DNA from: Armatimonadota bacterium
GTDB lineage: Bacteria; Armatimonadota; HRBIN16
Length of the DNA: 64,000 nt
Assembly: GCA_026003195.1 (NCBI GenBank)
Contig: BPGU01000002.1
Coordinates: 434,001 to 498,000, forward strand
Reading direction: 5' to 3'
This document shows, in pieces, positions 1-64,000 of the stretch (the first letter of the stretch is position 1; each line of letters begins with the position of its first letter). The position numbers and the translations under genes are program-made. The notes under the pieces are model-generated. The model was not told the origin of the DNA. It did no database searches and saw only the letters and a program-made list of their open reading frames with translations.

Positions 1-1
1 T

Positions 2-220
2 CCGGGCTGGCAGGTATGGGTAGACGTGAAACCTGCACGCTGGCGGCTCTACGATGAGTGCTTCCGCGCGGTAGATGTGCCGGTCGGGACGCAGCAAGTG
101 GAATGGCGTTACGCCCCCGATACCTTCCGCGTGGGGCTGTTCCTGAGCTGCATCGGGCTGGCTATTCTGGCAGCGCTGGCGTCTTATATGCTCGGCAACC
201 GGTCGCCTCGCGGGATATAA
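2..220 (+). CDS. C-terminal end of a YfhO-like membrane protein (partial)
   Basis: An open frame enters from the left edge and stops at 218-220. The readable 72 residues start with a PGWQVWVD stretch, continue through FRAVDVPVGTQQVEWRY and end in one hydrophobic helix (GLFLSCIGLAILAALAS) and a short basic tail. A small beta-rich domain with a W-rich strand followed by one last membrane helix is the usual C-terminus of YfhO/DUF6541-type multi-pass proteins linked to glycosyl transfer. The start lies outside the window, so the family call rests on this end only. Confidence 0.6.
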   Translation, partial: PGWQVWVDVKPARWRLYDECFRAVDVPVGTQQVEWRYAPDTFRVGLFLSCIGLAILAALASYMLGNRSPRGI

Positions 221-298
221 TCGAGTCTACCTTCTGCCTGTATGTGGAGTGGCTCCGGCAGCGCCCCCGTCAGGCAGATTGTTTCGCGATGGCAAGAG

Positions 299-1222
299 CT
301 ATCCCTCGGCGACCACGTGGTTACGCAGCTCCCCTATTCCCTCAATGCGTATTACTACCTCGTCGCCGGGTTGCAGTAAGCCCTTCGGCTGGCGGTAGAC
401 GCCCACACCTGCCGGCGTGCCGGTGGTGATGATGTCACCCGGCAACAGGGTTATCGCCGCGCTGATGTGCGCAATCAACGCAGGAATGGGAAATATCATG
501 TCACCCGTGCTGGAGTGCTGACGCAGTTCGCCGTTCACACGGGTTTCGATGGTCAACGCATGGGGGTCTTCTATCTCGTCCGCCGTCACCAGCCAGGGTC
601 CACACGGCGCGAAGGTGTCACAGCCCTTTGCGCGAGACCACTGCCCCTCTGTGCGCTGCAGGTCACGAGCGGTGACATCGTTCATGATGGTATAGCCCGC
701 CACATACCCCATCGCCTCCTCAGCGGGAACGTTTCGTGCCTTCCTGCCGATGACCACCGCCAGTTCGCCCTCGTAGTCCAGCTCCTGGGTGATGCGCGGA
801 TACACAATCGCCTCACCGTGCGCAATTAGTGCGGAGGGCACCTTCACAAAGACAATAGGCTTTTGAGGTACAGGTACCCCCGACTCCTCACAGTGTGCGC
901 GGTAGTTCGCGCCGATAGCCAGGATCTTTTGCGGACGGGTAACGGGAGGCAGATACTGTATCTCCGATAGCGGGTGCACCACCTCCTGCACGGCGTGCGG
1001 ATTTTCCAGCGCGAGAATCTGATAGGTACGAACTATTCGCTCTGCCAGATTCAATGCGCTCTCACCTTGTTCCAGCAAGTGTACCATGTCTCGCGCCAGC
1101 ATACCAGCTGGCTCGAAGCCGCTGTCCAGTAACGCCATTCCCGCGTTGAAGTCCACCACCACATCGCCTGCAAGGGCGCCGATACCCTCGTGCCCATCTT
1201 TTCGGTAACTGATGAGTTTCAT
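299..1222 (-). CDS. Fumarylacetoacetate hydrolase (FAH) family protein
   Basis: 307 residues from ATG at 1222; an in-frame GTG sits one codon upstream. The N-terminal ~95 residues form the small cap. The FAH fold starts near RPQKILAIGANYRAHC (residues ~97-111). The metal-binding acids are visible in LDYEGELAVVIGR (D149, E151, E153) and MNDVTARD (D182), with the conserved lysine in RAKGCDTF (K199). Family members hydrolyse or decarboxylate C-C bonds of acylpyruvates or 2-oxo-3-deoxy acids; the substrate cannot be read from sequence. It lies 15 bp downstream of the histidine phosphatase on the same strand and is probably cotranscribed. A purine-rich GAGGGGGAAGAG precedes the start. Confidence 0.88.
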   Translation of the reverse strand: MKLISYRKDGHEGIGALAGDVVVDFNAGMALLDSGFEPAGMLARDMVHLLEQGESALNLAERIVRTYQILALENPHAVQEVVHPLSEIQYLPPVTRPQKILAIGANYRAHCEESGVPVPQKPIVFVKVPSALIAHGEAIVYPRITQELDYEGELAVVIGRKARNVPAEEAMGYVAGYTIMNDVTARDLQRTEGQWSRAKGCDTFAPCGPWLVTADEIEDPHALTIETRVNGELRQHSSTGDMIFPIPALIAHISAAITLLPGDIITTGTPAGVGVYRQPKGLLQPGDEVVIRIEGIGELRNHVVAEG

Positions 1223-1237
1223 CACTCTTCCCCCTCT

Positions 1238-1870
1238 CTAAATCACCGGCTGCACCATCTCCTGCGTCAGGTGGCAAGTATCGTTGACCATCGAAACCCA
1301 CATCCAGTCCTCACGGCACTCGATAGCGCTCAGCGAGGCGTTATCCAGGCGGATATGCCGGAAGGTCTCTAGCGGAGCAGATAGCGCCACACAAATCAGC
1401 GCACGCAGGCTCCCGCCGTGCCCCACGATGCACACTGTTCCCTCTTCATGCTGCCGGCGGATGCGTTGCAACACGCGACGTGAGCGTTCCAGAATCTGCT
1501 CAGGATACTCCGCACCCGGTGGACGATAGCGCAGGGAGTCTTTTCGGTACTTTTCGAACAGCTCCGCCCACTCGCTGGCAAGGATTTCCTCCCGGCTCAT
1601 CCCTTCCCAGACGCCGTACGAGAGCTCGCGCAGGTCGGCATCGGGAATGGGAGACAGGTCGTGATAGCGGGCGACAATCTGTGCAGTCTGCATCGCTCGC
1701 CGAAGGTCACTGCTGTAGATAGCTTGCAGAGGTTCTCGCCGTAGCCGATGGGCAATCGCTTCTGCCTGCTCCACCCCCCGCGCGTTCAGCTCCACATCCG
1801 TCTGCCCCTGAAAACGCATCTGCAGGTTCCAGTCGGTTTCACCGTGTCTGACCAGAAGTAAGCGTAGCAT
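1238..1870 (-). CDS. Histidine phosphatase (phosphoglycerate mutase-like)
   Basis: 210 residues from ATG at 1870. The catalytic RHGET motif is at residues 8-12 (nucleophile H9), with R59 region SSDLRRAMQTA, the acid-base glutamate in LRELSYG (E82) and the second histidine in VGHGGS (H151). Size and motifs match the cofactor-dependent PGM / alpha-ribazole phosphatase / broad phosphatase group. The substrate is undecided: CobC, GpmB-like and nucleotide phosphatases look alike at this level. A longer open frame continues upstream but runs antisense into smc; the RLLLVRHGETDWN start is family-typical. The gene is divergent from smc across a 112-bp spacer and upstream of the FAH gene. Confidence 0.9.
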   Translation of the reverse strand: MLRLLLVRHGETDWNLQMRFQGQTDVELNARGVEQAEAIAHRLRREPLQAIYSSDLRRAMQTAQIVARYHDLSPIPDADLRELSYGVWEGMSREEILASEWAELFEKYRKDSLRYRPPGAEYPEQILERSRRVLQRIRRQHEEGTVCIVGHGGSLRALICVALSAPLETFRHIRLDNASLSAIECREDWMWVSMVNDTCHLTQEMVQPVI

Positions 1871-1982
1871 GGTCTCTACAGAAAAACAAGCCTCCCTCCG
1901 TATTATACCACGCACCGCACCCGGCAGGAGAAAGCCCATCCCGTCACGTAATCCTATTACCAGTCCGGCATTCTTTCTGGCA

Positions 1983-4900
1983 ATGATTCTGAAGAGCCTC
2001 AGCATACTCGGCTTCAAGAGCTTCGCCGACAGGGTACGCTTGGATTTCGGCGAGGGCATTACCGCTATTGTGGGTCCCAACGGCAGCGGCAAATCCAACA
2101 TCGCCGACGCCATCCAGTGGGTACTCGGTGAGCAGAACGTGCGTACCCTGCGCGCGGAGAACAGCACCGAGGTCATCTTCGCGGGCAGTGCACGGCGCAA
2201 ACCGCTGGGCATGGCGGAGGTGAGCCTGACGGTAGATAATAGCGCAGGTCTGCTGCCGATAGACTTTGCCGAAGTGACCATCACCCGCCGATTGTATCGC
2301 TCCGGTGAAAGTGAATATCTCATCAACAAAACCCCCTGCCGTCTCAAGGACATCGTGGAGCTGTTTATGGACACTGGGCTGGGGCGAGCTACGTACGCTA
2401 TCCTCACGCAGAATGAGGTGGACATCGTGCTCTCCGCCAAGCCCGAAGACCGTCGCGCGCTCTTCGAGGAGGCGGCGGGCATCCAGAAGTACCGCCACCG
2501 CAAACGCGAAGCTCTGCGCAAGCTGGAGAACACTGAGGCGAACCTGACCCGCGTGGTGGATATTCTGGCGGAGCTGGAGGCACAACGCGAACCCCTGCGC
2601 CAGCAGGCGGAGGTAGCCATTCGCTACCACCAGCTGGTCGGTCGTCTGCGCGAAATAGAGGTCGCTGCGCTCTGGACGCAGGTGCTGGAGAGCGAACGTG
2701 CTCGCGAGCACACACAGCAAGAACAGCAAAGGATTCACCGCCGCCTGCTGGAGGTCAACGCACAGCTGGCGGAATGCGAGTCGCTGTCCCAAAAGCTGGG
2801 CACACAGATAGCGGACGCCGAAGCGGAACTGGACACCCTGCGCGCTCTGCAGCAGGCATCCCTGACCGCGTACGAACGCGCCGAGAGCCGTCGCGCCCTC
2901 ATCGAACAACGATTACAAAATAGCAGAGACAACCTGAGCCGCTTGCAAGAAGAGCTGGCAGCAAACGAGCGCAGATATGCGGAGATTCAACAACAGGCAC
3001 TGCAGTGGCAAGAGCGCCGACTGGAGCTACAGCAGCGCATTCAGGAGGTAGAGCAACAGCGGGAGGTGGCTCGTGAGCGACTGCGACTGGCAGAGCACGC
3101 CCTGCAGCAGGCACAGCAGCACTATGTGGAGCGTACCCAGGAAGTGGTGCGGGCGCGAACATACCTGGATGGGTTACGCCTGCGCCGTGCTGAAGTCGAA
3201 CAAGCCATCCGGTCGCTACAAAGCCGGATAGAGGAAAGCGAGCAGAACCTGCGCGAAGCGGAGGAGCGCGTCCGAGCCGCGCAAGCGCATCGGGACAAAA
3301 CGGTTGCCGCCGCAGAGATGAGTCTTCGCGAAGCCCAGCGGTGCGAAACCGAGCTGCAGCAGGCACAGGCAGAAGTGCAGCGCAGACGACAGGAAGTGGA
3401 AACACGCGCCCGCGAGAACGCCCGCTTGAGCGCACGCTTGCAGGCGTTGCTGGAGAGCGAAGCGGCGCAGGAGGGGCTTTTCGGCGGAGTGCGGGCAGTG
3501 CTGGATGCCGTCTCTCAGGGACACCTGAGTGGCACATACCTTCTGGTAGCGGACGTTCTGCAACCGCAGGAGCCTTACGTCACCGCCATCGAGGTCGCAC
3601 TGGGAGCCAGCGCACAGGATATCATCACCACTACTGAAGAAGAAGCGCGCCTTGCTATCGAATGGCTCAAACAGCACGCGCGAGGGCGAGCCACCTTCCT
3701 GCCCCTGAATCTGCTTCGCATCCCGGAGCCTTTACCATCCCTGCAACAGTGTATCCGTGAAGGGCTGGCAATCGGCTTTGCCAGTGAACTGGTGGAGTGC
3801 GCGCCAGAGCTGAGTAGTGTGGCTCAGTATCTGCTGGGGCGCGTGCTGGTCGCCCCGAACTTTGAGAGCGCGGTGCAGATAGTACGCCGTTACAACGGCT
3901 GGAGCAAGGTGGTTACTCTGGAGGGCGAGCTGTTCCTGCCGGGTGGCGCGATTACAGGCGGTAAAATGCCGGGCAGAGCGACGGGTATTGTCTCGCGCAA
4001 GGCGGAGAGGTCGCGTGTGGAGCGCGAACTGCGTGCTGGTGAAGAGGAAGAAGAGCGTCTGCGCGCACGACTGCAGGAAGCTATGCAGGCTGCTGAAAAC
4101 GCACAGAATCGCTGGCGTGAAGCGCGAAGGGAACAGGAACAGGCGCAGCAAAGAGCGGTGCAAGCCGCCTCCGCCCTGCAAGCGATCGCTCAGGAGCAAA
4201 CGGTGCTCCAGCAACAGTTACAGGCGTTACAGCAAGAGCAGACCGAGCAGGCAAAAAGGCTCTACGATCTGGACAACGAGATACTGGAGCTGGAAGAGCG
4301 GTTGCCCCCCGACGCCGGGCAAGTGATCTCGCCCGAAGAGGTCAGCCGTTACCGCCTGCAGCGCGATGAGGCGGCGACGCAGCTGCAAGAGGCGGAGGTG
4401 ACGCTGGGGCGGTTGGTAGAACAACAACACGCGCTGGAGCACGAACGCGAGTCGCTGGCTCAGATGCAGCGCGACCTGCACCAGCAGGCGCAGAGCTATC
4501 AGGCGCGCATCGCTGAACTGGGGACACAAATCGAGCAGGACGAACAGGCACTGGCACAGACCCTTCAGGAGCTGCAGCGTATCGCCCAGCAGCGCGAGCA
4601 GATGGAAAGGGAGTTCGTCGCCCAGCGCGAGGTGCGCCAGAACCTGTTGCAACAGAGTCTGGAAAACAGTGAGCGGTTGAAGGAGCTATCCGCCCAGCAA
4701 AACGCGCTGGCTCAGCAGGCACATGAGATGGAGCTCACGCTGGCGCGAATCGAGATGCAGCGCACGCAAGCGGTCACCCGACTGTGGGAAGAGTATGAAG
4801 TAGATGTCTCCCAGCACACACCTCCTGACCTGTCGCAGTTCTCCCCTGAAACCGCTTCGGAAATCCATCGCCTGCGTCGGGAGATTCGGCAGATGGGGAA

Positions 4901-5510
4901 CGTGAACACCGGTGCGGCGGAAGAGTATCAGCGTCTGACCGAACGCTACGAGTTCCTGCAAAAACAGCGTACCGACCTCGAGGCGGCGCGGGAAGACCTC
5001 TTGCAAGCCATTCAGGAGATAGACTCCAGCACGCGCGACCTGTTCCTGCACACGTTTCGCGCGGTGCAAGAGGCGTTTCAGGATGTTTTCGTGCGTCTCT
5101 TTGGAGGGGGCAAAGCGGAGCTGGAACTCACGCAACCGCACAACCTGCTGGAGACGGGAGTAGAGATTGTCGTGCAGCCCCCGGGCAAGCGTCGGCAGAA
5201 CCTGTCCCTGCTCTCCGGTGGCGAGCGTGCACTGGTAGCACTTGCGCTGATGTTCGCCTTCCTGCAGGTGAAGCCCAGCCCCTTCTGCGTGCTGGACGAG
5301 GTAGACGCCGCGCTCGACGGCGCGAACGTGGAGAAGTTCGCCGATATGCTGCGCGATTACGCCCGCCATTCGCAGGTGATCATCATCACGCACAACCCCG
5401 TGACGATGGAATGCGCCGATGTCTGGTACGGCGTGACGATGCAGGAGCAGGGCATCTCGCGCGTTATCTCTTACCGCGCCCCCAAAGAGGCGATGGTCGC
5501 GGTGAGCTAG
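1983..5510 (+). CDS. smc: Chromosome segregation protein SMC
   Basis: 1175 residues, the normal length. Walker A GPNGSGKS is at residues 31-38. A long Gln/Glu/Arg-rich coiled coil follows to ~495, then the hinge (~500-680, LFGGVRAVLDAV to the ITGG region), a second coiled coil, the ABC signature LSLLSGGERALVAL (~1074) and Walker B FCVLDEVDAALDG (~1100). SMC dimers bind ScpA/ScpB and compact newly replicated origins. The start was chosen at MILKSLSILGFKSF, the conserved first strand; the 38 codons upstream overlap the divergent phosphatase promoter region and look non-family. No strong Shine-Dalgarno is visible. Its stop codon shares bases 5507-5510 with the convergent neighbour. Confidence 0.97.
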   Translation: MILKSLSILGFKSFADRVRLDFGEGITAIVGPNGSGKSNIADAIQWVLGEQNVRTLRAENSTEVIFAGSARRKPLGMAEVSLTVDNSAGLLPIDFAEVTITRRLYRSGESEYLINKTPCRLKDIVELFMDTGLGRATYAILTQNEVDIVLSAKPEDRRALFEEAAGIQKYRHRKREALRKLENTEANLTRVVDILAELEAQREPLRQQAEVAIRYHQLVGRLREIEVAALWTQVLESERAREHTQQEQQRIHRRLLEVNAQLAECESLSQKLGTQIADAEAELDTLRALQQASLTAYERAESRRALIEQRLQNSRDNLSRLQEELAANERRYAEIQQQALQWQERRLELQQRIQEVEQQREVARERLRLAEHALQQAQQHYVERTQEVVRARTYLDGLRLRRAEVEQAIRSLQSRIEESEQNLREAEERVRAAQAHRDKTVAAAEMSLREAQRCETELQQAQAEVQRRRQEVETRARENARLSARLQALLESEAAQEGLFGGVRAVLDAVSQGHLSGTYLLVADVLQPQEPYVTAIEVALGASAQDIITTTEEEARLAIEWLKQHARGRATFLPLNLLRIPEPLPSLQQCIREGLAIGFASELVECAPELSSVAQYLLGRVLVAPNFESAVQIVRRYNGWSKVVTLEGELFLPGGAITGGKMPGRATGIVSRKAERSRVERELRAGEEEEERLRARLQEAMQAAENAQNRWREARREQEQAQQRAVQAASALQAIAQEQTVLQQQLQALQQEQTEQAKRLYDLDNEILELEERLPPDAGQVISPEEVSRYRLQRDEAATQLQEAEVTLGRLVEQQHALEHERESLAQMQRDLHQQAQSYQARIAELGTQIEQDEQALAQTLQELQRIAQQREQMEREFVAQREVRQNLLQQSLENSERLKELSAQQNALAQQAHEMELTLARIEMQRTQAVTRLWEEYEVDVSQHTPPDLSQFSPETASEIHRLRREIRQMGNVNTGAAEEYQRLTERYEFLQKQRTDLEAAREDLLQAIQEIDSSTRDLFLHTFRAVQEAFQDVFVRLFGGGKAELELTQPHNLLETGVEIVVQPPGKRRQNLSLLSGGERALVALALMFAFLQVKPSPFCVLDEVDAALDGANVEKFADMLRDYARHSQVIIITHNPVTMECADVWYGVTMQEQGISRVISYRAPKEAMVAVS

Positions 5511-7780
5511 TCGTCCCCCATCATCCCAAAATGCTCTACCAGTAGCCCGAAATCCCACAAGCTGATTTCACCGTCGCCGTCTAGGTCGGCGTGGACACTG
5601 TAGCGATCTTCGCCTGCCACGCTACCAAATGCCGCCACCATCTGTCCGAAATCGAACAGCGTGACCTCGTTATCGCCGTCGATATCGCCGGGGTACAGAA
5701 CCACAACCTCTTCAGAAGGATAAAAGAAGCGAGATACCTGCACTGTTCGCGACAGGAAAGGCACCCCGGAAACGGTGAGAAGCAGGTCGGTATCTGGCGC
5801 AGGCAACAGGAATCGTGCGTACGAATAACCTGTAGAGGCTGTAAAGCCCACTTTCCCTTCCGCAAGCACCTGCCCCGTGACGCTGTCACGAAGTGTATAG
5901 CGTAGATAGCCGGGGAGTACGCCCGTCCATCCCACCAGGTACAGCCTTCCGTATACGGGTATGTCACCGCGAAAGCCCTCCGCTATCGCCAGCGTGGAGT
6001 CGCCGATGGCGATGTACCTGCCATCTGGCGAGAAGGCTAAGGGTTGACCACCATACGGCGCATCCCAACGGGCAATCCGATTACCCCTGTTGTTGTAAAA
6101 ATCGGTGCGCCGATCACTATCCCAGATCACGGCAATCATACGCCCATCTGGCGATACCACAATCTGTTCCCAAGAAACGCCCGTTGTGGGAAGTCCCCAG
6201 CTGGCTCTGCCTCGCCACTCCCCCGTGCGCAGGTCAAACATCTCCACAGCGGTATAGCTGGTCGCTCTTTGCACCACCGCCACCTGTTGAGCGGTCTCCA
6301 GCAGCTGAAAATCGGTGCCCGTCCAGGTATACAGAACCTGCCCCTGTTGCAAGTCGAGGGCGATAATAGTGTCCGTATAAGTATCCGAGTACACCAGATA
6401 GTGCCCGTCGGCGCTGACAGCAAACGACCGGACGTTCTCTGACAGAGTTTCGATATCGCCTCCTGGCACACGTATCCGGAACAATTGACCATAGCCACCT
6501 GCATAGAGCCAGGAGCCATCCGCTGTCCACTGCATCCGCAATGCCGGAGCAGGCAGTTCGGCAGCCGGAATGGTCAAGAGGGGCACCAGCGTTCCCCCAT
6601 CGGACAATGAAAAGACATTCAATCCCTGCGCATCTGTGAAGAAGGCATACAATCGTCCGTCCGGCGATACAGCCTCCGGGCTGTAGAGATCCAGAGAGCG
6701 CGGGTAATGGGCGAGCAATCGTCCGTCTGCAACGCTGTAAAAGCTCAATCCCTGCTCTCCGGAAAGGACTATCTGTTCACCTCCTCGACAGAAGCCCAGC
6801 GTACGGAACGACTTCGGAGTAGACCAGCTGCCTGCTTCCGTGCCGGTAGAGGTCTCTATGGTGCGCACCACATCTCTCATCTGCAGATAGAGCGTCCGGC
6901 TGTCCGGAGAGAAGCGCACGGAAATCTCGTAGAAAGAAAGGTACTCCGAAGTATCCTCCCCAGCAAGGAGCGCGCCGTCCGATAACCGCCACAGTCGCCA
7001 TGCCAGTCCATAGCGTAACGGAGCAGCAATCGCCAGATAATTGCCGTCATCGCTGATTGCCAGAGCAGGTTCATCGATTATCTCCCCCATCGGGAAGCGG
7101 AAGAGCACATTGCCATCTGCCACTCGGTAGCCTCGCACTCCGCCCTGTGAAGCCACCACCAGCAAAGCACCATCGGGCGAAAGAAGTACCGAGCCCATCT
7201 CCTCGACGGTGAGCTTTTTCACCACCCTGCCGTCCTCCGTGCGACGCACCGTAATCTCCGAGGGCCATTTGCCATGCGTGAAAAATCGCCCATCTGCCGA
7301 GAGGGCAACAGCCCCCAGAGCCTCTCCTCCTCCACTGATCACCTGCATCAGACGAGGAGGCATCGTCTGCCACAACTGCAGTTCTAGAGGATATTGCACC
7401 AGAAGCCACCTGCCATCTCTCGATGCGTGCAGACGATACGGGCGCACACCTACAGGAATCTGATAAACGCGACGCAAGCTGGGGAAATCATAGATGTCCA
7501 TCTGCCTGTCGTTGTGTACGGCGAACAGACGGCTCCCCAGAAAAACCGACCGCCATCCCGCGAAAGTGGCAACAGGCTGCTGTGCGGTCACATCCCACAG
7601 CACGGACCTCGGGAAGGAAGCGGTGAACATCCACCTGCCGTCCGGCGAAAAATCGGCAATCTGCGCGGGCGAGTGCAGAAGCCATCGAATATCCGGCTGT
7701 GCAAGCATCGACCGACCCAGGTAGAAGCACAGCACAACGCAGAAAAACAAGCACCGGCTGAATACGCAGACCCCATACAT
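5507..7780 (-). CDS. Secreted WD40-type beta-propeller protein with C-terminal dockerin
   Basis: 757 residues. A signal peptide (hydrophobic FFCVVLCFYLG, ending near SMLAQ) is followed by about a dozen FSPDGRW / LSADGRFF / VSPDGRLY repeats, each a propeller strand set, to ~620. A short beta domain follows. The last ~63 residues hold two calcium-loop segments, DIDGDNEVTLFDFGQM and DLDGDGEISLWDFGLL, in the arrangement of a type I dockerin. Such dockerins outside cellulosomes usually mark exported proteins. A GGAGGGG site lies 6 bp upstream of ATG. It is convergent with smc (4-bp overlap) and divergent from the Rrf2 regulator. No catalytic residues were recognised. Confidence 0.85.
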   Translation of the reverse strand: MYGVCVFSRCLFFCVVLCFYLGRSMLAQPDIRWLLHSPAQIADFSPDGRWMFTASFPRSVLWDVTAQQPVATFAGWRSVFLGSRLFAVHNDRQMDIYDFPSLRRVYQIPVGVRPYRLHASRDGRWLLVQYPLELQLWQTMPPRLMQVISGGGEALGAVALSADGRFFTHGKWPSEITVRRTEDGRVVKKLTVEEMGSVLLSPDGALLVVASQGGVRGYRVADGNVLFRFPMGEIIDEPALAISDDGNYLAIAAPLRYGLAWRLWRLSDGALLAGEDTSEYLSFYEISVRFSPDSRTLYLQMRDVVRTIETSTGTEAGSWSTPKSFRTLGFCRGGEQIVLSGEQGLSFYSVADGRLLAHYPRSLDLYSPEAVSPDGRLYAFFTDAQGLNVFSLSDGGTLVPLLTIPAAELPAPALRMQWTADGSWLYAGGYGQLFRIRVPGGDIETLSENVRSFAVSADGHYLVYSDTYTDTIIALDLQQGQVLYTWTGTDFQLLETAQQVAVVQRATSYTAVEMFDLRTGEWRGRASWGLPTTGVSWEQIVVSPDGRMIAVIWDSDRRTDFYNNRGNRIARWDAPYGGQPLAFSPDGRYIAIGDSTLAIAEGFRGDIPVYGRLYLVGWTGVLPGYLRYTLRDSVTGQVLAEGKVGFTASTGYSYARFLLPAPDTDLLLTVSGVPFLSRTVQVSRFFYPSEEVVVLYPGDIDGDNEVTLFDFGQMVAAFGSVAGEDRYSVHADLDGDGEISLWDFGLLVEHFGMMGDD

Positions 7781-7824
7781 TTGATTGTCCCCTCCCTTCC
7801 ATCAGCGTCCACGAGAACATTATC

Positions 7825-7854
7825 ACTCTATCACTGGTTGGCACACTCTGTCAA
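7825..7854 (-). promoter_or_regulatory. Putative sigma-70 promoter for the propeller-dockerin gene
   Basis: On the minus strand a perfect TTGACA (7854-7849) is followed after 18 bp by TAGAGT (7830-7825, four of six matches to TATAAT). The start codon is 45 bp downstream. Prediction from sequence only. Confidence 0.5.
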
Positions 7855-7873
7855 CAAACTTCGCAGATCCCTC

Positions 7874-7903
7874 TTGACAACACACCTTTATCAGGTATAT
7901 CAT
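7874..7903 (+). promoter_or_regulatory. Putative sigma-70 promoter for the Rrf2 gene
   Basis: TTGACA at 7874-7879, an 18-bp spacer, then TATCAT at 7898-7903. The Rrf2-type start codon is 40 bp downstream, with AGGAGTG just before it. The AT-rich stretch at the -10 box would be a natural place for autoregulation by the encoded repressor, but no operator could be proven. Confidence 0.55.
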
Positions 7904-7942
7904 TATAGCGACTGGCTACACTGTACTAGATAGGAGTGTGAA

Positions 7943-8389
7943 ATGATTCGGCTTTTGGATAGCGGTGTACAGACAGAATACGCGGTGCGTGCGCTTGCGT
8001 GTCTGGCGAAGCGGGGAGAAGGTGCGATTGTCACCGTCAAAGAGCTGGCTCAAGAGGCAGATGTCTCGGTGAACTTTCTGTACGCCATTTTCAAGGATCT
8101 GGAGCAGCACGGTCTGGTTCATGCACATCGTGGGCGTGATCGTGGCTTCTCTCTCACTCGTCCACCGAGCCAGATCAGCTATCTGGATATCCTGAATGCC
8201 TGCGAGGGGCATATCGAGAAGAAGCAGTGTCTTTTGGATCACCGTGCGAGGTGTGACAGCATCCACCCCTGTGCGGCGCATCAGGCATGGAATCTGCTGC
8301 GAGACATGGCTGAACGCGAGCTGGCGAAAATCACTCTGGACCAGATTGCCACGCACAATCCGCCTTGGGAGCAGATAAAGCTGAAGTAA
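7943..8389 (+). CDS. Rrf2 family transcriptional regulator with candidate Fe-S cysteines
   Basis: 148 residues. The winged helix covers residues ~1-65 (LDSGVQTEYAVRALACLA, then VKELAQEADVSVNFLYAIFKDLEQHGLV). C96, C104 and C110 lie in KKQCLLDHRARCDSIHPC, the place where IscR and NsrR bind their Fe-S cluster; C87 is an extra cysteine. This suggests sensing of Fe-S status, nitric oxide or redox state, although no iscSU or nitrosative-stress gene is adjacent. Its 3' end overlaps the convergent DeoR gene by 59 bp, so the two transcripts could interfere. Targets are unknown. Confidence 0.88.
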   Translation: MIRLLDSGVQTEYAVRALACLAKRGEGAIVTVKELAQEADVSVNFLYAIFKDLEQHGLVHAHRGRDRGFSLTRPPSQISYLDILNACEGHIEKKQCLLDHRARCDSIHPCAAHQAWNLLRDMAERELAKITLDQIATHNPPWEQIKLK

Positions 8390-9152
8390 CTGCTGCCACC
8401 AGCACGCGCACGCCTGCCTCCTCGAAAGCGCCAAGCGCATCGGGGGGCACACCATCATCCACGATCAGCACCTGCGCGGCGTCCACAGGAGCAGCCTGTG
8501 CGAAGGCGATCTGCCCTATCTTCGCATGGTCTGCTACCACGATGACCTGCCGCGCATGCTGCATCATCTTCCTTTTCACCACTGCCGCTTCAAAATCCAC
8601 ACTCGTGTAGCCGGCACGCGCGTGCACACCGTTAAAAGAGAGAAAAGCATGGTCCACATATATCACATCCAGAGCGTGCAGCACCAGCTCGCCCAGGGTA
8701 GCGCGTCGTGAGGGGTGCACGCTTCCTCCCAGCAACACCACCTCCATGTCCTTGCGCTCCATCAGCTCCAGCGCAATCGCCAGTGAGTTAGTCACCACCT
8801 TTAACCCTCTGCGTTGCTTGAGCTGCAGAGCCACCTCGAAAGTGGTAGTGCCTGCATCCAGAAGCACCGTTTCCTCATCCCGCACCAGAGTCGCCGCCAC
8901 CCGCGCGATGGCTCGCTTTTGGGGGAGGTTTTTCATCTCGCGGATCGCATACGGAGGCTCATACAATGTGCTCTCCACAGGGAGCGCGCCGCCGTGTGTG
9001 CGTCTCAACAAGCCCTGTTTTTCCAAAAAGCTTAAATCCGCGCGGATGGTGGGAGCGGAGACACCAAAGCGTGTGCTGAGCTCGTCCACGGTGACTTTGC
9101 CCATCTGGCGGAGATGTTGTAAAATCTGTTGTCGTCGCTCTTCCGCAAACAT
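8331..9152 (-). CDS. DeoR/GlpR family transcriptional repressor
   Basis: 273 residues from MFAEERRQQIL (ATG at 9152). The DeoR-type helix-turn-helix is at residues ~5-58 (VTVDELSTRFGVSAPTIRADLSFLE, then the RRTHGGA hallmark). The DeoRC sensor domain follows, with LLDAGTTTFEVA and VVADHAKIG. DeoRC domains sense phosphorylated sugars. It is divergent from the fused E1 dehydrogenase with 100 bp between the starts. Two similar T-rich boxes in that spacer (9150-9163 and 9181-9195) are good operator candidates. The longer upstream reading would cross this promoter and was rejected. It overlaps the convergent Rrf2 gene by 59 bp. Confidence 0.92.
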   Translation of the reverse strand: MFAEERRQQILQHLRQMGKVTVDELSTRFGVSAPTIRADLSFLEKQGLLRRTHGGALPVESTLYEPPYAIREMKNLPQKRAIARVAATLVRDEETVLLDAGTTTFEVALQLKQRRGLKVVTNSLAIALELMERKDMEVVLLGGSVHPSRRATLGELVLHALDVIYVDHAFLSFNGVHARAGYTSVDFEAAVVKRKMMQHARQVIVVADHAKIGQIAFAQAAPVDAAQVLIVDDGVPPDALGAFEEAGVRVLVAAVTSALSAPKADCAWQSGPE

Positions 9153-9205
9153 TTTCGTTTGTTTACGCTTGAAATATTGAATGTTTTCCTTTATTGTTGT
9201 ATTAT
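9150..9205 (+). promoter_or_regulatory. Promoter and DeoR-type operator candidate before the E1 dehydrogenase
   Basis: TTGAAT (9177-9182), a 17-bp spacer and TATTAT (9200-9205) form a good sigma-70 promoter reading toward 9253. Two related T-rich boxes, ATTTTCGTTTGTT near 9151 and TGTTTTCCTTTATT near 9182, are spaced about 31 bp apart, three helical turns. One overlaps the deoR start and the other the promoter spacer. GlpR/DeoR proteins commonly bind TTTCGTTT-like direct repeats, so regulation by the adjacent repressor is likely but inferred. Confidence 0.55.
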
Positions 9206-9252
9206 ATCCACAGACGGCTGAAAACGCAACATCGCAGGAGGCACGGACAGCA

Positions 9253-11496
9253 ATGGCTACCAGTACGAAGGTGAAGAAAGGCACCGATCCCATCCATCAG
9301 GAACCGAAGGAGAAACTTCTGGACTACCTGCGCACCATGTACGAGATACGCTTCTTCGAAGAGAAGGTGTACGAACTGGTGCGCAGTCGGCAGATCAAAG
9401 GTGCGTCGCACCTGTACGCTGGTCAGGAGGCAGTGGCAGTAGGTGCGGTGGCTTCCATTACCCGCAACGACATGATTACCAGCACGCACCGTGGGCATGG
9501 ACACTGCGGTGCCATCGGCAACCTGTGGTGTGATAGCGAAGAAGACCGCCAGACTCACTGGAACAAGATGCTGGCGGAGCTGATGGGACGCGAGACGGGC
9601 TACTGCCGCGGACGGGGCGGTTCGATGCATATCGCTGACGTGGAGAAGGGCAACCTGGGTGCGACAGGTATTGTGGGAGGCAACATTCCCATCGCCGTCG
9701 GCGCCGCGCTGGCGGAGAGTTTCAAGCAATCGGGGGCGGTGGTTTTGTGCTTCTTCGGCGACGGTGCAGTCAACACGGGCTCCTTCCATGAGTCGCTGAA
9801 CCTCGCCGCAGTCACGCACGATGGTCTACCCGTTGTCTTCATCTGCGAGAACAACCTGTATGCGATGTCCATGCCCTGGCACGACCGTAGCGTGCCGGAA
9901 GCTCCTTACGCCTCGCGGGTACGCGACGTGGTGAAGCGAGCGGAAGCGTACGGCATCCCCGGTTTGCAGTGCAACGGTATGGATGTGCTGGACGTGAAGG
10001 AGAAGGTATCGCAGGCAGTGCAGATGTGCCGCGAGGGCAAGGGACCGGTGCTGGTAGAAGCGCGTACCTATCGTTACTTCGGGCACTCGCTGTCCGACCA
10101 GCAGCGCTACCGCACCAAAGAGGAACTGGAAGAGTACCGCCAGCGTGACCCCATTCTGCTCCTGCGCCATCGTATGCTGGAAGCGGGAATCGCTACCGAG
10201 GCGGAGATGGACGCGGTGATGGAAAAAGCACGCCAGACCATCGACGAGGCAGAACGGTTCGCTAAAGCCAGTCCGCTGCCCCCTGCGGTGGAGCTCTTCG
10301 ATGACCTGTACGTGCCCAAAGACCCCATCGAGTTCGCCCGCGAGCGAGAGCAGGAAGAGGCTTTGCGTGCGCACATCCGCCCGATTGAAGACGAAATCCG
10401 CCGAATCGCGCGCGAGCAGGCAGGAACGCCAGGCGGGGCGATGATGCCCAAACTGAAAAAGGAAGATGCCCAGCGATTGGAAGAGAAGTACGGTATCCCC
10501 ATCAAGTACTACAACGAGGCGCTGGCGCAAGCCCATGCGGAAGAGATGCGCCGCGACTGGCGCGTGTTCGTCATGGGCGAGGACGTTGGGCTTTACGGTG
10601 GGGCATACGCCGCCACACGCGGGCTGTGGGACGAGTTCGGCGGTCGTCGCGTTATCGATACGCCCATCTCCGAGCTCGCTATCGCAGGTGCAGGTGCAGG
10701 CGCTGCGATGCGTGGCATGAGACCCGTTGTGGAGTTCCAGTATGTAGACTTCACCACGCTTGGCTCCGACCAGATTCTGCACAACGCAGCATACAACCGC
10801 TACATGTTCGGCGGCAAAACCAAGGTGCCGGTAGTATACCGCTCGCAGGGCGGCGTGGGACGCTGTATTGCGGCACACCATAGCGAGAGTATGGAAGCGT
10901 GGTGGCTGTACGTGCCGGGCATTTACCTGGTCATGCCCTCCACCCCCTATGACGCCAAAGGCTTGCTGAAAGCGGCGATACGCGACGACAATCCCATCAT
11001 GTTCCTCGAGCACAAACTACTCTACTCCGGCGTGATGGGACCCGTGCCCGAGGAGGACTATATCATTCCTCTGGGCGTCGCGGATATCAAGAAGCCGGGC
11101 GAGGACGTGACCATCGTGGCATACTCGCGGATGGTGCACGTGGCACTGGACGCGGCGTGGGACCTGGAGGAGAAAGAAGGCATCCGCTGCGAGGTGATTG
11201 ACCCGCGTACGCTCCACCCTCTGGATATCGCGACCATCGCCCACTCCGTACGGAAGACGGGGCGCGTTATCCTGATGTCTGAAGGCTGGACGAAGGGCGG
11301 CGTTGCCAACGAGTTCCTGCGCCAGATACTGGAGTACCGCTTCGAGAACGGCTACAGCGGCTGGGACTATCTGGACATGCAGCCCGTGATTCTGGCAGCG
11401 AAGGACGTGCCCGTGCCCATGAGCGAAACACTGGAGGACGCCTCCATCCCCTCCCGCGAGGACGTGATCGCGGCGGTACACCTGCTGTGCCAGTAG
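9253..11496 (+). CDS. Fused E1 alpha-beta subunit of a thiamine-diphosphate 2-oxoacid dehydrogenase
   Basis: 747 residues. The alpha half (residues ~20-390) carries the ThDP motif starting FGDGAVNTGSFHESLN and ending ENN (~168-202), with HRGHGH and the GRGGSMH segment. A linker of ~35 residues leads to the beta half (from KYGIPIKYYNEAL, ~412), with GEDVGLYGG, the DTPISE segment and the C-terminal transketolase-like domain. It catalyses oxidative decarboxylation of pyruvate, acetoin or branched 2-oxoacids and passes the acyl group to E2 lipoyl; no E2 or E3 lies here, so the substrate is open. An ATG at 9253 follows GCAGGAGGCAC. It is monocistronic, with a hairpin terminator 55 bp after the stop. 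Confidence 0.9.
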   Translation: MATSTKVKKGTDPIHQEPKEKLLDYLRTMYEIRFFEEKVYELVRSRQIKGASHLYAGQEAVAVGAVASITRNDMITSTHRGHGHCGAIGNLWCDSEEDRQTHWNKMLAELMGRETGYCRGRGGSMHIADVEKGNLGATGIVGGNIPIAVGAALAESFKQSGAVVLCFFGDGAVNTGSFHESLNLAAVTHDGLPVVFICENNLYAMSMPWHDRSVPEAPYASRVRDVVKRAEAYGIPGLQCNGMDVLDVKEKVSQAVQMCREGKGPVLVEARTYRYFGHSLSDQQRYRTKEELEEYRQRDPILLLRHRMLEAGIATEAEMDAVMEKARQTIDEAERFAKASPLPPAVELFDDLYVPKDPIEFAREREQEEALRAHIRPIEDEIRRIAREQAGTPGGAMMPKLKKEDAQRLEEKYGIPIKYYNEALAQAHAEEMRRDWRVFVMGEDVGLYGGAYAATRGLWDEFGGRRVIDTPISELAIAGAGAGAAMRGMRPVVEFQYVDFTTLGSDQILHNAAYNRYMFGGKTKVPVVYRSQGGVGRCIAAHHSESMEAWWLYVPGIYLVMPSTPYDAKGLLKAAIRDDNPIMFLEHKLLYSGVMGPVPEEDYIIPLGVADIKKPGEDVTIVAYSRMVHVALDAAWDLEEKEGIRCEVIDPRTLHPLDIATIAHSVRKTGRVILMSEGWTKGGVANEFLRQILEYRFENGYSGWDYLDMQPVILAAKDVPVPMSETLEDASIPSREDVIAAVHLLCQ

Positions 11497-11551
11497 CGGA
11501 AACCTGAACGCCCTGAACGGGGCGACCGCGCGTTGGTCGGGAATATGACAG

Positions 11552-11580
11552 GGGCAGGCAGACGGTCTGCCTGCCCTTTT
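11552..11580 (+). terminator. Rho-independent terminator after the E1 gene
   Basis: The stem GGGCAGGCAGA (11552-11562) pairs with TCTGCCTGCCC (11566-11576) around a 3-nt loop and is followed by TTTT. It sits between the converging E1 gene and the sugar-nucleotide transferase gene. Confidence 0.85.
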
Positions 11581-11581
11581 G

Positions 11582-12646
11582 CTACGCCGCCAGAGGCAGG
11601 GAAGAAGCTAGAGGAGCCATCGACTCCGCCGAGAGCACGGCATTGCTCAAGGCGGTGCGCGCTTCCACATGGGCACCGGAATCCACCACGCAGTGCGTCA
11701 GCTGCGTGCCTGCTCCGACTCGCGCGCCCGGTCCCACCACCGAAGCACGGATGGAAGCCTCTGTCTCCACCAGACAGCGTGCTCCGATCACCGCGTGCTT
11801 ACCGATGGCAGCCCCACGCTGCAGTCGGGTACCCGCGCCAATGTAGAAAGGCGGCTCCAGTTTGACGTGACCATCCACCACTGCGTTTTCGCCGATCCAG
11901 CCGCCTGGGCGGATCGGTTCCGCAGGCAGGTCCAGTGATACCTTATTAGTGAGCGCGTCGAAATGCGCCTGCCGATACTGGAGCAGGTTGCCGATATCGC
12001 ACCAGTAGCCCTCTGCCCGGAAACCGAAGAAGGGGTCGTTGTTCGCCAGCAGACGTGGGAACAGGTTCCGGCTAAAGTCGAAAGGCTGGTCATCGGGTAC
12101 GAAGCGCAGGGCGTACGGCTCCAGCACATAAATGCCGGTGTTGACCGTGTTGGTAAAGACCTCGTTCGCAGACGGCTTCTCCAGGAAGCGACGGATTCTG
12201 CCGTCCCCATCGGTCTCGACAATCCCAAAGGGCGTAGGGTCCTCCACCGAATACAAGAGCATCGTGGCGACAGCGCCTTTGCGCCGATGAAATGCAATCG
12301 CCTCGCTCAGGTCGAAGTCGGTCACCGCATCGCCGGAGATGACCAGAAAGGTATCGTTGAGTGAACTGGCGAACCGCCGCACGCCTCCCGCCGTCCCCAT
12401 CGGCTCATCCTCGATGGAGTAGTGGATGCGCATGCCCCAGCGGCTACCGCCGCCAAAGTAATCGATAATCTCTCGCGCCCTGTAGGACAACGTGACAAAC
12501 ACCTGCTGTATACCATGCTTTCTTAACAACAACAGCGTATGCTCCATCACAGGGCGGTCAAAGAGTGGTACCATCGGTTTGGGAGTGCGCGCTGTCAATG
12601 GACGTAAACGCGTGCCCTGTCCTCCCGCAAGTATCACCGCTTGCAT
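11582..12646 (-). CDS. Sugar-1-phosphate nucleotidyltransferase with left-handed beta-helix tail
   Basis: 354 residues from ATG at 12646, preceded by GGAGGAG. The N-terminal Rossmann-like domain has LAGGQGTRLRPLT (residues 6-18) and TPKPMVPL, with the catalytic-site aspartate in ISGDAVTDFDLSEA. The last ~110 residues are hexapeptide repeats (GGWIGENAVVDG, YIGAGTRLQRG, AAIGKHAVIGARC). The layout matches mannose-1-phosphate guanylyltransferase / glucose-1-phosphate thymidylyltransferase relatives that supply NDP-sugars for envelope glycans; base and sugar specificity cannot be told. A perfect 12-bp palindrome TTTTGTACAAAA (12753-12764) lies in the 192-bp upstream spacer. Confidence 0.9.
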   Translation of the reverse strand: MQAVILAGGQGTRLRPLTARTPKPMVPLFDRPVMEHTLLLLRKHGIQQVFVTLSYRAREIIDYFGGGSRWGMRIHYSIEDEPMGTAGGVRRFASSLNDTFLVISGDAVTDFDLSEAIAFHRRKGAVATMLLYSVEDPTPFGIVETDGDGRIRRFLEKPSANEVFTNTVNTGIYVLEPYALRFVPDDQPFDFSRNLFPRLLANNDPFFGFRAEGYWCDIGNLLQYRQAHFDALTNKVSLDLPAEPIRPGGWIGENAVVDGHVKLEPPFYIGAGTRLQRGAAIGKHAVIGARCLVETEASIRASVVGPGARVGAGTQLTHCVVDSGAHVEARTALSNAVLSAESMAPLASSLPLAA

Positions 12647-12838
12647 CGTGACTCTCCTCCGTACGGACTGTCCTGCTGGGTGCAGGTGAAATGAATAGCG
12701 AACCAATGCGTATTATCGGCATCCGTTTCGAAATCTAAAGGGGATTCTGAGGTTTTGTACAAAAAATTTGCTGAAAAAGTGGGGCACGGTTACATTTTAT
12801 CCGCGTGGCAAGGACAGTATTGCCCGAAGATGAAGCCT

Positions 12839-13987
12839 CTACCAGAACCCCAAGCCCAGTATGTCCATCACCCACCACACCACGAACATTCCCGCGGCGA
12901 TTTGCAGGATGCCCATGTTCCAAATCCGCTCACGCAGAGTCAGCAGGCGGTAACCCTGCATCTGGTAGCGGTGTAACAATTGCTTGCCTGCTTCAATACC
13001 ATTGCGCAGTTGCTTCTCGTTCGGGGGGCGCGTTGTAAAAATCGCCTGCAGCAGGTTGCCCGCCGGACGCCAGACGAGCAGGGTAGTTACCAGAGCCAGC
13101 AGCAAAGTCAGGTCCTGATAGATGCCAGTGTTCAAGTTCGCCAGCATCAGGAAGATCACAGCGCCCGCGGCCAGGTTGGTACCGCATCGGGGGTGGACGC
13201 GGGGCATACGGCGCACGTATTCGGGCTCCAGCGGTTCTCCCCGCTCAATGGCATGTACTGTCATGTGCTCCGCCGCGTGGACACCTGCAATCGGGGAGAA
13301 GCGCACAAACAGGAGGAACAGCACGACAGGCATTCCGCGCAGGAGAATGCCTACCCACTCCTGCCAGTCCAGCAACGATGCCGTTGGGGAAAGCAACATG
13401 GCGTAAAGTGGAATACCCGTGCGCTGCTGGATCCAGTGCGAACCGGAATAGACCAGCGTGATAGCCAGCAGGTTCAACACCATCAGTAGCACACCCGTGA
13501 GAAACAGTCCCAGGTCCCCTGCCCCCGCACGCACACCTCCACCGGTCAGGTAGACCCCTAGCGGTGTCGCCATCCCCCCTACCATCGGCGGGCGCGCGGT
13601 TTCGCAGGTCAGGGCGAGCACATCCGACCTCAACACTGTGCCCAGATACTCACCGCTCTGCGAAATCACCGGTAGAGAGGAGAAACCGTACTCCTGCATG
13701 AGCTGCAGGGCGTGCGTGGTGGGAGTGTAAGGCAAGACAGAGAGCACCTCTCGCGTCATTGCCGCGCTCACAGGCAGGTACTGCTGCTGATGGGGGTCCC
13801 CCTGCTGCATCAGCCGTGCGATGTCGGATTCGGCGATAACGCCAACCAGCCTCCCGTTCTGTACCACCGGCAAGGTACTGGTGCGCGCCGCGCGAGCGAG
13901 CGCAACCGCCTTCGCCAGCGGGTCCTCCGGTGAAAGCACCGGCACGCTGGTCATGTATCTTTCCACAGGCAGCGTCCAGAGCATCAT
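12839..13987 (-). CDS. CBS-domain pair fused to a DUF1385 (YqhQ-like) membrane protein
   Basis: 382 residues. Two CBS modules occupy ~11-65 (MTSVPVLSPEDPLAKAV, LVGVIAESDIARLM) and ~73-126 (MTREVLSVLPYTPTTHAL, LGTVLRSDVL); they normally bind adenine nucleotides. The rest matches DUF1385: PPMVGGMATPLGVYL (~133-147), several membrane helices, the conserved HAAEHMTVHAIERGE (H237, E240, H241) and RVHPRCGT (263-270). The two-His/Glu plus HPRCGT pattern is the family hallmark; its biochemical role is not established. CBS fusion implies gating by energy charge (inference). A TATACT box is at 14007-14002. It is divergent from the flavodoxin gene. Confidence 0.85.
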   Translation of the reverse strand: MMLWTLPVERYMTSVPVLSPEDPLAKAVALARAARTSTLPVVQNGRLVGVIAESDIARLMQQGDPHQQQYLPVSAAMTREVLSVLPYTPTTHALQLMQEYGFSSLPVISQSGEYLGTVLRSDVLALTCETARPPMVGGMATPLGVYLTGGGVRAGAGDLGLFLTGVLLMVLNLLAITLVYSGSHWIQQRTGIPLYAMLLSPTASLLDWQEWVGILLRGMPVVLFLLFVRFSPIAGVHAAEHMTVHAIERGEPLEPEYVRRMPRVHPRCGTNLAAGAVIFLMLANLNTGIYQDLTLLLALVTTLLVWRPAGNLLQAIFTTRPPNEKQLRNGIEAGKQLLHRYQMQGYRLLTLRERIWNMGILQIAAGMFVVWWVMDILGLGFW

Positions 13988-14112
13988 GGTGCCAAAACCT
14001 CAGTATAAGCATACCTCGAAAACGTGCGTTTTTGTTACAGGGAAACTTTGCCTAGCTGCAGAACGTATTGATGTATAGACAAACATCGTAATATGGAGGC
14101 AGACGCAAGAGA

Positions 14113-14661
14113 ATGGGCAAAGTGCTGGTGCTTTACGATACCGCTTCGGGGAATACGCGCAAGATGGCAGAACACGTAGCGAAGGGCGCGGAGTCCATCC
14201 CGGACACGGAAGTGCGCGTGAAAAGCGTGGACGAAGCGACCGCAGATGACCTGCTGTGGTGCGACGGCATCGCGGTAGGAACGCCCACCAACATGGGCAC
14301 TATTTCGTGGAGGATGAAGCGATGGTGGGATGAAGTCGGAGGCAGCGTCTGGAATAAGGTGGATGGCAAAATCGGCTGTGCTTTCTCCTCCTCCGGCGGA
14401 TGGGGTGGCGGCGCAGAGCTCGCCTGTATGACCGTTTTGACCGTGCTGATGAACTTTGGATTCCTCGTGTTTGGGGTGACCGACTACGTTGGGAAACAGT
14501 TTACCCTGCACTACGGCGCGGTGTTAGCGGGCGAACCCCGTTCGGAAAACGAAATTGCCTCCTGCCAGCGATTGGGGCAACGACTGGCGCAGTGGGTCGC
14601 GGTGTACGCCGATGGCAGAAAGGAGATGCATCCGCTGAGTGGCAGTCGTTCCCAGGAGTAG
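14113..14661 (+). CDS. Flavodoxin-family protein (NAD(P)H:quinone oxidoreductase-like)
   Basis: 182 residues. The FMN phosphate loop is YDTASGNTRKMAE (residues 8-20). GTPTNMGTISWRMKRWWDE and FSSSGGWGGGAEL are the second and third FMN loops. The lack of cysteines near the loops and the WrbA-like GTPTNMG motif suggest an FMN-dependent electron carrier or quinone reductase. A GGAGG precedes ATG at 14113. The upstream region carries GATGTATAGA (14070-14079), shared with the arsR promoter 3.6 kb away. The stop codon lies at the very edge of a TGTCAAGC repeat. Confidence 0.88.
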   Translation: MGKVLVLYDTASGNTRKMAEHVAKGAESIPDTEVRVKSVDEATADDLLWCDGIAVGTPTNMGTISWRMKRWWDEVGGSVWNKVDGKIGCAFSSSGGWGGGAELACMTVLTVLMNFGFLVFGVTDYVGKQFTLHYGAVLAGEPRSENEIASCQRLGQRLAQWVAVYADGRKEMHPLSGSRSQE

Positions 14662-14744
14662 TCTGTCAAGCGTGATGCTTGCTATCCCATCTGGAGGGAA
14701 CCTCCCGGTGAGTCCCCAACGGACGCACCATCACGGCTTGACAG
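14660..14744. repeat. TGTCAAGC inverted-repeat element, short copy
   Basis: CTGTCAAGC (14663-14671) and its inverse GCTTGACAG (14736-14744) bound an 82-bp unit whose inner GTGATG/CATCAC and GGAGG/CCTCC segments also pair. The first 50 bases align with the reverse complement of 27965-27900: both have CTGTCAAGCGT, then GCTATCCCAT, then TGGAGGG. This makes it a dispersed repeat resembling REP or MITE elements, not coding. Confidence 0.7.
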
Positions 14745-14782
14745 GAACCTCACTCTCCGAAGAACGGTGGCGCAAACAGGGC

Positions 14783-14850
14783 TGGAGGGCGAACCTCTGG
14801 GTGAGCCGAACTCCACATCCCCCTATGGCTCGGCAGCAGCCTCGCCCTCC
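14783..14850. repeat. GC-rich dispersed repeat, two arms in inverted orientation
   Basis: TGGAGGGCGAACCTCTGGG with GTGAGCC (14783-14807) is imperfectly inverted at 14827-14850 (GGCTCGGCAGCAGCC then TCGCCCTCC). A related unit is at 27909-27932 and a weaker one near 24523-24548. The 320-bp stretch 14662-14981 contains this, the TGTCAAGC element and a third CTGTCAAG (14894-14901), and no convincing gene. Confidence 0.6.
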
Positions 14851-14926
14851 GGTAGTTGCCCTTGGCGGGTACGCCGGATGCTTTGAACATCCCCTGTCAA
14901 GTCCCCTGTTTCAGCTATTGAAAATA

Positions 14927-14979
14927 TTAGTTAGGCTATGCAATAATATGAGCGACTATTACACTCCGTACGAACGTAC
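14927..14979 (+). promoter_or_regulatory. Conserved TTAGNTAGGCTANGCAATA motif and inverted repeat upstream of the small ORF
   Basis: TTAGTTAGGCTATGCAATA (14927-14945) matches 24644-24662 at 17 of 19 positions. There it directly follows a TATAAT box. A 5-bp inverted repeat, GTACG-AA-CGTAC, lies at 14968-14979. The pair sits just before the ORF at 14982 and probably belongs to its transcription start region; function is unknown. Confidence 0.4.
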
Positions 14980-14981
14980 TG

Positions 14982-15386
14982 ATGCACGTCTGTGTCCGCT
15001 GTATCGTGGTGCTCCTGTTGGTTGGACAGGGCATTTACGACCTGGCGCTGGGAGGCTGGCTCCGGTGGCTCGGCGAGGGAGTCCTCCTCTCGCAGAGGAT
15101 GAGCGAGCGGCAGCGTCTGCACGCCCTCTACTGTCACTGCGAACACTGCCCGGATGTGGCGCGATGTTGCTGCATTCCGTCCCGACAGGTAGCCCAGCAA
15201 CCGGCTGTCCGTCAGTGTGATCCTGCAGACGAGGGCAAAATCCTCAACACGTGGAACTGTCGTCTGGTGTCCAGCGAACGCCCTGTGTTAGCCCTCTTGC
15301 CGACGGAACAGACCGCACACAGCACGTGCTACAGCGTTCCCCTCTTCGCAGTGCGCATCGAGCACCCTCCTCGTGTCACGGGCTAA
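14982..15386 (+). CDS. Hypothetical small cysteine-rich protein
   Basis: 134 residues, not recognised. The N-terminus has a hydrophobic stretch (CIVVLLLVGQGIYDLALGGW) that could be a signal anchor, then a cluster YCHCEHCPDVARCCC (residues ~50-64) that could bind metal. Third codon positions are strongly G/C, as in neighbouring real genes, whereas the two competing frames are not. No Shine-Dalgarno precedes the ATG, and an alternative overlapping frame starts at 14949, so the call is tentative. It lies 63 bp before the prepilin-type gene and may be cotranscribed. Confidence 0.4.
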   Translation: MHVCVRCIVVLLLVGQGIYDLALGGWLRWLGEGVLLSQRMSERQRLHALYCHCEHCPDVARCCCIPSRQVAQQPAVRQCDPADEGKILNTWNCRLVSSERPVLALLPTEQTAHSTCYSVPLFAVRIEHPPRVTG

Positions 15387-15449
15387 GCCCTTTCCCTTGT
15401 CTGGACACAACTCACCACACATGACGAAAACACGAGGAGGAACAAAGAG

Positions 15450-16208
15450 ATGCGTTTTCGTGCCTTTACACTCATCGAACTGCTGGTCGTGATAGCGATT
15501 ATCGCTATACTGGCAGCGATTCTGTTCCCTGTCTTCTCGCAGGCGCGCGAGAAGGCAAGGGCAGCTGCCTGCCTGTCTAACTGCAGACAGATGGGCATCG
15601 CGGTGCAGATGTACGTGCAGGACTACGATGAGAACATGCCCAGTGTGCGCATGATGTGGCAGGGTTCTCCCCATCCGCCTGCGCCCAGCTGGCTGGAGCA
15701 GCTGCAACCGTATGTGCGCACACGCCTGCTGCAGCGTTGCCCCTCCGACAACGCCAGCACGTGGTCGGCCCCGCAGCCGCGTGTCTCCTCCTACGGGTTG
15801 AACGCCTACTTCGACCCGTTCCATCCGCCATACGGCAACCCGCCCTATGGCGAACAGCTGCAGCCCAGACCGATGCCCCTGGCAGCGGTGTACAACCCGG
15901 CACGGTGCATCTACATCGCCGAGCTGGCGGATGTGAACCGCCGAAACGGTAGGCTCATCAAAGGCGACCACTTCATGCCCATGTACTGGGGCAACCCTCC
16001 GCGCGTGGTGGACGAAATGATGAACATGGCGCTGTGGGATGACAGCACGCAGACTCCCACCACCCTTGCCATCACACGCCACCAGGGCGGAGCCAACTAC
16101 GTGTTCGTAGACGGTCACGCGAAGTGGCATCGCTTTGAACAGACCTTCCAGCAGAGACGAGGACAACAACCTCACGTAGATTGGTACGACCCGATGCGTG
16201 CCGACTAG
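15450..16208 (+). CDS. Type II secretion/pilin-like prepilin protein with H-x9-DG motif
   Basis: 252 residues. The prepilin signal is very short, MRFRA before [16 protein letters not shown], with Ala rather than Gly at the cleavage site and the conserved Glu at +5. [24 protein letters not shown] is the usual continuation in Armatimonadota. The C-terminus carries the H-x9-DG motif (H, then QGGANYVFV, then DG). Cleavage by prepilin peptidase and assembly into a pseudopilus or surface fibre is expected; large paralogous sets of these exist in related phyla and individual roles are unknown. ACGAGGAGGAAC precedes the ATG. A strong hairpin follows the stop. Confidence 0.92.
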
Positions 16209-16220
16209 CCCACCTCAGAC

Positions 16221-16250
16221 GCAGGAGGACAGGTTACCCTGTCCTCCTGC
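16221..16250 (+). terminator. Hairpin after the prepilin gene
   Basis: GCAGGAGGACAGG (16221-16233) pairs perfectly with CCTGTCCTCCTGC (16238-16250) over a 4-nt loop. There is no T-run after it, so it may slow or protect transcripts from both converging genes rather than act as a classical terminator. Confidence 0.55.
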
Positions 16251-16274
16251 ACAGTGGGTACGCGCAACGCCCCA

Positions 16275-17576
16275 TTATTCGGGAAGGTGGGCAAGCGGAG
16301 CCGTCTCCAAAGGTGTTTCTTCCTCAGATGGATATGGGAAGTGCTGTTTGCGGTGAATGACGCGCACGGCGAAATCGTACGTGAGGTAGCTGTATATCCA
16401 GTTCCCCAGTACCATCAGGCGATTGCGCAAGCCGGTCAGGTAGTAGATATGCACTGCCAGCCACGTCAACCACGCCAGACGTCCTGTGAAGCGGACGCCT
16501 CGTACCTCACCGACAGCGTGATTGCGCCCGATGGTTACCAGGTTTCCCTTATCGCGATAGCGGAAAGGCAGTTCGGGATGCCCATGTATGCGTCGCAGGA
16601 TGTTGCGGGCTGCCCAGGCGCCCTGCTGCTTTGCCAGAGGAGCCACCTGCGGCAGAGGTTTTCCCCCGACCATCAGCCCGTTCAGGTCTCCCACCACGTA
16701 GATATCCGGCGTTTCTGGAATATACAATTCCGGTGTGGTAGGGATGCGCCCGTTGCTCCCCTCAGGTAAGCCGGGGAGACTCATTCCGCGCACACCCGCT
16801 GTCCAGATGACCAGATAGCTGGGAATGAAACTGCCACCCCTCAGGTAAACCCCGAAGGGGGTTACCTCTGAGACCGCACAGCCCGTCAGAACCGTCACTC
16901 CCAGCTGCTCCAGCGTGCGTCGGGTGTAGACGGACGATTCTGGTGAGAGGTATCCGAGCAGACGATCCCCTGCCTCGATAAGCACAATGCGCATCTCTTC
17001 AGGCGCAATCTCAGGATAATCCCGCACCAGCACGTGCCTTTTCAGCTCCGCCAGCGCACCAGCCAGTTCCACTCCCGTCGGACCGCCACCTACGACGACA
17101 AAGGTGAGCAGCGCTTGCCTGCGCGATGATTCTGCCGTCCTCACCGCTTCCTCAACCGCACTGAGTACCCTGTCGCGGATAGCCATCGCATGACCTAACG
17201 ACTTCAACGGGATGGCGTTCTCGCGTACGCCCGGAATGCCGTAATCGTGCGAGGTGCTTCCCAGCGATACCACCAGGTAATCGTAGGACACCGGCTTGCC
17301 ATCTACCCACACGCGCTTGTCTATCGGGTCTACCGACTCCACACTGCCCATCCAGAAGCGAGCATTGGGGTAGCGGCGGAACATGGCACGGATGGGCCAG
17401 GCAACCTGAGGCGCCTCCAGACCGGCTATCGCTACCTGATACAGCAGGGGCTGAAACAGGTGGTAGTTGTTTCTATCTATCACCGTCACGCGCACGCGGC
17501 GGTCTTGCGCCAGCACTTTCACCGCGCTCAGACCACCGAAACCTGCGCCGAGCACGACCACATGTGTGTGGGACAT
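16275..17576 (-). CDS. ndh: Type II NADH dehydrogenase (NDH-2)
   Basis: 433 residues. The FAD site GAGFGGLSA is at ~10-18, YHLFQPLLYQVA (~38-49) is the family-specific flavin segment, the NADH site VVVGGGPTGVELAGAL is at ~163-178, and the second FAD contact DIYVVGDLNG is at ~300. The C-terminal WLAVHIYYLTGLRNRL and amphipathic region is the membrane anchor of NDH-2. It oxidises NADH and reduces quinone without pumping protons. AAGGAGG sits 7 bp before the ATG. It is divergent from the arsR-yceI operon across a 171-bp AT-rich region with shared GTATAGA boxes, so joint redox control is plausible. Confidence 0.92.
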   Translation of the reverse strand: MSHTHVVVLGAGFGGLSAVKVLAQDRRVRVTVIDRNNYHLFQPLLYQVAIAGLEAPQVAWPIRAMFRRYPNARFWMGSVESVDPIDKRVWVDGKPVSYDYLVVSLGSTSHDYGIPGVRENAIPLKSLGHAMAIRDRVLSAVEEAVRTAESSRRQALLTFVVVGGGPTGVELAGALAELKRHVLVRDYPEIAPEEMRIVLIEAGDRLLGYLSPESSVYTRRTLEQLGVTVLTGCAVSEVTPFGVYLRGGSFIPSYLVIWTAGVRGMSLPGLPEGSNGRIPTTPELYIPETPDIYVVGDLNGLMVGGKPLPQVAPLAKQQGAWAARNILRRIHGHPELPFRYRDKGNLVTIGRNHAVGEVRGVRFTGRLAWLTWLAVHIYYLTGLRNRLMVLGNWIYSYLTYDFAVRVIHRKQHFPYPSEEETPLETAPLAHLPE

Positions 17577-17747
17577 GGAAAACCTCCTTACTCTGGAGGG
17601 AGACAGGCGCGGTGATTGTAGAATATATTTATCTATACTTAATATACTCTTCCACTGGCTGATTAGTTCCCCATCGGGAACTTTTCATCGCTACATAGAT
17701 GTATAGAAGCATAGATGAACGTCTTAAAAACAGGATAGACGATAGAG
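17577..17747. promoter_or_regulatory. Divergent ndh / arsR control region with GTATAGA boxes
   Basis: TCTATAC at 17632-17638 (GTATAGA on the ndh strand) and GATGTATAGA at 17698-17707 occur on either side of the region. CATAGATG is repeated directly at 17694-17701 and 17710-17717. A GTTCCC-CATC-GGGAAC inverted repeat lies between them. The boxes are placed where an ArsR-type repressor would control both directions. The same GATGTATAGA occurs before the flavodoxin gene. Confidence 0.45.
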
Positions 17748-18095
17748 ATGGACGACACGGTGCTGGTGCGCATCGCTAAGGCGATTGCTGACCCAACGCG
17801 CTTTGCCATCCTGAAGGCGATAGCCTTACGCGAGGAGGTCTCCTGCGGTCAGGTGGCGGAGATGTTTCCTATCGCGCAGGCGACCGTTTCGCATCACCTC
17901 AACATGCTGGTGAACGCCGGGCTGGTGGAGATGCGTAAGCAGGGGCAGCATCATTACTTCCGCTTGCGAAAAGAGGCTGTGCAGGTTTTTGGTGAGCAGC
18001 TATTGCGTTCGCTGTTTGTAGAACCGTCATTTCCTCTGGCAGCTACCGCGCGCGAGCTGCGCGAAGACATACATCCTAAAGGAGGAGGAGAGTAA
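17748..18095 (+). CDS. ArsR/SmtB family transcriptional regulator
   Basis: 115 residues, a single winged-helix domain: IADPTRFAILKAIA (~14-27), then CGQVAEMFPIAQATVSHHLNMLVNAGLVEMRKQGQHHYFRL, where ATVSHHLNML is the recognition helix. The ELCVCDL metal site of ArsR is absent; one cysteine (C33) remains. This points to a redox- or ligand-responsive member. It is first in an operon with yceI (4-bp gap) and the membrane protein (12-bp gap). Confidence 0.88.
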   Translation: MDDTVLVRIAKAIADPTRFAILKAIALREEVSCGQVAEMFPIAQATVSHHLNMLVNAGLVEMRKQGQHHYFRLRKEAVQVFGEQLLRSLFVEPSFPLAATARELREDIHPKGGGE

Positions 18096-18099
18096 GACC

Positions 18100-18678
18100 A
18101 TGTCCAAACGCTTCACCGTTTTCGCTCTGGCTGCGAGTTGGCTGGGCGTGTGGGTGGCACTGCCCGCAGCAGCGCAAACCTACCAGATTGACCCGGTACA
18201 TACCTCGCTGGTGTTTCGAGTCAAGCATATGAACACCGCATACGTGTACGGGATGTTCCGTGACGTGAAAGGCACGGTAACGGTCAATGAGGCGAACCCT
18301 GCGCAGAGCTCTATCACCATCGAGGTAGATGCCAATAGCGTCTACACTGCGAACGAACAGCGCGATAACCACCTGCGCAGTCCGGATTTCTTCAACACGC
18401 GACAGTTCCCCTCCATCACCTTCCGCAGCACGGAGGTGCGCCGGGTAAACGCGAACACTGTGCAGGTGAAGGGCAACCTGACCATCCGCGGCGTGACACG
18501 CCCGATTACCACCAACGTGACCCTCACCGGCAAAGGCAAGAATCAGCAGGGAAGGGATATCATCGGTTTTGAGACCACCTTTACCATCCGGCGTAGCGAA
18601 TTTGGCATCCGTTATGGTTTACCGGGGTTGGGGGACGACGTACGTGTGACCCTCAGCGTCGAGGCTGGGAGGTCGTAA
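18100..18678 (+). CDS. YceI family secreted lipocalin-like protein
   Basis: 192 residues. The signal peptide runs to about LPAAAQ (residue ~26). The mature part starts TYQIDPVHTSLVFRVKHMNTAYVYGMF, the conserved YceI opening, and continues through SSITIEVDANSV, RDNHLRSPDFFN and GNLTIRGVTRPI. YceI proteins form an 8-strand beta barrel that binds polyprenoid or quinone-like lipids in the periplasm. The link with the arsR gene and the nearby quinone reductase NDH-2 suggests a role in isoprenoid-quinone handling (inference). GGAGGAGGAG precedes ATG. Confidence 0.93.
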   Translation: MSKRFTVFALAASWLGVWVALPAAAQTYQIDPVHTSLVFRVKHMNTAYVYGMFRDVKGTVTVNEANPAQSSITIEVDANSVYTANEQRDNHLRSPDFFNTRQFPSITFRSTEVRRVNANTVQVKGNLTIRGVTRPITTNVTLTGKGKNQQGRDIIGFETTFTIRRSEFGIRYGLPGLGDDVRVTLSVEAGRS

Positions 18679-18690
18679 GAGAAGCGGCAA

Positions 18691-19575
18691 ATGACTTTTC
18701 TCGCACAACAGCTTTTGTGGGGAGCAGTGCTCCCCGCTATGATCACCTTGCTGGTTCTTGTAGTGAGCTGGCGTGCGTGGCGGCGGGACGGGGGAAGCTC
18801 GCACTGGGCAACCCCGCTCGCCCTCGCGGTGGGATATCTTTTCGCTCACTGGCGCATCGTCGGCTTACCGCTCAGCTTTCCACCTGTGGACTCGAACGAG
18901 TGGCTCTTCGTGGTGGCTATAGTGGCGGCGGTGTGGGGCGTCGTCGAGCATTTCGCCATGAAACGGGTTCTGCTACTCAGCGCGATACGAGCTCTGCTGA
19001 TTGCGGTGCTCTCCTGGTTCGTTCTGCGTCCGCTGATGGGCAACGTGTGGAAGGGAGCGTCGGCATACATCTGGTGGCTGTCGCTGGCGGCTGGCTGGTG
19101 GTTGTGGTGGAACCTGCAGGCGCGAGTAGCGGCGAAGATGCCTGGGATACCGGTGCCACTGGTGCTGTCCATGGTAGCAGGAGGGGGAGGACTGGTGCTG
19201 TTATGGTCCAACAGCTCGTCGCTCTCCCAGCTGAGTGGGGCGATTGCGGCGGTGACGGGAGTGCTGGTTCCCCTCGTGTTCTGGCGACGAGAAGGCAACA
19301 TGGGAACAGGAGGCATCGCCTTCGTTGCTGGTGTGCTCGGGCTCGTCTGGGTGAACGCCATCGCTTTTGTGCCCGTCCCGATATGGCGTATCGCTGTGCT
19401 GGCGCTGGCTTCGCTGACACCTCTGTTCGCAAACGCGCTGCCCCCGGGCTGGAGGCAGAAGACCATATGGGTTACCGTAGCCGTCAGTGTCTTCCTGACC
19501 GCCGTGCTGCTGGCGGGAGTGATGCTCCCCACTTATCGCGCTTATGTGGCATCAGCCACGACGTACGGCTACTAG
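18691..19575 (+). CDS. Hypothetical multi-pass membrane protein
   Basis: 294 residues with about eight or nine hydrophobic segments (for example AVLPAMITLLVLVVSW, WLFVVAIVAAVWGVV, LLIAVLSWFVL, LVLSMVAGGGGLVLLW, IWVTVAVSVFLTAVLLAGVML). No family motif was recognised. It follows yceI by 12 bp and is the likely third gene of the arsR operon. The start ATG at 18691 has GAGAAGCGG upstream, a weak site, consistent with coupling to yceI translation. Confidence 0.75.
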   Translation: MTFLAQQLLWGAVLPAMITLLVLVVSWRAWRRDGGSSHWATPLALAVGYLFAHWRIVGLPLSFPPVDSNEWLFVVAIVAAVWGVVEHFAMKRVLLLSAIRALLIAVLSWFVLRPLMGNVWKGASAYIWWLSLAAGWWLWWNLQARVAAKMPGIPVPLVLSMVAGGGGLVLLWSNSSSLSQLSGAIAAVTGVLVPLVFWRREGNMGTGGIAFVAGVLGLVWVNAIAFVPVPIWRIAVLALASLTPLFANALPPGWRQKTIWVTVAVSVFLTAVLLAGVMLPTYRAYVASATTYGY

Positions 19576-19675
19576 GACGCAAGGCGTTCGGCAGGCAGGT
19601 CTACAGGGGATACCCGACGAAGAAGGAAACCAGAGGTTGTTTTCCCAAATCACTGCCTGTCAGGAGGAAAATTTC

Positions 19676-20761
19676 ATGCAACCGCTAACCAGTGTAGAGC
19701 GTATACACCGTATTCTGAAGCGCCAGCCAGTAGACCGCATTGGTGTTTTCGAGCACTTCTGGGGCGATACCTACAAGAGCTGGCTGGAAGGGGGCTACAT
19801 CCGGGAGGGAGAAAACCTCGCCGACCATTTCGGCTACGATTTGGAACTCTGCTGGCCCTTCAACATGGTCGCTGACCTGGACTACGTGCCGGAAGTGGTG
19901 GAAGAAACCGAAGAGACCATTCTCGTGCGAGATGGAAACGGAGCGTTACTTCGCCGCCACAAACTGCACGACTCCACCCCGGAACATGTGGACTTTCTGG
20001 TGAAAGACCGTCGCGCCTGGGAGGAACATATCAAACCGAAGCTGACGCCAGACCGCCGACGTATTCACTTCGAAGCGTACCGCAACACGCGCCGCTACGC
20101 GCAGGAGAAAGGGCGATTCTTCTGCTGGTCAGGGGTAAACGTGTTCGAGCTGATGCACCCCGTGTGCGGTCACGAATACATGCTGATGGGCATGATCGAC
20201 GACCCCGACTGGGTGAAAGATATGGTCCACACCTACGCCGACCTGACCATCCATCTCATGGAAATCCTGTTCGCCGAGGAGGGACTACCCGACGGCATCT
20301 GGTTCTATGAGGACATGGGCTTCAAAGGGCGCCCGTTCATGTCGCCCGCGATGTATAAAGAAATCGTGCAGCCGGGGCATATCAAGACCATCCAATTTGC
20401 CAAGAGCCTGGGGTTGCTAGTGATTATGCACTCCTGTGGCTACGTCGAGCCGCTGGTGCCGGGCATGATCGAGGCGGGCATCGACTGTCTGCAGGTGATT
20501 GAAGTCAAAGCGGGTATGGACCTGGTACGTCTGTACCACAACTTCGGTGACCGGCTCTCCTTCATGGGCGGTATCGATGTGCGCGTGCTGTACTCCAACG
20601 ACAAGCGCAAAATAGACGCCGAGCTGGAGGCGAAAATCCCCATCGTCAAGGGCAACTACGGCTACGTCCTGCACAGCGACCACTCCATCCCCAATACCGT
20701 GCACTACGAGACCTATCGCTACTTTATACAACGGGGACTGGAGCTGGGAACGTACGACTAG
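19676..20761 (+). CDS. Uroporphyrinogen decarboxylase (URO-D) family protein
   Basis: 361 residues from ATG at 19676, just after CAGGAGGAAAATTTC. It opens with TSVERIHRILKRQPVDRIGVFE, typical of URO-D-like enzymes, and carries FYEDMGFKGRPFMSPAMYKEIVQP, the HSCGYVEPLVPGMIEAG zinc-ligand-like segment and SFMGGIDVR. It lacks the context of haem synthesis genes. Relatives of this type are methyltransferases (MtaA/CmuA-like) or enzymes of unknown substrate that cluster with sugar catabolism. The true HemE is expected elsewhere in the genome. No terminator was seen; 112 bp separate it from the convergent dehydrogenase gene. Confidence 0.88.
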   Translation: MQPLTSVERIHRILKRQPVDRIGVFEHFWGDTYKSWLEGGYIREGENLADHFGYDLELCWPFNMVADLDYVPEVVEETEETILVRDGNGALLRRHKLHDSTPEHVDFLVKDRRAWEEHIKPKLTPDRRRIHFEAYRNTRRYAQEKGRFFCWSGVNVFELMHPVCGHEYMLMGMIDDPDWVKDMVHTYADLTIHLMEILFAEEGLPDGIWFYEDMGFKGRPFMSPAMYKEIVQPGHIKTIQFAKSLGLLVIMHSCGYVEPLVPGMIEAGIDCLQVIEVKAGMDLVRLYHNFGDRLSFMGGIDVRVLYSNDKRKIDAELEAKIPIVKGNYGYVLHSDHSIPNTVHYETYRYFIQRGLELGTYD

Positions 20762-20873
20762 AGGGTAACTGGTACACGCTCAAAGGCTCTCTGGCTGCAA
20801 CCAGTGCGACTGCGACAACGCTTTTCGAAAAAGCCCGATGCTGTTCACTGGTGCGCGGAGGCATCTGTGAACC

Positions 20874-21728
20874 TTATCGCCCCGGTCCGTGCTGCTGGCG
20901 GTTTATCCTCCTCCAGTAGGTGACGATGCCCGGTTGCGTCCAGTCAGGCTCACCGAGATGCTTGACCGCTTTGAACACCTCATGCACGACACCTGTCAAC
21001 GGAACAGCGGTCTCGTGCTCATGCGCGAGTTCGAGAATATAACCCAGGTCCTTGTAGTGCAGCACCAGTTGCCCGCTCCCGGCGAAGTCGTCGCCCAGCA
21101 CGCTGTCGGGAATGGGCAACTCCAGCACATCGCGTATCTGCTCGGGCTCCAGTCCGATGCCGCGAGCGAACTCCGCCGCCTCACACCACACCGCCAGCTG
21201 ACACGCCCCGATGAGCTGGTTCACCGCCTTCAGCCGTTGTCCCATGCCCGCCTGACCCACATGAACTACCTTATAGGCGAAGGCTTCCAGTATCGGCATT
21301 GCCCGCTCAACGTGTTCGGGATCACCTCCCGTCATCACGATAAGCCCCTGTGCGCGCCACGTGACGGGAGCGTCTATCCATGCAGCGCCGCGTTGTGCGC
21401 ATCGTTGAGCCATGTCTTCATCCAGATGGGGATGTGTGGTACTGGTGTTCACTATCAGGTGTTCGGGGCGCAACGCCGCAAAGACGCCATCCTCTTTCTC
21501 CATGACCGCTCGCACTTCACGATTGCCAGGCACCGCCAGCAAGATGACGTCGCAGGATTCCGCTATCTCCCTGGGATTGCCTGCGATGGCTGCGCCCTGC
21601 TCCTGCGCCCACGCGAGGCGCTCGGTGTCTAAGTCCAGCGCATACACCCTGTACCCTGCCTGAAGCAGGTGTTGCAGGTAGTGCTTGCCCATCATGCCCA
21701 GTCCAATGACGCCGATGTGCCCGGTCAT
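20874..21728 (-). CDS. NAD(P)-dependent 3-hydroxyisobutyrate-type dehydrogenase
   Basis: 284 residues. The Rossmann motif IGVIGLGMMGKHYLQHL is at ~5-21. DAPVTWRAQGLIVMTGGD is the substrate loop (normally DAPVSGG), and GAGQ-like GQAGMGQRLKAVNQLI carries the catalytic lysine (K in RLKAVNQ). The family includes tartronate semialdehyde reductase and 3-hydroxyisobutyrate dehydrogenase, acting on short beta-hydroxy acids. The altered substrate loop suggests an unusual substrate. It is third in an operon after two glycosidase genes (16 bp downstream), with AGGAGG before the ATG. Confidence 0.88.
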   Translation of the reverse strand: MTGHIGVIGLGMMGKHYLQHLLQAGYRVYALDLDTERLAWAQEQGAAIAGNPREIAESCDVILLAVPGNREVRAVMEKEDGVFAALRPEHLIVNTSTTHPHLDEDMAQRCAQRGAAWIDAPVTWRAQGLIVMTGGDPEHVERAMPILEAFAYKVVHVGQAGMGQRLKAVNQLIGACQLAVWCEAAEFARGIGLEPEQIRDVLELPIPDSVLGDDFAGSGQLVLHYKDLGYILELAHEHETAVPLTGVVHEVFKAVKHLGEPDWTQPGIVTYWRRINRQQHGPGR

Positions 21729-21744
21729 TGCTATACCTCCTGAC

Positions 21745-23058
21745 CTAATGCGCCGTCACCACCATCACAGCCTGTCCCTCAAACGGCGGTCTCAGGGAGT
21801 GCTGCATCCCGCCCTCTACCGACGGAGCGGGCTGGCTCGTACCCTCTACGGGGTGTATCCACTGTACCCTGAACGTACCCTTCGCCCCGGAAAGGTCTAT
21901 GCTTACCTCGCCGCCCTCAGGAAGATAGACAACGTACTGTTTGCCCGGCACCGCAAGGCAGTAACGGGTAGACGCCAGCTCCGGCAAGGGCAACGCCTCC
22001 ACGAGGTTCAGCTTCGCAGCCACCTGTCGCGTGACGCCCATCGCTTTACGAATGGGCTCCGCGCCGGGGATATCTCCGTCCTTGCGCCCCGCCCACGTGA
22101 CCACGCGCCGGTTCAGTTCCGCTATCCTGTCCATGAACAGAGGATGATGTCCGCGCGTAAAGGTCTTCCATACCCATTGTGGGTTGCCTCCTTCCCCCCA
22201 CAGGTGGTCGGTGTCGTTCAACACCACTTTGCGCCCGTCGTTCACCGGAGGGTCATCACGATAGCCGCCCTCGGGATTGGGGGAAATCCAGTCCGCGGGG
22301 CTGCTGAACAGGTTCGCGTTACTGCCGCTACGCTCGCCGCCGAACTGGAAGGTCATCCCAACGAGGTGTTGCTTGCGCTTTTTCTTCTCGTACTCCTTCA
22401 CGAAACGGATGATATGGTACTGCCACTCGGTAGAGTAGTTGCCTGCCTCGTTGGACACCTCGTACAGCACGTTGTTGCAGGAGTTGATCGTATCCACCAC
22501 CTGGCGCACGTATGCCTCCTGCAACGCGAGCACCTGAGGGTTCTTCAGAGTGTAGTAATCCAGGCGTCCGGCGTCGATGCCGTTGATGTTGTTCTCCGGG
22601 TGGAAGGGGTGGTATTGCCAGCCCTCTTCCGCGAACTGCAGACAGTGTCCTTCGAAGAGCATCACCGAGACGTAAATACCCCGCTTCTCCGCCGCCTCTA
22701 CACGCTGACGTAGACGCCGGAAGTAGACATCATTCCACTTTGTCAGGTCGAACTTCGGCTTCCCGTCTCGTGCCATGCCCGGTCCCGTTCGTGCCCAGGG
22801 ATGGGGGTCGCACAAACTATCCCCCTGCCCGCCGTAGCGCCACCTCGGCACTTCCCAGCGCCAGAGCCGAATGAAGTTGTGGTTGTGTCTCTGCAGGAAA
22901 TCCAGGTAGGCATCGAAATCGAACGGAGCCGGTGGTTCGGACATGCCCATGTCCTGCAGGTTGCTCCACGTGTGGGAACCGGTCACGTAGATGGCGCGCT
23001 TGCCGTCATCGGTAAAGTAACGCGGGTTCCTCGGATGTACTCGCAAAGGCGCTTTCAT
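21745..23058 (-). CDS. Glycosidase-like TIM-barrel protein (DUF6298-type)
   Basis: 437 residues, no signal peptide. It starts with a small strand region (RYFTDDGKRAIYVTGSHTW) seen in DUF4038/GH140-like and related barrels. YLDFLQRHNHNFIRLWRWE and VLYEVSNEAGNYSTEWQ (acid/base candidate E in SNEAG) resemble clan GH-A. A C-terminal beta domain (~350-437) ends the protein. A polysaccharide-directed glycoside hydrolase is likely but the substrate cannot be assigned. GAGGAGG precedes the ATG; it is 11 bp downstream of the GH140-like gene. Confidence 0.7.
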   Translation of the reverse strand: MKAPLRVHPRNPRYFTDDGKRAIYVTGSHTWSNLQDMGMSEPPAPFDFDAYLDFLQRHNHNFIRLWRWEVPRWRYGGQGDSLCDPHPWARTGPGMARDGKPKFDLTKWNDVYFRRLRQRVEAAEKRGIYVSVMLFEGHCLQFAEEGWQYHPFHPENNINGIDAGRLDYYTLKNPQVLALQEAYVRQVVDTINSCNNVLYEVSNEAGNYSTEWQYHIIRFVKEYEKKKRKQHLVGMTFQFGGERSGSNANLFSSPADWISPNPEGGYRDDPPVNDGRKVVLNDTDHLWGEGGNPQWVWKTFTRGHHPLFMDRIAELNRRVVTWAGRKDGDIPGAEPIRKAMGVTRQVAAKLNLVEALPLPELASTRYCLAVPGKQYVVYLPEGGEVSIDLSGAKGTFRVQWIHPVEGTSQPAPSVEGGMQHSLRPPFEGQAVMVVTAH

Positions 23059-23069
23059 AGACGCCTCCT

Positions 23070-24410
23070 CTATGCGCCCGGTTTTCGGTATCGCTTACCG
23101 ACCTCATCCAGCACCAGCACCCAGTCTTCCTCTCGCGATTCACCGCTCGGGGGGGTAAACTCCCTCTCGCCGCGTCGGGCAAACTCCCCAATGAGTTGCG
23201 CCTGACCGTTGCGCGGGTTGAACCACCAGGCACGCACTCTTTTTCCGCTCAGCACATCCATATTCACCACCACCTTTCTGCTAACCGGCAGGTAGAGAAA
23301 GGCATAACTGCCGTCCGCTCCTCGCGCGGCACGGATGTGCCCCCCTCCCTTGCCCGGGTCAGAGGCTATGAGCGACTGATCGGGTATACGCAGCAGGGGC
23401 GGTCGAGACAACATCAACGCCTTCACGTACTGCATTTGTGATGCACCTGGCAGGTGAAGAGCCTCTTTCCATGAAGTACGAGCGTGGGAAACAGGCTGTC
23501 GCTTCTGGGGTTCGTACATCTGCCAGACGTCGTGGCAGCCGTAAGTGTGCCCATGCGCCCCCGCCAGCAGCGCCCAGTAAGCGGCACGACGCACGTCGTG
23601 GTCGTTGAACCAGCCGTTTTTGGGGTCCCAGCCGATGGGGTGGTCTTCGTAGTTCGGTTCCCCATCCATACAGGGTTTGACAGGTTGCAGCCGGTAGTCC
23701 CGCTCAATCATCTCGTAATTGGGTATCGGTCTGGCATGATGTCCCGACTGCAGCATGTGGAAGTCCAGCCACTCCTCTCTGTGCAACCACTGCGAGCTGG
23801 ACTGTCCGCCCATCGGGTGATAGGTGATCAGGTGTTCTCCACCATCCCCTTTGCGCAAACCTTCTGCCATCGCCCTCCAGATTGCCAGGTGGGTGTCATT
23901 CTCAATTGGACGGTCCCCTCCCAGAATCCAGATGATGGGTTTGCCCCGATAACGCTTGCCCAGGAACTCGCCGTAGACACGGGCGTTTTCAGGAGTGAAA
24001 ATCTCCGGACCAACGCCCCATTTTTTGTTCACCTTATCGCCCCACGTAGGCAACATGCCGATGTATAGCCCCAGTTGCTCTGCCCTGTTCACCACAAAAT
24101 CCACATGGCGGAAATACCCCTCGTTGGGCTGGGTGGGGTCGTTGTGATGCAGAGGGGTATGTCCATAAGCATTGGGCGTGCCGAGACCGTTGAACTCCGC
24201 TAACACAACCGCCTGTATCACCGTGAAACCCTTGCTGGCGCGGTCGTTCAGATAGAGTTCCGCCTCTTCGCGCGTCAAGCGATGAAAGAGCTCCCAGGCG
24301 GTGTCGCCCAGATAGAAGAAGGGCTTTCCTTTTTCGGTCACCAGATAGCGCCCACTACACGGATGAGCAGCATCGCGAAAGACTTTCAGGCGCGGTAGTT
24401 TCGCTGGCAT
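23070..24410 (-). CDS. GH140-like glycoside hydrolase (DUF4038)
   Basis: 446 residues from ATG at 24410. The upstream in-frame ATG at 24443 was rejected because AGGAGG lies between the two. The DUF4038 barrel opens with GKPFFYLGDTAWELFHRLTREEAELYL, followed by GFTVIQAVVLAEFNGL and IIWILGGDRPIEND (acid/base region GGDRP). CMDGEPNYEDHP holds the likely nucleophile glutamate, and AAYWALLAGAHGHTYG follows. A C-terminal beta domain (DUF5060/collagen-binding type) completes it. Characterised GH140 enzymes release apiose from rhamnogalacturonan II. First gene of a three-gene minus-strand operon. Confidence 0.83.
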   Translation of the reverse strand: MPAKLPRLKVFRDAAHPCSGRYLVTEKGKPFFYLGDTAWELFHRLTREEAELYLNDRASKGFTVIQAVVLAEFNGLGTPNAYGHTPLHHNDPTQPNEGYFRHVDFVVNRAEQLGLYIGMLPTWGDKVNKKWGVGPEIFTPENARVYGEFLGKRYRGKPIIWILGGDRPIENDTHLAIWRAMAEGLRKGDGGEHLITYHPMGGQSSSQWLHREEWLDFHMLQSGHHARPIPNYEMIERDYRLQPVKPCMDGEPNYEDHPIGWDPKNGWFNDHDVRRAAYWALLAGAHGHTYGCHDVWQMYEPQKRQPVSHARTSWKEALHLPGASQMQYVKALMLSRPPLLRIPDQSLIASDPGKGGGHIRAARGADGSYAFLYLPVSRKVVVNMDVLSGKRVRAWWFNPRNGQAQLIGEFARRGEREFTPPSGESREEDWVLVLDEVGKRYRKPGA

Positions 24411-24622
24411 CTCGTCGTGAACCTCCTGATGGTTTCGGTGCAAACCCTGTATCTACTGAGTACGACGCGCCCCAAGCTTAATCCTTCACCCCAAAAGGGA
24501 ATGCGCTGACTTGCCTTTTCACCACCCGGGGCGAGGCTGCTCTCGGTCCGTTCGTACCCTTCACTGGCGTACGAACATTTTTTCAAAAAAGTTTTGAGAG
24601 GCTATCGAAACCTCTGGATTTT
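24411..24622. promoter_or_regulatory. Spacer with GTTCGTAC inverted repeat upstream of the GH140 operon
   Basis: GTTCGTAC (24550-24557) and GTACGAAC (24569-24576) form a perfect 8-bp inverted repeat with an 11-bp spacer, about two helical turns centre to centre, as expected of a LacI/GntR-type operator. A weak copy of the GC-rich repeat lies at ~24523-24548. AGAGG/CCTCT followed by TTTTT near 24597-24622 is a small terminator-like hairpin. No gene was seen here. Confidence 0.4.
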
Positions 24623-24637
24623 TCGTGCAAGATGCTG

Positions 24638-24733
24638 TATAATTTAGATAGGCTAAGCAATACTGGACAATCCTATCGGCAGCACACCCAACTTCCCACA
24701 GGTCGGAGGCAGCACTGACCTGTGGGTTTTTTT
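24638..24733 (+). ncRNA. Putative small RNA or transcription attenuator
   Basis: A perfect TATAAT box (24638-24643) is followed by ~75 nt of non-coding sequence and then a strong terminator: CCCACAGGTC (24695-24704), a 12-nt loop, GACCTGTGGG (24717-24726) and seven T. Inside, GATAGG (24647-24652) can pair with CCTATC (24672-24677), and GGCAGCAC occurs twice, once before the terminator and once in its loop. It may be a free ~80-nt RNA, or a leader that controls the DUF2339 gene starting 190 bp downstream. Between 24734 and 24922 nothing else was recognised except a short match to 62402-62422. Confidence 0.55.
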
Positions 24734-24922
24734 GCTATACCACCCTGAAGCACCCCCGTCGGAGGCATGAAAACCACTCCTCCCTGGCGCGATGCAACTT
24801 TCGGGCATGATGGAGTGTCGTATTTGGTGGTAGAAGCTGCCCAGAATGGTGGTCTGCGCACAGAGGTTTTGCTTGTTGTTGATGCAAGCTAACACGTGAA
24901 CACTGTCAGGGGGTTATCAGCC

Positions 24923-27634
24923 ATGCCTGAGCGCGAGGACTCGAACCTTGTCCTGCAGCGGTTAGAACAACTGGAGCGTCGGATCGAAGAGCTGACGCAG
25001 CGAGTGGAGCGGGTAGAACAGCAGGCACGTCCCTCAGCACCTGCAGAGACAGCAGTCCCCACGCCTGCAGAACCATCCACTCCACGCGACGAGATCGCGG
25101 CGCAACCCGTTATTCCTCCGCCTCCGATGGTGCCGCCCCTTTCAGAGGAAGTTGTTTCTCGCATCACCCCTGAGCCTGCCGAAACGCCCCCTCCCTCCGA
25201 ACCTGTTCCTCCGGTGATCTCGTTGGCAACAGAAGCGGAGGCACCAGGACTCGGTGCCAGCTGGGAGCAGCTGGTGGGAGGGAAAGGCGCGCTCTGGATT
25301 GGCTCTATCGCCACCTTTTTCGCGCTCGCCTTTTTCCTCGCGTACACGTGGCAATTGCTGGGCGACGTGTTCAAGCTGGTTGTAGGGTTCACGGCGGGTG
25401 CCGCTTTGCTTGCGTTTGGCGAGCACTCGCGCAAGCGGGTAGAGCGATGGTTTAGCGAGGGCATCTCGGGTGCAGGGATTGCGGTGCTGTATCTCAGCAT
25501 CTGGGCAGGAGCACAACGCTATCACCTCTTCTCCTTCGAGGTCTCCTTCGCCCTGATGGCGGCAACCGTGTTTCTGGGGGTTTTACTTGCTCTGCGCTAC
25601 GATGCGATGAGCCTCAGTATACTCGCTACTATTGGCGGCTTCCTGACGCCGGTGCTACTCCGTTCGGAAGGCGGCACATCTACCACACCGTATCCGCTTC
25701 TCACCTACGTAACGGTTCTGAACGCGGGTATCCTTGCCGTGTCGCTCTACCGGCAGTGGCGTGCGCTGGTGTGGCTGAGCTTCTTTGCCACCATCCTGCT
25801 GGTGCTGGGCTGGGCAGAAGGTAGCTATCAGGAAAGTTTCCGCTGGGCGGTTTTCGCATACGTCACGCTGAACTTCCTGCTGTTTCTGGGATGCGCCTGC
25901 TTCCGCAGTCTGATACAGCGTGCCAGCACGCAGGCGGAGGAGCTGTTGCTGGTCTTTGCCGATACGGGCGTGTATACGCTGGCGGGTTACGCCCTGGTAG
26001 GCGAAGCGCTGGGGAGTTATCCATCCGCTTTCGCTCTGGTGCTGGCAGTGCTTTTCGGCGGGCTGAGCATGCTCGTCCACCAGAGGGCTCCTCAAAACCG
26101 CAGCCTGCGAGACAGCCTGGGAGGCATCGCGCTGTTCTTTCTCACCATTGCGGTACCGATGCAGCTGAAGCAGGACTGGCTGGTGGTGGGTTGGAGCGTG
26201 CAGGCGGCGGTGCTGGTGGCGTTGGGGCTGCGTTTGAACAGCCCGCTGCTGCATCGAGCGGGGCAAATCGTGTGGATGATGAGCCTTCTCGCTTTGGCGG
26301 CGGTCGTGCTGACTGTGGAAGCGCAAAGGCATCTGCTTTTCTTGAACGAGCGCGGTTTGCCCCTGTTGACGGCGGTCGCGGCGACCACTTGGATGGCGGT
26401 GGAGAGTCGGCGAGCGCAAGCGATAAGAGACGAGCTCGCGCCATGGTACAGTGCACTGGCTGTGCTGGGTGGAGCGTGGTTGCTGGCGCAGGAGACCTCC
26501 TTCGCGGTGGAGTGGCGATCCTCTCGGCTCGGGCAAGCGTGGCAGGCGGTGGCGATGTATGCAATAGCCATTGTCTGGGCGGTATATTCCCCGCTCTTGC
26601 ACTGGCTGGGCACAAAGGTGAGCGACCTGTGGGTGCGCTTCGGTGCGCTCCTCGTAGCGACGCTGGCAGCGGTACTGCCGGTATGGGCGATGGCTTCTGC
26701 GCCTGTGGACACGTGGACTCCTTTCTGGAATATCCGCTGGTTCTCTACCTTGCTGGTGAGCGTCCTGCTGGCAGTTCTGGCATGGATGGTAGCACGCGAA
26801 CAGCAGCGTGCCACCCCGGAGGAGGCACAAGCGTTCGGCTACCTTGCGGTGCTGGTCAGCATCCTGTTGTGGATAGGGCTTTCCGCAGAAGTGTATCTGG
26901 GCTTCCGAGCGTGGCGGATGTCCATAGACCCGCAGCTGTGGGCGGTCGCGGCGTGGTTTGCGCTCGTGGCTCTGTGGAGCGTGCTGGGTGCTCTGTTCGT
27001 CGCGCTGGGCGTCACATGGAATCTGTTCGGAATGCGTTTGCTGGGTTATGTGGCGGGTGGTGCAGCGGTAGTGGTGTTGCTGATGTACTCGCTGTTCACC
27101 CTGCCCGGTTCAGCAACATCCGTTGCATGGGTTCCCATATTGAATCTGCGTGCGCTGGCATTTATCGTAAGCACGCTTTCAGCGGTGTGGATAGCGGTGC
27201 TTCTCAGCCGACATTCATCGCAGAGTACCTCGTCGGAGGTATCGCTCACAGGAGGCATCGTCGCGCTGGCGGTGGTGGTATTGCTATGGGGAATCACTCA
27301 GGAGACCTATGAGGCGTTCTACTACTGGCATGTTACAGGCGCGCTGCAGGGCAACTGGCAGCGTGTGGCGCAGATGGCGATTTCGCTGGTGTGGACGCTG
27401 TTCGGGGCGGTGATGCTGATCGTGGGGATTGTGCGTTCTCTGCAACCGGTGCGGCTCGCTGCGTTAGGGTTGCTGGGCTTTACCGCGCTGAAGGTGTTCC
27501 TGTATGACCTGAGCTTTCTGGATACGCCGATGCGCATTCTGTCGTTTGGAGGTCTCGGGCTCACACTGATAGCCATCTCGTGGCTGTATAGCCGATACGG
27601 AATCGGCAGAACAGGTAGCCTGCGGCATACCTGA
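24923..27634 (+). CDS. DUF2339 family multi-pass membrane protein
   Basis: 903 residues from ATG at 24923, preceded by CAGGGGG; a GTG nine codons earlier is possible. Residues ~6-42 are a coiled coil (VLQRLEQLERRIEELTQRVERVEQQ), then a Pro-rich linker, then WEQLVGGKGALWIGSIATFFALAFFLAYT, the DUF2339 signature. About 25 membrane helices follow to the C-terminus, ending near GLTLIAISWLYSRYG. The function of the family is unknown; a role in cell-envelope transport or assembly is sometimes suggested by its size. An imperfect GC hairpin (AGG-GGG/CCC-CCT) follows the stop near 27650-27672. Confidence 0.88.
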   Translation: MPEREDSNLVLQRLEQLERRIEELTQRVERVEQQARPSAPAETAVPTPAEPSTPRDEIAAQPVIPPPPMVPPLSEEVVSRITPEPAETPPPSEPVPPVISLATEAEAPGLGASWEQLVGGKGALWIGSIATFFALAFFLAYTWQLLGDVFKLVVGFTAGAALLAFGEHSRKRVERWFSEGISGAGIAVLYLSIWAGAQRYHLFSFEVSFALMAATVFLGVLLALRYDAMSLSILATIGGFLTPVLLRSEGGTSTTPYPLLTYVTVLNAGILAVSLYRQWRALVWLSFFATILLVLGWAEGSYQESFRWAVFAYVTLNFLLFLGCACFRSLIQRASTQAEELLLVFADTGVYTLAGYALVGEALGSYPSAFALVLAVLFGGLSMLVHQRAPQNRSLRDSLGGIALFFLTIAVPMQLKQDWLVVGWSVQAAVLVALGLRLNSPLLHRAGQIVWMMSLLALAAVVLTVEAQRHLLFLNERGLPLLTAVAATTWMAVESRRAQAIRDELAPWYSALAVLGGAWLLAQETSFAVEWRSSRLGQAWQAVAMYAIAIVWAVYSPLLHWLGTKVSDLWVRFGALLVATLAAVLPVWAMASAPVDTWTPFWNIRWFSTLLVSVLLAVLAWMVAREQQRATPEEAQAFGYLAVLVSILLWIGLSAEVYLGFRAWRMSIDPQLWAVAAWFALVALWSVLGALFVALGVTWNLFGMRLLGYVAGGAAVVVLLMYSLFTLPGSATSVAWVPILNLRALAFIVSTLSAVWIAVLLSRHSSQSTSSEVSLTGGIVALAVVVLLWGITQETYEAFYYWHVTGALQGNWQRVAQMAISLVWTLFGAVMLIVGIVRSLQPVRLAALGLLGFTALKVFLYDLSFLDTPMRILSFGGLGLTLIAISWLYSRYGIGRTGSLRHT

Positions 27635-27720
27635 GCGGTTATGGTTCTCAAAGGCGGGGAAAGCCCTCCTGTTTCGCTCCTCTACGCTACTTTCTGACCT
27701 CCATTTGTGACCAGTCTATT

Positions 27721-27965
27721 AGTCTGTCAAGCATCCATCTTGCCAAAAGTCTTTTCTCGCACACCCCAAGTGCCCTTGCGAGTGGCGAAGCCATCTCCTG
27801 CGCCAGACCAACCTCACCCCCGTCCCCCTCTCCTATGAGGAGAGGGGCAATCGTAGTTCCCCCTTCCCTCGCAGGGAAGGGGGTCAGGGGGTAGGTTCGG
27901 ATACCAACGGCTCGGCGGGAGCCTGCCCTCCACATGGGATAGCCAGTGATGACGCTTGACAGACT
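27721..27965. repeat. TGTCAAGC inverted-repeat element, long copy (MITE-like)
   Basis: Twelve-base perfect terminal inverted repeats, AGTCTGTCAAGC (27721-27732) and GCTTGACAGACT (27954-27965), enclose 245 bp. Inside are two perfect hairpins, CCCCTCTCCT/AGGAGAGGGG (27825-27847) and CCCCCTTCCCT/AGGGAAGGGGG (27859-27883), and one copy of the GC-rich GGCTCGGCGGGAGCC repeat. The right end aligns with 14660-14712. No transposase frame exists inside. The 345-bp gap 27635-27979 holds little else. Confidence 0.7.
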
Positions 27966-27979
27966 CATAGCACATCCCG

Positions 27980-29359
27980 CTACGCGCATCGGAAAGCGTA
28001 CAGGTCAGCATCGCGCAACAGGAAGCGCAGGCGCACCGACTTACCACGCAGAGCGCGGATGTCTGCATTCTTCCACCGTACATCCGCCTCTACTTCATCA
28101 CCGTACCTCTCCACACAGTCGGCGGCGGTGAAACCCTTGATGGGGTTGCCCTGCGGGTCTGTCACCTCCACCTGCACACTGCCGACCGCAGAGGTGGAGT
28201 AGTTGATTTGTAACCTCTCGCCTTGCAGCGTCAGGGGTTTCGTCAACACCTCGCCCCCTGCGTGCGGAGCGTTTACCGATACAAAGCCGTCCAGCCTCAG
28301 GGTAAACCGCCGCACGCGAGCAGTCTGGTTGGGCAGATAGTAGCCCTCCACCGAGTAGAACGAAATCTCATCGGGGCAGCCGGGCAATGCAGAGCGCGTC
28401 ACCAGTAGCCCCCAGGCGGGCATATTGTTGCGGTTCACCCATCGCTCACGCTGCGGACCGGGACGCTGGAAAGCCTCCAGCCACCGCTTGAAATGCAAAC
28501 CGTCCCGACTGGCAATCAGCACGTTGTCGGACACGGCGGGATACGGGTCTTCAGGCACTTTGGCGCGGTCTGGCACGAGGCGCATCGGAAAGCCCAGCAA
28601 GAGGCGAGGATTACGAAAATAGGGGCGGATGGCGTTGGTGTACAGGTGCTCACGCGGTGCATCACCCCAGTCCAGTAGACGAGGCTTGCTCCAGTGCACG
28701 AAGTCGGAGGACTCGCTGACCAAAATGTCGCGGTATCCCTCGTGCCAGATACGAAAGTAGGCGAGATATCTCTGACCGACAGTGTCCCAGAAAGCGGTGT
28801 TCAGCGAGTCAAAATGCCCCTCCGTGATGACAGGTTCCTCTTGTAAACGCTTCCAGCGGACGCCGTCCGCCGATACCAGCGCTCCCAGCGCGCCCCATTC
28901 GTTGCCTGGCACGTCCACGCTTGCCAGCGCTTTGTAGCGGCGGGTGCGCGGCACATTGGGTTTCTGGTCTATCAAGGGAGCGAAGTTATGGCTCTCTCTA
29001 CCTATCCAGATGATGTTATTGCGCCTGGAGCCGTTAAACTCGTAGAGCCCCAGGTCAGGACGTTCCCAGTGAATGCCATCTCTGCTCTCGGCGACACAGG
29101 TGACCTGCGGATGGGTTTCCTTTTTGGTCTTCGCGTCGTAGTCCGAACCGCGATAGTACATCCTGAAGGTGTTGCCATCTTGCAATACGCTGAAGTAACC
29201 GCTGGTGTTGCCCTCCCAGGGGCGGTCGCACTCCAGCACCACCTCCTGTGGCACCGGATGATGCAGTTGCAGGCGCGCCTCCCCCCGCAGACTTTCTACC
29301 ACTGCACCATCCACGAACAGTTCCCAGTATGAGTCTACCGCCCAGGTGTCCTTGCGCAT
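27980..29359 (-). CDS. Five-bladed beta-propeller glycoside hydrolase-like protein (GH43/GH32-like)
   Basis: 459 residues, apparently cytoplasmic or non-classically exported (no signal peptide). SYWELFVDGAVVESL opens the protein; FSVLQDGNTFRMYYRGSDYD, VAESRDGIHWERP, VSADGVRWKRL, SESSDFVHWSKP and ASRDGLHFKRW are the successive propeller blades with the S/D-G-x-x-W pattern. The C-terminal ~110 residues form a beta sandwich. Arabinanase/sucrase-like propellers share this layout, but a catalytic triad was not assigned. It follows the sialidase-like gene by 12 bp in the same operon. Confidence 0.7.
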   Translation of the reverse strand: MRKDTWAVDSYWELFVDGAVVESLRGEARLQLHHPVPQEVVLECDRPWEGNTSGYFSVLQDGNTFRMYYRGSDYDAKTKKETHPQVTCVAESRDGIHWERPDLGLYEFNGSRRNNIIWIGRESHNFAPLIDQKPNVPRTRRYKALASVDVPGNEWGALGALVSADGVRWKRLQEEPVITEGHFDSLNTAFWDTVGQRYLAYFRIWHEGYRDILVSESSDFVHWSKPRLLDWGDAPREHLYTNAIRPYFRNPRLLLGFPMRLVPDRAKVPEDPYPAVSDNVLIASRDGLHFKRWLEAFQRPGPQRERWVNRNNMPAWGLLVTRSALPGCPDEISFYSVEGYYLPNQTARVRRFTLRLDGFVSVNAPHAGGEVLTKPLTLQGERLQINYSTSAVGSVQVEVTDPQGNPIKGFTAADCVERYGDEVEADVRWKNADIRALRGKSVRLRFLLRDADLYAFRCA

Positions 29360-29371
29360 CGCTCTTGCCTC

Positions 29372-30352
29372 CTACCACCTGAGCTTCTCTATGCCGTCCT
29401 TGCACAAGCGGAAACGCAAGGCGCGTACGGCGCTGCCTTCACCTTCCTCGTAGTATATCGCCAGCACCGAACCGTCTTTCAACTCCACCGTCGCGGGGTA
29501 TGCACCGATCACTTCATCCAGCACGTAAGGTCCCTGCCAGCTTTTGCCGTCATCGCGACTGACGTGCAGAGCGGTATTCGGCAGGCGGTGGGTGAGCAGG
29601 ATTTCGCCTGTGCTCAGACGTGTGAGGTGTGGCGCATGTCCGGGGAAACCGATGTCCTGTGGAGGCGTCCATGTTCTTCCCTCGTCTTTGCTGAGGCAGA
29701 AGTGCATGTTCACCTTGTCGCTGCGCAGGACTGCCATCAACGAACCGTCCCTCAAGCGGATGATGTCGGTCTCCGAACCGTCGGGCAGGGCGGGAAAATC
29801 TGCGCTCAGCGGGACAGGTTTGCTCCAGCGCAGGCAGTCGCTGGAAGCAGTGACGGCGGCAAAATAGCGTTCTCCACCCTCCGTGTAAACACCCAGCAGG
29901 TAGCTGCCCGGTGAGATTTCGCGCACGGGGGCGGAAACCGCGTAGCCTTTGGCTACGGTGAGGGGACGTTTGCTCCACGTGTGACCGCCGTCGTGAGAAA
30001 ACACTAACTGGGTATCATACTCCACGCCGCCAGCGGTTGGACGGTAGGTAAAGAAGGAACACACCAGTCTACCATCGCGTAGCTGGGCAATGTGCGGGTC
30101 GCGGTCGTCATGGGGTCCGTCGTAGAGCACCTCAGGCTGGCTCCAGGTACGCCCTTCATCGCGCGAACGCACCATGCAGATTCTTCCCCCGCGAGGGTAA
30201 TCCTTATTGGGTGTGGAAACGTGAGCGTATCCTGCGTAGAGGACACAGAGGATGTCGCCATTCTGCAAACGGCAGGCGTCGGGGAATGCCTGATAGGAAC
30301 CTGCTGCTCCCCCACGGGAGATACGCTGATAGTTCGGGCTATCGGTACACAT
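29372..30352 (-). CDS. Sialidase-like (BNR repeat) exo-glycosidase
   Basis: 326 residues from ATG at 30352, with CAGGAGGCGCAAC before it. Asp-box/BNR motifs are visible as SRDEGRTWSQP, SHDGGHTWSKR, SKDEGRTWTPP and SRDDGKSWQGP; these mark a six-bladed propeller. An N-terminal arginine-rich region (PRGGRICMVRSRDE) may hold part of the Arg triad. Family members cleave sialic acid or act on other sugars; no sialic-acid catabolic genes are nearby, so a plant-glycan target is more likely here. It is divergent from the VOC gene and upstream of the GH43-like gene. Confidence 0.8.
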   Translation of the reverse strand: MCTDSPNYQRISRGGAAGSYQAFPDACRLQNGDILCVLYAGYAHVSTPNKDYPRGGRICMVRSRDEGRTWSQPEVLYDGPHDDRDPHIAQLRDGRLVCSFFTYRPTAGGVEYDTQLVFSHDGGHTWSKRPLTVAKGYAVSAPVREISPGSYLLGVYTEGGERYFAAVTASSDCLRWSKPVPLSADFPALPDGSETDIIRLRDGSLMAVLRSDKVNMHFCLSKDEGRTWTPPQDIGFPGHAPHLTRLSTGEILLTHRLPNTALHVSRDDGKSWQGPYVLDEVIGAYPATVELKDGSVLAIYYEEGEGSAVRALRFRLCKDGIEKLRW

Positions 30353-30472
30353 GTTGCGCCTCCTGTGGCAAAGGTCATCACATGGTTCTTCTACCCGCAA
30401 GAAAGTCCTGCTGGCAGGTTTCAGCGGAGTCCCTTCCGAATCGATAACTAAAACGAACCGAAGGAGAGGTTT

Positions 30473-30943
30473 ATGTCGGCAAAAGGTCTGGGAAACACCA
30501 CCGTCGCGCAGATTGCCATCGTGGTGCGCGACATTGAGGAAGCCTGCAAGCGGTGGTCGCAGATTCTCGGGCAACCGATACCGAACGTCATCATCACCGA
30601 GCCGGGCAACGAGGTGCACATGACCTACCGGGGTCAACCCAGCAACGCGCAAGCGAAACTGGCGTTTTTCAACCTCGGACAGGTACAGCTGGAGCTGATA
30701 GAACCCATCGGTGAGCCCAGCACGTGGAAGGAAGCACTGGACAAGAACGGCGAGTCGGTGCACCACATCGCCTTCTGGACAGAGGACATGCAAGCTAGCG
30801 CGGATTTTCTCCGACAGCACGGTATCTCGCTGATTCAGCGCGGCGATATGGGGGAAGGACAGTATGCTTACTTTGATGCTCAACAGCAGCTGGGCGTGCA
30901 GATAGAGCTGCTGGAGCGGGTGCGCAAAGCGCGGGTGGAATAA
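30473..30943 (+). CDS. VOC superfamily protein (methylmalonyl-CoA epimerase-like)
   Basis: 156 residues with two beta-alpha-beta-beta-beta modules: AQIAIVVRDIEEACKRWSQILG (~12-33) and VHHIAFWTEDMQASADFLRQHG (~96-117). The metal-binding His in SVHHIAF and glutamates in LELIEP and VQIELLE are in place. Length and spacing resemble methylmalonyl-CoA epimerase, but the genomic context is carbohydrate degradation, so a dioxygenase- or isomerase-like role on a sugar product is equally possible. AGGAGAGG precedes ATG. Its stop overlaps the next start (TAATG). Confidence 0.85.
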   Translation: MSAKGLGNTTVAQIAIVVRDIEEACKRWSQILGQPIPNVIITEPGNEVHMTYRGQPSNAQAKLAFFNLGQVQLELIEPIGEPSTWKEALDKNGESVHHIAFWTEDMQASADFLRQHGISLIQRGDMGEGQYAYFDAQQQLGVQIELLERVRKARVE

Positions 30944-33204
30944 TGCAACGCAGGCAAACGCTTCTCCGGGTAGAGCCCTTCCCCCTGTCGCTGGTACGCC
31001 TTCTGGACAGCCCCTTCAAGCAGGCGATGGAGCGCAACGCCCGATACCTGCTTTCTCTGGAGCCCGACCGCCTGCTGCACCGCTTTCGCCTGTACGCCGG
31101 ACTGCAACCGAAAGCCCCTCTCTATGGCGGTTGGGAAACGATGGGTGTTTCGGGGCACTCGTTAGGACATTACCTCTCGGCGTGCTCCCTGCAATATGCC
31201 GCATCGGGCGAGGACGAGTTTCGCAAGCGTGTGAACTACATTGTGAGCGAACTGGCGGAATGTCAGGCGAAGCACGGCAACGGCTACGTGAGCGCGATTC
31301 CCGAGGGCGAGCGAGTCTTCCGTGAAATCTCCGAAGGTAACATCCGCGCACAGCCTTTTGACCTCAACGGAGTGTGGGTACCGTGGTACACCATGCACAA
31401 GCTGTTTGCCGGTCTGCTCGATGCGCATACCTTTTGCGGTAGCGAGCAGGCTCTGGAGGTCGCACGAAAGCTGGGCGACTGGGCGTACCGCACCACGGAG
31501 CGGCTGAACGAAGAGCAATGGCAGAGAATGCTCGCCTGTGAGCATGGCGGGATGAACGAGGCAATGGCGAATCTGCATGCTCTTACCGGCAATGAGAAAT
31601 ATCTGGAACTTGCCCGCAAGTTCTACCACCGCGCAGTGTTAGACCGCCTGGCGAACGGCGAGGACTGCTTGCCCGGTTTGCATGCCAACACGCAGATTCC
31701 TAAAGTCATCGGCGTGGCGAGGCTGTACGAAACCACCGGCGAGAAACGCTATCGCCGAATCGCCGAGTTCTTCTGGGACAGGGTGGTCCACCACCATTCC
31801 TACGTCATCGGCGGACACAGCGACTACGAGCACTTCGGTCCGCCCGACAGACTATCCGACCGCCTTTCTACGAATACCTGCGAGACTTGCAACACTTACA
31901 ACATGCTCAAGCTCACCCGCCACCTGTTCTCGTGGGAGCCGAAGAGGGAGTATGCCGATTTCTACGAGCGCGCGCTCTACAACCATATCCTTGCTTCACA
32001 GCACCCCGAAACGGGCATGGTGTGCTATTACGTCTCGCTCAAACCGGGACACTTCAAAAGCTACTCCACGCCCTTCGACTCCTTCTGGTGCTGCGTGGGC
32101 ACAGGCATGGAGAACCACACCAAATACGGAGACACCATTTACTTCCGCAGTCATGACGGCTTGTGGGTGAATCTGTTTATTCCCTCCGAGTTGCGCTGGC
32201 AGGAGAAGGGACTCACTGTGCGCATGGAGACCCGCTTCCCGGAGGAGGACAGGGTACGCCTGCAATTCTCCTGCCGGGAGCCGGTGGAGATAACGCTATC
32301 TCTGCGTGAGCCACACTGGAAATCAGGGGCGATAGCCGCCCGACTGAACGGGCGAAGCGTGCGTCTCTCCCCTGCCTCGCAGGGCTATCTGTCCCTTTCT
32401 CGCTGCTGGCAGGATGGGGACAGGCTGGAGGTCACGCTTCCGCAACGCCTGCACACCCAATCCATGCCGGACGACCCGAACCTGCTTGCCGTGCTGCACG
32501 GACCGGTGGTGCTGGCAGGCGTGCTGGGCAAGCCCGAAGAGCCGGAACCGCGAGTACCTGTGCTGGTGACAGGCGGCAAGCCACCTGAAGCCTGGCTGAA
32601 ACCCGTGCGCGGACAGCCGCTCGCCTGGCAGACACGAGGCGTCGGAAGACCCAACGACGTGCGTCTCATCCCCTTCTATCGCACCCACGACCAGCGCTAC
32701 ACCGTCTACTGGCGCGTGGTGAGCGAGGTGCAATGGCGACAACTGGATGCCGAATATCGCGCCGAACAGGAAAGGCAGAAGGAGCTGGAAGTCCGCACGG
32801 TGGACGTGGTGCAGATAGGTGACGAAGCCTCCGAACGTGCGCACAACCTGCAGGGCGAGAAGACGAGCGCAGGCGATTTCTCTGGAAGACGCTGGCGGCA
32901 CGCCTGGGACGGTGGATGGTTCTCCTACGAGATGAAAGTGCTTCCCGACGAGCCGGTGGAACTGCTCTGTACCTACTGGGGCAGCGATACGGGCAACCGT
33001 GCGTTCGATATTCTGGTGGACGACGTGAAGATAACTACGCAAACCCTGAACAACAACGCACCCGGCAAGTTCTTCGACGTGGTGTATCCCCTGCCTGTCG
33101 ACCTCACCAGAGGCAAAGGCACAGTCACGGTGCGCTGGCAGGCGCATCCGGGCGCGATGGCGGGAGGATTGTTTGGCTGTCGCATTCTCAGGAGGAAACC
33201 ATGA
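30943..33204 (+). CDS. GH127 beta-L-arabinofuranosidase (DUF1680)
   Basis: 753 residues, no signal peptide. The alpha/alpha barrel opens FRLYAGLQPKAPLYGGWETMGVSGHSLGHYLSA. The zinc and catalytic-cysteine region is clear: TCETCNTYNMLKLTRHLFSW (~312-331) and SFWCCVGTGMENHTKYGDTIYF (~380-401); the vicinal cysteine acts as nucleophile in characterised GH127. The C-terminal ~200 residues are beta-rich and include the family-typical DVVQIGDEASERAHNLQG tail. It releases L-arabinofuranose from beta-linked arabino-oligosaccharides. It is translationally coupled to the VOC gene (TAATG) and overlaps the next gene by 4 bp (ATGA). Confidence 0.92.
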   Translation: MQRRQTLLRVEPFPLSLVRLLDSPFKQAMERNARYLLSLEPDRLLHRFRLYAGLQPKAPLYGGWETMGVSGHSLGHYLSACSLQYAASGEDEFRKRVNYIVSELAECQAKHGNGYVSAIPEGERVFREISEGNIRAQPFDLNGVWVPWYTMHKLFAGLLDAHTFCGSEQALEVARKLGDWAYRTTERLNEEQWQRMLACEHGGMNEAMANLHALTGNEKYLELARKFYHRAVLDRLANGEDCLPGLHANTQIPKVIGVARLYETTGEKRYRRIAEFFWDRVVHHHSYVIGGHSDYEHFGPPDRLSDRLSTNTCETCNTYNMLKLTRHLFSWEPKREYADFYERALYNHILASQHPETGMVCYYVSLKPGHFKSYSTPFDSFWCCVGTGMENHTKYGDTIYFRSHDGLWVNLFIPSELRWQEKGLTVRMETRFPEEDRVRLQFSCREPVEITLSLREPHWKSGAIAARLNGRSVRLSPASQGYLSLSRCWQDGDRLEVTLPQRLHTQSMPDDPNLLAVLHGPVVLAGVLGKPEEPEPRVPVLVTGGKPPEAWLKPVRGQPLAWQTRGVGRPNDVRLIPFYRTHDQRYTVYWRVVSEVQWRQLDAEYRAEQERQKELEVRTVDVVQIGDEASERAHNLQGEKTSAGDFSGRRWRHAWDGGWFSYEMKVLPDEPVELLCTYWGSDTGNRAFDILVDDVKITTQTLNNNAPGKFFDVVYPLPVDLTRGKGTVTVRWQAHPGAMAGGLFGCRILRRKP

Positions 33205-35468
33205 GCATCCCCAAACCCGACTGGCTTATCCTCTCCACCTACGACGCACAACACCTGCGCGAAATTGCCATGCCCGTGGGTGGAATCGGTACGGGCTTCT
33301 TCTGCCTGGGCGGGAAGGGACAGCTGACCGATTGGCAGCTGATGAGCCGCCCCCACCGGGGCTGGCGACCGATGTACGCCCACCTGATGTTGTGGACGCG
33401 ACAGGGCACCGAGAGCAAACTGCGCGTGCTGGAGGGCGACCTCACCGAAGGACTCTCCGCCGATTTTGGCGCACCGCAGGTGCTGGCGGGCATCCCACGC
33501 ATGAAGCCCAAAGGCTTCGAAGCCACCTATCCCTTCGGCAGGGCATTGCTGGAAGACGAGTACACCCCCGTCTCTGTGGCGATAGAAGCCTTCAACCCGC
33601 TGATACCCGGCGACACCTGGGCATCCAGCCTGCCCCTGGGCTTGATCACGGTGACGCTGGCAAACCGCACCGCTCAGCCGCTGGAGGCGTCCGTGACCCT
33701 GCTCTTGAGCAACTTCGTGGGCTTCGACGGGCTGGGCGGCGACCTGAAGGACAACGTTACCGAGCGCGAAGAGGTGGCAGGCTGGCGCGGAATGCGCTTT
33801 GCCAAAACCCGCGAGGAGGCAAACCCGCGTTTCGGCACGATGGTAATCCTCTCCGATGCGCAGGAGGTGCGTGTCGCGCGACGCTGGCGATTCCGCGACC
33901 GCCCCTGGAACGGCGAAGCGCTGGGCATTATCGACGAACTGCTCGAGAAGGGCTATATCGTAGACGACGAGCCGGACAAACCCTGCCCGCCCAGCCCGCA
34001 GGACACCTGGGACAGCTCCCTGTCCATCATGCTCCATCTGAAAGCACGCGAGGTGCAACAGGTACGCCTGCTGATATGCTGGCACTTTCCCTACCGAAAC
34101 CTCGCGGAGGTCGGCTGGTGGAGCGGACAGCAAGGAGACACGCCCATCGTGCGCAACGACTACGCCACGCAGTTCACCGACGCCACCGACGTCGCCCGAA
34201 AGGTCATCCCTCGCCTGCCAGAGCTGCGCGAACGCACCGTCGAGTTCGTCAACCGGGTGGCGCAGGCGGATGCCCCACACAGTTTCAAAGAGGCTGCTCT
34301 GTTCAACCTCACCGCCCTGCGTTCGCATACCTGTTTCCGACTGGAGGACGGCACATTCGTCGGCTTCGAGGGGTGCAGCGGCACCAACGGCTGCTGTCAC
34401 GGCTCCTGCACGCACGTATGGAACTACGAGCAGGCAACCATTTCCCTCTTCCCCGACCTGCACCGCAGCATGATAGAGAGCCACCTGCGGCACGGCTTGA
34501 CCCCTTCCGGTGCGCACCGTTTCCGCTTGAGCCTGCCGGTGAAAAACCCCACCTGGCAAGCTGCGGCGGCGGACGGGCAGATGGGGCTGGTAGTGCGTTG
34601 CTACATGCAATGGAGAAAAGACGGCGATGAGTGGCTCAAGCAGTGGTATCCTTCTATCAAATCGCTTATCGAGTTCTGCTGGGTGCCCGGCGGCTGGGAC
34701 GCCGACAGGGACGGCGTGATGGAAGGCGTGCAACACAATACCTACGATGTGGAGTTCGTCGGACCGAACCCGATGTGCACGGTGTGGTATCTGGCAGCGC
34801 TGGCTGCGATGGAGAGGATGGCATCCCGTATGGGCGATGAAGCCTTCGCCCACACCTGCCGCGAACTACGCCAGAAGGGCAGCCGGTGGGTGGACTCGCA
34901 CCTGTACAACGGACGCTACTACGTGCAAAAGAGACAGCCTCCTGCGGGAGAGGCGGCGCCCATGACCGCCCTCAGCGAAGAGTACCGCAACCCCAACCCG
35001 CGCTTTCAGGTGGACAACGGCTGTCTGGTGGACCAGCTGGTGGGGCAATACAAAGCCAACCGAGCCGGCCTGGGCGACCTGCTCGACCGCTACCACATTC
35101 GCACCGCCTTGGAGCACATTTTCCGCTACAACTTCCGGCGTCATTTTCGGGACCACTATAATAACATGCGCACCTTCGCCACCGCCGACGAGAGCGGCAC
35201 GCTGATATGCACCTGGCCCGATGGCGACCGCCCCGAACAACCTATCCCCTACTGGGGCGAGTGCATGACGGGCTTTGAATATCAGTTCGCGGTGCTGTTG
35301 CTGGATTACGGGTTGCGCAAAGAGGCAGAAGCGGTGGTCAACGCCGTTCGCGGCAGGCACAACGGGGCAAACCGCAACCCGTTCAACGAACCCGAATGCG
35401 GCAGCTACTACGCCCGCAGTATGGCGAGCTGGGCGTTGCTGGAGGGCAAGGTTTCTACTGAGCGGTGA
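33201..35468 (+). CDS. GH116-type glucosidase/xylosidase (GBA2-like, DUF608)
   Basis: 755 residues from ATG at 33201, after CAGGAGGAAACC. The N-terminal beta domain includes IAMPVGGIGTGFFCLGGKGQLTDWQL, a GH116 hallmark. The alpha/alpha barrel carries CCHGSCTHVWNYEQA (nucleophile Glu in the NYE segment, ~414), GGWDADRDGVMEGVQHNTYDVEF (acid/base Asp region) and TWPDGDRPEQPIPYWGECMTGFEYQ. Bacterial GH116 act on beta-glucosides or xylosides. Residues upstream in the same frame lie inside GH127 and are not used. The ATGA overlap couples it to GH127. Confidence 0.9.
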   Translation: MSIPKPDWLILSTYDAQHLREIAMPVGGIGTGFFCLGGKGQLTDWQLMSRPHRGWRPMYAHLMLWTRQGTESKLRVLEGDLTEGLSADFGAPQVLAGIPRMKPKGFEATYPFGRALLEDEYTPVSVAIEAFNPLIPGDTWASSLPLGLITVTLANRTAQPLEASVTLLLSNFVGFDGLGGDLKDNVTEREEVAGWRGMRFAKTREEANPRFGTMVILSDAQEVRVARRWRFRDRPWNGEALGIIDELLEKGYIVDDEPDKPCPPSPQDTWDSSLSIMLHLKAREVQQVRLLICWHFPYRNLAEVGWWSGQQGDTPIVRNDYATQFTDATDVARKVIPRLPELRERTVEFVNRVAQADAPHSFKEAALFNLTALRSHTCFRLEDGTFVGFEGCSGTNGCCHGSCTHVWNYEQATISLFPDLHRSMIESHLRHGLTPSGAHRFRLSLPVKNPTWQAAAADGQMGLVVRCYMQWRKDGDEWLKQWYPSIKSLIEFCWVPGGWDADRDGVMEGVQHNTYDVEFVGPNPMCTVWYLAALAAMERMASRMGDEAFAHTCRELRQKGSRWVDSHLYNGRYYVQKRQPPAGEAAPMTALSEEYRNPNPRFQVDNGCLVDQLVGQYKANRAGLGDLLDRYHIRTALEHIFRYNFRRHFRDHYNNMRTFATADESGTLICTWPDGDRPEQPIPYWGECMTGFEYQFAVLLLDYGLRKEAEAVVNAVRGRHNGANRNPFNEPECGSYYARSMASWALLEGKVSTER

Positions 35469-35515
35469 CGTTTTAGACACAAGATGGGGGGGCGAGCCGA
35501 ACCGCTTTCAGAGGT

Positions 35516-35668
35516 TCATCCGCCATACGCCACAAAGTCATCCAGAGGTGCCTCCAAGTCTTCACGGATAGTCACTAAGCCGCGAGCGCTACCAAAGCGG
35601 CGTCGCCGCGCTGATGGAATGGCACTCATCTGCACCGTGTCTCCCTGTAGCACAGCTTGAATCAGCAC
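35516..35668 (-). pseudogene. Remnant of a Phd/DUF2281-like antitoxin
   Basis: A 50-codon minus-strand frame (GTG 35668 to TGA 35516) reads GDTVQMSAIPSARRRRFGSARG then LVTIREDLEAPLDDFVAYGG. The F-G-S-A-x-G-x-x-x-I-x-x-D-x-x-x-P-L-x-D-F tail is a common C-terminus of Phd-type antitoxins next to PIN toxins. The N-terminal DNA-binding part (about 25 residues) is missing and no toxin gene is adjacent. The rest of the 369-bp spacer 35469-35837 holds nothing recognised. Confidence 0.55.
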
Positions 35669-35837
35669 CTCCTACTATATCAGGAGAAAGGGCATAGAAG
35701 CCACTGTTCTGCAGCCTGTGCCCACCATCTCAAGCCGGTTCACGCTCTAACACGACCCAAACACACAGATTGCCAGTAACGCCCCAGCAAAGGAACTTCA
35801 TCGTTCTTCAGGGAATATGGGAACAGGGGGGACGGAG

Positions 35838-36731
35838 ATGTGGCTGACGAGCATCGGATGTATCGTGTGGATGGTGATGGGCAATCCGCAGCAACAGTGG
35901 ATGCCCCTGACCCTGCCGGCAGAGGTGGGTGAATGGAAATGGGACGGCAAGACGGACACCTATGATGCCGATACCATCTTCGACTACATCGACGGCATCG
36001 GCGAGGTATACCGTGCCTACAACATGCAGAGGGTGTGGGTACGCCGGTATACGAAGGCAGACTCCCCTACCCTGACGGTAGACCTGTTCCAGATGAGCAC
36101 ACCCGAGGACGCATTTGGAGTGTTCACCTTCGAGCGAGACGGTGAGGATACGGGCATCGGTCAAGGCTCCGACTATGCGGGCGGGATGCTCCGCTTCTGG
36201 AAAGACCGCTATTTCGTGGTGATTAGCGCTCAAGAGGAAAACGAAGCAGTGCGTCAAGCCGTGCTTCAGCTTGGTAAAGCCATTGCTCAAGCCATCCCAC
36301 GCACTGCCCCGCTACCCTCCCTACTCCAGGCGCTGCCCACCACCGGAATGTCGAAAAACAGCGTGCTGTTCTTCCGGCACCCGATGATACTGAATCGTCA
36401 CTTCTTCGTCGCGGACAAAGACGTGCTGAACCTCAGCCCTCGAGCAGAGGGCGTACTGGCAGTCTACCCGATGGGCAGGCAGAAAGTGCGGATAGTACTG
36501 GTCCGCTATCCGTCGGAGGCGGATGCTGTGAAAGCATGGAATACCTTCTCGCAAGCCTATCTGCGCGAAAGTCGCCAGAAGGGTATCGTACAAACGGAAA
36601 ACCGTCGCTGGACGGCGGCGAAGCGGGTGGGAAGATTACTCGCCATCGTTTTTGACGCCCCCAGCCGCAGAGAGGCTGAAGAGATGCTGAAAAGGGTACG
36701 TATCCACGAACAGGAGGTGCAGCATGAGTGA
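35838..36731 (+). CDS. DUF6599 family protein
   Basis: 297 residues from ATG at 35838, after GGGGGGACGGAG; an ATG at 35817 is possible but has a poor ribosome site. The N-terminus is a short hydrophobic signal (MWLTSIGCIVWMVMG). The body contains YDADTIFDYIDGIGEVYRAYNM, TVDLFQMSTPEDAFGVFTFER and KDRYFVVISAQEENEAV, the three blocks I associate with DUF6599. Its role is unknown. It overlaps the DUF362 gene by 8 bp (ATGAGTGA), which argues for joint function of the two exported proteins. Confidence 0.75.
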   Translation: MWLTSIGCIVWMVMGNPQQQWMPLTLPAEVGEWKWDGKTDTYDADTIFDYIDGIGEVYRAYNMQRVWVRRYTKADSPTLTVDLFQMSTPEDAFGVFTFERDGEDTGIGQGSDYAGGMLRFWKDRYFVVISAQEENEAVRQAVLQLGKAIAQAIPRTAPLPSLLQALPTTGMSKNSVLFFRHPMILNRHFFVADKDVLNLSPRAEGVLAVYPMGRQKVRIVLVRYPSEADAVKAWNTFSQAYLRESRQKGIVQTENRRWTAAKRVGRLLAIVFDAPSRREAEEMLKRVRIHEQEVQHE

Positions 36732-37599
36732 ACTGGTACTGACCCGACGTGACCTGCTCAAAGCAACGGCGGGCGCCGCGGTTGCCGCGCTGGCTCCTGA
36801 GGTGCTGGCGCAGGAGAAACCCAGGCGAGCCAAAGTGGTGCTGGTACGCCACAAGGAGGTGATCGACGCACAGGGCAAAATCCACGAGAACGTGCTGATG
36901 CAGATGTTAGACGAGGCGGTCACTGCCCTGCTGGGCGTGAAAAACCCGGTAGATGCGTGGAAGCGTCTTGTCAAGCCCACTGACCTGGTGGGTATCAAGA
37001 GCAACGTCTGGAATCCCCTTCCTACCCCGAAACAGGTGGAGCAAGCCATCCGAAAGCGACTGATGGACGCGGGTGTCTCGGAGGACAACATCCGCATCGA
37101 CGACCGGGGAGCAAGGCTAACACTGGCGAACTGCACCGCCCTCATTAATGTGCGCCCCGTACGCACGCACTGGTGGTCAGGCATTGGCGGATGCATCAAG
37201 AACTACATCATCTTCTCAGAGAACCCATCCAGTTATCACCCGGATGCCTGTTCCTCGCTCGCTTCGGTGTGGAACCTGCCTGCGGTCAAGGGCAAGACGC
37301 GCCTGAATATCTTGCTCGCGTTGACACCGCTCTTCCACGGGCGGGGACCCCATCACTGGGACCCGCGCTACGTCTGGCAGTACAAAGGGTTGTTCGTGTC
37401 GCTGGACCCGGTGGCGGTAGACGCGATGGGGCTGAAACTGATACAGGCAAAGCGTCTGCAGCACTTCGGAGAAGACGTCGCTCTGGAGACTCCTCCCAAA
37501 CACATCCGTGAAGCGGAGGTAAAATATGGACTGGGGGTCAGTGATCCCAACCGGATAGACCTGGTACAGCTGGGCTGGAAAGAAGACATTTTGATATAA
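36724..37599 (+). CDS. DUF362 domain protein with Tat-type signal
   Basis: 291 residues. TRRDLLKATAGAAVAALAPEVLAQ (~8-31) is a twin-arginine-like signal. DUF362 features follow: VKPTDLVGIKSNVWN, NCTALINVRPVRTHWWSGIGGCIKNYI and SLDPVAVDAMGLKL. DUF362 proteins often accompany or contain 4Fe-4S ferredoxin modules; here no CxxCxxCxxxC is present. Tat export implies folding with a cofactor in the cytoplasm. AGGAGG lies within the upstream gene 6 bp before the start. The next gene (SpoU) begins 10 bp downstream. Confidence 0.83.
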   Translation: MSELVLTRRDLLKATAGAAVAALAPEVLAQEKPRRAKVVLVRHKEVIDAQGKIHENVLMQMLDEAVTALLGVKNPVDAWKRLVKPTDLVGIKSNVWNPLPTPKQVEQAIRKRLMDAGVSEDNIRIDDRGARLTLANCTALINVRPVRTHWWSGIGGCIKNYIIFSENPSSYHPDACSSLASVWNLPAVKGKTRLNILLALTPLFHGRGPHHWDPRYVWQYKGLFVSLDPVAVDAMGLKLIQAKRLQHFGEDVALETPPKHIREAEVKYGLGVSDPNRIDLVQLGWKEDILI

Positions 37600-37609
37600 G
37601 AGGTGACCG

Positions 37610-38206
37610 ATGCCGGGCAAGACGCTGCGTTCGAAGACCGCCATCCGTCGTCTGCACGAACAGTATGCTGCCGAATACGGCAGGAAGATGACCATCACCT
37701 TCCTGCTGCAGGACTGGGATGACCCCTATAACGTGGGCGGGATGTTTCGCGTGGCGGATGCGGTGGGCGCAAAGGAGCTGATCATGACGGGGCACACGCC
37801 TCTTCCCCCGCATCCGCAGATTCACGTCACCTCCATGGGACATCATCGGCGTATCCCCTTCCGCTACTTCGAACATCATGAAGAGGCGATCGCCCGCTTG
37901 AAGAGGGAAGGCTATCATCTGGTGGCGATAGAAATCGCGGAGGACGCCAGGCATTACAAAGACTACCCCTACCCCGAAAAGGTCTGTTTCGTCGTCGGCA
38001 ACGAGGTGAACGGGGTATACAACAAGGTGCTGGCGATGTGCGACGGGGCGGTGTTTATCCCCATGGCGGGCAAAGGCAAATCGTTGAATGTGGTGGTGGC
38101 GGCGGCAGTAGTGGCATTTGAGGCGTGGCAACAGCCCGAGCACGAGGAGGGTTCTACGAGTCCTCTGCCCCCTGTAGAAACCATTCCAGCGCCGTTTGAA
38201 CAGTAA
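37610..38206 (+). CDS. SpoU/TrmH family RNA 2'-O-methyltransferase
   Basis: 198 residues, a lone SPOUT knot domain. Motif 1 (FLLQDWDDPYNVGGMFRVADAVGAKEL, with DPYNVGG in place of NPxNxG), motif 2 (VCFVVGNEVNGV) and motif 3 (VFIPMAGKGKSLNVVVAAAVVAFE) are all present and bind S-adenosylmethionine in the trefoil knot. The N-terminal extension is short, so the RNA target (tRNA or rRNA) is open. The last 53 bp overlap the convergent AAA-ATPase pseudogene, and the C-terminal EHEEGSTSPLPP tail is low-complexity and probably was not under strong constraint. Confidence 0.9.
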   Translation: MPGKTLRSKTAIRRLHEQYAAEYGRKMTITFLLQDWDDPYNVGGMFRVADAVGAKELIMTGHTPLPPHPQIHVTSMGHHRRIPFRYFEHHEEAIARLKREGYHLVAIEIAEDARHYKDYPYPEKVCFVVGNEVNGVYNKVLAMCDGAVFIPMAGKGKSLNVVVAAAVVAFEAWQQPEHEEGSTSPLPPVETIPAPFEQ

Positions 38207-39180
38207 CTCCCTCTGGCATGTTGTGCGGAGGTGGGTAGAGAGTTATCAAACGACGCTGAGCATGTGGATACCATTGCGCAGCCTCTACCAGTGCATGTAC
38301 TTCTCGCTCGGCGGTCTGGCGGTCCGTCAGGTCAGCACATACCTGTATGAGCTCTTCACTTCCATCCCAATAACGCGCGAGAAAGTCCACCTCGTAGCCT
38401 TTGGGGGTACGCACATAATGCACCTCTGCGTCGCGGCGCATCAGTTCCAGCAGCACGCAGGTTTCCAGAGCATGTCCGAGATGGGATCGCCCGCTTCGAT
38501 CGTATATCGGTATGAATCCCGGGTCCACAGGGTACACCTTGCGAGGGTTTACCATCCTCTGCCGCTCGGAAGAAGCCGCTATGGAAATGGCGCGCACGAG
38601 AAAGGCATCTTCCAGATACGAGAGGTAAGCGTACACATTTTCCTTGCCAATAGCAATGCCCTGTGAACGCAGGTCGTGATACATTTTGTTCACACTACAC
38701 ATGCCTGCAGGGTTTGAGAGCAAAAATGTCACCATCCAGCGCAGAGCCACAGGATGAGACACATCGTAACGCTCAATCACGTCGCGAAGAAGCACTACAT
38801 CCACATAACCGCGAAGCAGCTGATAGCGGTCCCTGGCGGGTACTCCCTGCGCCTCTGGGAACCCACCCTCCAGCAAATACGCCTCCAACCGATTCTGAAG
38901 GAAGGAAAGGTCCGTTTGGGGCAAATGTGTTACAGGCTGTTCTGGTTCGATACCTTCGCTCATCCTCGAAGCTGAAAAAGAGCAGAGAATCACGAGGCAC
39001 ACCTGCTCTCAGGTGCTCACCCAGAACCTGCCACAGGAAGGTGGTTTTGCCCACACGACGCATTCCCACTACTGCAATGGCTTTGCCCGGCACCTGAGGC
39101 AATCGCACATCACGCGGAGTGAGTGTGGGTATCTCCGCGTGGATGCTATCTATGATTTTCTGCCGTATCCATTCGCGCAT
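38154..39180 (-). pseudogene. Broken AAA ATPase with DUF4143 C-terminus
   Basis: The first half (from ATG at 39180) reads RDVRLPQVPGKAIAVVGMRRVGKTTFLWQ (Walker A) to LLFFSFEDER, then shifts frame. From about 38955 downward a different frame continues with GIEPEQPVTHLP, LEAYLLEGGFPEAQG, and the DUF4143 domain (VYPVDPGFIPIYDR, ETCVLLELMRRDAEVHYVRTPKGYEVDFL). Roughly 100 residues that should carry Walker B and the sensor region are deleted at the junction. Such ATPases are frequent, often horizontally acquired and of unclear function, possibly toxin-antitoxin-linked. The 3' end overlaps spoU. Confidence 0.82.
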
Positions 39181-39222
39181 GGCAGCACACGGTCGGCTTC
39201 TCCAGGAACATTCTATCACAGA

Positions 39223-39276
39223 TTTTCCCTCTACGAAGGAAAATCTTGCCCCTATTTTTCCTTCTGGGAAGGAAAA
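39223..39276. promoter_or_regulatory. Paired palindromes upstream of the AAA pseudogene
   Basis: Two 21-bp near-palindromes, TTTTCC-n9-GGAAAA-type, lie at 39223-39243 and 39256-39276, 33 bp centre to centre (three helical turns) and followed by TCTTG in both cases. They sit between the carB stop and the ATPase start and look like a paired operator. Confidence 0.5.
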
Positions 39277-39306
39277 TTCTTGAAACAAGGAACGCTAATG
39301 CAGCTT

Positions 39307-40989
39307 TTAGCCGCTCTCACCCTGCTCGTACGAGGAGTAGTAGTACGGCGTCTCCGCTTCGAACTCGGCGGCGCAGGTGTCTACCATTTTGTACACCGGT
39401 TCAATGCCCAGCGCCTTGCGTGCCCGGCGCAGCGCCAGCTCATCCACTCCGGCGATGTCTGCCAGCATCGCATCGGGGAAACCCTTGCCCTTTGCGGTGC
39501 GCAGAAGGTCAGCCGCCGGATGTTGAGGGCAAGGGTTCTCTATGAGGTCACGGAGCTCGCGGGCATGCAACCGCAAGCGCGTCTCCATCTCCACCAGCTG
39601 GCGAATCTTTTCCAGAAACCACGGGTCTATGCTGGAGAGTTGCGCGACCTCTTCCACCATCATACCCCGACGGAACGCCTCCGCCACGATAAAGATGCGT
39701 TCATCGGTAGCCACTGCCAGACCCTCTTCAATCTGCATGTCGGAAAGCGCGGCGACCCCTCGCCGTGTGAGCCCCATCACGCCGATTTCCAGACTGCGCA
39801 GCGCTTTCATCAGCGCGCCTTCGAAAGTGCGGTCAATCGCCATCACTTCGCCGGTCGCCTTCATCTGCGTGCCGATGCGCCGGTCGGCGGTCACGAACTT
39901 ATCGAAGGGCCAGCGCGGGAACTTCACCACCACATAGTCCAACGCTGGCTCGAAGCACGCTTTGGTCTTCCTGGTGACCGCGTTTTCGATCTCGTCCAGG
40001 TGCAAGCCGATAGCGATTTTCGCCGCCACCCGTGCGATAGGATAACCTGTCGCTTTGGACGCCAGCGCTGAGGAGCGCGACACACGCGGGTTGACCTCTA
40101 TGACGTAGTACTGGAAGCTGTTCGGGTCTAAAGCCAGCTGCACGTTACAACCGCCTTCGATGCCCAGCGCGCGGATGATGTTGAGCGAGGCGGTGCGCAG
40201 CATGTGGTATTCCTTGTCGGTTAGAGTCTGGCTGGGCGCAACTACGATGCTATCACCGGTGTGCACGCCCATCGGGTCCAGGTTCTCCATGTTACACACG
40301 GTGATGCAGGTGTTGGCGGAATCGCGCATGACCTCGTACTCAATCTCTTTCCAGCCCAGCACACATCGCTCTACCAGCACCTGATGGCGCATGGAGAGGT
40401 TCATCCCTCTCTGGCCAATCTCCAGAAGCTCCTGTTCATTGAAGGCAATACCCCCGCCCGTGCCTCCCAGCGTATACGCCGGGCGCACGATAGCCGGATA
40501 CGGGCAGATTTTCGCCACCTCACGCAGCTGTTCTTCGCTCTCCACAATCCACGACTCGGGCACCGGCTCGCCGATAGCATGCATGGTCTCGCGGAACAGA
40601 TCGCGGTCCTCCGCCTTCTGTATCGCTGAGAGCGGAGTGCCCAACAACCGCACATCGTATTTGTCCAGAATACCTGCTTCCGCCAGCTGTGCTGCCAGGT
40701 TCAGTCCTGTCTGTCCCCCCAGCGTAGGCAATAACCCGTCTGGGCGTTCACGAGCGATCACCCGCTCCGCAAAATCCACCGTCAGCGGCTCGATATACAC
40801 CCGGTCGGCGATTTCGGTATCGGTCATGATAGTCGCCGGGTTCGAGTTGATAAGCACCACCTGCACACCCTCTTCCTTCAGAGCGCGGCAGGCTTGGGTG
40901 CCCGCGTAGTCGAACTCCGCTGCCTGACCGATGACTATCGGTCCCGAGCCAATCACCATCACCTTTCGGATACTTGGATCTTTTGGCAT
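39307..40989 (-). CDS. carB: Carbamoyl-phosphate synthase large subunit, N-terminal half
   Basis: 560 residues, about half the usual ~1070. The first ATP-grasp unit is complete: [27 protein letters not shown] (~10-36), [55 protein letters not shown]-type loop (~300) and the oligomerisation domain to [24 protein letters not shown]. Translation then stops cleanly (GESG) exactly at the linker where the second half would begin. Split carB genes are known in some bacteria and archaea. This half makes carboxyphosphate and carbamate from glutamine ammonia; the second ATP-grasp half must be encoded elsewhere for activity. GAGGGA precedes ATG. Confidence 0.93.
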
Positions 40990-41047
40990 ATCGTCCCTCG
41001 CATTCCTATGCTGCTTATGGTGTCGTCGCAGGCTTCTGCCCGCGTTG

Positions 41048-43780
41048 CTAAGTCTCGTCCAATACCCCTGTCATGCAGTATAACAACCACAACCCTGCTA
41101 CGTTGTGCTCGATGCCCGCAGGTGTATCCCCCAATCCGCCTGTCATGCGCAGGGTAGTGACAAGCATCCTTCCTTGCCCCACTGTCATGTCCAGCAAGTA
41201 GTCATGTATTGCCAGCGAGCGAGTATCCACCCGACGCAGCACCGGCTGCACCACAGTATCCTCCCCCAGCATCTCCGACAGCCTGTCCGGCACCAGTGCG
41301 CAATCACAGGTTAAGCCCAGAAATTGCGCTCCGGTGTATCCCTGCTGGCGGAACCTCTGCCACAATGGATGGGGCAGGAACAGCTTGGTCGCCTCGCGCC
41401 AGAAAGGCATTCCCTCTGCAGGCAGCCCATCGTGCTGTTCGTGAAACAACACCACGCGCCCACCCTGGCGCAGCGCTTGCAGCAACGAAGGATGCCATGC
41501 GGAGGCAATGATACGCCGTTCGTTCGCAACCTGTGTCTCCGCTATCCGGCGCAGTTGCCAACCCACATTTTCTGCTCCCCGCAGCTTGTGCCGCGGATCA
41601 TACACCGCCCATGCCTCCAGAGCACGGGTATCCACCGGCGGATAGCACCAGAGCTCCCACTCGTTTTCCACCCGTTCGGTATCCATCTCCAGCTCGCAGC
41701 GCAGGGTCAGTGGTTCCATACGCCTGACCGCCGGCATGTGCAACTCCAGAGTCGCAACGTGTGCCAGCGTGCCCGCCCGCAACAACTCCGTGACGCATTC
41801 ACCCTGCTGCAGCGCCTCTCCCACCTCATTCGTCAGACGCCAGCGCAGCTTGCCCTTGCAATCAGCACGGCCGTAATGCGATAGCGCCACCTGCGCAACG
41901 GCGGTTTGTCCAGCACGGAAGTTCCACCAGTCGGTATAGGCAGGGCGGTCGCCACCGCGAACCCATTCGCGCCTGCGGTGGAACTGCAACAGCAGCACAC
42001 TGTCAGCGTTGAAGCGGCGAAAATCGTCTGGCTGCCACTTGAGACCCCCCAGGTCGTCCCATATCCCTGAGGTAGCGATAGGGGTATCGCTGATGCTGGT
42101 CACCACGTAGCCGCTAATTTCCCGATACAGGCGTGTGGTCTCTATCGTCACCTTGCGCTGAAACAGCCCCTGCCGCCTGGAGGAGTACTCCAGAGCACCG
42201 CGATATGGTTCCAAGCCCTGCTGGACAAACTGCTTCACCTGTTGTACTGCATAGACTACAGGGCGTACGCCCTGTGGGTTCACCTCTTCATCTTCTACCG
42301 CCCACCAGGGTGGTGCGCCGCCATACGCCTCTAAGATAGCCGGTATGTCGCGGAAGGTATCCACATCGCAGTATTCACCGAACAGCCAGGGCTGAGCCAA
42401 TCGTCCACGCGGCGCGAAGTAATCAAACAGCGGACGAAGGAACGGCAGGTCGCAGTAAAAGTGGTTGTCGTAGAAATCGGCGTACTCCCGTAGCAAACCG
42501 TGATACGCCTCCCCCCCTCCACTGTTATCCCGTACCAGAGGACTATCGGTCAGACGCTTCACCAACCGATAGAGTTTCTCCAGGAAGGGCGCGCTCGCAC
42601 TGTCCGAGAGCTCGCAGCCCAGAGTCCAGGTAATGATGCTTGGGTGTCCGCGTAACTGCAGCACGATGCGCGTGTACTCTTCAACCACCTGGCGTTGGAA
42701 AGCAGGTGTCACCTCGGGTAGCCACATCGGCAGCTCCATCCAGGCCAACATGCCCATCTCGTCGCACAGGTGCAGGTAGTGTTGGGGCGGCACCCACAGG
42801 CAGAACTTTACCATATTAAAGCCCATCTCGCGCAGCTGTTGCAGCTCAGCACGTACCTCTTCTTCAGTGGGGTTCGGCGCGAGGTGTTGGGGATACCATC
42901 CCCAGTGCAAGATGCCGCGCGGGTAGACGGGCTCGCCGTTCAGCAAGATAGTATCTCCCCTTACCTGCACGGTACGCATTCCGAACCAGCGAGGAATGCG
43001 GCAGGTGTCTCCGTGTAGGTCGGTAATCTCCACCTCCAGGCGGTACAGCTCCGGCGAGTAAGGTGACCACAAGCGAGGGGAGGGGTCATCTAACGTCACT
43101 CGGACGTACCCTCGCTCATCGCACTGCACCTCCCGACTATCCACCTCCTCGCCATCTGGTCGGTAGAGGGTCAACGTCAGGTTGGCAGGCAATTCTCCCC
43201 CGCAGGAGACCTCCACCTCGACATGCCCCTTACCGATAACGTTGGGATAGAGGTCTTCCAGCCACGCTTCGGGGGTACGGATAAGCCACGCCTGTTGCCA
43301 TATCCCTCCGAACGTGCCCCACACGTAAGGCAAGAACCCCGCCAGGGTGCTGGGCACGGGATAGATGTTACCACCCGGCTTGACCACCCGCAGAGCCACA
43401 AACACTTTCCGTTCTTCCAGATAGGGAGTGATATCGCAAGCGAAGCGATCCCAGATACCGACATGCGTGCCCATCTGCCTGCCGTTCACCCATACCTGGG
43501 CAGCGTAGCTCACCCCTTCCAGTAGCAACCACACCCTGCCTCGCTGCCAGTCAGCGGGCACCTCCCCTTCCGTCACATACCATACAGGACCTTCAAAACG
43601 TCGGCAGATGTTCTCCTGTTCCCAACAGTGGGGTACCCTCACAGCTCGCCACTGTCCATCCAGAGGATGGGGCAGATACCACTGCTCTACCTCTCCTCTG
43701 CCCTGCTCATCCGCGCGCATCCACCATTGGGGCAGCTCTTTGCGCCACCTCCCACCCCGGCATAGCGTGCTGAACGGCAT
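41048..43780 (-). CDS. GH2 family glycoside hydrolase (beta-galactosidase/glucuronidase-like)
   Basis: 910 residues from ATG at 43780, preceded by AAAGGAGG. Order: sugar-binding jelly roll ([29 protein letters not shown], ~40-70; [22 protein letters not shown]), Ig-like domain, TIM barrel from ~310 ([33 protein letters not shown]). The acid/base is in [12 protein letters not shown], where the usual Asn before Glu is Cys; the nucleophile is probably E in [13 protein letters not shown]-terminal domain of ~330 residues is unusual. No signal peptide. TGATG overlap couples it to the upstream GT39-like gene. Substrate undetermined. Confidence 0.85.
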
Positions 43781-45543
43781 CAAGAGCCTCCTTTCCCCTG
43801 ACGAGCTACCCGTGCACTGTCCTGAAGATGCAGCAGGCGATGGGAGTTCAACCTCCAGCGATAAGCCTCTTGCAACCAGCCCGGCACGCGGTAGACCGAG
43901 ATAGCATATGGACCCACCCATTCCCGCAGGATACGATTGCGGCGACGCAACAGGTCAGGATAGTCCTTTCGCCACCACCACTCACCCTGAATACCATCCA
44001 GCACCACGACATGCGTCACTCCATACCGCTCGATGGGTTCAGGGTAATTGGCAAGGCGCGGTATGACCAGCATGGCAGAAACCGGTGCATCCAGGCACAA
44101 TCCTGGGGCGCAGTTACCGGCAACCACTGCGCCCTGAGGCAAAACCTGCTCCAGCCTCTGAGCCAGGTGCTTCAGGTTGTACTGGCGGTTCTGATACCAG
44201 CCGGTGAAGTACCAGAAGTTCCCCACCGCGATCACCGCCAGCGCCGCCGCCGGTGCCCATGCCAGAGAAAATCTACCTGCTGAAAGGAGGCGATGCAGCA
44301 CCCACTGTGCTGTCGCCGCCAGCGGAAACACCAGCAGCAAGGTCAGATTCACTATCTCCCACGAGAAGGGCGCTCGCAGGGCAAACACCAGCGCAAAATA
44401 CAGCGCATATCCCAGCATCAGCGTGCGCAACAGATGCGCCCACCACTCACGCGGTCGCCATACCATGCGCATGATGTCCGGCAAGCGCACGACCCCAAAT
44501 GCTGCCAGTGCGGAGATAGCAGGGTAGACAGGCACATAGTACCGGCTGGGTGCATAGCGAATGAAGGAGAGCAAAGCAATACCCAACCACATCCACACCA
44601 GCAAGAACTCCACCGCGCCGTCTCCCTTGCGCCGCTCCTCCTTGCGGAAAACCGCCAGCAAGGTGGTGGTGAGGGCGAGGAAGATGGTAACGGGCATGTG
44701 GGCGAACAGATAGCCCATCAAACCGTACTGGTAATTCAGCAAAGCACGACGCACGTCCGCGTACGCCTCCACCAGGCTACGGGGCAGTATCTGGTAGGTC
44801 AGGTAGAAGTCGCTCATGTGACGGTACTCCCGCCAGTGCGGTAGCAACCATACCCCAGCGTAGAGCATCCCGGCGAGGAGCATTCCACCTGCGGCTGCAG
44901 CCATCTCCCAGCGCGAGTTGCGCCCATGCGTTCTGCCGCTCCACCAGCTCGCCAGCAAAGGAGCAGGAACGAAGAAGGCGCACAACGACTTGATGCTGCA
45001 GGCAACAACCGTCATCACACCAGCCAGCGCAGACCATGCCAGCCCTTCGCCGCGGCGCACCCAAGCGTAGAACGCCAGAGCCAGAAAAAGCGTGGCAGGC
45101 GTCTCCAGCAGAGCCATGCGGTTGTACATCAGGTAGGCATGTTCCCACGCCAGCACCAGCGTGCCCAGCCACGCCACCCGCTCGCCGAAAGCCCGTCGCA
45201 GCGCAGCAAACAGCACCACCAGCGTCAGCAAAGAGCACACCACCGAAACCGCCCGTGCCTGTGGATAGCCCACACCGAATACGCGAAACACCGCCGCCTG
45301 CGCCGCGTGCACCAGCGGGCTAAGCACCATATTATTGAACTCGTTGGTGCGCGCGTGTCCCAGCAGCACCGCGTTGCGTGCGTTATGTGTATAAAAGCCC
45401 TCGTCGGTGAGCAAGCCACTGCTCCAGCAGAGGCGAAAGTCGGGGTCGGCATCCAGCGACACCACCCTCGCCCATACCGCCAGTGCAGCAGCGGCGACAA
45501 TCAGTATGATGAACACCTTGCGTTGATCCATTTTTCCATCCAT
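43780..45543 (-). CDS. GT39/PMT-like membrane glycosyltransferase
   Basis: 587 residues from ATG at 45543; ATG at 45531 is an alternative. About 11-12 hydrophobic helices follow the first one (VFIILIVAAAALAVWARVVSL). The first periplasmic loop carries LLTDEGFYTHNARNAVLLG, with the acidic D-E pair typical of ArnT/PMT (clan GT-C) enzymes, and TNEFNNMVLSPLVHAAQAAVFRVFG. A soluble C-terminal ~100 residues follow (VVVLDGIQGEWWWRKDYPDLL). It should transfer sugar from a polyprenyl-phosphate donor to an envelope acceptor. Its start overlaps the hicA stop (TAATG), so it may once have been expressed through hicBA. Confidence 0.85.
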   Translation of the reverse strand: MDGKMDQRKVFIILIVAAAALAVWARVVSLDADPDFRLCWSSGLLTDEGFYTHNARNAVLLGHARTNEFNNMVLSPLVHAAQAAVFRVFGVGYPQARAVSVVCSLLTLVVLFAALRRAFGERVAWLGTLVLAWEHAYLMYNRMALLETPATLFLALAFYAWVRRGEGLAWSALAGVMTVVACSIKSLCAFFVPAPLLASWWSGRTHGRNSRWEMAAAAGGMLLAGMLYAGVWLLPHWREYRHMSDFYLTYQILPRSLVEAYADVRRALLNYQYGLMGYLFAHMPVTIFLALTTTLLAVFRKEERRKGDGAVEFLLVWMWLGIALLSFIRYAPSRYYVPVYPAISALAAFGVVRLPDIMRMVWRPREWWAHLLRTLMLGYALYFALVFALRAPFSWEIVNLTLLLVFPLAATAQWVLHRLLSAGRFSLAWAPAAALAVIAVGNFWYFTGWYQNRQYNLKHLAQRLEQVLPQGAVVAGNCAPGLCLDAPVSAMLVIPRLANYPEPIERYGVTHVVVLDGIQGEWWWRKDYPDLLRRRNRILREWVGPYAISVYRVPGWLQEAYRWRLNSHRLLHLQDSARVARQGKGGS

Positions 45544-45763
45544 TAAAGAAGTTCTCTGAACTCCTCTACACTTAGACCCGCCTGTCGGATGATGGTTCGC
45601 CAAAGCCCTCTGCCCAGTTCCTTGTGATCGGGTACAACAACCTGGGCAAACGGTTCGTCTCAGCGCAGAATAATATGACTTCCTTCCTGTCGCTGAAATA
45701 GAAACCGACCTTTTCGAGCGCTTGGACACATCGACGCCCCGATATGCGAGGGAGATGGCTCAT
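45543..45763 (-). pseudogene. hicA: Inactivated HicA mRNA interferase
   Basis: Starts ATG at 45763 (overlapping hicB by ATGA) with MSHLPRISGRR, ALEKVGF. One T appears lost from the T-run at 45696-45698: only after a frame change does the sequence continue FQRQEGSHIILR, the double-stranded-RNA-binding core with its catalytic histidine. The restored frame then meets a TGA (45662-45660, probably from CGA) before DEPFAQVVVPDHKELGRG and TIIRQAGLSVEEF, ending at TAA 45545-45543. Two independent lesions make it non-functional unless recoded. Confidence 0.85.
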
Positions 45764-45966
45764 ACAACAACCACCATCGCCTCAAAGCGCTCTTCAGGAA
45801 CTGGCAGGTTGTCTTCTTGCAGTACTGCAACGTAGCCCCTTATCGCCTCCCGGATGTTTTCCAGCGCTTCTTCCCGGCTTCTACCCTGTGTGGCGCATCC
45901 GGGCAGACTGGGGCATTCGGCAACCCAGAAATCGTCCTCGTCCTTGTAGAGTAACACCTGTCGCAT
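45760..45966 (-). CDS. hicB: HicB-type antitoxin
   Basis: 68 residues, intact: VLLYKDEDDFWVAECPSLPGCATQG (partial RNase H-like fold with the SLPGC segment), then SREEALENIREAIRGYVAVL and the tail LPVPEERFEAMVVVV. The short form without a DNA-binding tail is common. It would mask HicA, but the adjoining hicA is broken, so it may now be a relic or a trans-acting neutraliser of other HicA toxins. It lies 32 bp after carA, in the pyr operon, with GGGGGAC before ATG. Confidence 0.9.
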   Translation of the reverse strand: MRQVLLYKDEDDFWVAECPSLPGCATQGRSREEALENIREAIRGYVAVLQEDNLPVPEERFEAMVVVV

Positions 45967-45998
45967 TATTGTCCCCCTGCCCAGGCATGTTCCATGCT

Positions 45999-47111
45999 CT
46001 ATCCTTTGCTCTCGTCAATGAGCCGCAAAAACTCCGCGAAGTACGGATCGCTGTCGCGCGGGCCGGGCGACGCCTCCGGATGATACTGCAAGGTGAAGAT
46101 AGGCAGCGATGTATGGCGCAAGCCTTCCACCGTGCCGTCGTTCAGGTTAATCTGCCACACTTCCATGCCCGGTTCCAGCCCTGACGGGTCCACGGCGTAT
46201 CCGTGGTTCTGCGAAGTAATCGTCACCTGCCCGGAGCGCAGGTCCTTGACGGGGTGATTGCACCCCCGATGCCCGAACTTCAGTTTGAAGGTCTTCGCGC
46301 CGAAGGCTGCTCCCACCAGCTGATTGCCCAGGCAGATGCCGAAAAGGGGCACTTTGCCTACCAGCCGGCGCACCTGCTGCACAATGTCGCCCAGCAGGGC
46401 GGGGTCGCCAGGTCCCGGCGAGAGGGCGACTCCGTCGGGATGCGTCGCCAGTATGTCCTCCGCCGTAGCCGTGCAGGGCAACACCGTCACCCGACTGCCC
46501 AGCGCGGCGAACCTCCTGAGGATATTGTACTTCAGTCCGCAGTCTATCAGCGTGAGGCGGTAGCGCGTGCCGGGCAGTACCGGTGCATCTACCGGCTTCA
46601 TTCCCTCCGCATCCCAGACATAAGGCTCCGGTGTGGTAACCATGCGCACATAGTTGAACTGCTCGTAACGGGGTGACGCCTGCAAATGGCGCAGCGCCTC
46701 CTCGCGGGTCAGCTCGGTGGTCAGGATACCCATCATCACCCCTGCCGCACGCAGCCGGCGCGTGAGGGCGCGCGTATCGATGCGATGAATACCCGGGATA
46801 CCTTTCCCCTGCAGGTGTTCGCGCAGCGTCCAGCGGGCACGCCAGTTGCTGGGATGTTCACACGCCTCCCGTACTACCAGCGCGGAGACCTGAATGCGCC
46901 GAGATTCGTCGTCCTCCTCGTTGATCCCGTAGTTGCCGATGAGCGGATAGGTCAGCGTGACAATCTGCCCGGCATACGAGGGGTCGGTGAGTATCTCCTG
47001 ATAGCCGGTCATACCGGTGTTGAAAACCACCTCGCCGACCACCGTACCGGGCGCGCCAATCGCCTCGCCCTCAAAGGTCACCCCATCTTCCAGAGCCAGT
47101 AACGCCTTCAT
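45999..47111 (-). CDS. carA: Carbamoyl-phosphate synthase small (glutaminase) subunit
   Basis: 370 residues from ATG at 47111, with GGGAGG before it. The N-terminal domain opens LALEDGVTFEGEAIGAPGTVVGEVVFNTGMTGYQEILTDPSYAGQ. The class I amidotransferase domain carries VALSPGPGDPA, the nucleophile in FGICLGNQLVGAAFG, and the His-Glu in TLQYHPEASPGP. It hydrolyses glutamine and channels ammonia to CarB. It overlaps the upstream amidohydrolase by ATGA, yet carB lies 5 kb downstream after unrelated genes. Confidence 0.97.
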   Translation of the reverse strand: MKALLALEDGVTFEGEAIGAPGTVVGEVVFNTGMTGYQEILTDPSYAGQIVTLTYPLIGNYGINEEDDESRRIQVSALVVREACEHPSNWRARWTLREHLQGKGIPGIHRIDTRALTRRLRAAGVMMGILTTELTREEALRHLQASPRYEQFNYVRMVTTPEPYVWDAEGMKPVDAPVLPGTRYRLTLIDCGLKYNILRRFAALGSRVTVLPCTATAEDILATHPDGVALSPGPGDPALLGDIVQQVRRLVGKVPLFGICLGNQLVGAAFGAKTFKLKFGHRGCNHPVKDLRSGQVTITSQNHGYAVDPSGLEPGMEVWQINLNDGTVEGLRHTSLPIFTLQYHPEASPGPRDSDPYFAEFLRLIDESKG

Positions 47112-48709
47112 TCGAACCTCCCTGCCACCACTCTGCCTCCGAAAACGGTAGCCACCACACGCACGTCCTCCCATTCCTCTACTGGGGCCGCCGCCGGGTC
47201 GCGGCTGAGCACCACGAAATCTGCCCGCTTACCCGCGCTCAGTGAGCCTGTATACCCTTCATCGTGCACCGCGTACGCCGAGCCTTTTGTGTACAGACGG
47301 ATGGCAGTCAGTGCATCCACCCGCTCGCTTTCGCCCAGCACCACACCCAGCGGCGTCTTGCGCTCCATCGCTGCGCGGATACCGTCCAGTGGCGCGCCCG
47401 GTACCACCGGACAATCGGAGCTGAACGCAACGGGGACGCCTGCTTGCAGTAAAGATGTAACCCGATTCAGCCGTCGCGCTCGTTCTTCGCCCAGACCGTA
47501 ACGGTAGGCATCGCCCAGTCGCGCTACAAATTCGGGTTGCAACACCGCCACTACCCCCAGCTGGCGCAGACGGTCTATCAGTTCATCGTCCAGCAACATG
47601 CAGTGCTCGATGCGGTGACGCACATCGGCACGCGGATACTGCCGTAATGCCTGCGCGTAAAGGTGCAGCATCGTCTCTATCGCCCGGTCGCCGATGGCGT
47701 GCGTCGCGATTTGCCATCCCGCCCGGTGCGCGCCCATCACGTACTCCTCCAGCTCCTCTTCACTGTGCAGCAGCATACCGGTTGTGCCGGTATCCACAAA
47801 CGGCTCCTTGAGCGCAGCGGTGCGCGTGGTCAGCGCCCCGTCGGAAAACACCTTCGCGATACCCACTCGTACGCCGTCACACCCCGTGCGGATGTCCTGA
47901 GGTCGTATCCACGCACCCTCGCGCCTCAGCGCGCCTGCCAGTATCATCAGCGTTACCCGCAGAGGCGCGCCTTCGTTCACCGCCTGCGTGTAGGCGGCGA
48001 GTTCTCCCTGCAGGTCGCCCCAGCCGGTGCTCGCGTCTGCTGCCGCGGTAATACCTTTTTCCGCCATTGCCTGCGCTGCCAGATGCAACGCCCGGACGCG
48101 CTGCGCGTGCGAAAGCGGAGGCTGGTGTCTGGTAACCAGGTCCACCGCGCTCTCCAGCAGTACGCCTGTCGGCTCGCCCTGTGCATCTCGTTCGATGGTG
48201 CCGCCGGGTGGGTCGGGTGTCTCGCGAGTGATGCCCGCGATTCGCAGCGCGGCGGAGTTCGCCACCCCGCCATGCTTGCTGGTATGCTCGATGAACACCG
48301 GCTTCTCTGCACTGACCTGATCCAGCTCATAGCGCGTCGGATGCCTGCGCTCTGTCATCCGGTTCTGGTCGTAGAAGCTGCCTGTAATCCAGGGTGCATC
48401 CGGGTGCTCCCCTGCCCAGCGACGCAACTGTGTGATCAGGCTGGGAATATCGGGCGCGTGCTCCGGGCTGAGGTTCGCCGCGCTCAGGTCCAAGCCGTAT
48501 GCCAGAATATGGCAGTGGCAGTCATTGAAGCCGGGAACGACGTACAGCCCACCGCCGTCTACCCGCTTCGCCCCTGGGTAACGCACGGAGAGGTGCTCCC
48601 TCTCGCCGACCGCCAGAATGGTCTCCTCGCGCCACACCATTGCGTCGGCAATGGGCTGGTTGACGTCCATCGTGTATATCTTGACGTTGTGTAACAGTGT
48701 TTCGGGCAT
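47108..48709 (-). CDS. YtcJ-like metal-dependent amidohydrolase
   Basis: 533 residues. The metal site DCHCHIL (~63-69) follows the GFND loop, with further histidines in THAIGDRAIE and RHRIEHCMLL and the terminal aspartate in FSSDCPVVPGAP. DGALTTRTAAL and the C-terminal TKGSAYAVHDEG, GSLSAGKRADFVVLSRDP are family-typical. Members act on N-substituted formamides or related amides, and the physiological substrate is unknown. It sits between pyrC (3-bp gap) and carA (ATGA overlap), an uncommon place, and may relate to pyrimidine or amide salvage. Confidence 0.88.
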   Translation of the reverse strand: MPETLLHNVKIYTMDVNQPIADAMVWREETILAVGEREHLSVRYPGAKRVDGGGLYVVPGFNDCHCHILAYGLDLSAANLSPEHAPDIPSLITQLRRWAGEHPDAPWITGSFYDQNRMTERRHPTRYELDQVSAEKPVFIEHTSKHGGVANSAALRIAGITRETPDPPGGTIERDAQGEPTGVLLESAVDLVTRHQPPLSHAQRVRALHLAAQAMAEKGITAAADASTGWGDLQGELAAYTQAVNEGAPLRVTLMILAGALRREGAWIRPQDIRTGCDGVRVGIAKVFSDGALTTRTAALKEPFVDTGTTGMLLHSEEELEEYVMGAHRAGWQIATHAIGDRAIETMLHLYAQALRQYPRADVRHRIEHCMLLDDELIDRLRQLGVVAVLQPEFVARLGDAYRYGLGEERARRLNRVTSLLQAGVPVAFSSDCPVVPGAPLDGIRAAMERKTPLGVVLGESERVDALTAIRLYTKGSAYAVHDEGYTGSLSAGKRADFVVLSRDPAAAPVEEWEDVRVVATVFGGRVVAGRFE

Positions 48710-48712
48710 TTG

Positions 48713-50002
48713 TTACCACCGCTCGTGATAAACGACTTTACCAGCCACCATCGTCAACACCGGCTTGCCCTGCAATTCCCAGCCCTCAAAGGGCGTGTTG
48801 CGCGATTTAGAGCGGAACTCGCTGGCGCGCACCGTCCACTTTCGATTCGGGTCAAATAGCGCGACGTCCGCCGGTGAACCCGGTGCCAGCGTGCCGCCCG
48901 GCAACCCCAACACCTTCGCCGGCTGGCAGCTCATCTTCTCCACCAGCTGGCTCAGGCTCATCCTGCCCGTGGACACCAGCTCGGTATAAGAGACGGCGAA
49001 GGCGGTCTCTAGCCCCACGATACCAAAAGGCGCGAGCGCGAACTCCTGCGCTTTCTCATAAGCGGCGTGCGGCGCATGGTCGGTGGCGATGGCATCTATC
49101 GTGCCGTCCCGCAGCCCCTCGATGATCGCATCACAGTCCGCCTGTGTACGCAGGGGTGGGTTCATCTTGGCGCTGGTGTTGTAACCCAGACATGCCTCAT
49201 CGGTCAGCGCGAAGTAGTGGGGACAGGTTTCCGCCGTTACCGGTGCGCCCATCTGCTTCGCCCAGCGGATGATTTGCACCGCCCCCGCCGTAGACACGTG
49301 CAGGATGTGCAGCCGACATCCTGTATACAGGCTCATCAGACAGTTTCGCGCCACCTGCGTCTCCTCGGCGACCGACGGCATCCCGCGCAAGCCCATGATG
49401 GTAGCGGTCAACCCCTCGTTCATGCACGCATCACGGGTCAGCGATTTATCCTCGCAGTGCGTCATGACCGTCAAACCCAGCTGCGCGGCGTACTCCATCC
49501 CCCGCCTTAGCACTTCCGCCAGCTGCAGGGGATAGGCGTCATCGGTCACCGCCACTGCGCCCGCCTCTTTCAATGCAGCCATCTCGGTGAACCCTTCGGG
49601 CTGCAGACCCTTTGTGATGGCGGCAACGGGGTACACTCGCGCCACGCCCACCTCTTCTGCCCGCCTCAGTAAACCGCGAATGACCGAAGGTTCGTCCAGC
49701 GGCGGGTCGGTGTTAGGCATACAACACACCGCGCTGAAGCCTCCTGCCACCGCCGCCTGCGTGCCCGATTGCACATCCTCCTTGTACTCATAACCCGGCT
49801 CGCGCAGGTGCACATGCAGGTCTATCAGCCCTGGGGTGAGCACCAGCCCCGAACAATCGATCACTTCACAACTGCCCACATCATAGGGCGTGCTGTCCTC
49901 CACAATCGCCAGCACCTTGCCTTCATCCACCACCACATCGGCGACCCTATCGATCCCCTGCGAGGGGTCACACACGTGCGCTTTGCGAAAGATGGTTCTC
50001 AT
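48713..50002 (-). CDS. pyrC: Dihydroorotase (class I)
   Basis: 429 residues. The zinc motif is DLHVHLREPGYEYKED (HxH at ~62-64), the carboxylated-lysine position is replaced as in type I enzymes, with THCED, LHILHVSTAGAV, AETCPHYFALTDE and the catalytic ATDHAPHA following; the C-terminal PGGTLAPGSPADVALFDPN is conserved. It cyclises carbamoyl aspartate to dihydroorotate. Class I dihydroorotases often work in complex with aspartate carbamoyltransferase, whose gene overlaps by ATGA just upstream. Confidence 0.96.
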   Translation of the reverse strand: MRTIFRKAHVCDPSQGIDRVADVVVDEGKVLAIVEDSTPYDVGSCEVIDCSGLVLTPGLIDLHVHLREPGYEYKEDVQSGTQAAVAGGFSAVCCMPNTDPPLDEPSVIRGLLRRAEEVGVARVYPVAAITKGLQPEGFTEMAALKEAGAVAVTDDAYPLQLAEVLRRGMEYAAQLGLTVMTHCEDKSLTRDACMNEGLTATIMGLRGMPSVAEETQVARNCLMSLYTGCRLHILHVSTAGAVQIIRWAKQMGAPVTAETCPHYFALTDEACLGYNTSAKMNPPLRTQADCDAIIEGLRDGTIDAIATDHAPHAAYEKAQEFALAPFGIVGLETAFAVSYTELVSTGRMSLSQLVEKMSCQPAKVLGLPGGTLAPGSPADVALFDPNRKWTVRASEFRSKSRNTPFEGWELQGKPVLTMVAGKVVYHERW

Positions 50003-50919
50003 GCTGCCGCCTCCCCGCCCAGAAGATGATACAGCACCGCCATACGGATTGCCACGCCGTTGGTCACCTGATCCAGGATGACCGAACGCCCGCTATCCGC
50101 CACATCATCAGCAATCTCTACACCGCGATTCATAGGACCCGGGTGCATGACGATACAGTCTGGCTTCGTCACCTCCAGCGCTTTCGCGTGGACGCCCCAG
50201 CGTTGCGAGTACTCCCGCAGGCTGGGCAGTAAGCCACGTTCCATACGCTCCTGTTGCAGGCGCAACGCCATCACCACATCTGCACCTTCCAGCCCTCTGT
50301 GCAAGTCGGTATACACCTCGACGGGCAATCGGCGCACATCGCGCGGCAGCAGCGTTGCCGGACCCACAAAACGCACCTTCGCGCCCATTTTGGTCAGCCC
50401 CCACAGGTTGCTCCGCGCCACTCGGCTGTGCATGATGTCGCCCACGATAGCGACGGTGAGTCCTTCCAGTTTGCCCTTGTGCTGCCGGATGGTGAGCATA
50501 TCCAGCAGCGCCTGCGTCGGATGTTCGTGCATCCCGTCGCCCGCGTTGACCACCGGAATATCCAGTGCCTGCGCCACCAGATGGGCAGCTCCCGACTGCG
50601 GATGGCGCATCACCAGACAGTCAATGCGCATTGCCCGCAGGGTCCGCACGGTATCCAGCAAGCTTTCTCCTTTCTGCACGGAGCTGGTTGCGGCTGCCAC
50701 GCTGGTGGTATCCGCCGACATGATTTTGGCGGCGTTTTCAAACGAGACGCGCGTGCGGGTGCTCGCTTCGTAAAAAAGGGTCACTACCTGCCTGCCCCGC
50801 AAGGTGGGCACCTTCTTCACGGGACGGTCTAAAATCTCCTTGAAGGACTGCGCCGTGTCCAGCAACAGACGGATGTCTTCTGGCTCCGTCTCACGCAGGG
50901 TAATCAGGTCCGTCAACAT
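49999..50919 (-). CDS. pyrB: Aspartate carbamoyltransferase catalytic chain
   Basis: 306 residues. Carbamoyl-phosphate binding motif FYEASTRTRVSFE (STRTR ~53-57), HPTQALLDMLTI (~133) and MHPGPMNRGVEI (~265) are present. No regulatory-chain gene pyrI is adjacent, in line with a PyrC-associated form. It condenses carbamoyl phosphate with aspartate in the first committed step of pyrimidine synthesis. It lies 2 bp after pyrR and overlaps pyrC (ATGA). Confidence 0.97.
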   Translation of the reverse strand: MLTDLITLRETEPEDIRLLLDTAQSFKEILDRPVKKVPTLRGRQVVTLFYEASTRTRVSFENAAKIMSADTTSVAAATSSVQKGESLLDTVRTLRAMRIDCLVMRHPQSGAAHLVAQALDIPVVNAGDGMHEHPTQALLDMLTIRQHKGKLEGLTVAIVGDIMHSRVARSNLWGLTKMGAKVRFVGPATLLPRDVRRLPVEVYTDLHRGLEGADVVMALRLQQERMERGLLPSLREYSQRWGVHAKALEVTKPDCIVMHPGPMNRGVEIADDVADSGRSVILDQVTNGVAIRMAVLYHLLGGEAAA

Positions 50920-50921
50920 GG

Positions 50922-51578
<657 letters not shown>

Positions 51579-51589
51579 CCCGTTGCATA

Positions 51590-51619
51590 GAGTATAACGG
51601 ATAGCAGGGCGGTTTGTCA
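51590..51619 (-). promoter_or_regulatory. Promoter of the pyrimidine operon
   Basis: TTGACA (51619-51614) and TATACT (51595-51590) with an 18-bp spacer, 12 bases upstream of the PyrR element. Both hexamers are near-consensus. Confidence 0.75.
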
Positions 51620-51679
51620 AGCGAATGCCCTTGCCCCATGAGACGTGTTCGGGGCAGCACAGGCACGGTCGGATGTTGT

Positions 51680-52045
51680 TCAGAACGGCGGAGCGGGTGG
51701 AGGCACGCGCATTTCCGGGGAAAAAGATTCGTTGCCTGCCCTGTCCGTCGCCTTCACTTGCACTCGCGCCGTGTTCTCAGGCAGTTCCGCGCGATAGACC
51801 CCCGCACCCGCTGCCTGCATCATCACGCCCTGCGGCACCGCAGGGGTGATCACGTACACTGTGGCTATGCCGCTCTGCGAATCGGTCGCCTGCGCCCGCA
51901 CTACCAGTTTGCCAGCCTCTCGCGTCAGGTCCACTGCGCTCAGAACGGGCGGCGTGTTGTCGAGGGGTATCCCTCCTCCGCCTCCGCCACATCCGAACAG
52001 GTTGAAGGATAGAAATGCCATCGCCAGCAGAGCCAATCGTCGCAT
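51680..52045 (-). CDS. Small lipoprotein with Ig-like domain
   Basis: 121 residues from ATG at 52045. The signal peptide MRRLALLAMAFLSFNLFG ends in a lipobox LFGC with a glycine run GCGGGGGG after the lipidated Cys. The rest is one beta-sandwich-like unit: PPVLSAVDLTREAGKLVVRAQATDSQSGI and VYRAELPENTARVQVKATDRAGNESF, resembling bacterial Ig-like/cadherin-type repeats. No enzyme motif. It lies 13 bp after the giant WD40 gene and is probably cotranscribed as a surface partner. Confidence 0.78.
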   Translation of the reverse strand: MRRLALLAMAFLSFNLFGCGGGGGGIPLDNTPPVLSAVDLTREAGKLVVRAQATDSQSGIATVYVITPAVPQGVMMQAAGAGVYRAELPENTARVQVKATDRAGNESFSPEMRVPPPAPPF

Positions 52046-52058
52046 CTCGCCAACCCCC

Positions 52059-55000
52059 TTATCGCGTGAGCACAACGGGGACGCTCGCCCGCGCCTTTTG
52101 ACCGTCAGCACCGGTGGCTTGGATGTGCACCATGTAAGCCCCTGCAGGAAGCGCCACCCCGTTGCCATCGCGTCCATCCCAGGCGACCTGCTGGATCCCC
52201 GCCGACCGGGTGGCAGTGCTCATCAGGCGGCGCACCACCTTACCCGCTGATAGTACGCTCACCTCCACCTGCGCTGGCGCGTTCAGGTGGAAGGAGATGG
52301 TGTATTGCCCTCGCGCACGTCCACTTCTCACCTGCACCGCCGAAAGACGCAACAGATTCGCTTGCGACACCAGCTCCACCCGGAACCTGTAAACGCCGCC
52401 CTCTCGGCTCACCGCACAGCGATAGGAGCTGGTATGGCGCAGGAAACGTCTCTCGCCAGTCTGCAGGTCTACCAACACAGGGCTCACCCCACGAGGCACA
52501 CGGTGTATCCCGCTCCACCACAGCATGAGCGTGTCGCTCGCGCCGGAGGGCACACGCACCTCGACATCCCAGCTCTGGTGGCTCCGCCTGTCAGGGCGCA
52601 CGTCCACCGCTAACGGTACTCCGTTGCGCAGGCAAGAGACCCGTAACCCACCCGTCTCTTCAGGAGGCTGTGGCGGCAGAGCGGCTGTCAAACCGTCCCG
52701 TCCCTCTGCCACACCCAGCCACACCTCGCCCCGCTGATTTTGCACTCCAACCTGGAGAGAAAGCACCCAACCGCCCGCACCTCCATGTTGTCTTGTAATG
52801 GGCGCTGCGGAAGTGCGTCTTCCTGAGACGGGCGGAGGCAGAATCAGCAGGCAATCGGTATGCGCATACACCCATGCTCCTTCCCACGCGGGCAGGCGGT
52901 TTTCCACACCGGGAAGAAGCGTGCTGTCATATACCAGCCGATAGCGGCTGCCGTCCCACCGCCAGAGATAGGGCTCTATGCCCTCTCCCGCCCGCAACTC
53001 TCGCAACGACTTCACCTGATTGCCTATCTGCACCTTGACGGCAGTGGTGTCCCATATCATTTCCTGCAGCCAGGGATTGCCCATCTGATTCCAGCCCGCC
53101 TGCAGAGGAATAGACCACGCCTGCGTGTCGTCAGGCAACGGGCCCCATATCTGGGGCACAGTCTCCCGCGTCAGGCGCACCCAGTAACCCCTTCCGGGTA
53201 CCGCTTCTGCCTCCGCAAAGCGGGTGTATCCCGCCGGGTCGTTGTCGTAAAGGACATAGTTGCTCGTTGTTGGATTGTACCGCGCCCACTTGTTGCCCTC
53301 AAAAGCGAAAACCGTTTTCGGGTCGGGGTCTTCGCTCTGCACGGGAACGCCCACCAGACGCAAGCCTGCAGGCAGTGTTGGCGGTACCCCCACAGTGATG
53401 CGGGCATCGGAGTCGTCGGGTTCGGCTTCTTTGTTACCCGCCACATCCCGCGCTACCGTATAGAAGCGGTAGTTATAGCCGAACTTGCCCGGAAAGCGGA
53501 AGAGAGGGGTTGCACCGCTTCGCAGGGCGCGATAGAAGTGGTACTCTCTGCCTCCAATGCCCACCTGTCTGCTGCGTGCGGAGTCTACCCGCTCTTCGCT
53601 ATACCAGAGTTCCACGGTATCCACGCCGGACACGTCATCTTCTGCCTCGAAAGCCACCTCCACAGGTCCCCGCGTCTGAGTGCCGCAATCGGTACACCGC
53701 CCGCCGACGGCGGACACACCCGATATCTGAGTGACCCTGCTTTGGGGAGCTACCCGGTCTACTGTCACGACCACCTCATTCGTTTCCATCGGCGGGTTCA
53801 CGTCGAACACGATGGTCGCTTTGTTGCGTATCTGCGCTCCCGAAGCCACGTCTCCTTTCAGGCGCACCTCAAACGCCACGAAGCCCTCGCCCTCCGGTGG
53901 GTTCTGGTTGACAGGCAGAAAGCCGTCGGGATGCAGCTGCCCGTTATCGGGGTTGATACCGCGGAAGGAGACTGTGACCTTTCTGCTCGCTTCATCGACA
54001 GAGCCGCGAATCTGCACCACTATGTTTTTGTTTTCCTGCCGCAAGTCCACATCCAGCGAAAGGTCTCGGGTGCCGGGTGCTACCGTCAGGACATGATTGC
54101 CGAATCCGACGGCAGTGAAAGTGAAGGAGGAGAGGTCTATCTCATCGTCCAGCACATCGGTAATCATCACCTCCTGGGCGGGAGCGGGTAAGGCTGGCGG
54201 TGGAGGGGGGATGTTCTCAAACAGGATTCGGTAAGGTAATGGTTCTCCAGCCTGAATGAAGCCTTCCCTGCCGATCACCCCCATTTTCATGTTGGGGTCG
54301 TGGGAGCGAACGATGGAGAGTCCTGCTGGACCTCCTTCGCCAAAAGCGTTGGTGATACCCTCTACGCAATCTCCAATCATCGAGACGATATTGGTAAAGG
54401 GTGTAATCTTTCCGGCGACCTTGCGGAATAGCCCGGTAGCCCCTCGTCGTTGCAGCCCCTGAACGGCTCTCTTCTCCGCCCTCTCCAGGACTTCTCCCTG
54501 TGCCGCGTCCGCCATCCGACCGAGCTCCTTGTTCGCATCCACTTCACTGAAGCCCGATCGACGCAACACCTCCCGGGCGATCCCTTCGCAAGCGCTTTCC
54601 ACGATGAAGCTCATCGCCCAGCCAGCCAGCATCTTCCCTACAAAAACCAGCAGAGGCGCCACGCGTTCTCTGTTCCCAACGCTCCAACGAGAGCCTTCCA
54701 CCTTCACTTCTACTTTGTAGGTGTGCGTGCCCGGAGGCAAATTCAATACAAACGCTTCCAGATACTTCTTCTCCTGGCTCAGCTCCACCTGGTCTACCAC
54801 CGTACCGTCGGGGGCGACCACTCGCGCGGTGCCGGAAAACTCGTCGGTGTTCAGAGACACCTCTGCCACCAGTACCGTGTCTATCGGGTCGTTATACGGA
54901 TTGGTGAGGGTAACCGGTATGACCTCCGTACGCCCCACGCGCACACTGGTAGGCGCAGCCATGCTGAAGCCGCGTACTACCCAGAAAGGCTGGGCATGCG

Positions 55001-57635
55001 AAGGCTCTGACCAGCTGCTCTCTCCCACCCGTCGCACGCGCGCCCTCCAGTAAAGAGGGGTATATAGCGGGAAGGCGTACCGCGCAATGAATCCGGCGGT
55101 CTCGCCAGGGGCGTAATCGCTACGGCTCCACATGGTGGCATCTACACTCTGGTCAAAGGTCACAACACCCTGAGTGAACTGCGCATTGCGGCTCACCTCG
55201 ATCTGGTACTGCAGACGCTCCGTAGCGGGCAACCCGGCAATATCCGCCTTCACCCGGAAAATGGGAACCTGCACCACGTCTCCTGCCGGCTCGGAGAGCG
55301 TCCACTGTATCGCCGGTTCGAACGTGAAAGAGCGAGTGCCGCTGGCACTGCTCCAGTCGGTTTCATCGAAAGCGACCGCACGCCATTCATACCTTCCGGG
55401 GGCAAGCGTGGGTATCGTGAGGGTTGCGGTCTCTCCGCTGGCATAGCTTGGCTTATCCCAATTGTCCGGGGCGCGCGTCTGGTCAAAGGTAGCCACTACC
55501 TGACCGTTTTGCAACAGTTCCACTTTATACCGGAGCCTTTCACCTTCCGGGTCTGTCGCAGAGAGGGTCAGAGTAAACGGCGCCGTTTTGACTGTTGCAC
55601 CGTCAGCTGGGCTGAGCAAGACAGGCGGGTTCGGAGGAGTATTCGCTGCACCCGGCTGCACTCGCCAAAGCCAGACGCCTCCTCTTCCCCCCGACGCCAG
55701 CGCCGCTCCGTCCGGGGAAAAAGCCAGCGAGATTACCACCTCAACCGGGAACCCCTCCAGCGTTTGTACCACTGTGCCGTCGGAGATACGCGCGACGCGA
55801 AGAGAGTTTGCTCCGCTCGTCCAGGCGAGGAGGTTTCCTCCCAAGGAAAAGACTACCGAACCGGGTGATTGAAAACCATCCAGCGTCCTGACTAGGCTTC
55901 CATCGGCGACGCGATAGATTTTCACCGTACTGTCGAAGCTACCGGTTGCCACCAGCTGACCGTCCGGCGAGCAGGCAACGGCGTAAGCTCCCTCCAGCGA
56001 CCTGAGCAGACTACCATCGGTGTCACTCCACACTTTCACCGTGTTGTCCCATCCTGCAGAGAACAACAGACTTCCATCCGGCGAAAAACATAGCGACCTC
56101 GCACCACCGGTTACCCCGACAATAGCGCGCACCAGCGAGCCATCTGACGTACTCCAAACCCGAATGGTCTCATCACTGCTCCCCGAAGCCAGTTTGCGAC
56201 CGTCTTCTGAAAACGCAACGGAGATGACCTCTTTCGTATGCCCGACAAGCGTTTGTCTCAGGCTGCCGTCCTCGGTAGACCAGATTCGTACCGACTTGTC
56301 CACGCCGCCTGTTGCCAGCAGCCGTCCGTCGGGCGAGAAAGCCACAGCATAGACGCCTTGCGCATGTCCGGCGATTTTTCGAACCAGGCTCCCGTCGCTG
56401 GCGCGCCACAGATAGAGGTAACCGTTCTGGTCTCCCCAGGCGAGAAGTTCGCCGTCCGGCGAGAAAGCCAGCGACAAACTCAGGTTGCCAAGCAAGCCTT
56501 CTATTTCTCGCAACAGGCTCCCGTCGGCAGCCCGCCACAGCAAGATAGAAGCGTGCGGGTAGCTCCCCGCGGAGGCTACCGTCTGCCCATCCGGCAAGAA
56601 GGCAACGCCGCTCACCCCTGAGCCGTGGGCAGTGAAGGTGAGGAGCAGATGACCTGTAGTGACCTGCCAGACCTTTACCGTGCCGTCCGCGCCACCCGAA
56701 ATCAGCGTTTGTCCGTCCGGCGAGTAAGACAGGGAGATGCGCCCAGTATGCCCCGTAAGCGTTCGCACCACAGCGCCGTCCGAAACCTTCCACAACTTGA
56801 TGTCTCCGTCATACTCTGCTGAGGCAATCGTTTGCCCATCGGGCGAGAAGAGGACCGACCACACGACGCGCGTATGCCCCGCGAAGGTGCGCACCAGAGT
56901 GCCATCTGCCACGCGCCACAGAAGCAAATCGACACTAGACAGGGAGTACCGAGCGCCTGCCACCAGAAACTGCCCGTCCGGCGAAAAAGCAAGGGTTGCC
57001 GGCATCAAGTCTGGCTCCGTGAGCGTTCGCACGATGCTCCCGCTGGAAACGTCCCAGATACGGATGGCACCGGACTCTGTGCCGGAAGCCAGCATTTGCC
57101 CGTCAGGAGAGAAAGCCACGCAGTAGTACCTCTCGTCGGGATGCCCGGACAGCGTGCGTACCAGACTACCATCGGAAACCCGCCATATCTTGACCGTGTG
57201 GTCATTACTGCCTGTCGCGAGCAACTGCCCGTCGGGTGAGAATGCCAGACACGTTATCTCGCCAGAGTGTCCCAGGATAAAACGCACCCACCTCGCCTCT
57301 GCGATACGGTAGATACCTACCTGTCCGAGTCCCTGCGTGGGAACCGCCAGGTACTGTCCATCCGGAGAGACTACCACACTCGCGCCCGGGGTAGCGAATA
57401 TCGCCGGTTTCATCCAGAGAGCATGTCGCATCCAGTCCCCTCCCTGGCGTGAGCGGGACAAAGAAGAAAGCAGGCGTCCTGCGGGGACAACAAGCGGACG
57501 ATTCGGGCGGTACCTTGTCTCCAGAAGTTGCCGTTTTGCTTCGTCTATCGGACGTTGTGCTATCGCCAGCGACGCGGGCAGCACAAGCAACACAACCAGC
57601 CACACCACGAGGTGGTTTAGCATGCGTTTTCTCAT
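52059..57635 (-). CDS. Giant secreted WD40 protein with Fn3 and FlgD-like domains
   Basis: 1858 residues from ATG at 57635 (GGGAGGG upstream). Signal peptide to ~AIAQR. About 13 WD40 repeats (residues ~85-640) with AFSPDGQLLATGSNDHTVKIWRVSDGSLV pattern, enough for two propellers. Two fibronectin-type modules follow (PPVLLSPADGATVKTAP and a second near 820-920), a helical patch (RMADAAQGEVLERAEKRAVQGL), DUF11-like adhesive repeats (KATIVFDVNPPMETNEV) and a final FlgD-type Ig domain (VEVSVLSAGKVVRRL, VAWDGRDGNGVALPAGAYMVHI). Exported scaffold or adhesin; ligand unknown. Confidence 0.88.
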   Translation of the reverse strand: MRKRMLNHLVVWLVVLLVLPASLAIAQRPIDEAKRQLLETRYRPNRPLVVPAGRLLSSLSRSRQGGDWMRHALWMKPAIFATPGASVVVSPDGQYLAVPTQGLGQVGIYRIAEARWVRFILGHSGEITCLAFSPDGQLLATGSNDHTVKIWRVSDGSLVRTLSGHPDERYYCVAFSPDGQMLASGTESGAIRIWDVSSGSIVRTLTEPDLMPATLAFSPDGQFLVAGARYSLSSVDLLLWRVADGTLVRTFAGHTRVVWSVLFSPDGQTIASAEYDGDIKLWKVSDGAVVRTLTGHTGRISLSYSPDGQTLISGGADGTVKVWQVTTGHLLLTFTAHGSGVSGVAFLPDGQTVASAGSYPHASILLWRAADGSLLREIEGLLGNLSLSLAFSPDGELLAWGDQNGYLYLWRASDGSLVRKIAGHAQGVYAVAFSPDGRLLATGGVDKSVRIWSTEDGSLRQTLVGHTKEVISVAFSEDGRKLASGSSDETIRVWSTSDGSLVRAIVGVTGGARSLCFSPDGSLLFSAGWDNTVKVWSDTDGSLLRSLEGAYAVACSPDGQLVATGSFDSTVKIYRVADGSLVRTLDGFQSPGSVVFSLGGNLLAWTSGANSLRVARISDGTVVQTLEGFPVEVVISLAFSPDGAALASGGRGGVWLWRVQPGAANTPPNPPVLLSPADGATVKTAPFTLTLSATDPEGERLRYKVELLQNGQVVATFDQTRAPDNWDKPSYASGETATLTIPTLAPGRYEWRAVAFDETDWSSASGTRSFTFEPAIQWTLSEPAGDVVQVPIFRVKADIAGLPATERLQYQIEVSRNAQFTQGVVTFDQSVDATMWSRSDYAPGETAGFIARYAFPLYTPLYWRARVRRVGESSWSEPSHAQPFWVVRGFSMAAPTSVRVGRTEVIPVTLTNPYNDPIDTVLVAEVSLNTDEFSGTARVVAPDGTVVDQVELSQEKKYLEAFVLNLPPGTHTYKVEVKVEGSRWSVGNRERVAPLLVFVGKMLAGWAMSFIVESACEGIAREVLRRSGFSEVDANKELGRMADAAQGEVLERAEKRAVQGLQRRGATGLFRKVAGKITPFTNIVSMIGDCVEGITNAFGEGGPAGLSIVRSHDPNMKMGVIGREGFIQAGEPLPYRILFENIPPPPPALPAPAQEVMITDVLDDEIDLSSFTFTAVGFGNHVLTVAPGTRDLSLDVDLRQENKNIVVQIRGSVDEASRKVTVSFRGINPDNGQLHPDGFLPVNQNPPEGEGFVAFEVRLKGDVASGAQIRNKATIVFDVNPPMETNEVVVTVDRVAPQSRVTQISGVSAVGGRCTDCGTQTRGPVEVAFEAEDDVSGVDTVELWYSEERVDSARSRQVGIGGREYHFYRALRSGATPLFRFPGKFGYNYRFYTVARDVAGNKEAEPDDSDARITVGVPPTLPAGLRLVGVPVQSEDPDPKTVFAFEGNKWARYNPTTSNYVLYDNDPAGYTRFAEAEAVPGRGYWVRLTRETVPQIWGPLPDDTQAWSIPLQAGWNQMGNPWLQEMIWDTTAVKVQIGNQVKSLRELRAGEGIEPYLWRWDGSRYRLVYDSTLLPGVENRLPAWEGAWVYAHTDCLLILPPPVSGRRTSAAPITRQHGGAGGWVLSLQVGVQNQRGEVWLGVAEGRDGLTAALPPQPPEETGGLRVSCLRNGVPLAVDVRPDRRSHQSWDVEVRVPSGASDTLMLWWSGIHRVPRGVSPVLVDLQTGERRFLRHTSSYRCAVSREGGVYRFRVELVSQANLLRLSAVQVRSGRARGQYTISFHLNAPAQVEVSVLSAGKVVRRLMSTATRSAGIQQVAWDGRDGNGVALPAGAYMVHIQATGADGQKARASVPVVLTR

Positions 57636-57697
57636 CGCACACCCTCCCATGATGCGAACACGGTAAAAAAACAACCAGAAATAGATTTTCTACTTCT

Positions 57698-57726
57698 ACA
57701 TTAAAGCATCTGTCAAGAAAAGTCAA
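57698..57726 (-). promoter_or_regulatory. Promoter of the giant WD40 gene
   Basis: TTGACT (57726-57721), 17-bp spacer, TAATGT (57703-57698) on the minus strand, 63 bp before the start codon. A second TTGACA lies inside the spacer (57717-57712). Confidence 0.5.
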
Positions 57727-58037
57727 GCAGGAAGGAAGGCGTACGCACCTGCTGGTGTAAACCCTACCGCGCACGAACCACAGGCAACCAACCCACACAC
57801 TCCCACTTCCCTAACAAACCAGCACGGTAACCATACAAGCCATCCCACGCCAACAACATGCCCACCAGCACCATCCCCATACCGCGCTCCTAAACCCACT
57901 CCTCCCACAAATGCCCCTCATTCACATACGCCTTGCCCAATGACACACCCACCACCCATACCCGCCTCCCAGAGGGGTGTTTGCGGGGTTTAGAGCAACA
58001 GTGGGAGGAGGCCGCCAAGCCACCACAGGCTACGGTT
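57727..58037. other. Non-coding spacer with strong strand asymmetry
   Basis: Between about 57781 and 57970 the plus strand is roughly half C with few G (runs such as CCACCACCCATACCCGCC). No intact frame with family features was found on either strand. On the minus strand a broken frame reads GKAYVNEGHLWEEW, then VLVGMLLAWDGLYG, which could be a decayed gene. The M23 peptidase stop is at its left-hand end of transcription (58038). Confidence 0.4.
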
Positions 58038-59411
58038 CTATTTTTTTATTATCACTCTGTACTGTATCAAGACCTGTTGCCCTTTTGGAAGCAGAGGCAC
58101 AAGAACCTCGAACTTCCCTCCAGCAGCAACCGGATCTGGGTAACTCACTCCGTTCACCCTCAAGCTACCCGGTACATAGGAGCTCATAGAAGGTAGAGGG
58201 CAGATAATCTTAACATCTACAGCGTCAGTATCGCCTGTGTTCAAGGCTTGAACATTTACCGTTACTACTCCCTCAGGGAGTAGGTTAGTCTTATCTGCAC
58301 TAACGGATAGCCGAATGTTGGGAATACTAAGAAGCTGCACCCATTTTTCGCCATCGGCACCCTCGCACACCCAGACACGCGGCACCTTGCCTTCCCCCGG
58401 ATGCGGGAAGAGCGAACCGTCGACTGCTTCTACAAGGTACCAGAGTGTGTTGTCTGCAGGCCACGCGCTGATTGCTGATGCTAACGCCTTGAACTTATGC
58501 CCAGATGCCAGGCTAGTACTTTGAGGATAGTTGCCGGGACCGATGCGGGCATTGACTGGCTCGATAATCTGCACGTAGGAGGATGAGAATGTTCTTGAGG
58601 CGTAAAGCCACAAAAGAGGATCAACATAATACCGTGCCTGGCGATCAGGGTGCGGATAGAACGGGTCGTAGGAGGTGTACCCTACCTCTCCTGTACCTGG
58701 CTGGTTGGAGTAGTCACCAAGCACTGACTGATATTTTACCTCAAAGTGCAGGTGTGGTGAGAAACCACCCTCCCGCTCTGTGACCATGTTCTGTCTATCC
58801 ACATCTTGCAGGCATTTGCTACTATGCGCATGTCGCTTAGCTGGGCAGAAGCGTAGATAGTCTCTACCTTGAGAGTCTTGTCCAGAGTTCCCCACCAAGC
58901 CAATTTCGTCGCCTTGCTGCACCATGTCGCCGATTTTCAGGTTTGCTCGCACTGCGTCGAGATGCCCATACAGGGTGTATACTCTTGGCGAGCCTTCATG
59001 TTCGAGGATGACGCAGATACCTAATCCTCGATTGCTACTTGCTCGAACATATTGTGCACCGCTCACCCACCGATATGCCTTTGGATTACCATCCCACCAG
59101 CGTACATACCACTTGCCATCAGGCAGCCTTAGTCCGAAGATGTGAGCGACTTTGCCGTTCTGTACAGCCTTCACGGTCTGCGCGCGTCGCTCCGCGTAGT
59201 CGGACGATATGGGAGACACATCAATACCCGTGTGATATTTACCCATTTTGCCTACGTTATACGCAGCGAAAGCTTGGGTTACCTGTGCTTTGTCTACAGG
59301 AGGAGTAAGAGGTTGCGCCCACACAACAGGGCATGTTCTTAACAGAAACGCAAGTATAAACACCCAATTGCAGGCGCAAACCGAGTTCAACCCCTTTCTA
59401 ACGGTCTGCAT
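58038..59411 (-). CDS. M23 (LytM-type) metallopeptidase, secreted
   Basis: 457 residues from ATG at 59411, with GGAGGG 8 bp upstream. A hydrophobic segment (VFILAFLLRTCPVVWAQ) acts as signal. The M23 domain (~55-250) carries zinc ligands in YHTGIDVS (H, D) and SPHLHFEV (HxH), plus VYTLYGHLDAVRANLKIGDMVQQGDEIGLVGNSG. The insert with several Cys (RFCPAKRHAHSSKC) is unusual. A C-terminal beta domain with DUF11-like repeats follows (RLSVSADKTNLLPEGVVTVNVQALNTGDTDAVDVK). It probably cleaves peptidoglycan cross-links or surface peptides. Confidence 0.87.
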   Translation of the reverse strand: MQTVRKGLNSVCACNWVFILAFLLRTCPVVWAQPLTPPVDKAQVTQAFAAYNVGKMGKYHTGIDVSPISSDYAERRAQTVKAVQNGKVAHIFGLRLPDGKWYVRWWDGNPKAYRWVSGAQYVRASSNRGLGICVILEHEGSPRVYTLYGHLDAVRANLKIGDMVQQGDEIGLVGNSGQDSQGRDYLRFCPAKRHAHSSKCLQDVDRQNMVTEREGGFSPHLHFEVKYQSVLGDYSNQPGTGEVGYTSYDPFYPHPDRQARYYVDPLLWLYASRTFSSSYVQIIEPVNARIGPGNYPQSTSLASGHKFKALASAISAWPADNTLWYLVEAVDGSLFPHPGEGKVPRVWVCEGADGEKWVQLLSIPNIRLSVSADKTNLLPEGVVTVNVQALNTGDTDAVDVKIICPLPSMSSYVPGSLRVNGVSYPDPVAAGGKFEVLVPLLPKGQQVLIQYRVIIKK

Positions 59412-59643
59412 GGCTTCATCCCTCCACACAAGAGAATACAGGCGCTGCAGAGCGGAACCCTATGTGCGGTGTTTGATCCTGCTGGGCACTCTGCGACTTG
59501 CGTACTCATTTTAACGTGTCTTGCTATATGCGTCAAGCATCGCAAAAAAGGTAAATGCGCCGGGAGACTGTTACCAGATGCAAAAAAGCCAGCGTCCCAG
59601 ATATACACCCCTACTGGAAACAGTGCAAGCAGGAACGCCAGCG

Positions 59644-59760
59644 ATGGAACTTTCCTATCAGGAAGCGACCCACATGAACCGCTTGCAAGCAAGAAAGCAG
59701 ATGGTAAACACCTACCTGCAAACCGGCAGCCTCAGCCACACTGCCCAGTGGAAGTTGCTG
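59644..59760 (+). pseudogene. Transposase N-terminus remnant (IS481-like)
   Basis: MELSYQEATHMNRLQARKQM, VNTYLQTGSLSHTAQ matches the helix-turn-helix start of IS481-family transposases as I know them. The continuation expected (RWKTSRxVVRKW) is lost: the frame runs into unrelated sequence (WKLLGFGYTV) and no DDE core is present. The whole spacer 59412-59849 contains no complete gene and no clear terminal repeats were found. Confidence 0.55.
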
Positions 59761-59849
59761 GGGTTCGGGTATACGGTGCCGGAGGAGTTTATGCTGTTTC
59801 CGGTGGTGTTGTTGGACACGGTGAGTGCTTCTTGGCAGCTGGAGACAGG

Positions 59850-61340
59850 TCAAGCAGAAAGAAACAGCGTTCTCAACGCTCCGTACAGTTCCGCGTATCG
59901 CGACCTCAGCGGCGCATAGATCCTGCGATGGCTCTCGTCTGGCTCTATCCGTCGTTCCGATACAGCAATCGTCTTCGCGATGGCGAAGCCGTCAAACAGC
60001 CCTACGCCTGCTCCCGCAATCACCGCTGCGCCGACAGCGGTGATAGACTCGGCATGGCGAGGTATCTCTACAGGACATCCGTACACATCCGCCAGGATAT
60101 GCATCCAGAGGTCACTGCGCGCTCCCCCACCCACGACGCGCACGCACTCGGCAATCGCTCCGTGCTCACGCATCACCTGCAGGATACTCTCCAGCGCACA
60201 CGATACCCCTTCCAGCACCGCTCGCGCCAGATGTGCCCGTGTGTGGTGTGAGTGCAAGCCGAAGAAGACGCCTTTCGCACGCGGGTTCCATATGGGCGCA
60301 CGCTCCCCGCTCAGATAGGGCAGGAAAACCAGACCGCTGCTGCCGGCAGGGACCGCAGAGGCTTCCTCCTGCAACCGATCCGTTCCCACCCCTCTGCCGA
60401 ACAGTCGCACGAACCAGTCCCACGCGCTCCCCGCCGACTGCACCGTGCCGAACTGCACCCAGCGACGAGGTTGCGCTGCCATCAGTGTGGTCAGGCGCAT
60501 GGCTCGGTCGGGGATGAACCGCTCGCGCAGGCAGGAGGTCCACGCCGTACCACCGATATAGGTGTAACTCTCGCCGGGTTCCACCACCCCTGCGCCAACG
60601 GTAGCACACGCCCCATCGCCCGCACCCATCACCACAGGAAGCCCCTCGGGTAAGCCGGTCGCCCGTGCCGCTTCGCGCGACACATGCCCGACCACGTCGG
60701 TAGAGGGGACCACCTCCGGCAGCAGGCTGGCAGAGATCCGGCTGGCATCCACCACCTGCTCGCTCCACCTGAGGCGGTTGACGTCGTAGATACCGGTGAG
60801 GGAAGCATCGGAGGGGTCCGTGATGCCCCACCTGCCGGTCATGCGCCCCACGCAGTAGTCTTTGCACTGAATCATCCAGCGTGCTCCCCGCACCACCTCT
60901 GGCTCGCGCTCTATCAGCATCATCAGTTTCGGAAGGGAGTAAAAAGGTGCGATGCGGTTGCCAGTGATCGTGTAGTAACGCTCCTCTCCGATGCTCAGGC
61001 GCAGTCGTTCGCACTGCTGCTGCGCGCGGATGTCGGCGTGGATGAGCGCGGGGCGAAGGGGAACACCCTCTTCGTCCACCAGCACCACACCGTTCATGTG
61101 ACCACTGAAACCAACAGCCTCCAGCCTGCTTCGGCGGCTCTCATCCCGTTGCAGCAGGAGGCGCGTGCAGCGCACCACCGCTCGCCACCAGTGGGCAGGA
61201 TTCTGCTCGGCGGCAAGAGGGGCAGGATGGGCGGTGCGGTAGGAGGCGAAGGCAACATCTACCAGTTGCCCGTCCTCGTCTATCAACACCGCCTTGTTGC
61301 CAGTCGTGCCTAAATCATGCGCGAGGATGAGCCTTTTCAT
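59850..61340 (-). CDS. FGGY-family sugar kinase (xylulokinase-like)
   Basis: 496 residues from ATG at 61340. The ATP-binding opening LAHDLGTTGNKAVLIDEDG (~5-23), FSGHMNGVVLVDEEG, DYCVGRMTGRWGITDPSDASLTGIYD, the GAGDGACATVGAGVV loop with catalytic Asp, and the C-terminal RVVGGGARSDLWMHILADVYGCPVE are present. The closest types are xylulokinases, though ribulokinases and other ketose kinases share these motifs. It overlaps the upstream isomerase by ATGA, so isomerisation followed by phosphorylation is a natural pathway step. Confidence 0.9.
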   Translation of the reverse strand: MKRLILAHDLGTTGNKAVLIDEDGQLVDVAFASYRTAHPAPLAAEQNPAHWWRAVVRCTRLLLQRDESRRSRLEAVGFSGHMNGVVLVDEEGVPLRPALIHADIRAQQQCERLRLSIGEERYYTITGNRIAPFYSLPKLMMLIEREPEVVRGARWMIQCKDYCVGRMTGRWGITDPSDASLTGIYDVNRLRWSEQVVDASRISASLLPEVVPSTDVVGHVSREAARATGLPEGLPVVMGAGDGACATVGAGVVEPGESYTYIGGTAWTSCLRERFIPDRAMRLTTLMAAQPRRWVQFGTVQSAGSAWDWFVRLFGRGVGTDRLQEEASAVPAGSSGLVFLPYLSGERAPIWNPRAKGVFFGLHSHHTRAHLARAVLEGVSCALESILQVMREHGAIAECVRVVGGGARSDLWMHILADVYGCPVEIPRHAESITAVGAAVIAGAGVGLFDGFAIAKTIAVSERRIEPDESHRRIYAPLRSRYAELYGALRTLFLSA

Positions 61341-62152
61341 GGCATCTGCGCGCGCAGGTATTGAGCACACTTCGGCAACTCTTCACGAGGGTCGCCGGGG
61401 ATGCCGCACTCCAGTGCCATGTAGCGGTCAAAGCCTATCTCCTTCAGCGCGGCGAAGCCCGAACGAAAGTCGGTATGCCCGTAGCCAGGCAGCAGGCGTG
61501 TACTATCGGCGAGGTGCACATGCGCGAGATAGCCTTTCGCGCTCCGTATCGCGGCGGGGATGTCGCGCTCCTCGATGCTCATGTGGAAGAAGTCCGCCAT
61601 GAGCTTCAGGTGCGATGCCCCCACACGCTGGCAGATGTCCACCGCCTGCTCCAGCCGGTTCATGTAGTGTGTCTCGTAGCGGTTGAGCGGTTCCAGCAGG
61701 ATCACACTGCCTGCCTTTTCGGCGACTTTGCTCAGCGGCTCCAGCAGTTTGCACAGCAGTTCGGTTTCCAGCTGCACGGCGGATGCATACGGTGTAAGGT
61801 CTGGGATGCGCGGCGCGCCGAAGATGGGCACCACAATCACGCCCGTCGCGCCGATTTCGCCTGCGGCGTACAGCAGGGTTTCGATATCCTGCACCGCTTG
61901 CTCACGCTCACGACGGTCGGCATCCAGCAACGCGCCTCGGTAGCCTGCGCAGATCGTGCTCGGCTTAACCGGGTGGTTCTCGGTGAGGCGACGCACCTCC
62001 GCCACACGCTCCTTGCGCATTCCGCCTGCGTCGGCGTCGATAAACTGCGCTCCCCAGAACTCAATACCCTCGTATCCGTATTGCGCCAGGTGATCCAGCT
62101 TCTCTTGCAGGGTGCCGCCCGGCGCCATGCCTTCCTGACATGCCAGTTTCAT
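61337..62152 (-). CDS. Sugar phosphate isomerase/epimerase (AP endonuclease 2-like TIM barrel)
   Basis: 271 residues from ATG at 62152 (GGAGGG upstream). TIM-barrel strands are visible in GYEGIEFWGAQF, VKPSTICAGYRG, IGATGVIVVPIFG, ILLEPLNRYETHYMN (metal-binding Glu in LLEPLN), HLKLMADFFHMSIEE (Asp-His pair) and MALECGIPGDP (last Glu). This is the layout of tagatose/psicose epimerases and hydroxypyruvate isomerases. Substrate is unknown; the kinase neighbour suggests a ketose epimerase. Confidence 0.88.
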   Translation of the reverse strand: MKLACQEGMAPGGTLQEKLDHLAQYGYEGIEFWGAQFIDADAGGMRKERVAEVRRLTENHPVKPSTICAGYRGALLDADRREREQAVQDIETLLYAAGEIGATGVIVVPIFGAPRIPDLTPYASAVQLETELLCKLLEPLSKVAEKAGSVILLEPLNRYETHYMNRLEQAVDICQRVGASHLKLMADFFHMSIEERDIPAAIRSAKGYLAHVHLADSTRLLPGYGHTDFRSGFAALKEIGFDRYMALECGIPGDPREELPKCAQYLRAQMP

Positions 62153-62240
62153 GCGAAGCCCTCCGCGTGGAAGATTTTCAGTTGTCGGATTCGCCACCTC
62201 GTGGAAAATGCTCCTGCCGAATGGCACACAGCGAGCGGGC

Positions 62241-62363
62241 TTTTTGGTGGGTGGCTTGCTGGGTGCAAAACTTGCTGTTCACCTCTCTAACACGACGCTT
62301 TCGCGTCTTTTCGGTATCGCCCTGCTTGCCATTGCCCTCAAGATGATGCTCTCCAAACCATAA
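62241..62363 (+). pseudogene. C-terminal remnant of a TSUP (TauE/SafE) transporter
   Basis: The last 40 codons before TAA 62361-62363 read FLVGGLLGAKLAVHL, SNTTLSRLFGIALLAIALKMM. A glycine-rich helix ending in GAKLAVHL, then x-L-x-R-L-F-G plus a final hydrophobic helix, is the usual C-terminus of sulfite/anion exporters of the TSUP family. Everything upstream is replaced by the divergent isomerase gene, so only the end survives. Confidence 0.6.
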
Positions 62364-62369
62364 GAACAG

Positions 62370-62434
62370 CCTCTGGAGGATCACACTCCGTCGTGACCCC
62401 ACTTCGGACATGATGGAGCGTGCCCCTCCAGAGG
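62370..62434. terminator. Long bidirectional hairpin between TSUP remnant and GH172 gene
   Basis: CCTCTGGAGG (62370-62379) pairs with CCTCCAGAGG (62425-62434), and inside it CACACTCCGTC (62382-62392) pairs with GATGGAGCGTG (62412-62422) with one mismatch and one G-U. The 20-odd pair stem lies 3 bp past the GH172 stop. There is no T-run on either side, so its role as terminator is inferred. Confidence 0.55.
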
Positions 62435-62437
62435 TAT

Positions 62438-63541
62438 CTACCTCAATAACGTATCCGGTCGGGCGCAGCGTTCCCATTTGCCTGGCATGGGCGGATGGGG
62501 TTTGTGCGGTTCGGTCTGGTACCAGAACGCCACGCTGGAATAGTCGTTGTTCTGCAGGTTGGCGTGCCCGTGCTCAATGGTCACCTTCAGCGAACGGGTG
62601 AACACCACCGGGTCCTGGATATGGAAACGGTAGCTGGTGCACTTGTGGCGTCCGGGATAGCGCGGGTCGTGCTCCCAGATGGACGTGCCCGCATACGGAT
62701 ACGCCCTGTCGTGCATCCCCCAGGCGTGGCAGAAGTAGTCTTCCGAACCGGTGCCGTGTAGCGAGGGCAGCTCTTCCCCGTCGATGAAGAACATATCATC
62801 GCCCTCGCCCCACCAGGTCAAGCCGTCCACGTTGGGGTCGATGTTATGCACTGAGAGCACGCATCCCACGTAGTGTCCCGCGCCCTCCGCTTCCAGAATC
62901 ACATAGTTCTCCTTGCCGTCGACGTTCGGCTCGCTGAAGAGTGTGCCGATATCGATGCCCTGTCTGCCCAGTTCGCCTTGGATCCCTCGCGTCGGCGTCT
63001 CCTGCCGGTACTGGGCGTGGAAGCGCAGTACATCTTCCGGCAGCGAATCGTACTCTTCGTAATCGATATAGAAGTAAAACGCGCGGATGGGCTCGTCGCA
63101 CTCGTTCACTATCTGTATCACCGCCCGCTCGGCAAAGGGCATCTGCCAGTAGCTGTTCATCGCCATATTGCCGCCGCGTTTGCCCTCCATCTCCGCCGGT
63201 GCAACGGTTGCCAGTGGCGCGGAGACAAACGATTGTGCGATGCCGTGCCCCAGCCCAAAGAAATCGCCTAATGGCACGTACACGCTCGGCTCGGCTTCGT
63301 TGTCCCAGAATATCTTCAGCAGGGTTTTGCGCAGGTAGTCACGGTCTTTGCAAGAAACGGTGAACCAGATATGGGTGATACACCCTGCACCGGAGATGTC
63401 CGCTAACGTAGCGGTCTCTCCCACAGGGATATGCCAGGCATCGGCGTTGCCGCCGGTCCTGTCATAGCTGGAGACGCGCTTCGTGCGTGCGTCACGGCGC
63501 AACGTGAGCGCCTTCAGGGTGGAAAGGGTCAAAGGGTTCAT
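62438..63541 (-). CDS. DUF2961 / GH172 family glycoside hydrolase
   Basis: 367 residues from ATG at 63541, preceded by TGGAGGCTCGC; two further ATGs upstream lack a site. Features: YDRTGGNADAWHIPVGETATLADISGAGCITHIWFT, FWDNEAEPSVYVPLGDFFGLGHG, GGNMAMNSYWQMPF, and HGTGSEDYFCHAWGM, the DUF2961 hallmark near the active site. GH172 enzymes include difructose-anhydride hydrolases and exo-D-arabinofuranosidases, forming homotrimers or hexamers. No signal peptide, so cytoplasmic oligosaccharides are a likely substrate. It is divergent from the P460 gene. Confidence 0.88.
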   Translation of the reverse strand: MNPLTLSTLKALTLRRDARTKRVSSYDRTGGNADAWHIPVGETATLADISGAGCITHIWFTVSCKDRDYLRKTLLKIFWDNEAEPSVYVPLGDFFGLGHGIAQSFVSAPLATVAPAEMEGKRGGNMAMNSYWQMPFAERAVIQIVNECDEPIRAFYFYIDYEEYDSLPEDVLRFHAQYRQETPTRGIQGELGRQGIDIGTLFSEPNVDGKENYVILEAEGAGHYVGCVLSVHNIDPNVDGLTWWGEGDDMFFIDGEELPSLHGTGSEDYFCHAWGMHDRAYPYAGTSIWEHDPRYPGRHKCTSYRFHIQDPVVFTRSLKVTIEHGHANLQNNDYSSVAFWYQTEPHKPHPPMPGKWERCARPDTLLR

Positions 63542-63634
63542 GCGAGCCTCCATTTCTTCGTTGAGATGATTTGCCATGCCTGTTGTTCTCGGAGGGAACC
63601 AGAGGTTCCTGTCTCCCCACACGTACCCTTACCG

Positions 63635-63691
63635 AAAAGTAACCACCTTACTTTTTCGTAACCTCTTGCAAAGTGAAGTGACTTTACTGCA
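63635..63691 (+). promoter_or_regulatory. Operator-like inverted repeats upstream of cytochrome P460
   Basis: AAAAGTAA-ccacc-TTACTTTT (63635-63655) is a perfect 8-bp inverted repeat; a second, AAAGT-gaagtg-ACTTT flanked by TGCA (63667-63691), overlaps a possible promoter (TTGCAA 63667-63672, CATATT 63690-63695-type box). The half-site AAAGTRA recurs four times. They sit between the divergent GH172 and P460 starts. Confidence 0.45.
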
Positions 63692-63718
63692 TATTCTGTA
63701 ATAAGGAGGTGAAGCACA

Positions 63719-64000
63719 ATGAGACGGTTCTTCTGGTTCAGCGTGATCGCTGCGAGTGCAGTGGGGGTCATCGCCCTGCAGGCACAACAGGCAAACGCCC
63801 CCACACCCGAACGCCTGCCAGCCGGCTGGCGCAACTGGACGCATATCACCACAGGCGTCATCTACAGCGACCAGCATCCGCTGTTCGACCCCTTCGGCGG
63901 GGTGCACCACATCTACGCTAACGACAAAGCTGCCGCCGTGTACAGGCGCAACGGCAAACAGTTCCCCGACGGCAGCGCGATCGTGTTCGTGCTGTACGAG
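63719..64000 (+). CDS. Cytochrome P460 family protein (N-terminal part)
   Basis: 94 residues to the window edge. The start ATG 63719 follows TAAGGAGG. A signal peptide (FFWFSVIAASAVGVIALQAQQA) is followed by LPAGWRNWTHITTGVI, HPLFDPFGGVHHIYANDKAAAVY and FPDGSAIVFVLYE, the standard P460 beginning; the CxxCH haem site and the haem-crosslinking lysine lie beyond the edge. P460 haemoproteins oxidise hydroxylamine or NO, but many relatives are uncharacterised. Confidence 0.85.
   Translation, partial: MRRFFWFSVIAASAVGVIALQAQQANAPTPERLPAGWRNWTHITTGVIYSDQHPLFDPFGGVHHIYANDKAAAVYRRNGKQFPDGSAIVFVLYE

Follow-up and report, generated by a model that had tools for sequence, protein, structure and literature searches.

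Organisation of the locus

The window, i.e., the whole stretch of 64,000 nucleotides analysed here, carries a compact 96-base unit in which a TATAAT box, a leader and a hairpin followed by a run of T succeed one another (Table 1). An earlier examination of the same DNA without database searches (hereafter the sequence-only reading) had described these parts and placed a DUF2339 gene 190 bp downstream. The gene (PF10101) indeed begins ~190 bp downstream, most likely at ATG 24923, with GTG 24896 as a possible start, and the divergent neighbour on the other side of the unit is an apiosidase gene.

Table 1. Features of the candidate small-RNA gene in the window (nine-genome values where identity or invariance is given).
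Feature	Position	Strand	Remarks
A/T-tract upstream element (TTTTTT..GAAAAATTTT type)	24575..24595	+	UP-element-like; UP function putative
-35 element TGGATT	24615..24620	+	17 bp from the -10 element; 82% mean identity
-10 element TATAAT	24638..24643	+	same in 9/9 genomes, 100% identity
TTAG-N5-CTAA imperfect palindrome	24644..24656	+	spans the expected transcription start near 24650
Predicted sRNA transcript, ~83 nt	24650..24733	+	start predicted from the -10 element, end set by the terminator
Leader TAAGCA-N-TACTGGACAATCCTAT-M-GGCAGCACACCCAACTT	24654..24694	+	invariant, unpaired; 96% mean identity
GGCAGCAC copy 1, in the leader	24678..24685	+	invariant in nine genomes
Terminator hairpin CCCACAGGTCGG / CTGACCTGTGGG, loop AGGCAGCA	24695..24726	+	12-bp stem, 8-nt loop
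GGCAGCAC copy 2, terminator loop and first 3'-stem base	24708..24715	+	invariant in nine genomes
T7 terminator tail	24727..24733	+	at least seven uninterrupted T in 9/9 genomes

The -10 element was found where it had been reported. The -35 element is a weak match to TTGACA in the window (3/6); most congeners carry TGGACT or TCGACT at this position and match in 4/6. The A/T tract showed 62% mean identity in the nine-genome alignment, against 27% further upstream. The arms of the palindrome at the expected start were kept in eight of the nine genomes (GU in one) while its centre was variable, and it is possible that the palindrome serves as an operator or as a 5' hairpin of the transcript.

The intrinsic terminator and its seven T stood as described, except that the stem comprises 12 bp (eight of them G-C) instead of the 10 bp given previously. 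The repeat GGCAGCAC, noticed once in the leader and once in the terminator loop, was likewise verified; the two copies might, as the sequence-only reading suggested, compete for a partner. On its own, an 8-nt repeat is weak evidence, as it was equalled in 54 of 2000 shuffles. Ten bases of the hairpin (24705-24714, GGAGGCAGCA) are identical to a conserved segment of 16S rRNA, the 338F primer region; a shared 10-mer is not rare at such length (~0.4 expected by our estimate), and it is absent in the genome G008.

Conservation within the genus

We compared 10 genomes of a single Armatimonadota genus, including that of the window (G000), and the unit was present in nine of them, in single copy each. 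A DNA search detected one copy each in eight of the nine congeners, and a covariance model recovered the same nine genomes (the window's included) with one match each, at E values from 1e-25 to 1e-28. The one genome of the ten with no detectable copy was G003, which is 93% complete. Averaged over the genome pairs of the nine-way alignment, identity was 94-96% over the leader and hairpin and 19-27% in the DNA outside. Little stable structure was predicted for the leader, yet it is near-invariant across ~40 nt: only two positions vary, besides a 2-nt insertion in G008.

The sequence-only reading had proposed a covariance search in related genomes for two stems, and the outcome differed between them. 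All 12 pairs of the terminator are formed in all nine genomes (100% of pair cells). One pair is C-G in six genomes and U-A in three, which is compensatory; since a single event may lie behind all three U-A genomes, we count one compensatory change and not three. In addition, one G-U pair is replaced by A-U in G008. The loop copy of GGCAGCAC is unchanged even in that genome, whose neighbouring loop bases differ. The other proposed stem, GATAGG (24647-24652) with CCTATC, has complementary arms in the window genome, but these pairs are not maintained across the genus: we counted 11 broken cells, none compensated, in the nine genomes. We reject it because every change breaks a pair and because half of the stem lies upstream of the likely start: the start expected near 24650 from the -10 position falls inside GATAGG.

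We scanned 1.98 Mb of the genome for a TATAAT with a terminator in the next 260 nt, requiring six T and a stem of 8 bp or more, and only two places qualified. The place other than the unit, a leader that resembles the Mn2+ (yybP-ykoY) riboswitch and likewise has a TATAAT and a terminator of its own, is on contig C2 at position 374722 of G000 (locus L144, 14728-14934). It lies upstream of a probable htpX-like gene, encoding a predicted membrane protein, and scored 29.7 bits, under the Rfam gathering score of 45. In our view, the 96 bases very probably form a genuine gene for a small RNA, equipped with a promoter and a terminator of its own.

Genomic neighbourhood

In seven of the nine genomes bearing the RNA, DUF2339 follows it in the same orientation, within ~70-190 bp. 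The linkage is lost in the other two. In G006, the RNA is flanked by an MFS gene (divergent) and an M16 peptidase gene (convergent), and DUF2339 is on another contig, adjoining a methionine-synthase-like gene. In G008, a PhyH gene precedes the RNA, an FGGY kinase gene in convergent orientation is the first one identified beyond it, and a search of the genome for DUF2339 found none. G003 presents the reverse situation: DUF2339 is present, its contig (C132, locus L030) ends ~220 bp upstream of the gene, and no RNA was found in the 220 bp visible or, with the covariance model, elsewhere in the genome. In G004 (C321:14411-15925), the DUF2339 gene appears to be shortened, with an internal stretch missing compared to the protein of the window.

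The divergent gene beside the RNA is URO-D in five congeners (G005, G009, G007, G002 and G004), whereas in the window URO-D is found at 19544-20761. The region 19544-24443 is thus rearranged relative to the congeners, swapping the gene divergent to the sRNA. This indicates that one end of the rearrangement coincides with the border of the RNA gene, which itself came through intact. The congener genomes are MAGs, the contigs of which can be chimeric; nevertheless, two different relocations together with one absence speak against chimerism as the cause of the whole pattern, which we regard as unlikely. The gene order across the genus is that of an independent gene with DUF2339 as its usual neighbour.

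Alternative interpretations

The sequence-only reading had left two options, a free RNA of ~80 nt or a leader regulating DUF2339. Under the latter, the unit would be a cis-acting attenuator of this membrane-protein gene, in which transcription would stop at the hairpin except when a signal permits readthrough. The close same-strand spacing in the seven linked genomes is what would be expected of such a leader. We nevertheless consider an attenuator highly improbable and reject it because of the synteny: the relocated copies in G006 and G008, where the first gene identified downstream points towards the RNA, argue strongly against it, and in G003 DUF2339 goes without the RNA in the visible upstream sequence. 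Neither is there a conserved antiterminator pairing, as the sole conserved hairpin is the terminator itself, and the DNA between the terminator and DUF2339 is poorly conserved. The free RNA, for which both the conserved promoter and terminator and the loci unlinked to DUF2339 speak, is well supported and is the option that we retain.

Such an RNA might act by titrating a protein, either as a CsrA sponge or by using the two GGCAGCAC copies to hold a different RNA-binding protein. Most of the genus genomes searched carry csrA, and the unit offers two GGA triplets and a repeated 8-mer with one copy in a hairpin loop. CsrB/RsmZ-type RNAs, however, carry many CsrA sites in the form of multiple conserved GGA in loops. 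Here, only the ACUGGACA triplet is invariant, that of the loop being lost in G008 (AGCGG), which leaves a single site, a small number for a sponge. This single invariant GGA makes a CsrA sponge less likely, and a decoy role in general seems to us improbable. A further explanation would make the unit no RNA gene at all but either an element conserved as DNA or the gene for a small peptide. The extreme sequence conservation and the short palindrome at the start site could be read in that way. On the other hand, the compensatory change in the terminator stem, the T-run kept at seven or more and the strand-specific order of promoter and then terminator all point to RNA. As for a peptide, the core has no ATG, no open frame is conserved in it across the nine genomes, and the 2-nt insertion in G008, which lies within the core, would shift any frame. 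We find this last explanation hardly credible.

Proposed function and target searches

We favour the view that the unit is an autonomous gene whose product is a regulatory sRNA of ~83 nt acting in trans, most likely by pairing with mRNAs with the assistance of Hfq, and give this reading a probability of roughly 0.7. Hfq-assisted base-pairing is preferred because of (i) the anatomy of the unit, (ii) the tail of at least seven U, (iii) hfq, detected (PF17209 over the cut-off) in all nine genus genomes searched, and (iv) the single invariant GGA. The terminators of Hfq-binding sRNAs in Escherichia coli carry seven or more T (PMC5558911), and, given such a tail and the presence of hfq, the RNA probably binds Hfq.

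In the mechanism that we propose, a sigma-70-type promoter (TGGATT-17-TATAAT, preceded by the A/T tract) would direct RNA polymerase to start near 24650, and the hairpin and T7 (24695-24733) would stop it. The product would consist of a mostly unpaired, invariant leader of ~40 nt, a stable terminator hairpin and a U-tail end, the last of which would be bound by Hfq. The leader, likely the base-pairing region of the sRNA, would then pair with several mRNAs and change their translation or decay; TACTGGACAATCCTAT or GGCAGCACACCC are the candidate target-pairing segments, and the loop copy of GGCAGCAC would perhaps make a second contact with the mRNAs. Both the transcription and the mRNA pairing are predictions made from the sequence. 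We also entertain, with considerable doubt, the idea of a genus-wide core riboregulator, in which the unusually long invariant pairing region and the duplicated GGCAGCA, one copy being in the terminator loop, engage mRNAs outside the Shine-Dalgarno sequence or hold an RNA-binding protein.

The target searches yielded no convincing candidate. Degenerate antisense patterns searched in the ten genomes revealed no conserved target on the mRNA strands. Two recurrent antisense matches, to the codons for NYPNNPTG of aminotransferases and for GLDKPTSG of ABC transporters, were discarded as they lie on the wrong (non-coding) strand. The leader was also compared by duplex energy with 1650 predicted translation-start regions, covering 44% of the genome; genes and starts were picked by simple rules, so that some start sites will be wrong. 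The energies stayed inside the range given by shuffled leaders, apart from one top start-region match that beats all 20 shuffles but has a doubtful reading frame. Pairing with the starts of DUF2339 and the apiosidase gene was no better than that of shuffled leaders, and pairing with the URO-D start was marginal (5/100 shuffles). An antisense action on rRNA was also considered and dismissed, the complementarity to 16S and 23S rRNA being within the shuffled range.

Comparison with known systems

The candidate resembles the Hfq-dependent trans-encoded sRNAs of enterobacteria (SgrS, RyhB, RydC type) in being a free-standing gene with a short unpaired region and an intrinsic terminator that runs into seven or more T (PMC5558911), in a genome that contains hfq. 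As an independent transcription unit, it is not tied to one neighbour, having been relocated in G006 and G008 and having exchanged a neighbour in G000. It differs from the enterobacterial RNAs in that no sequence similarity is seen, the phylum is another one, and Hfq binding and mRNA pairing are here predictions. RsaE/RoxS of Firmicutes are also short terminated sRNAs with a repeated candidate pairing motif. Those RNAs have several C-rich regions (PMC4409812), whereas the repeated motif GGCAGCAC is neither C-rich nor anti-Shine-Dalgarno, and no homology was found. Leaders of the Mn2+ (yybP-ykoY) riboswitch share the succession of promoter, short leader and terminator before a membrane-protein gene; unlike them, the unit has no conserved aptamer or alternative pairing and is not fixed to the downstream gene.

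Distribution and implications

The sequence-only reading recognised no known RNA family, and this agrees with our search of Rfam 15, which gave no match to the unit in the window, the best chance matches being far below threshold. Among 291 genomes of the phylum, only the nine of this genus were positive with the covariance model. A scan of GTDB contigs with the core pattern yielded six records, none in a recognisable other genus, and the same pattern found nothing in viral contigs. In our literature search we came across no publication on small RNAs of Armatimonadota. The RNA thus constitutes a new family of a well-known kind, one without a catalogued relative.

As a kind of object, the gene is not surprising, and its product is probably an ordinary regulatory RNA. 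It is nonetheless an RNA gene with clear limits, present in single copy and strongly selected, in a lineage of what we take, from isolate names and general knowledge, to be hot-spring organisms, and this lineage has both hfq and csrA. The RNA may therefore be regarded as a concrete first candidate for testing Hfq-type riboregulation in Armatimonadota.
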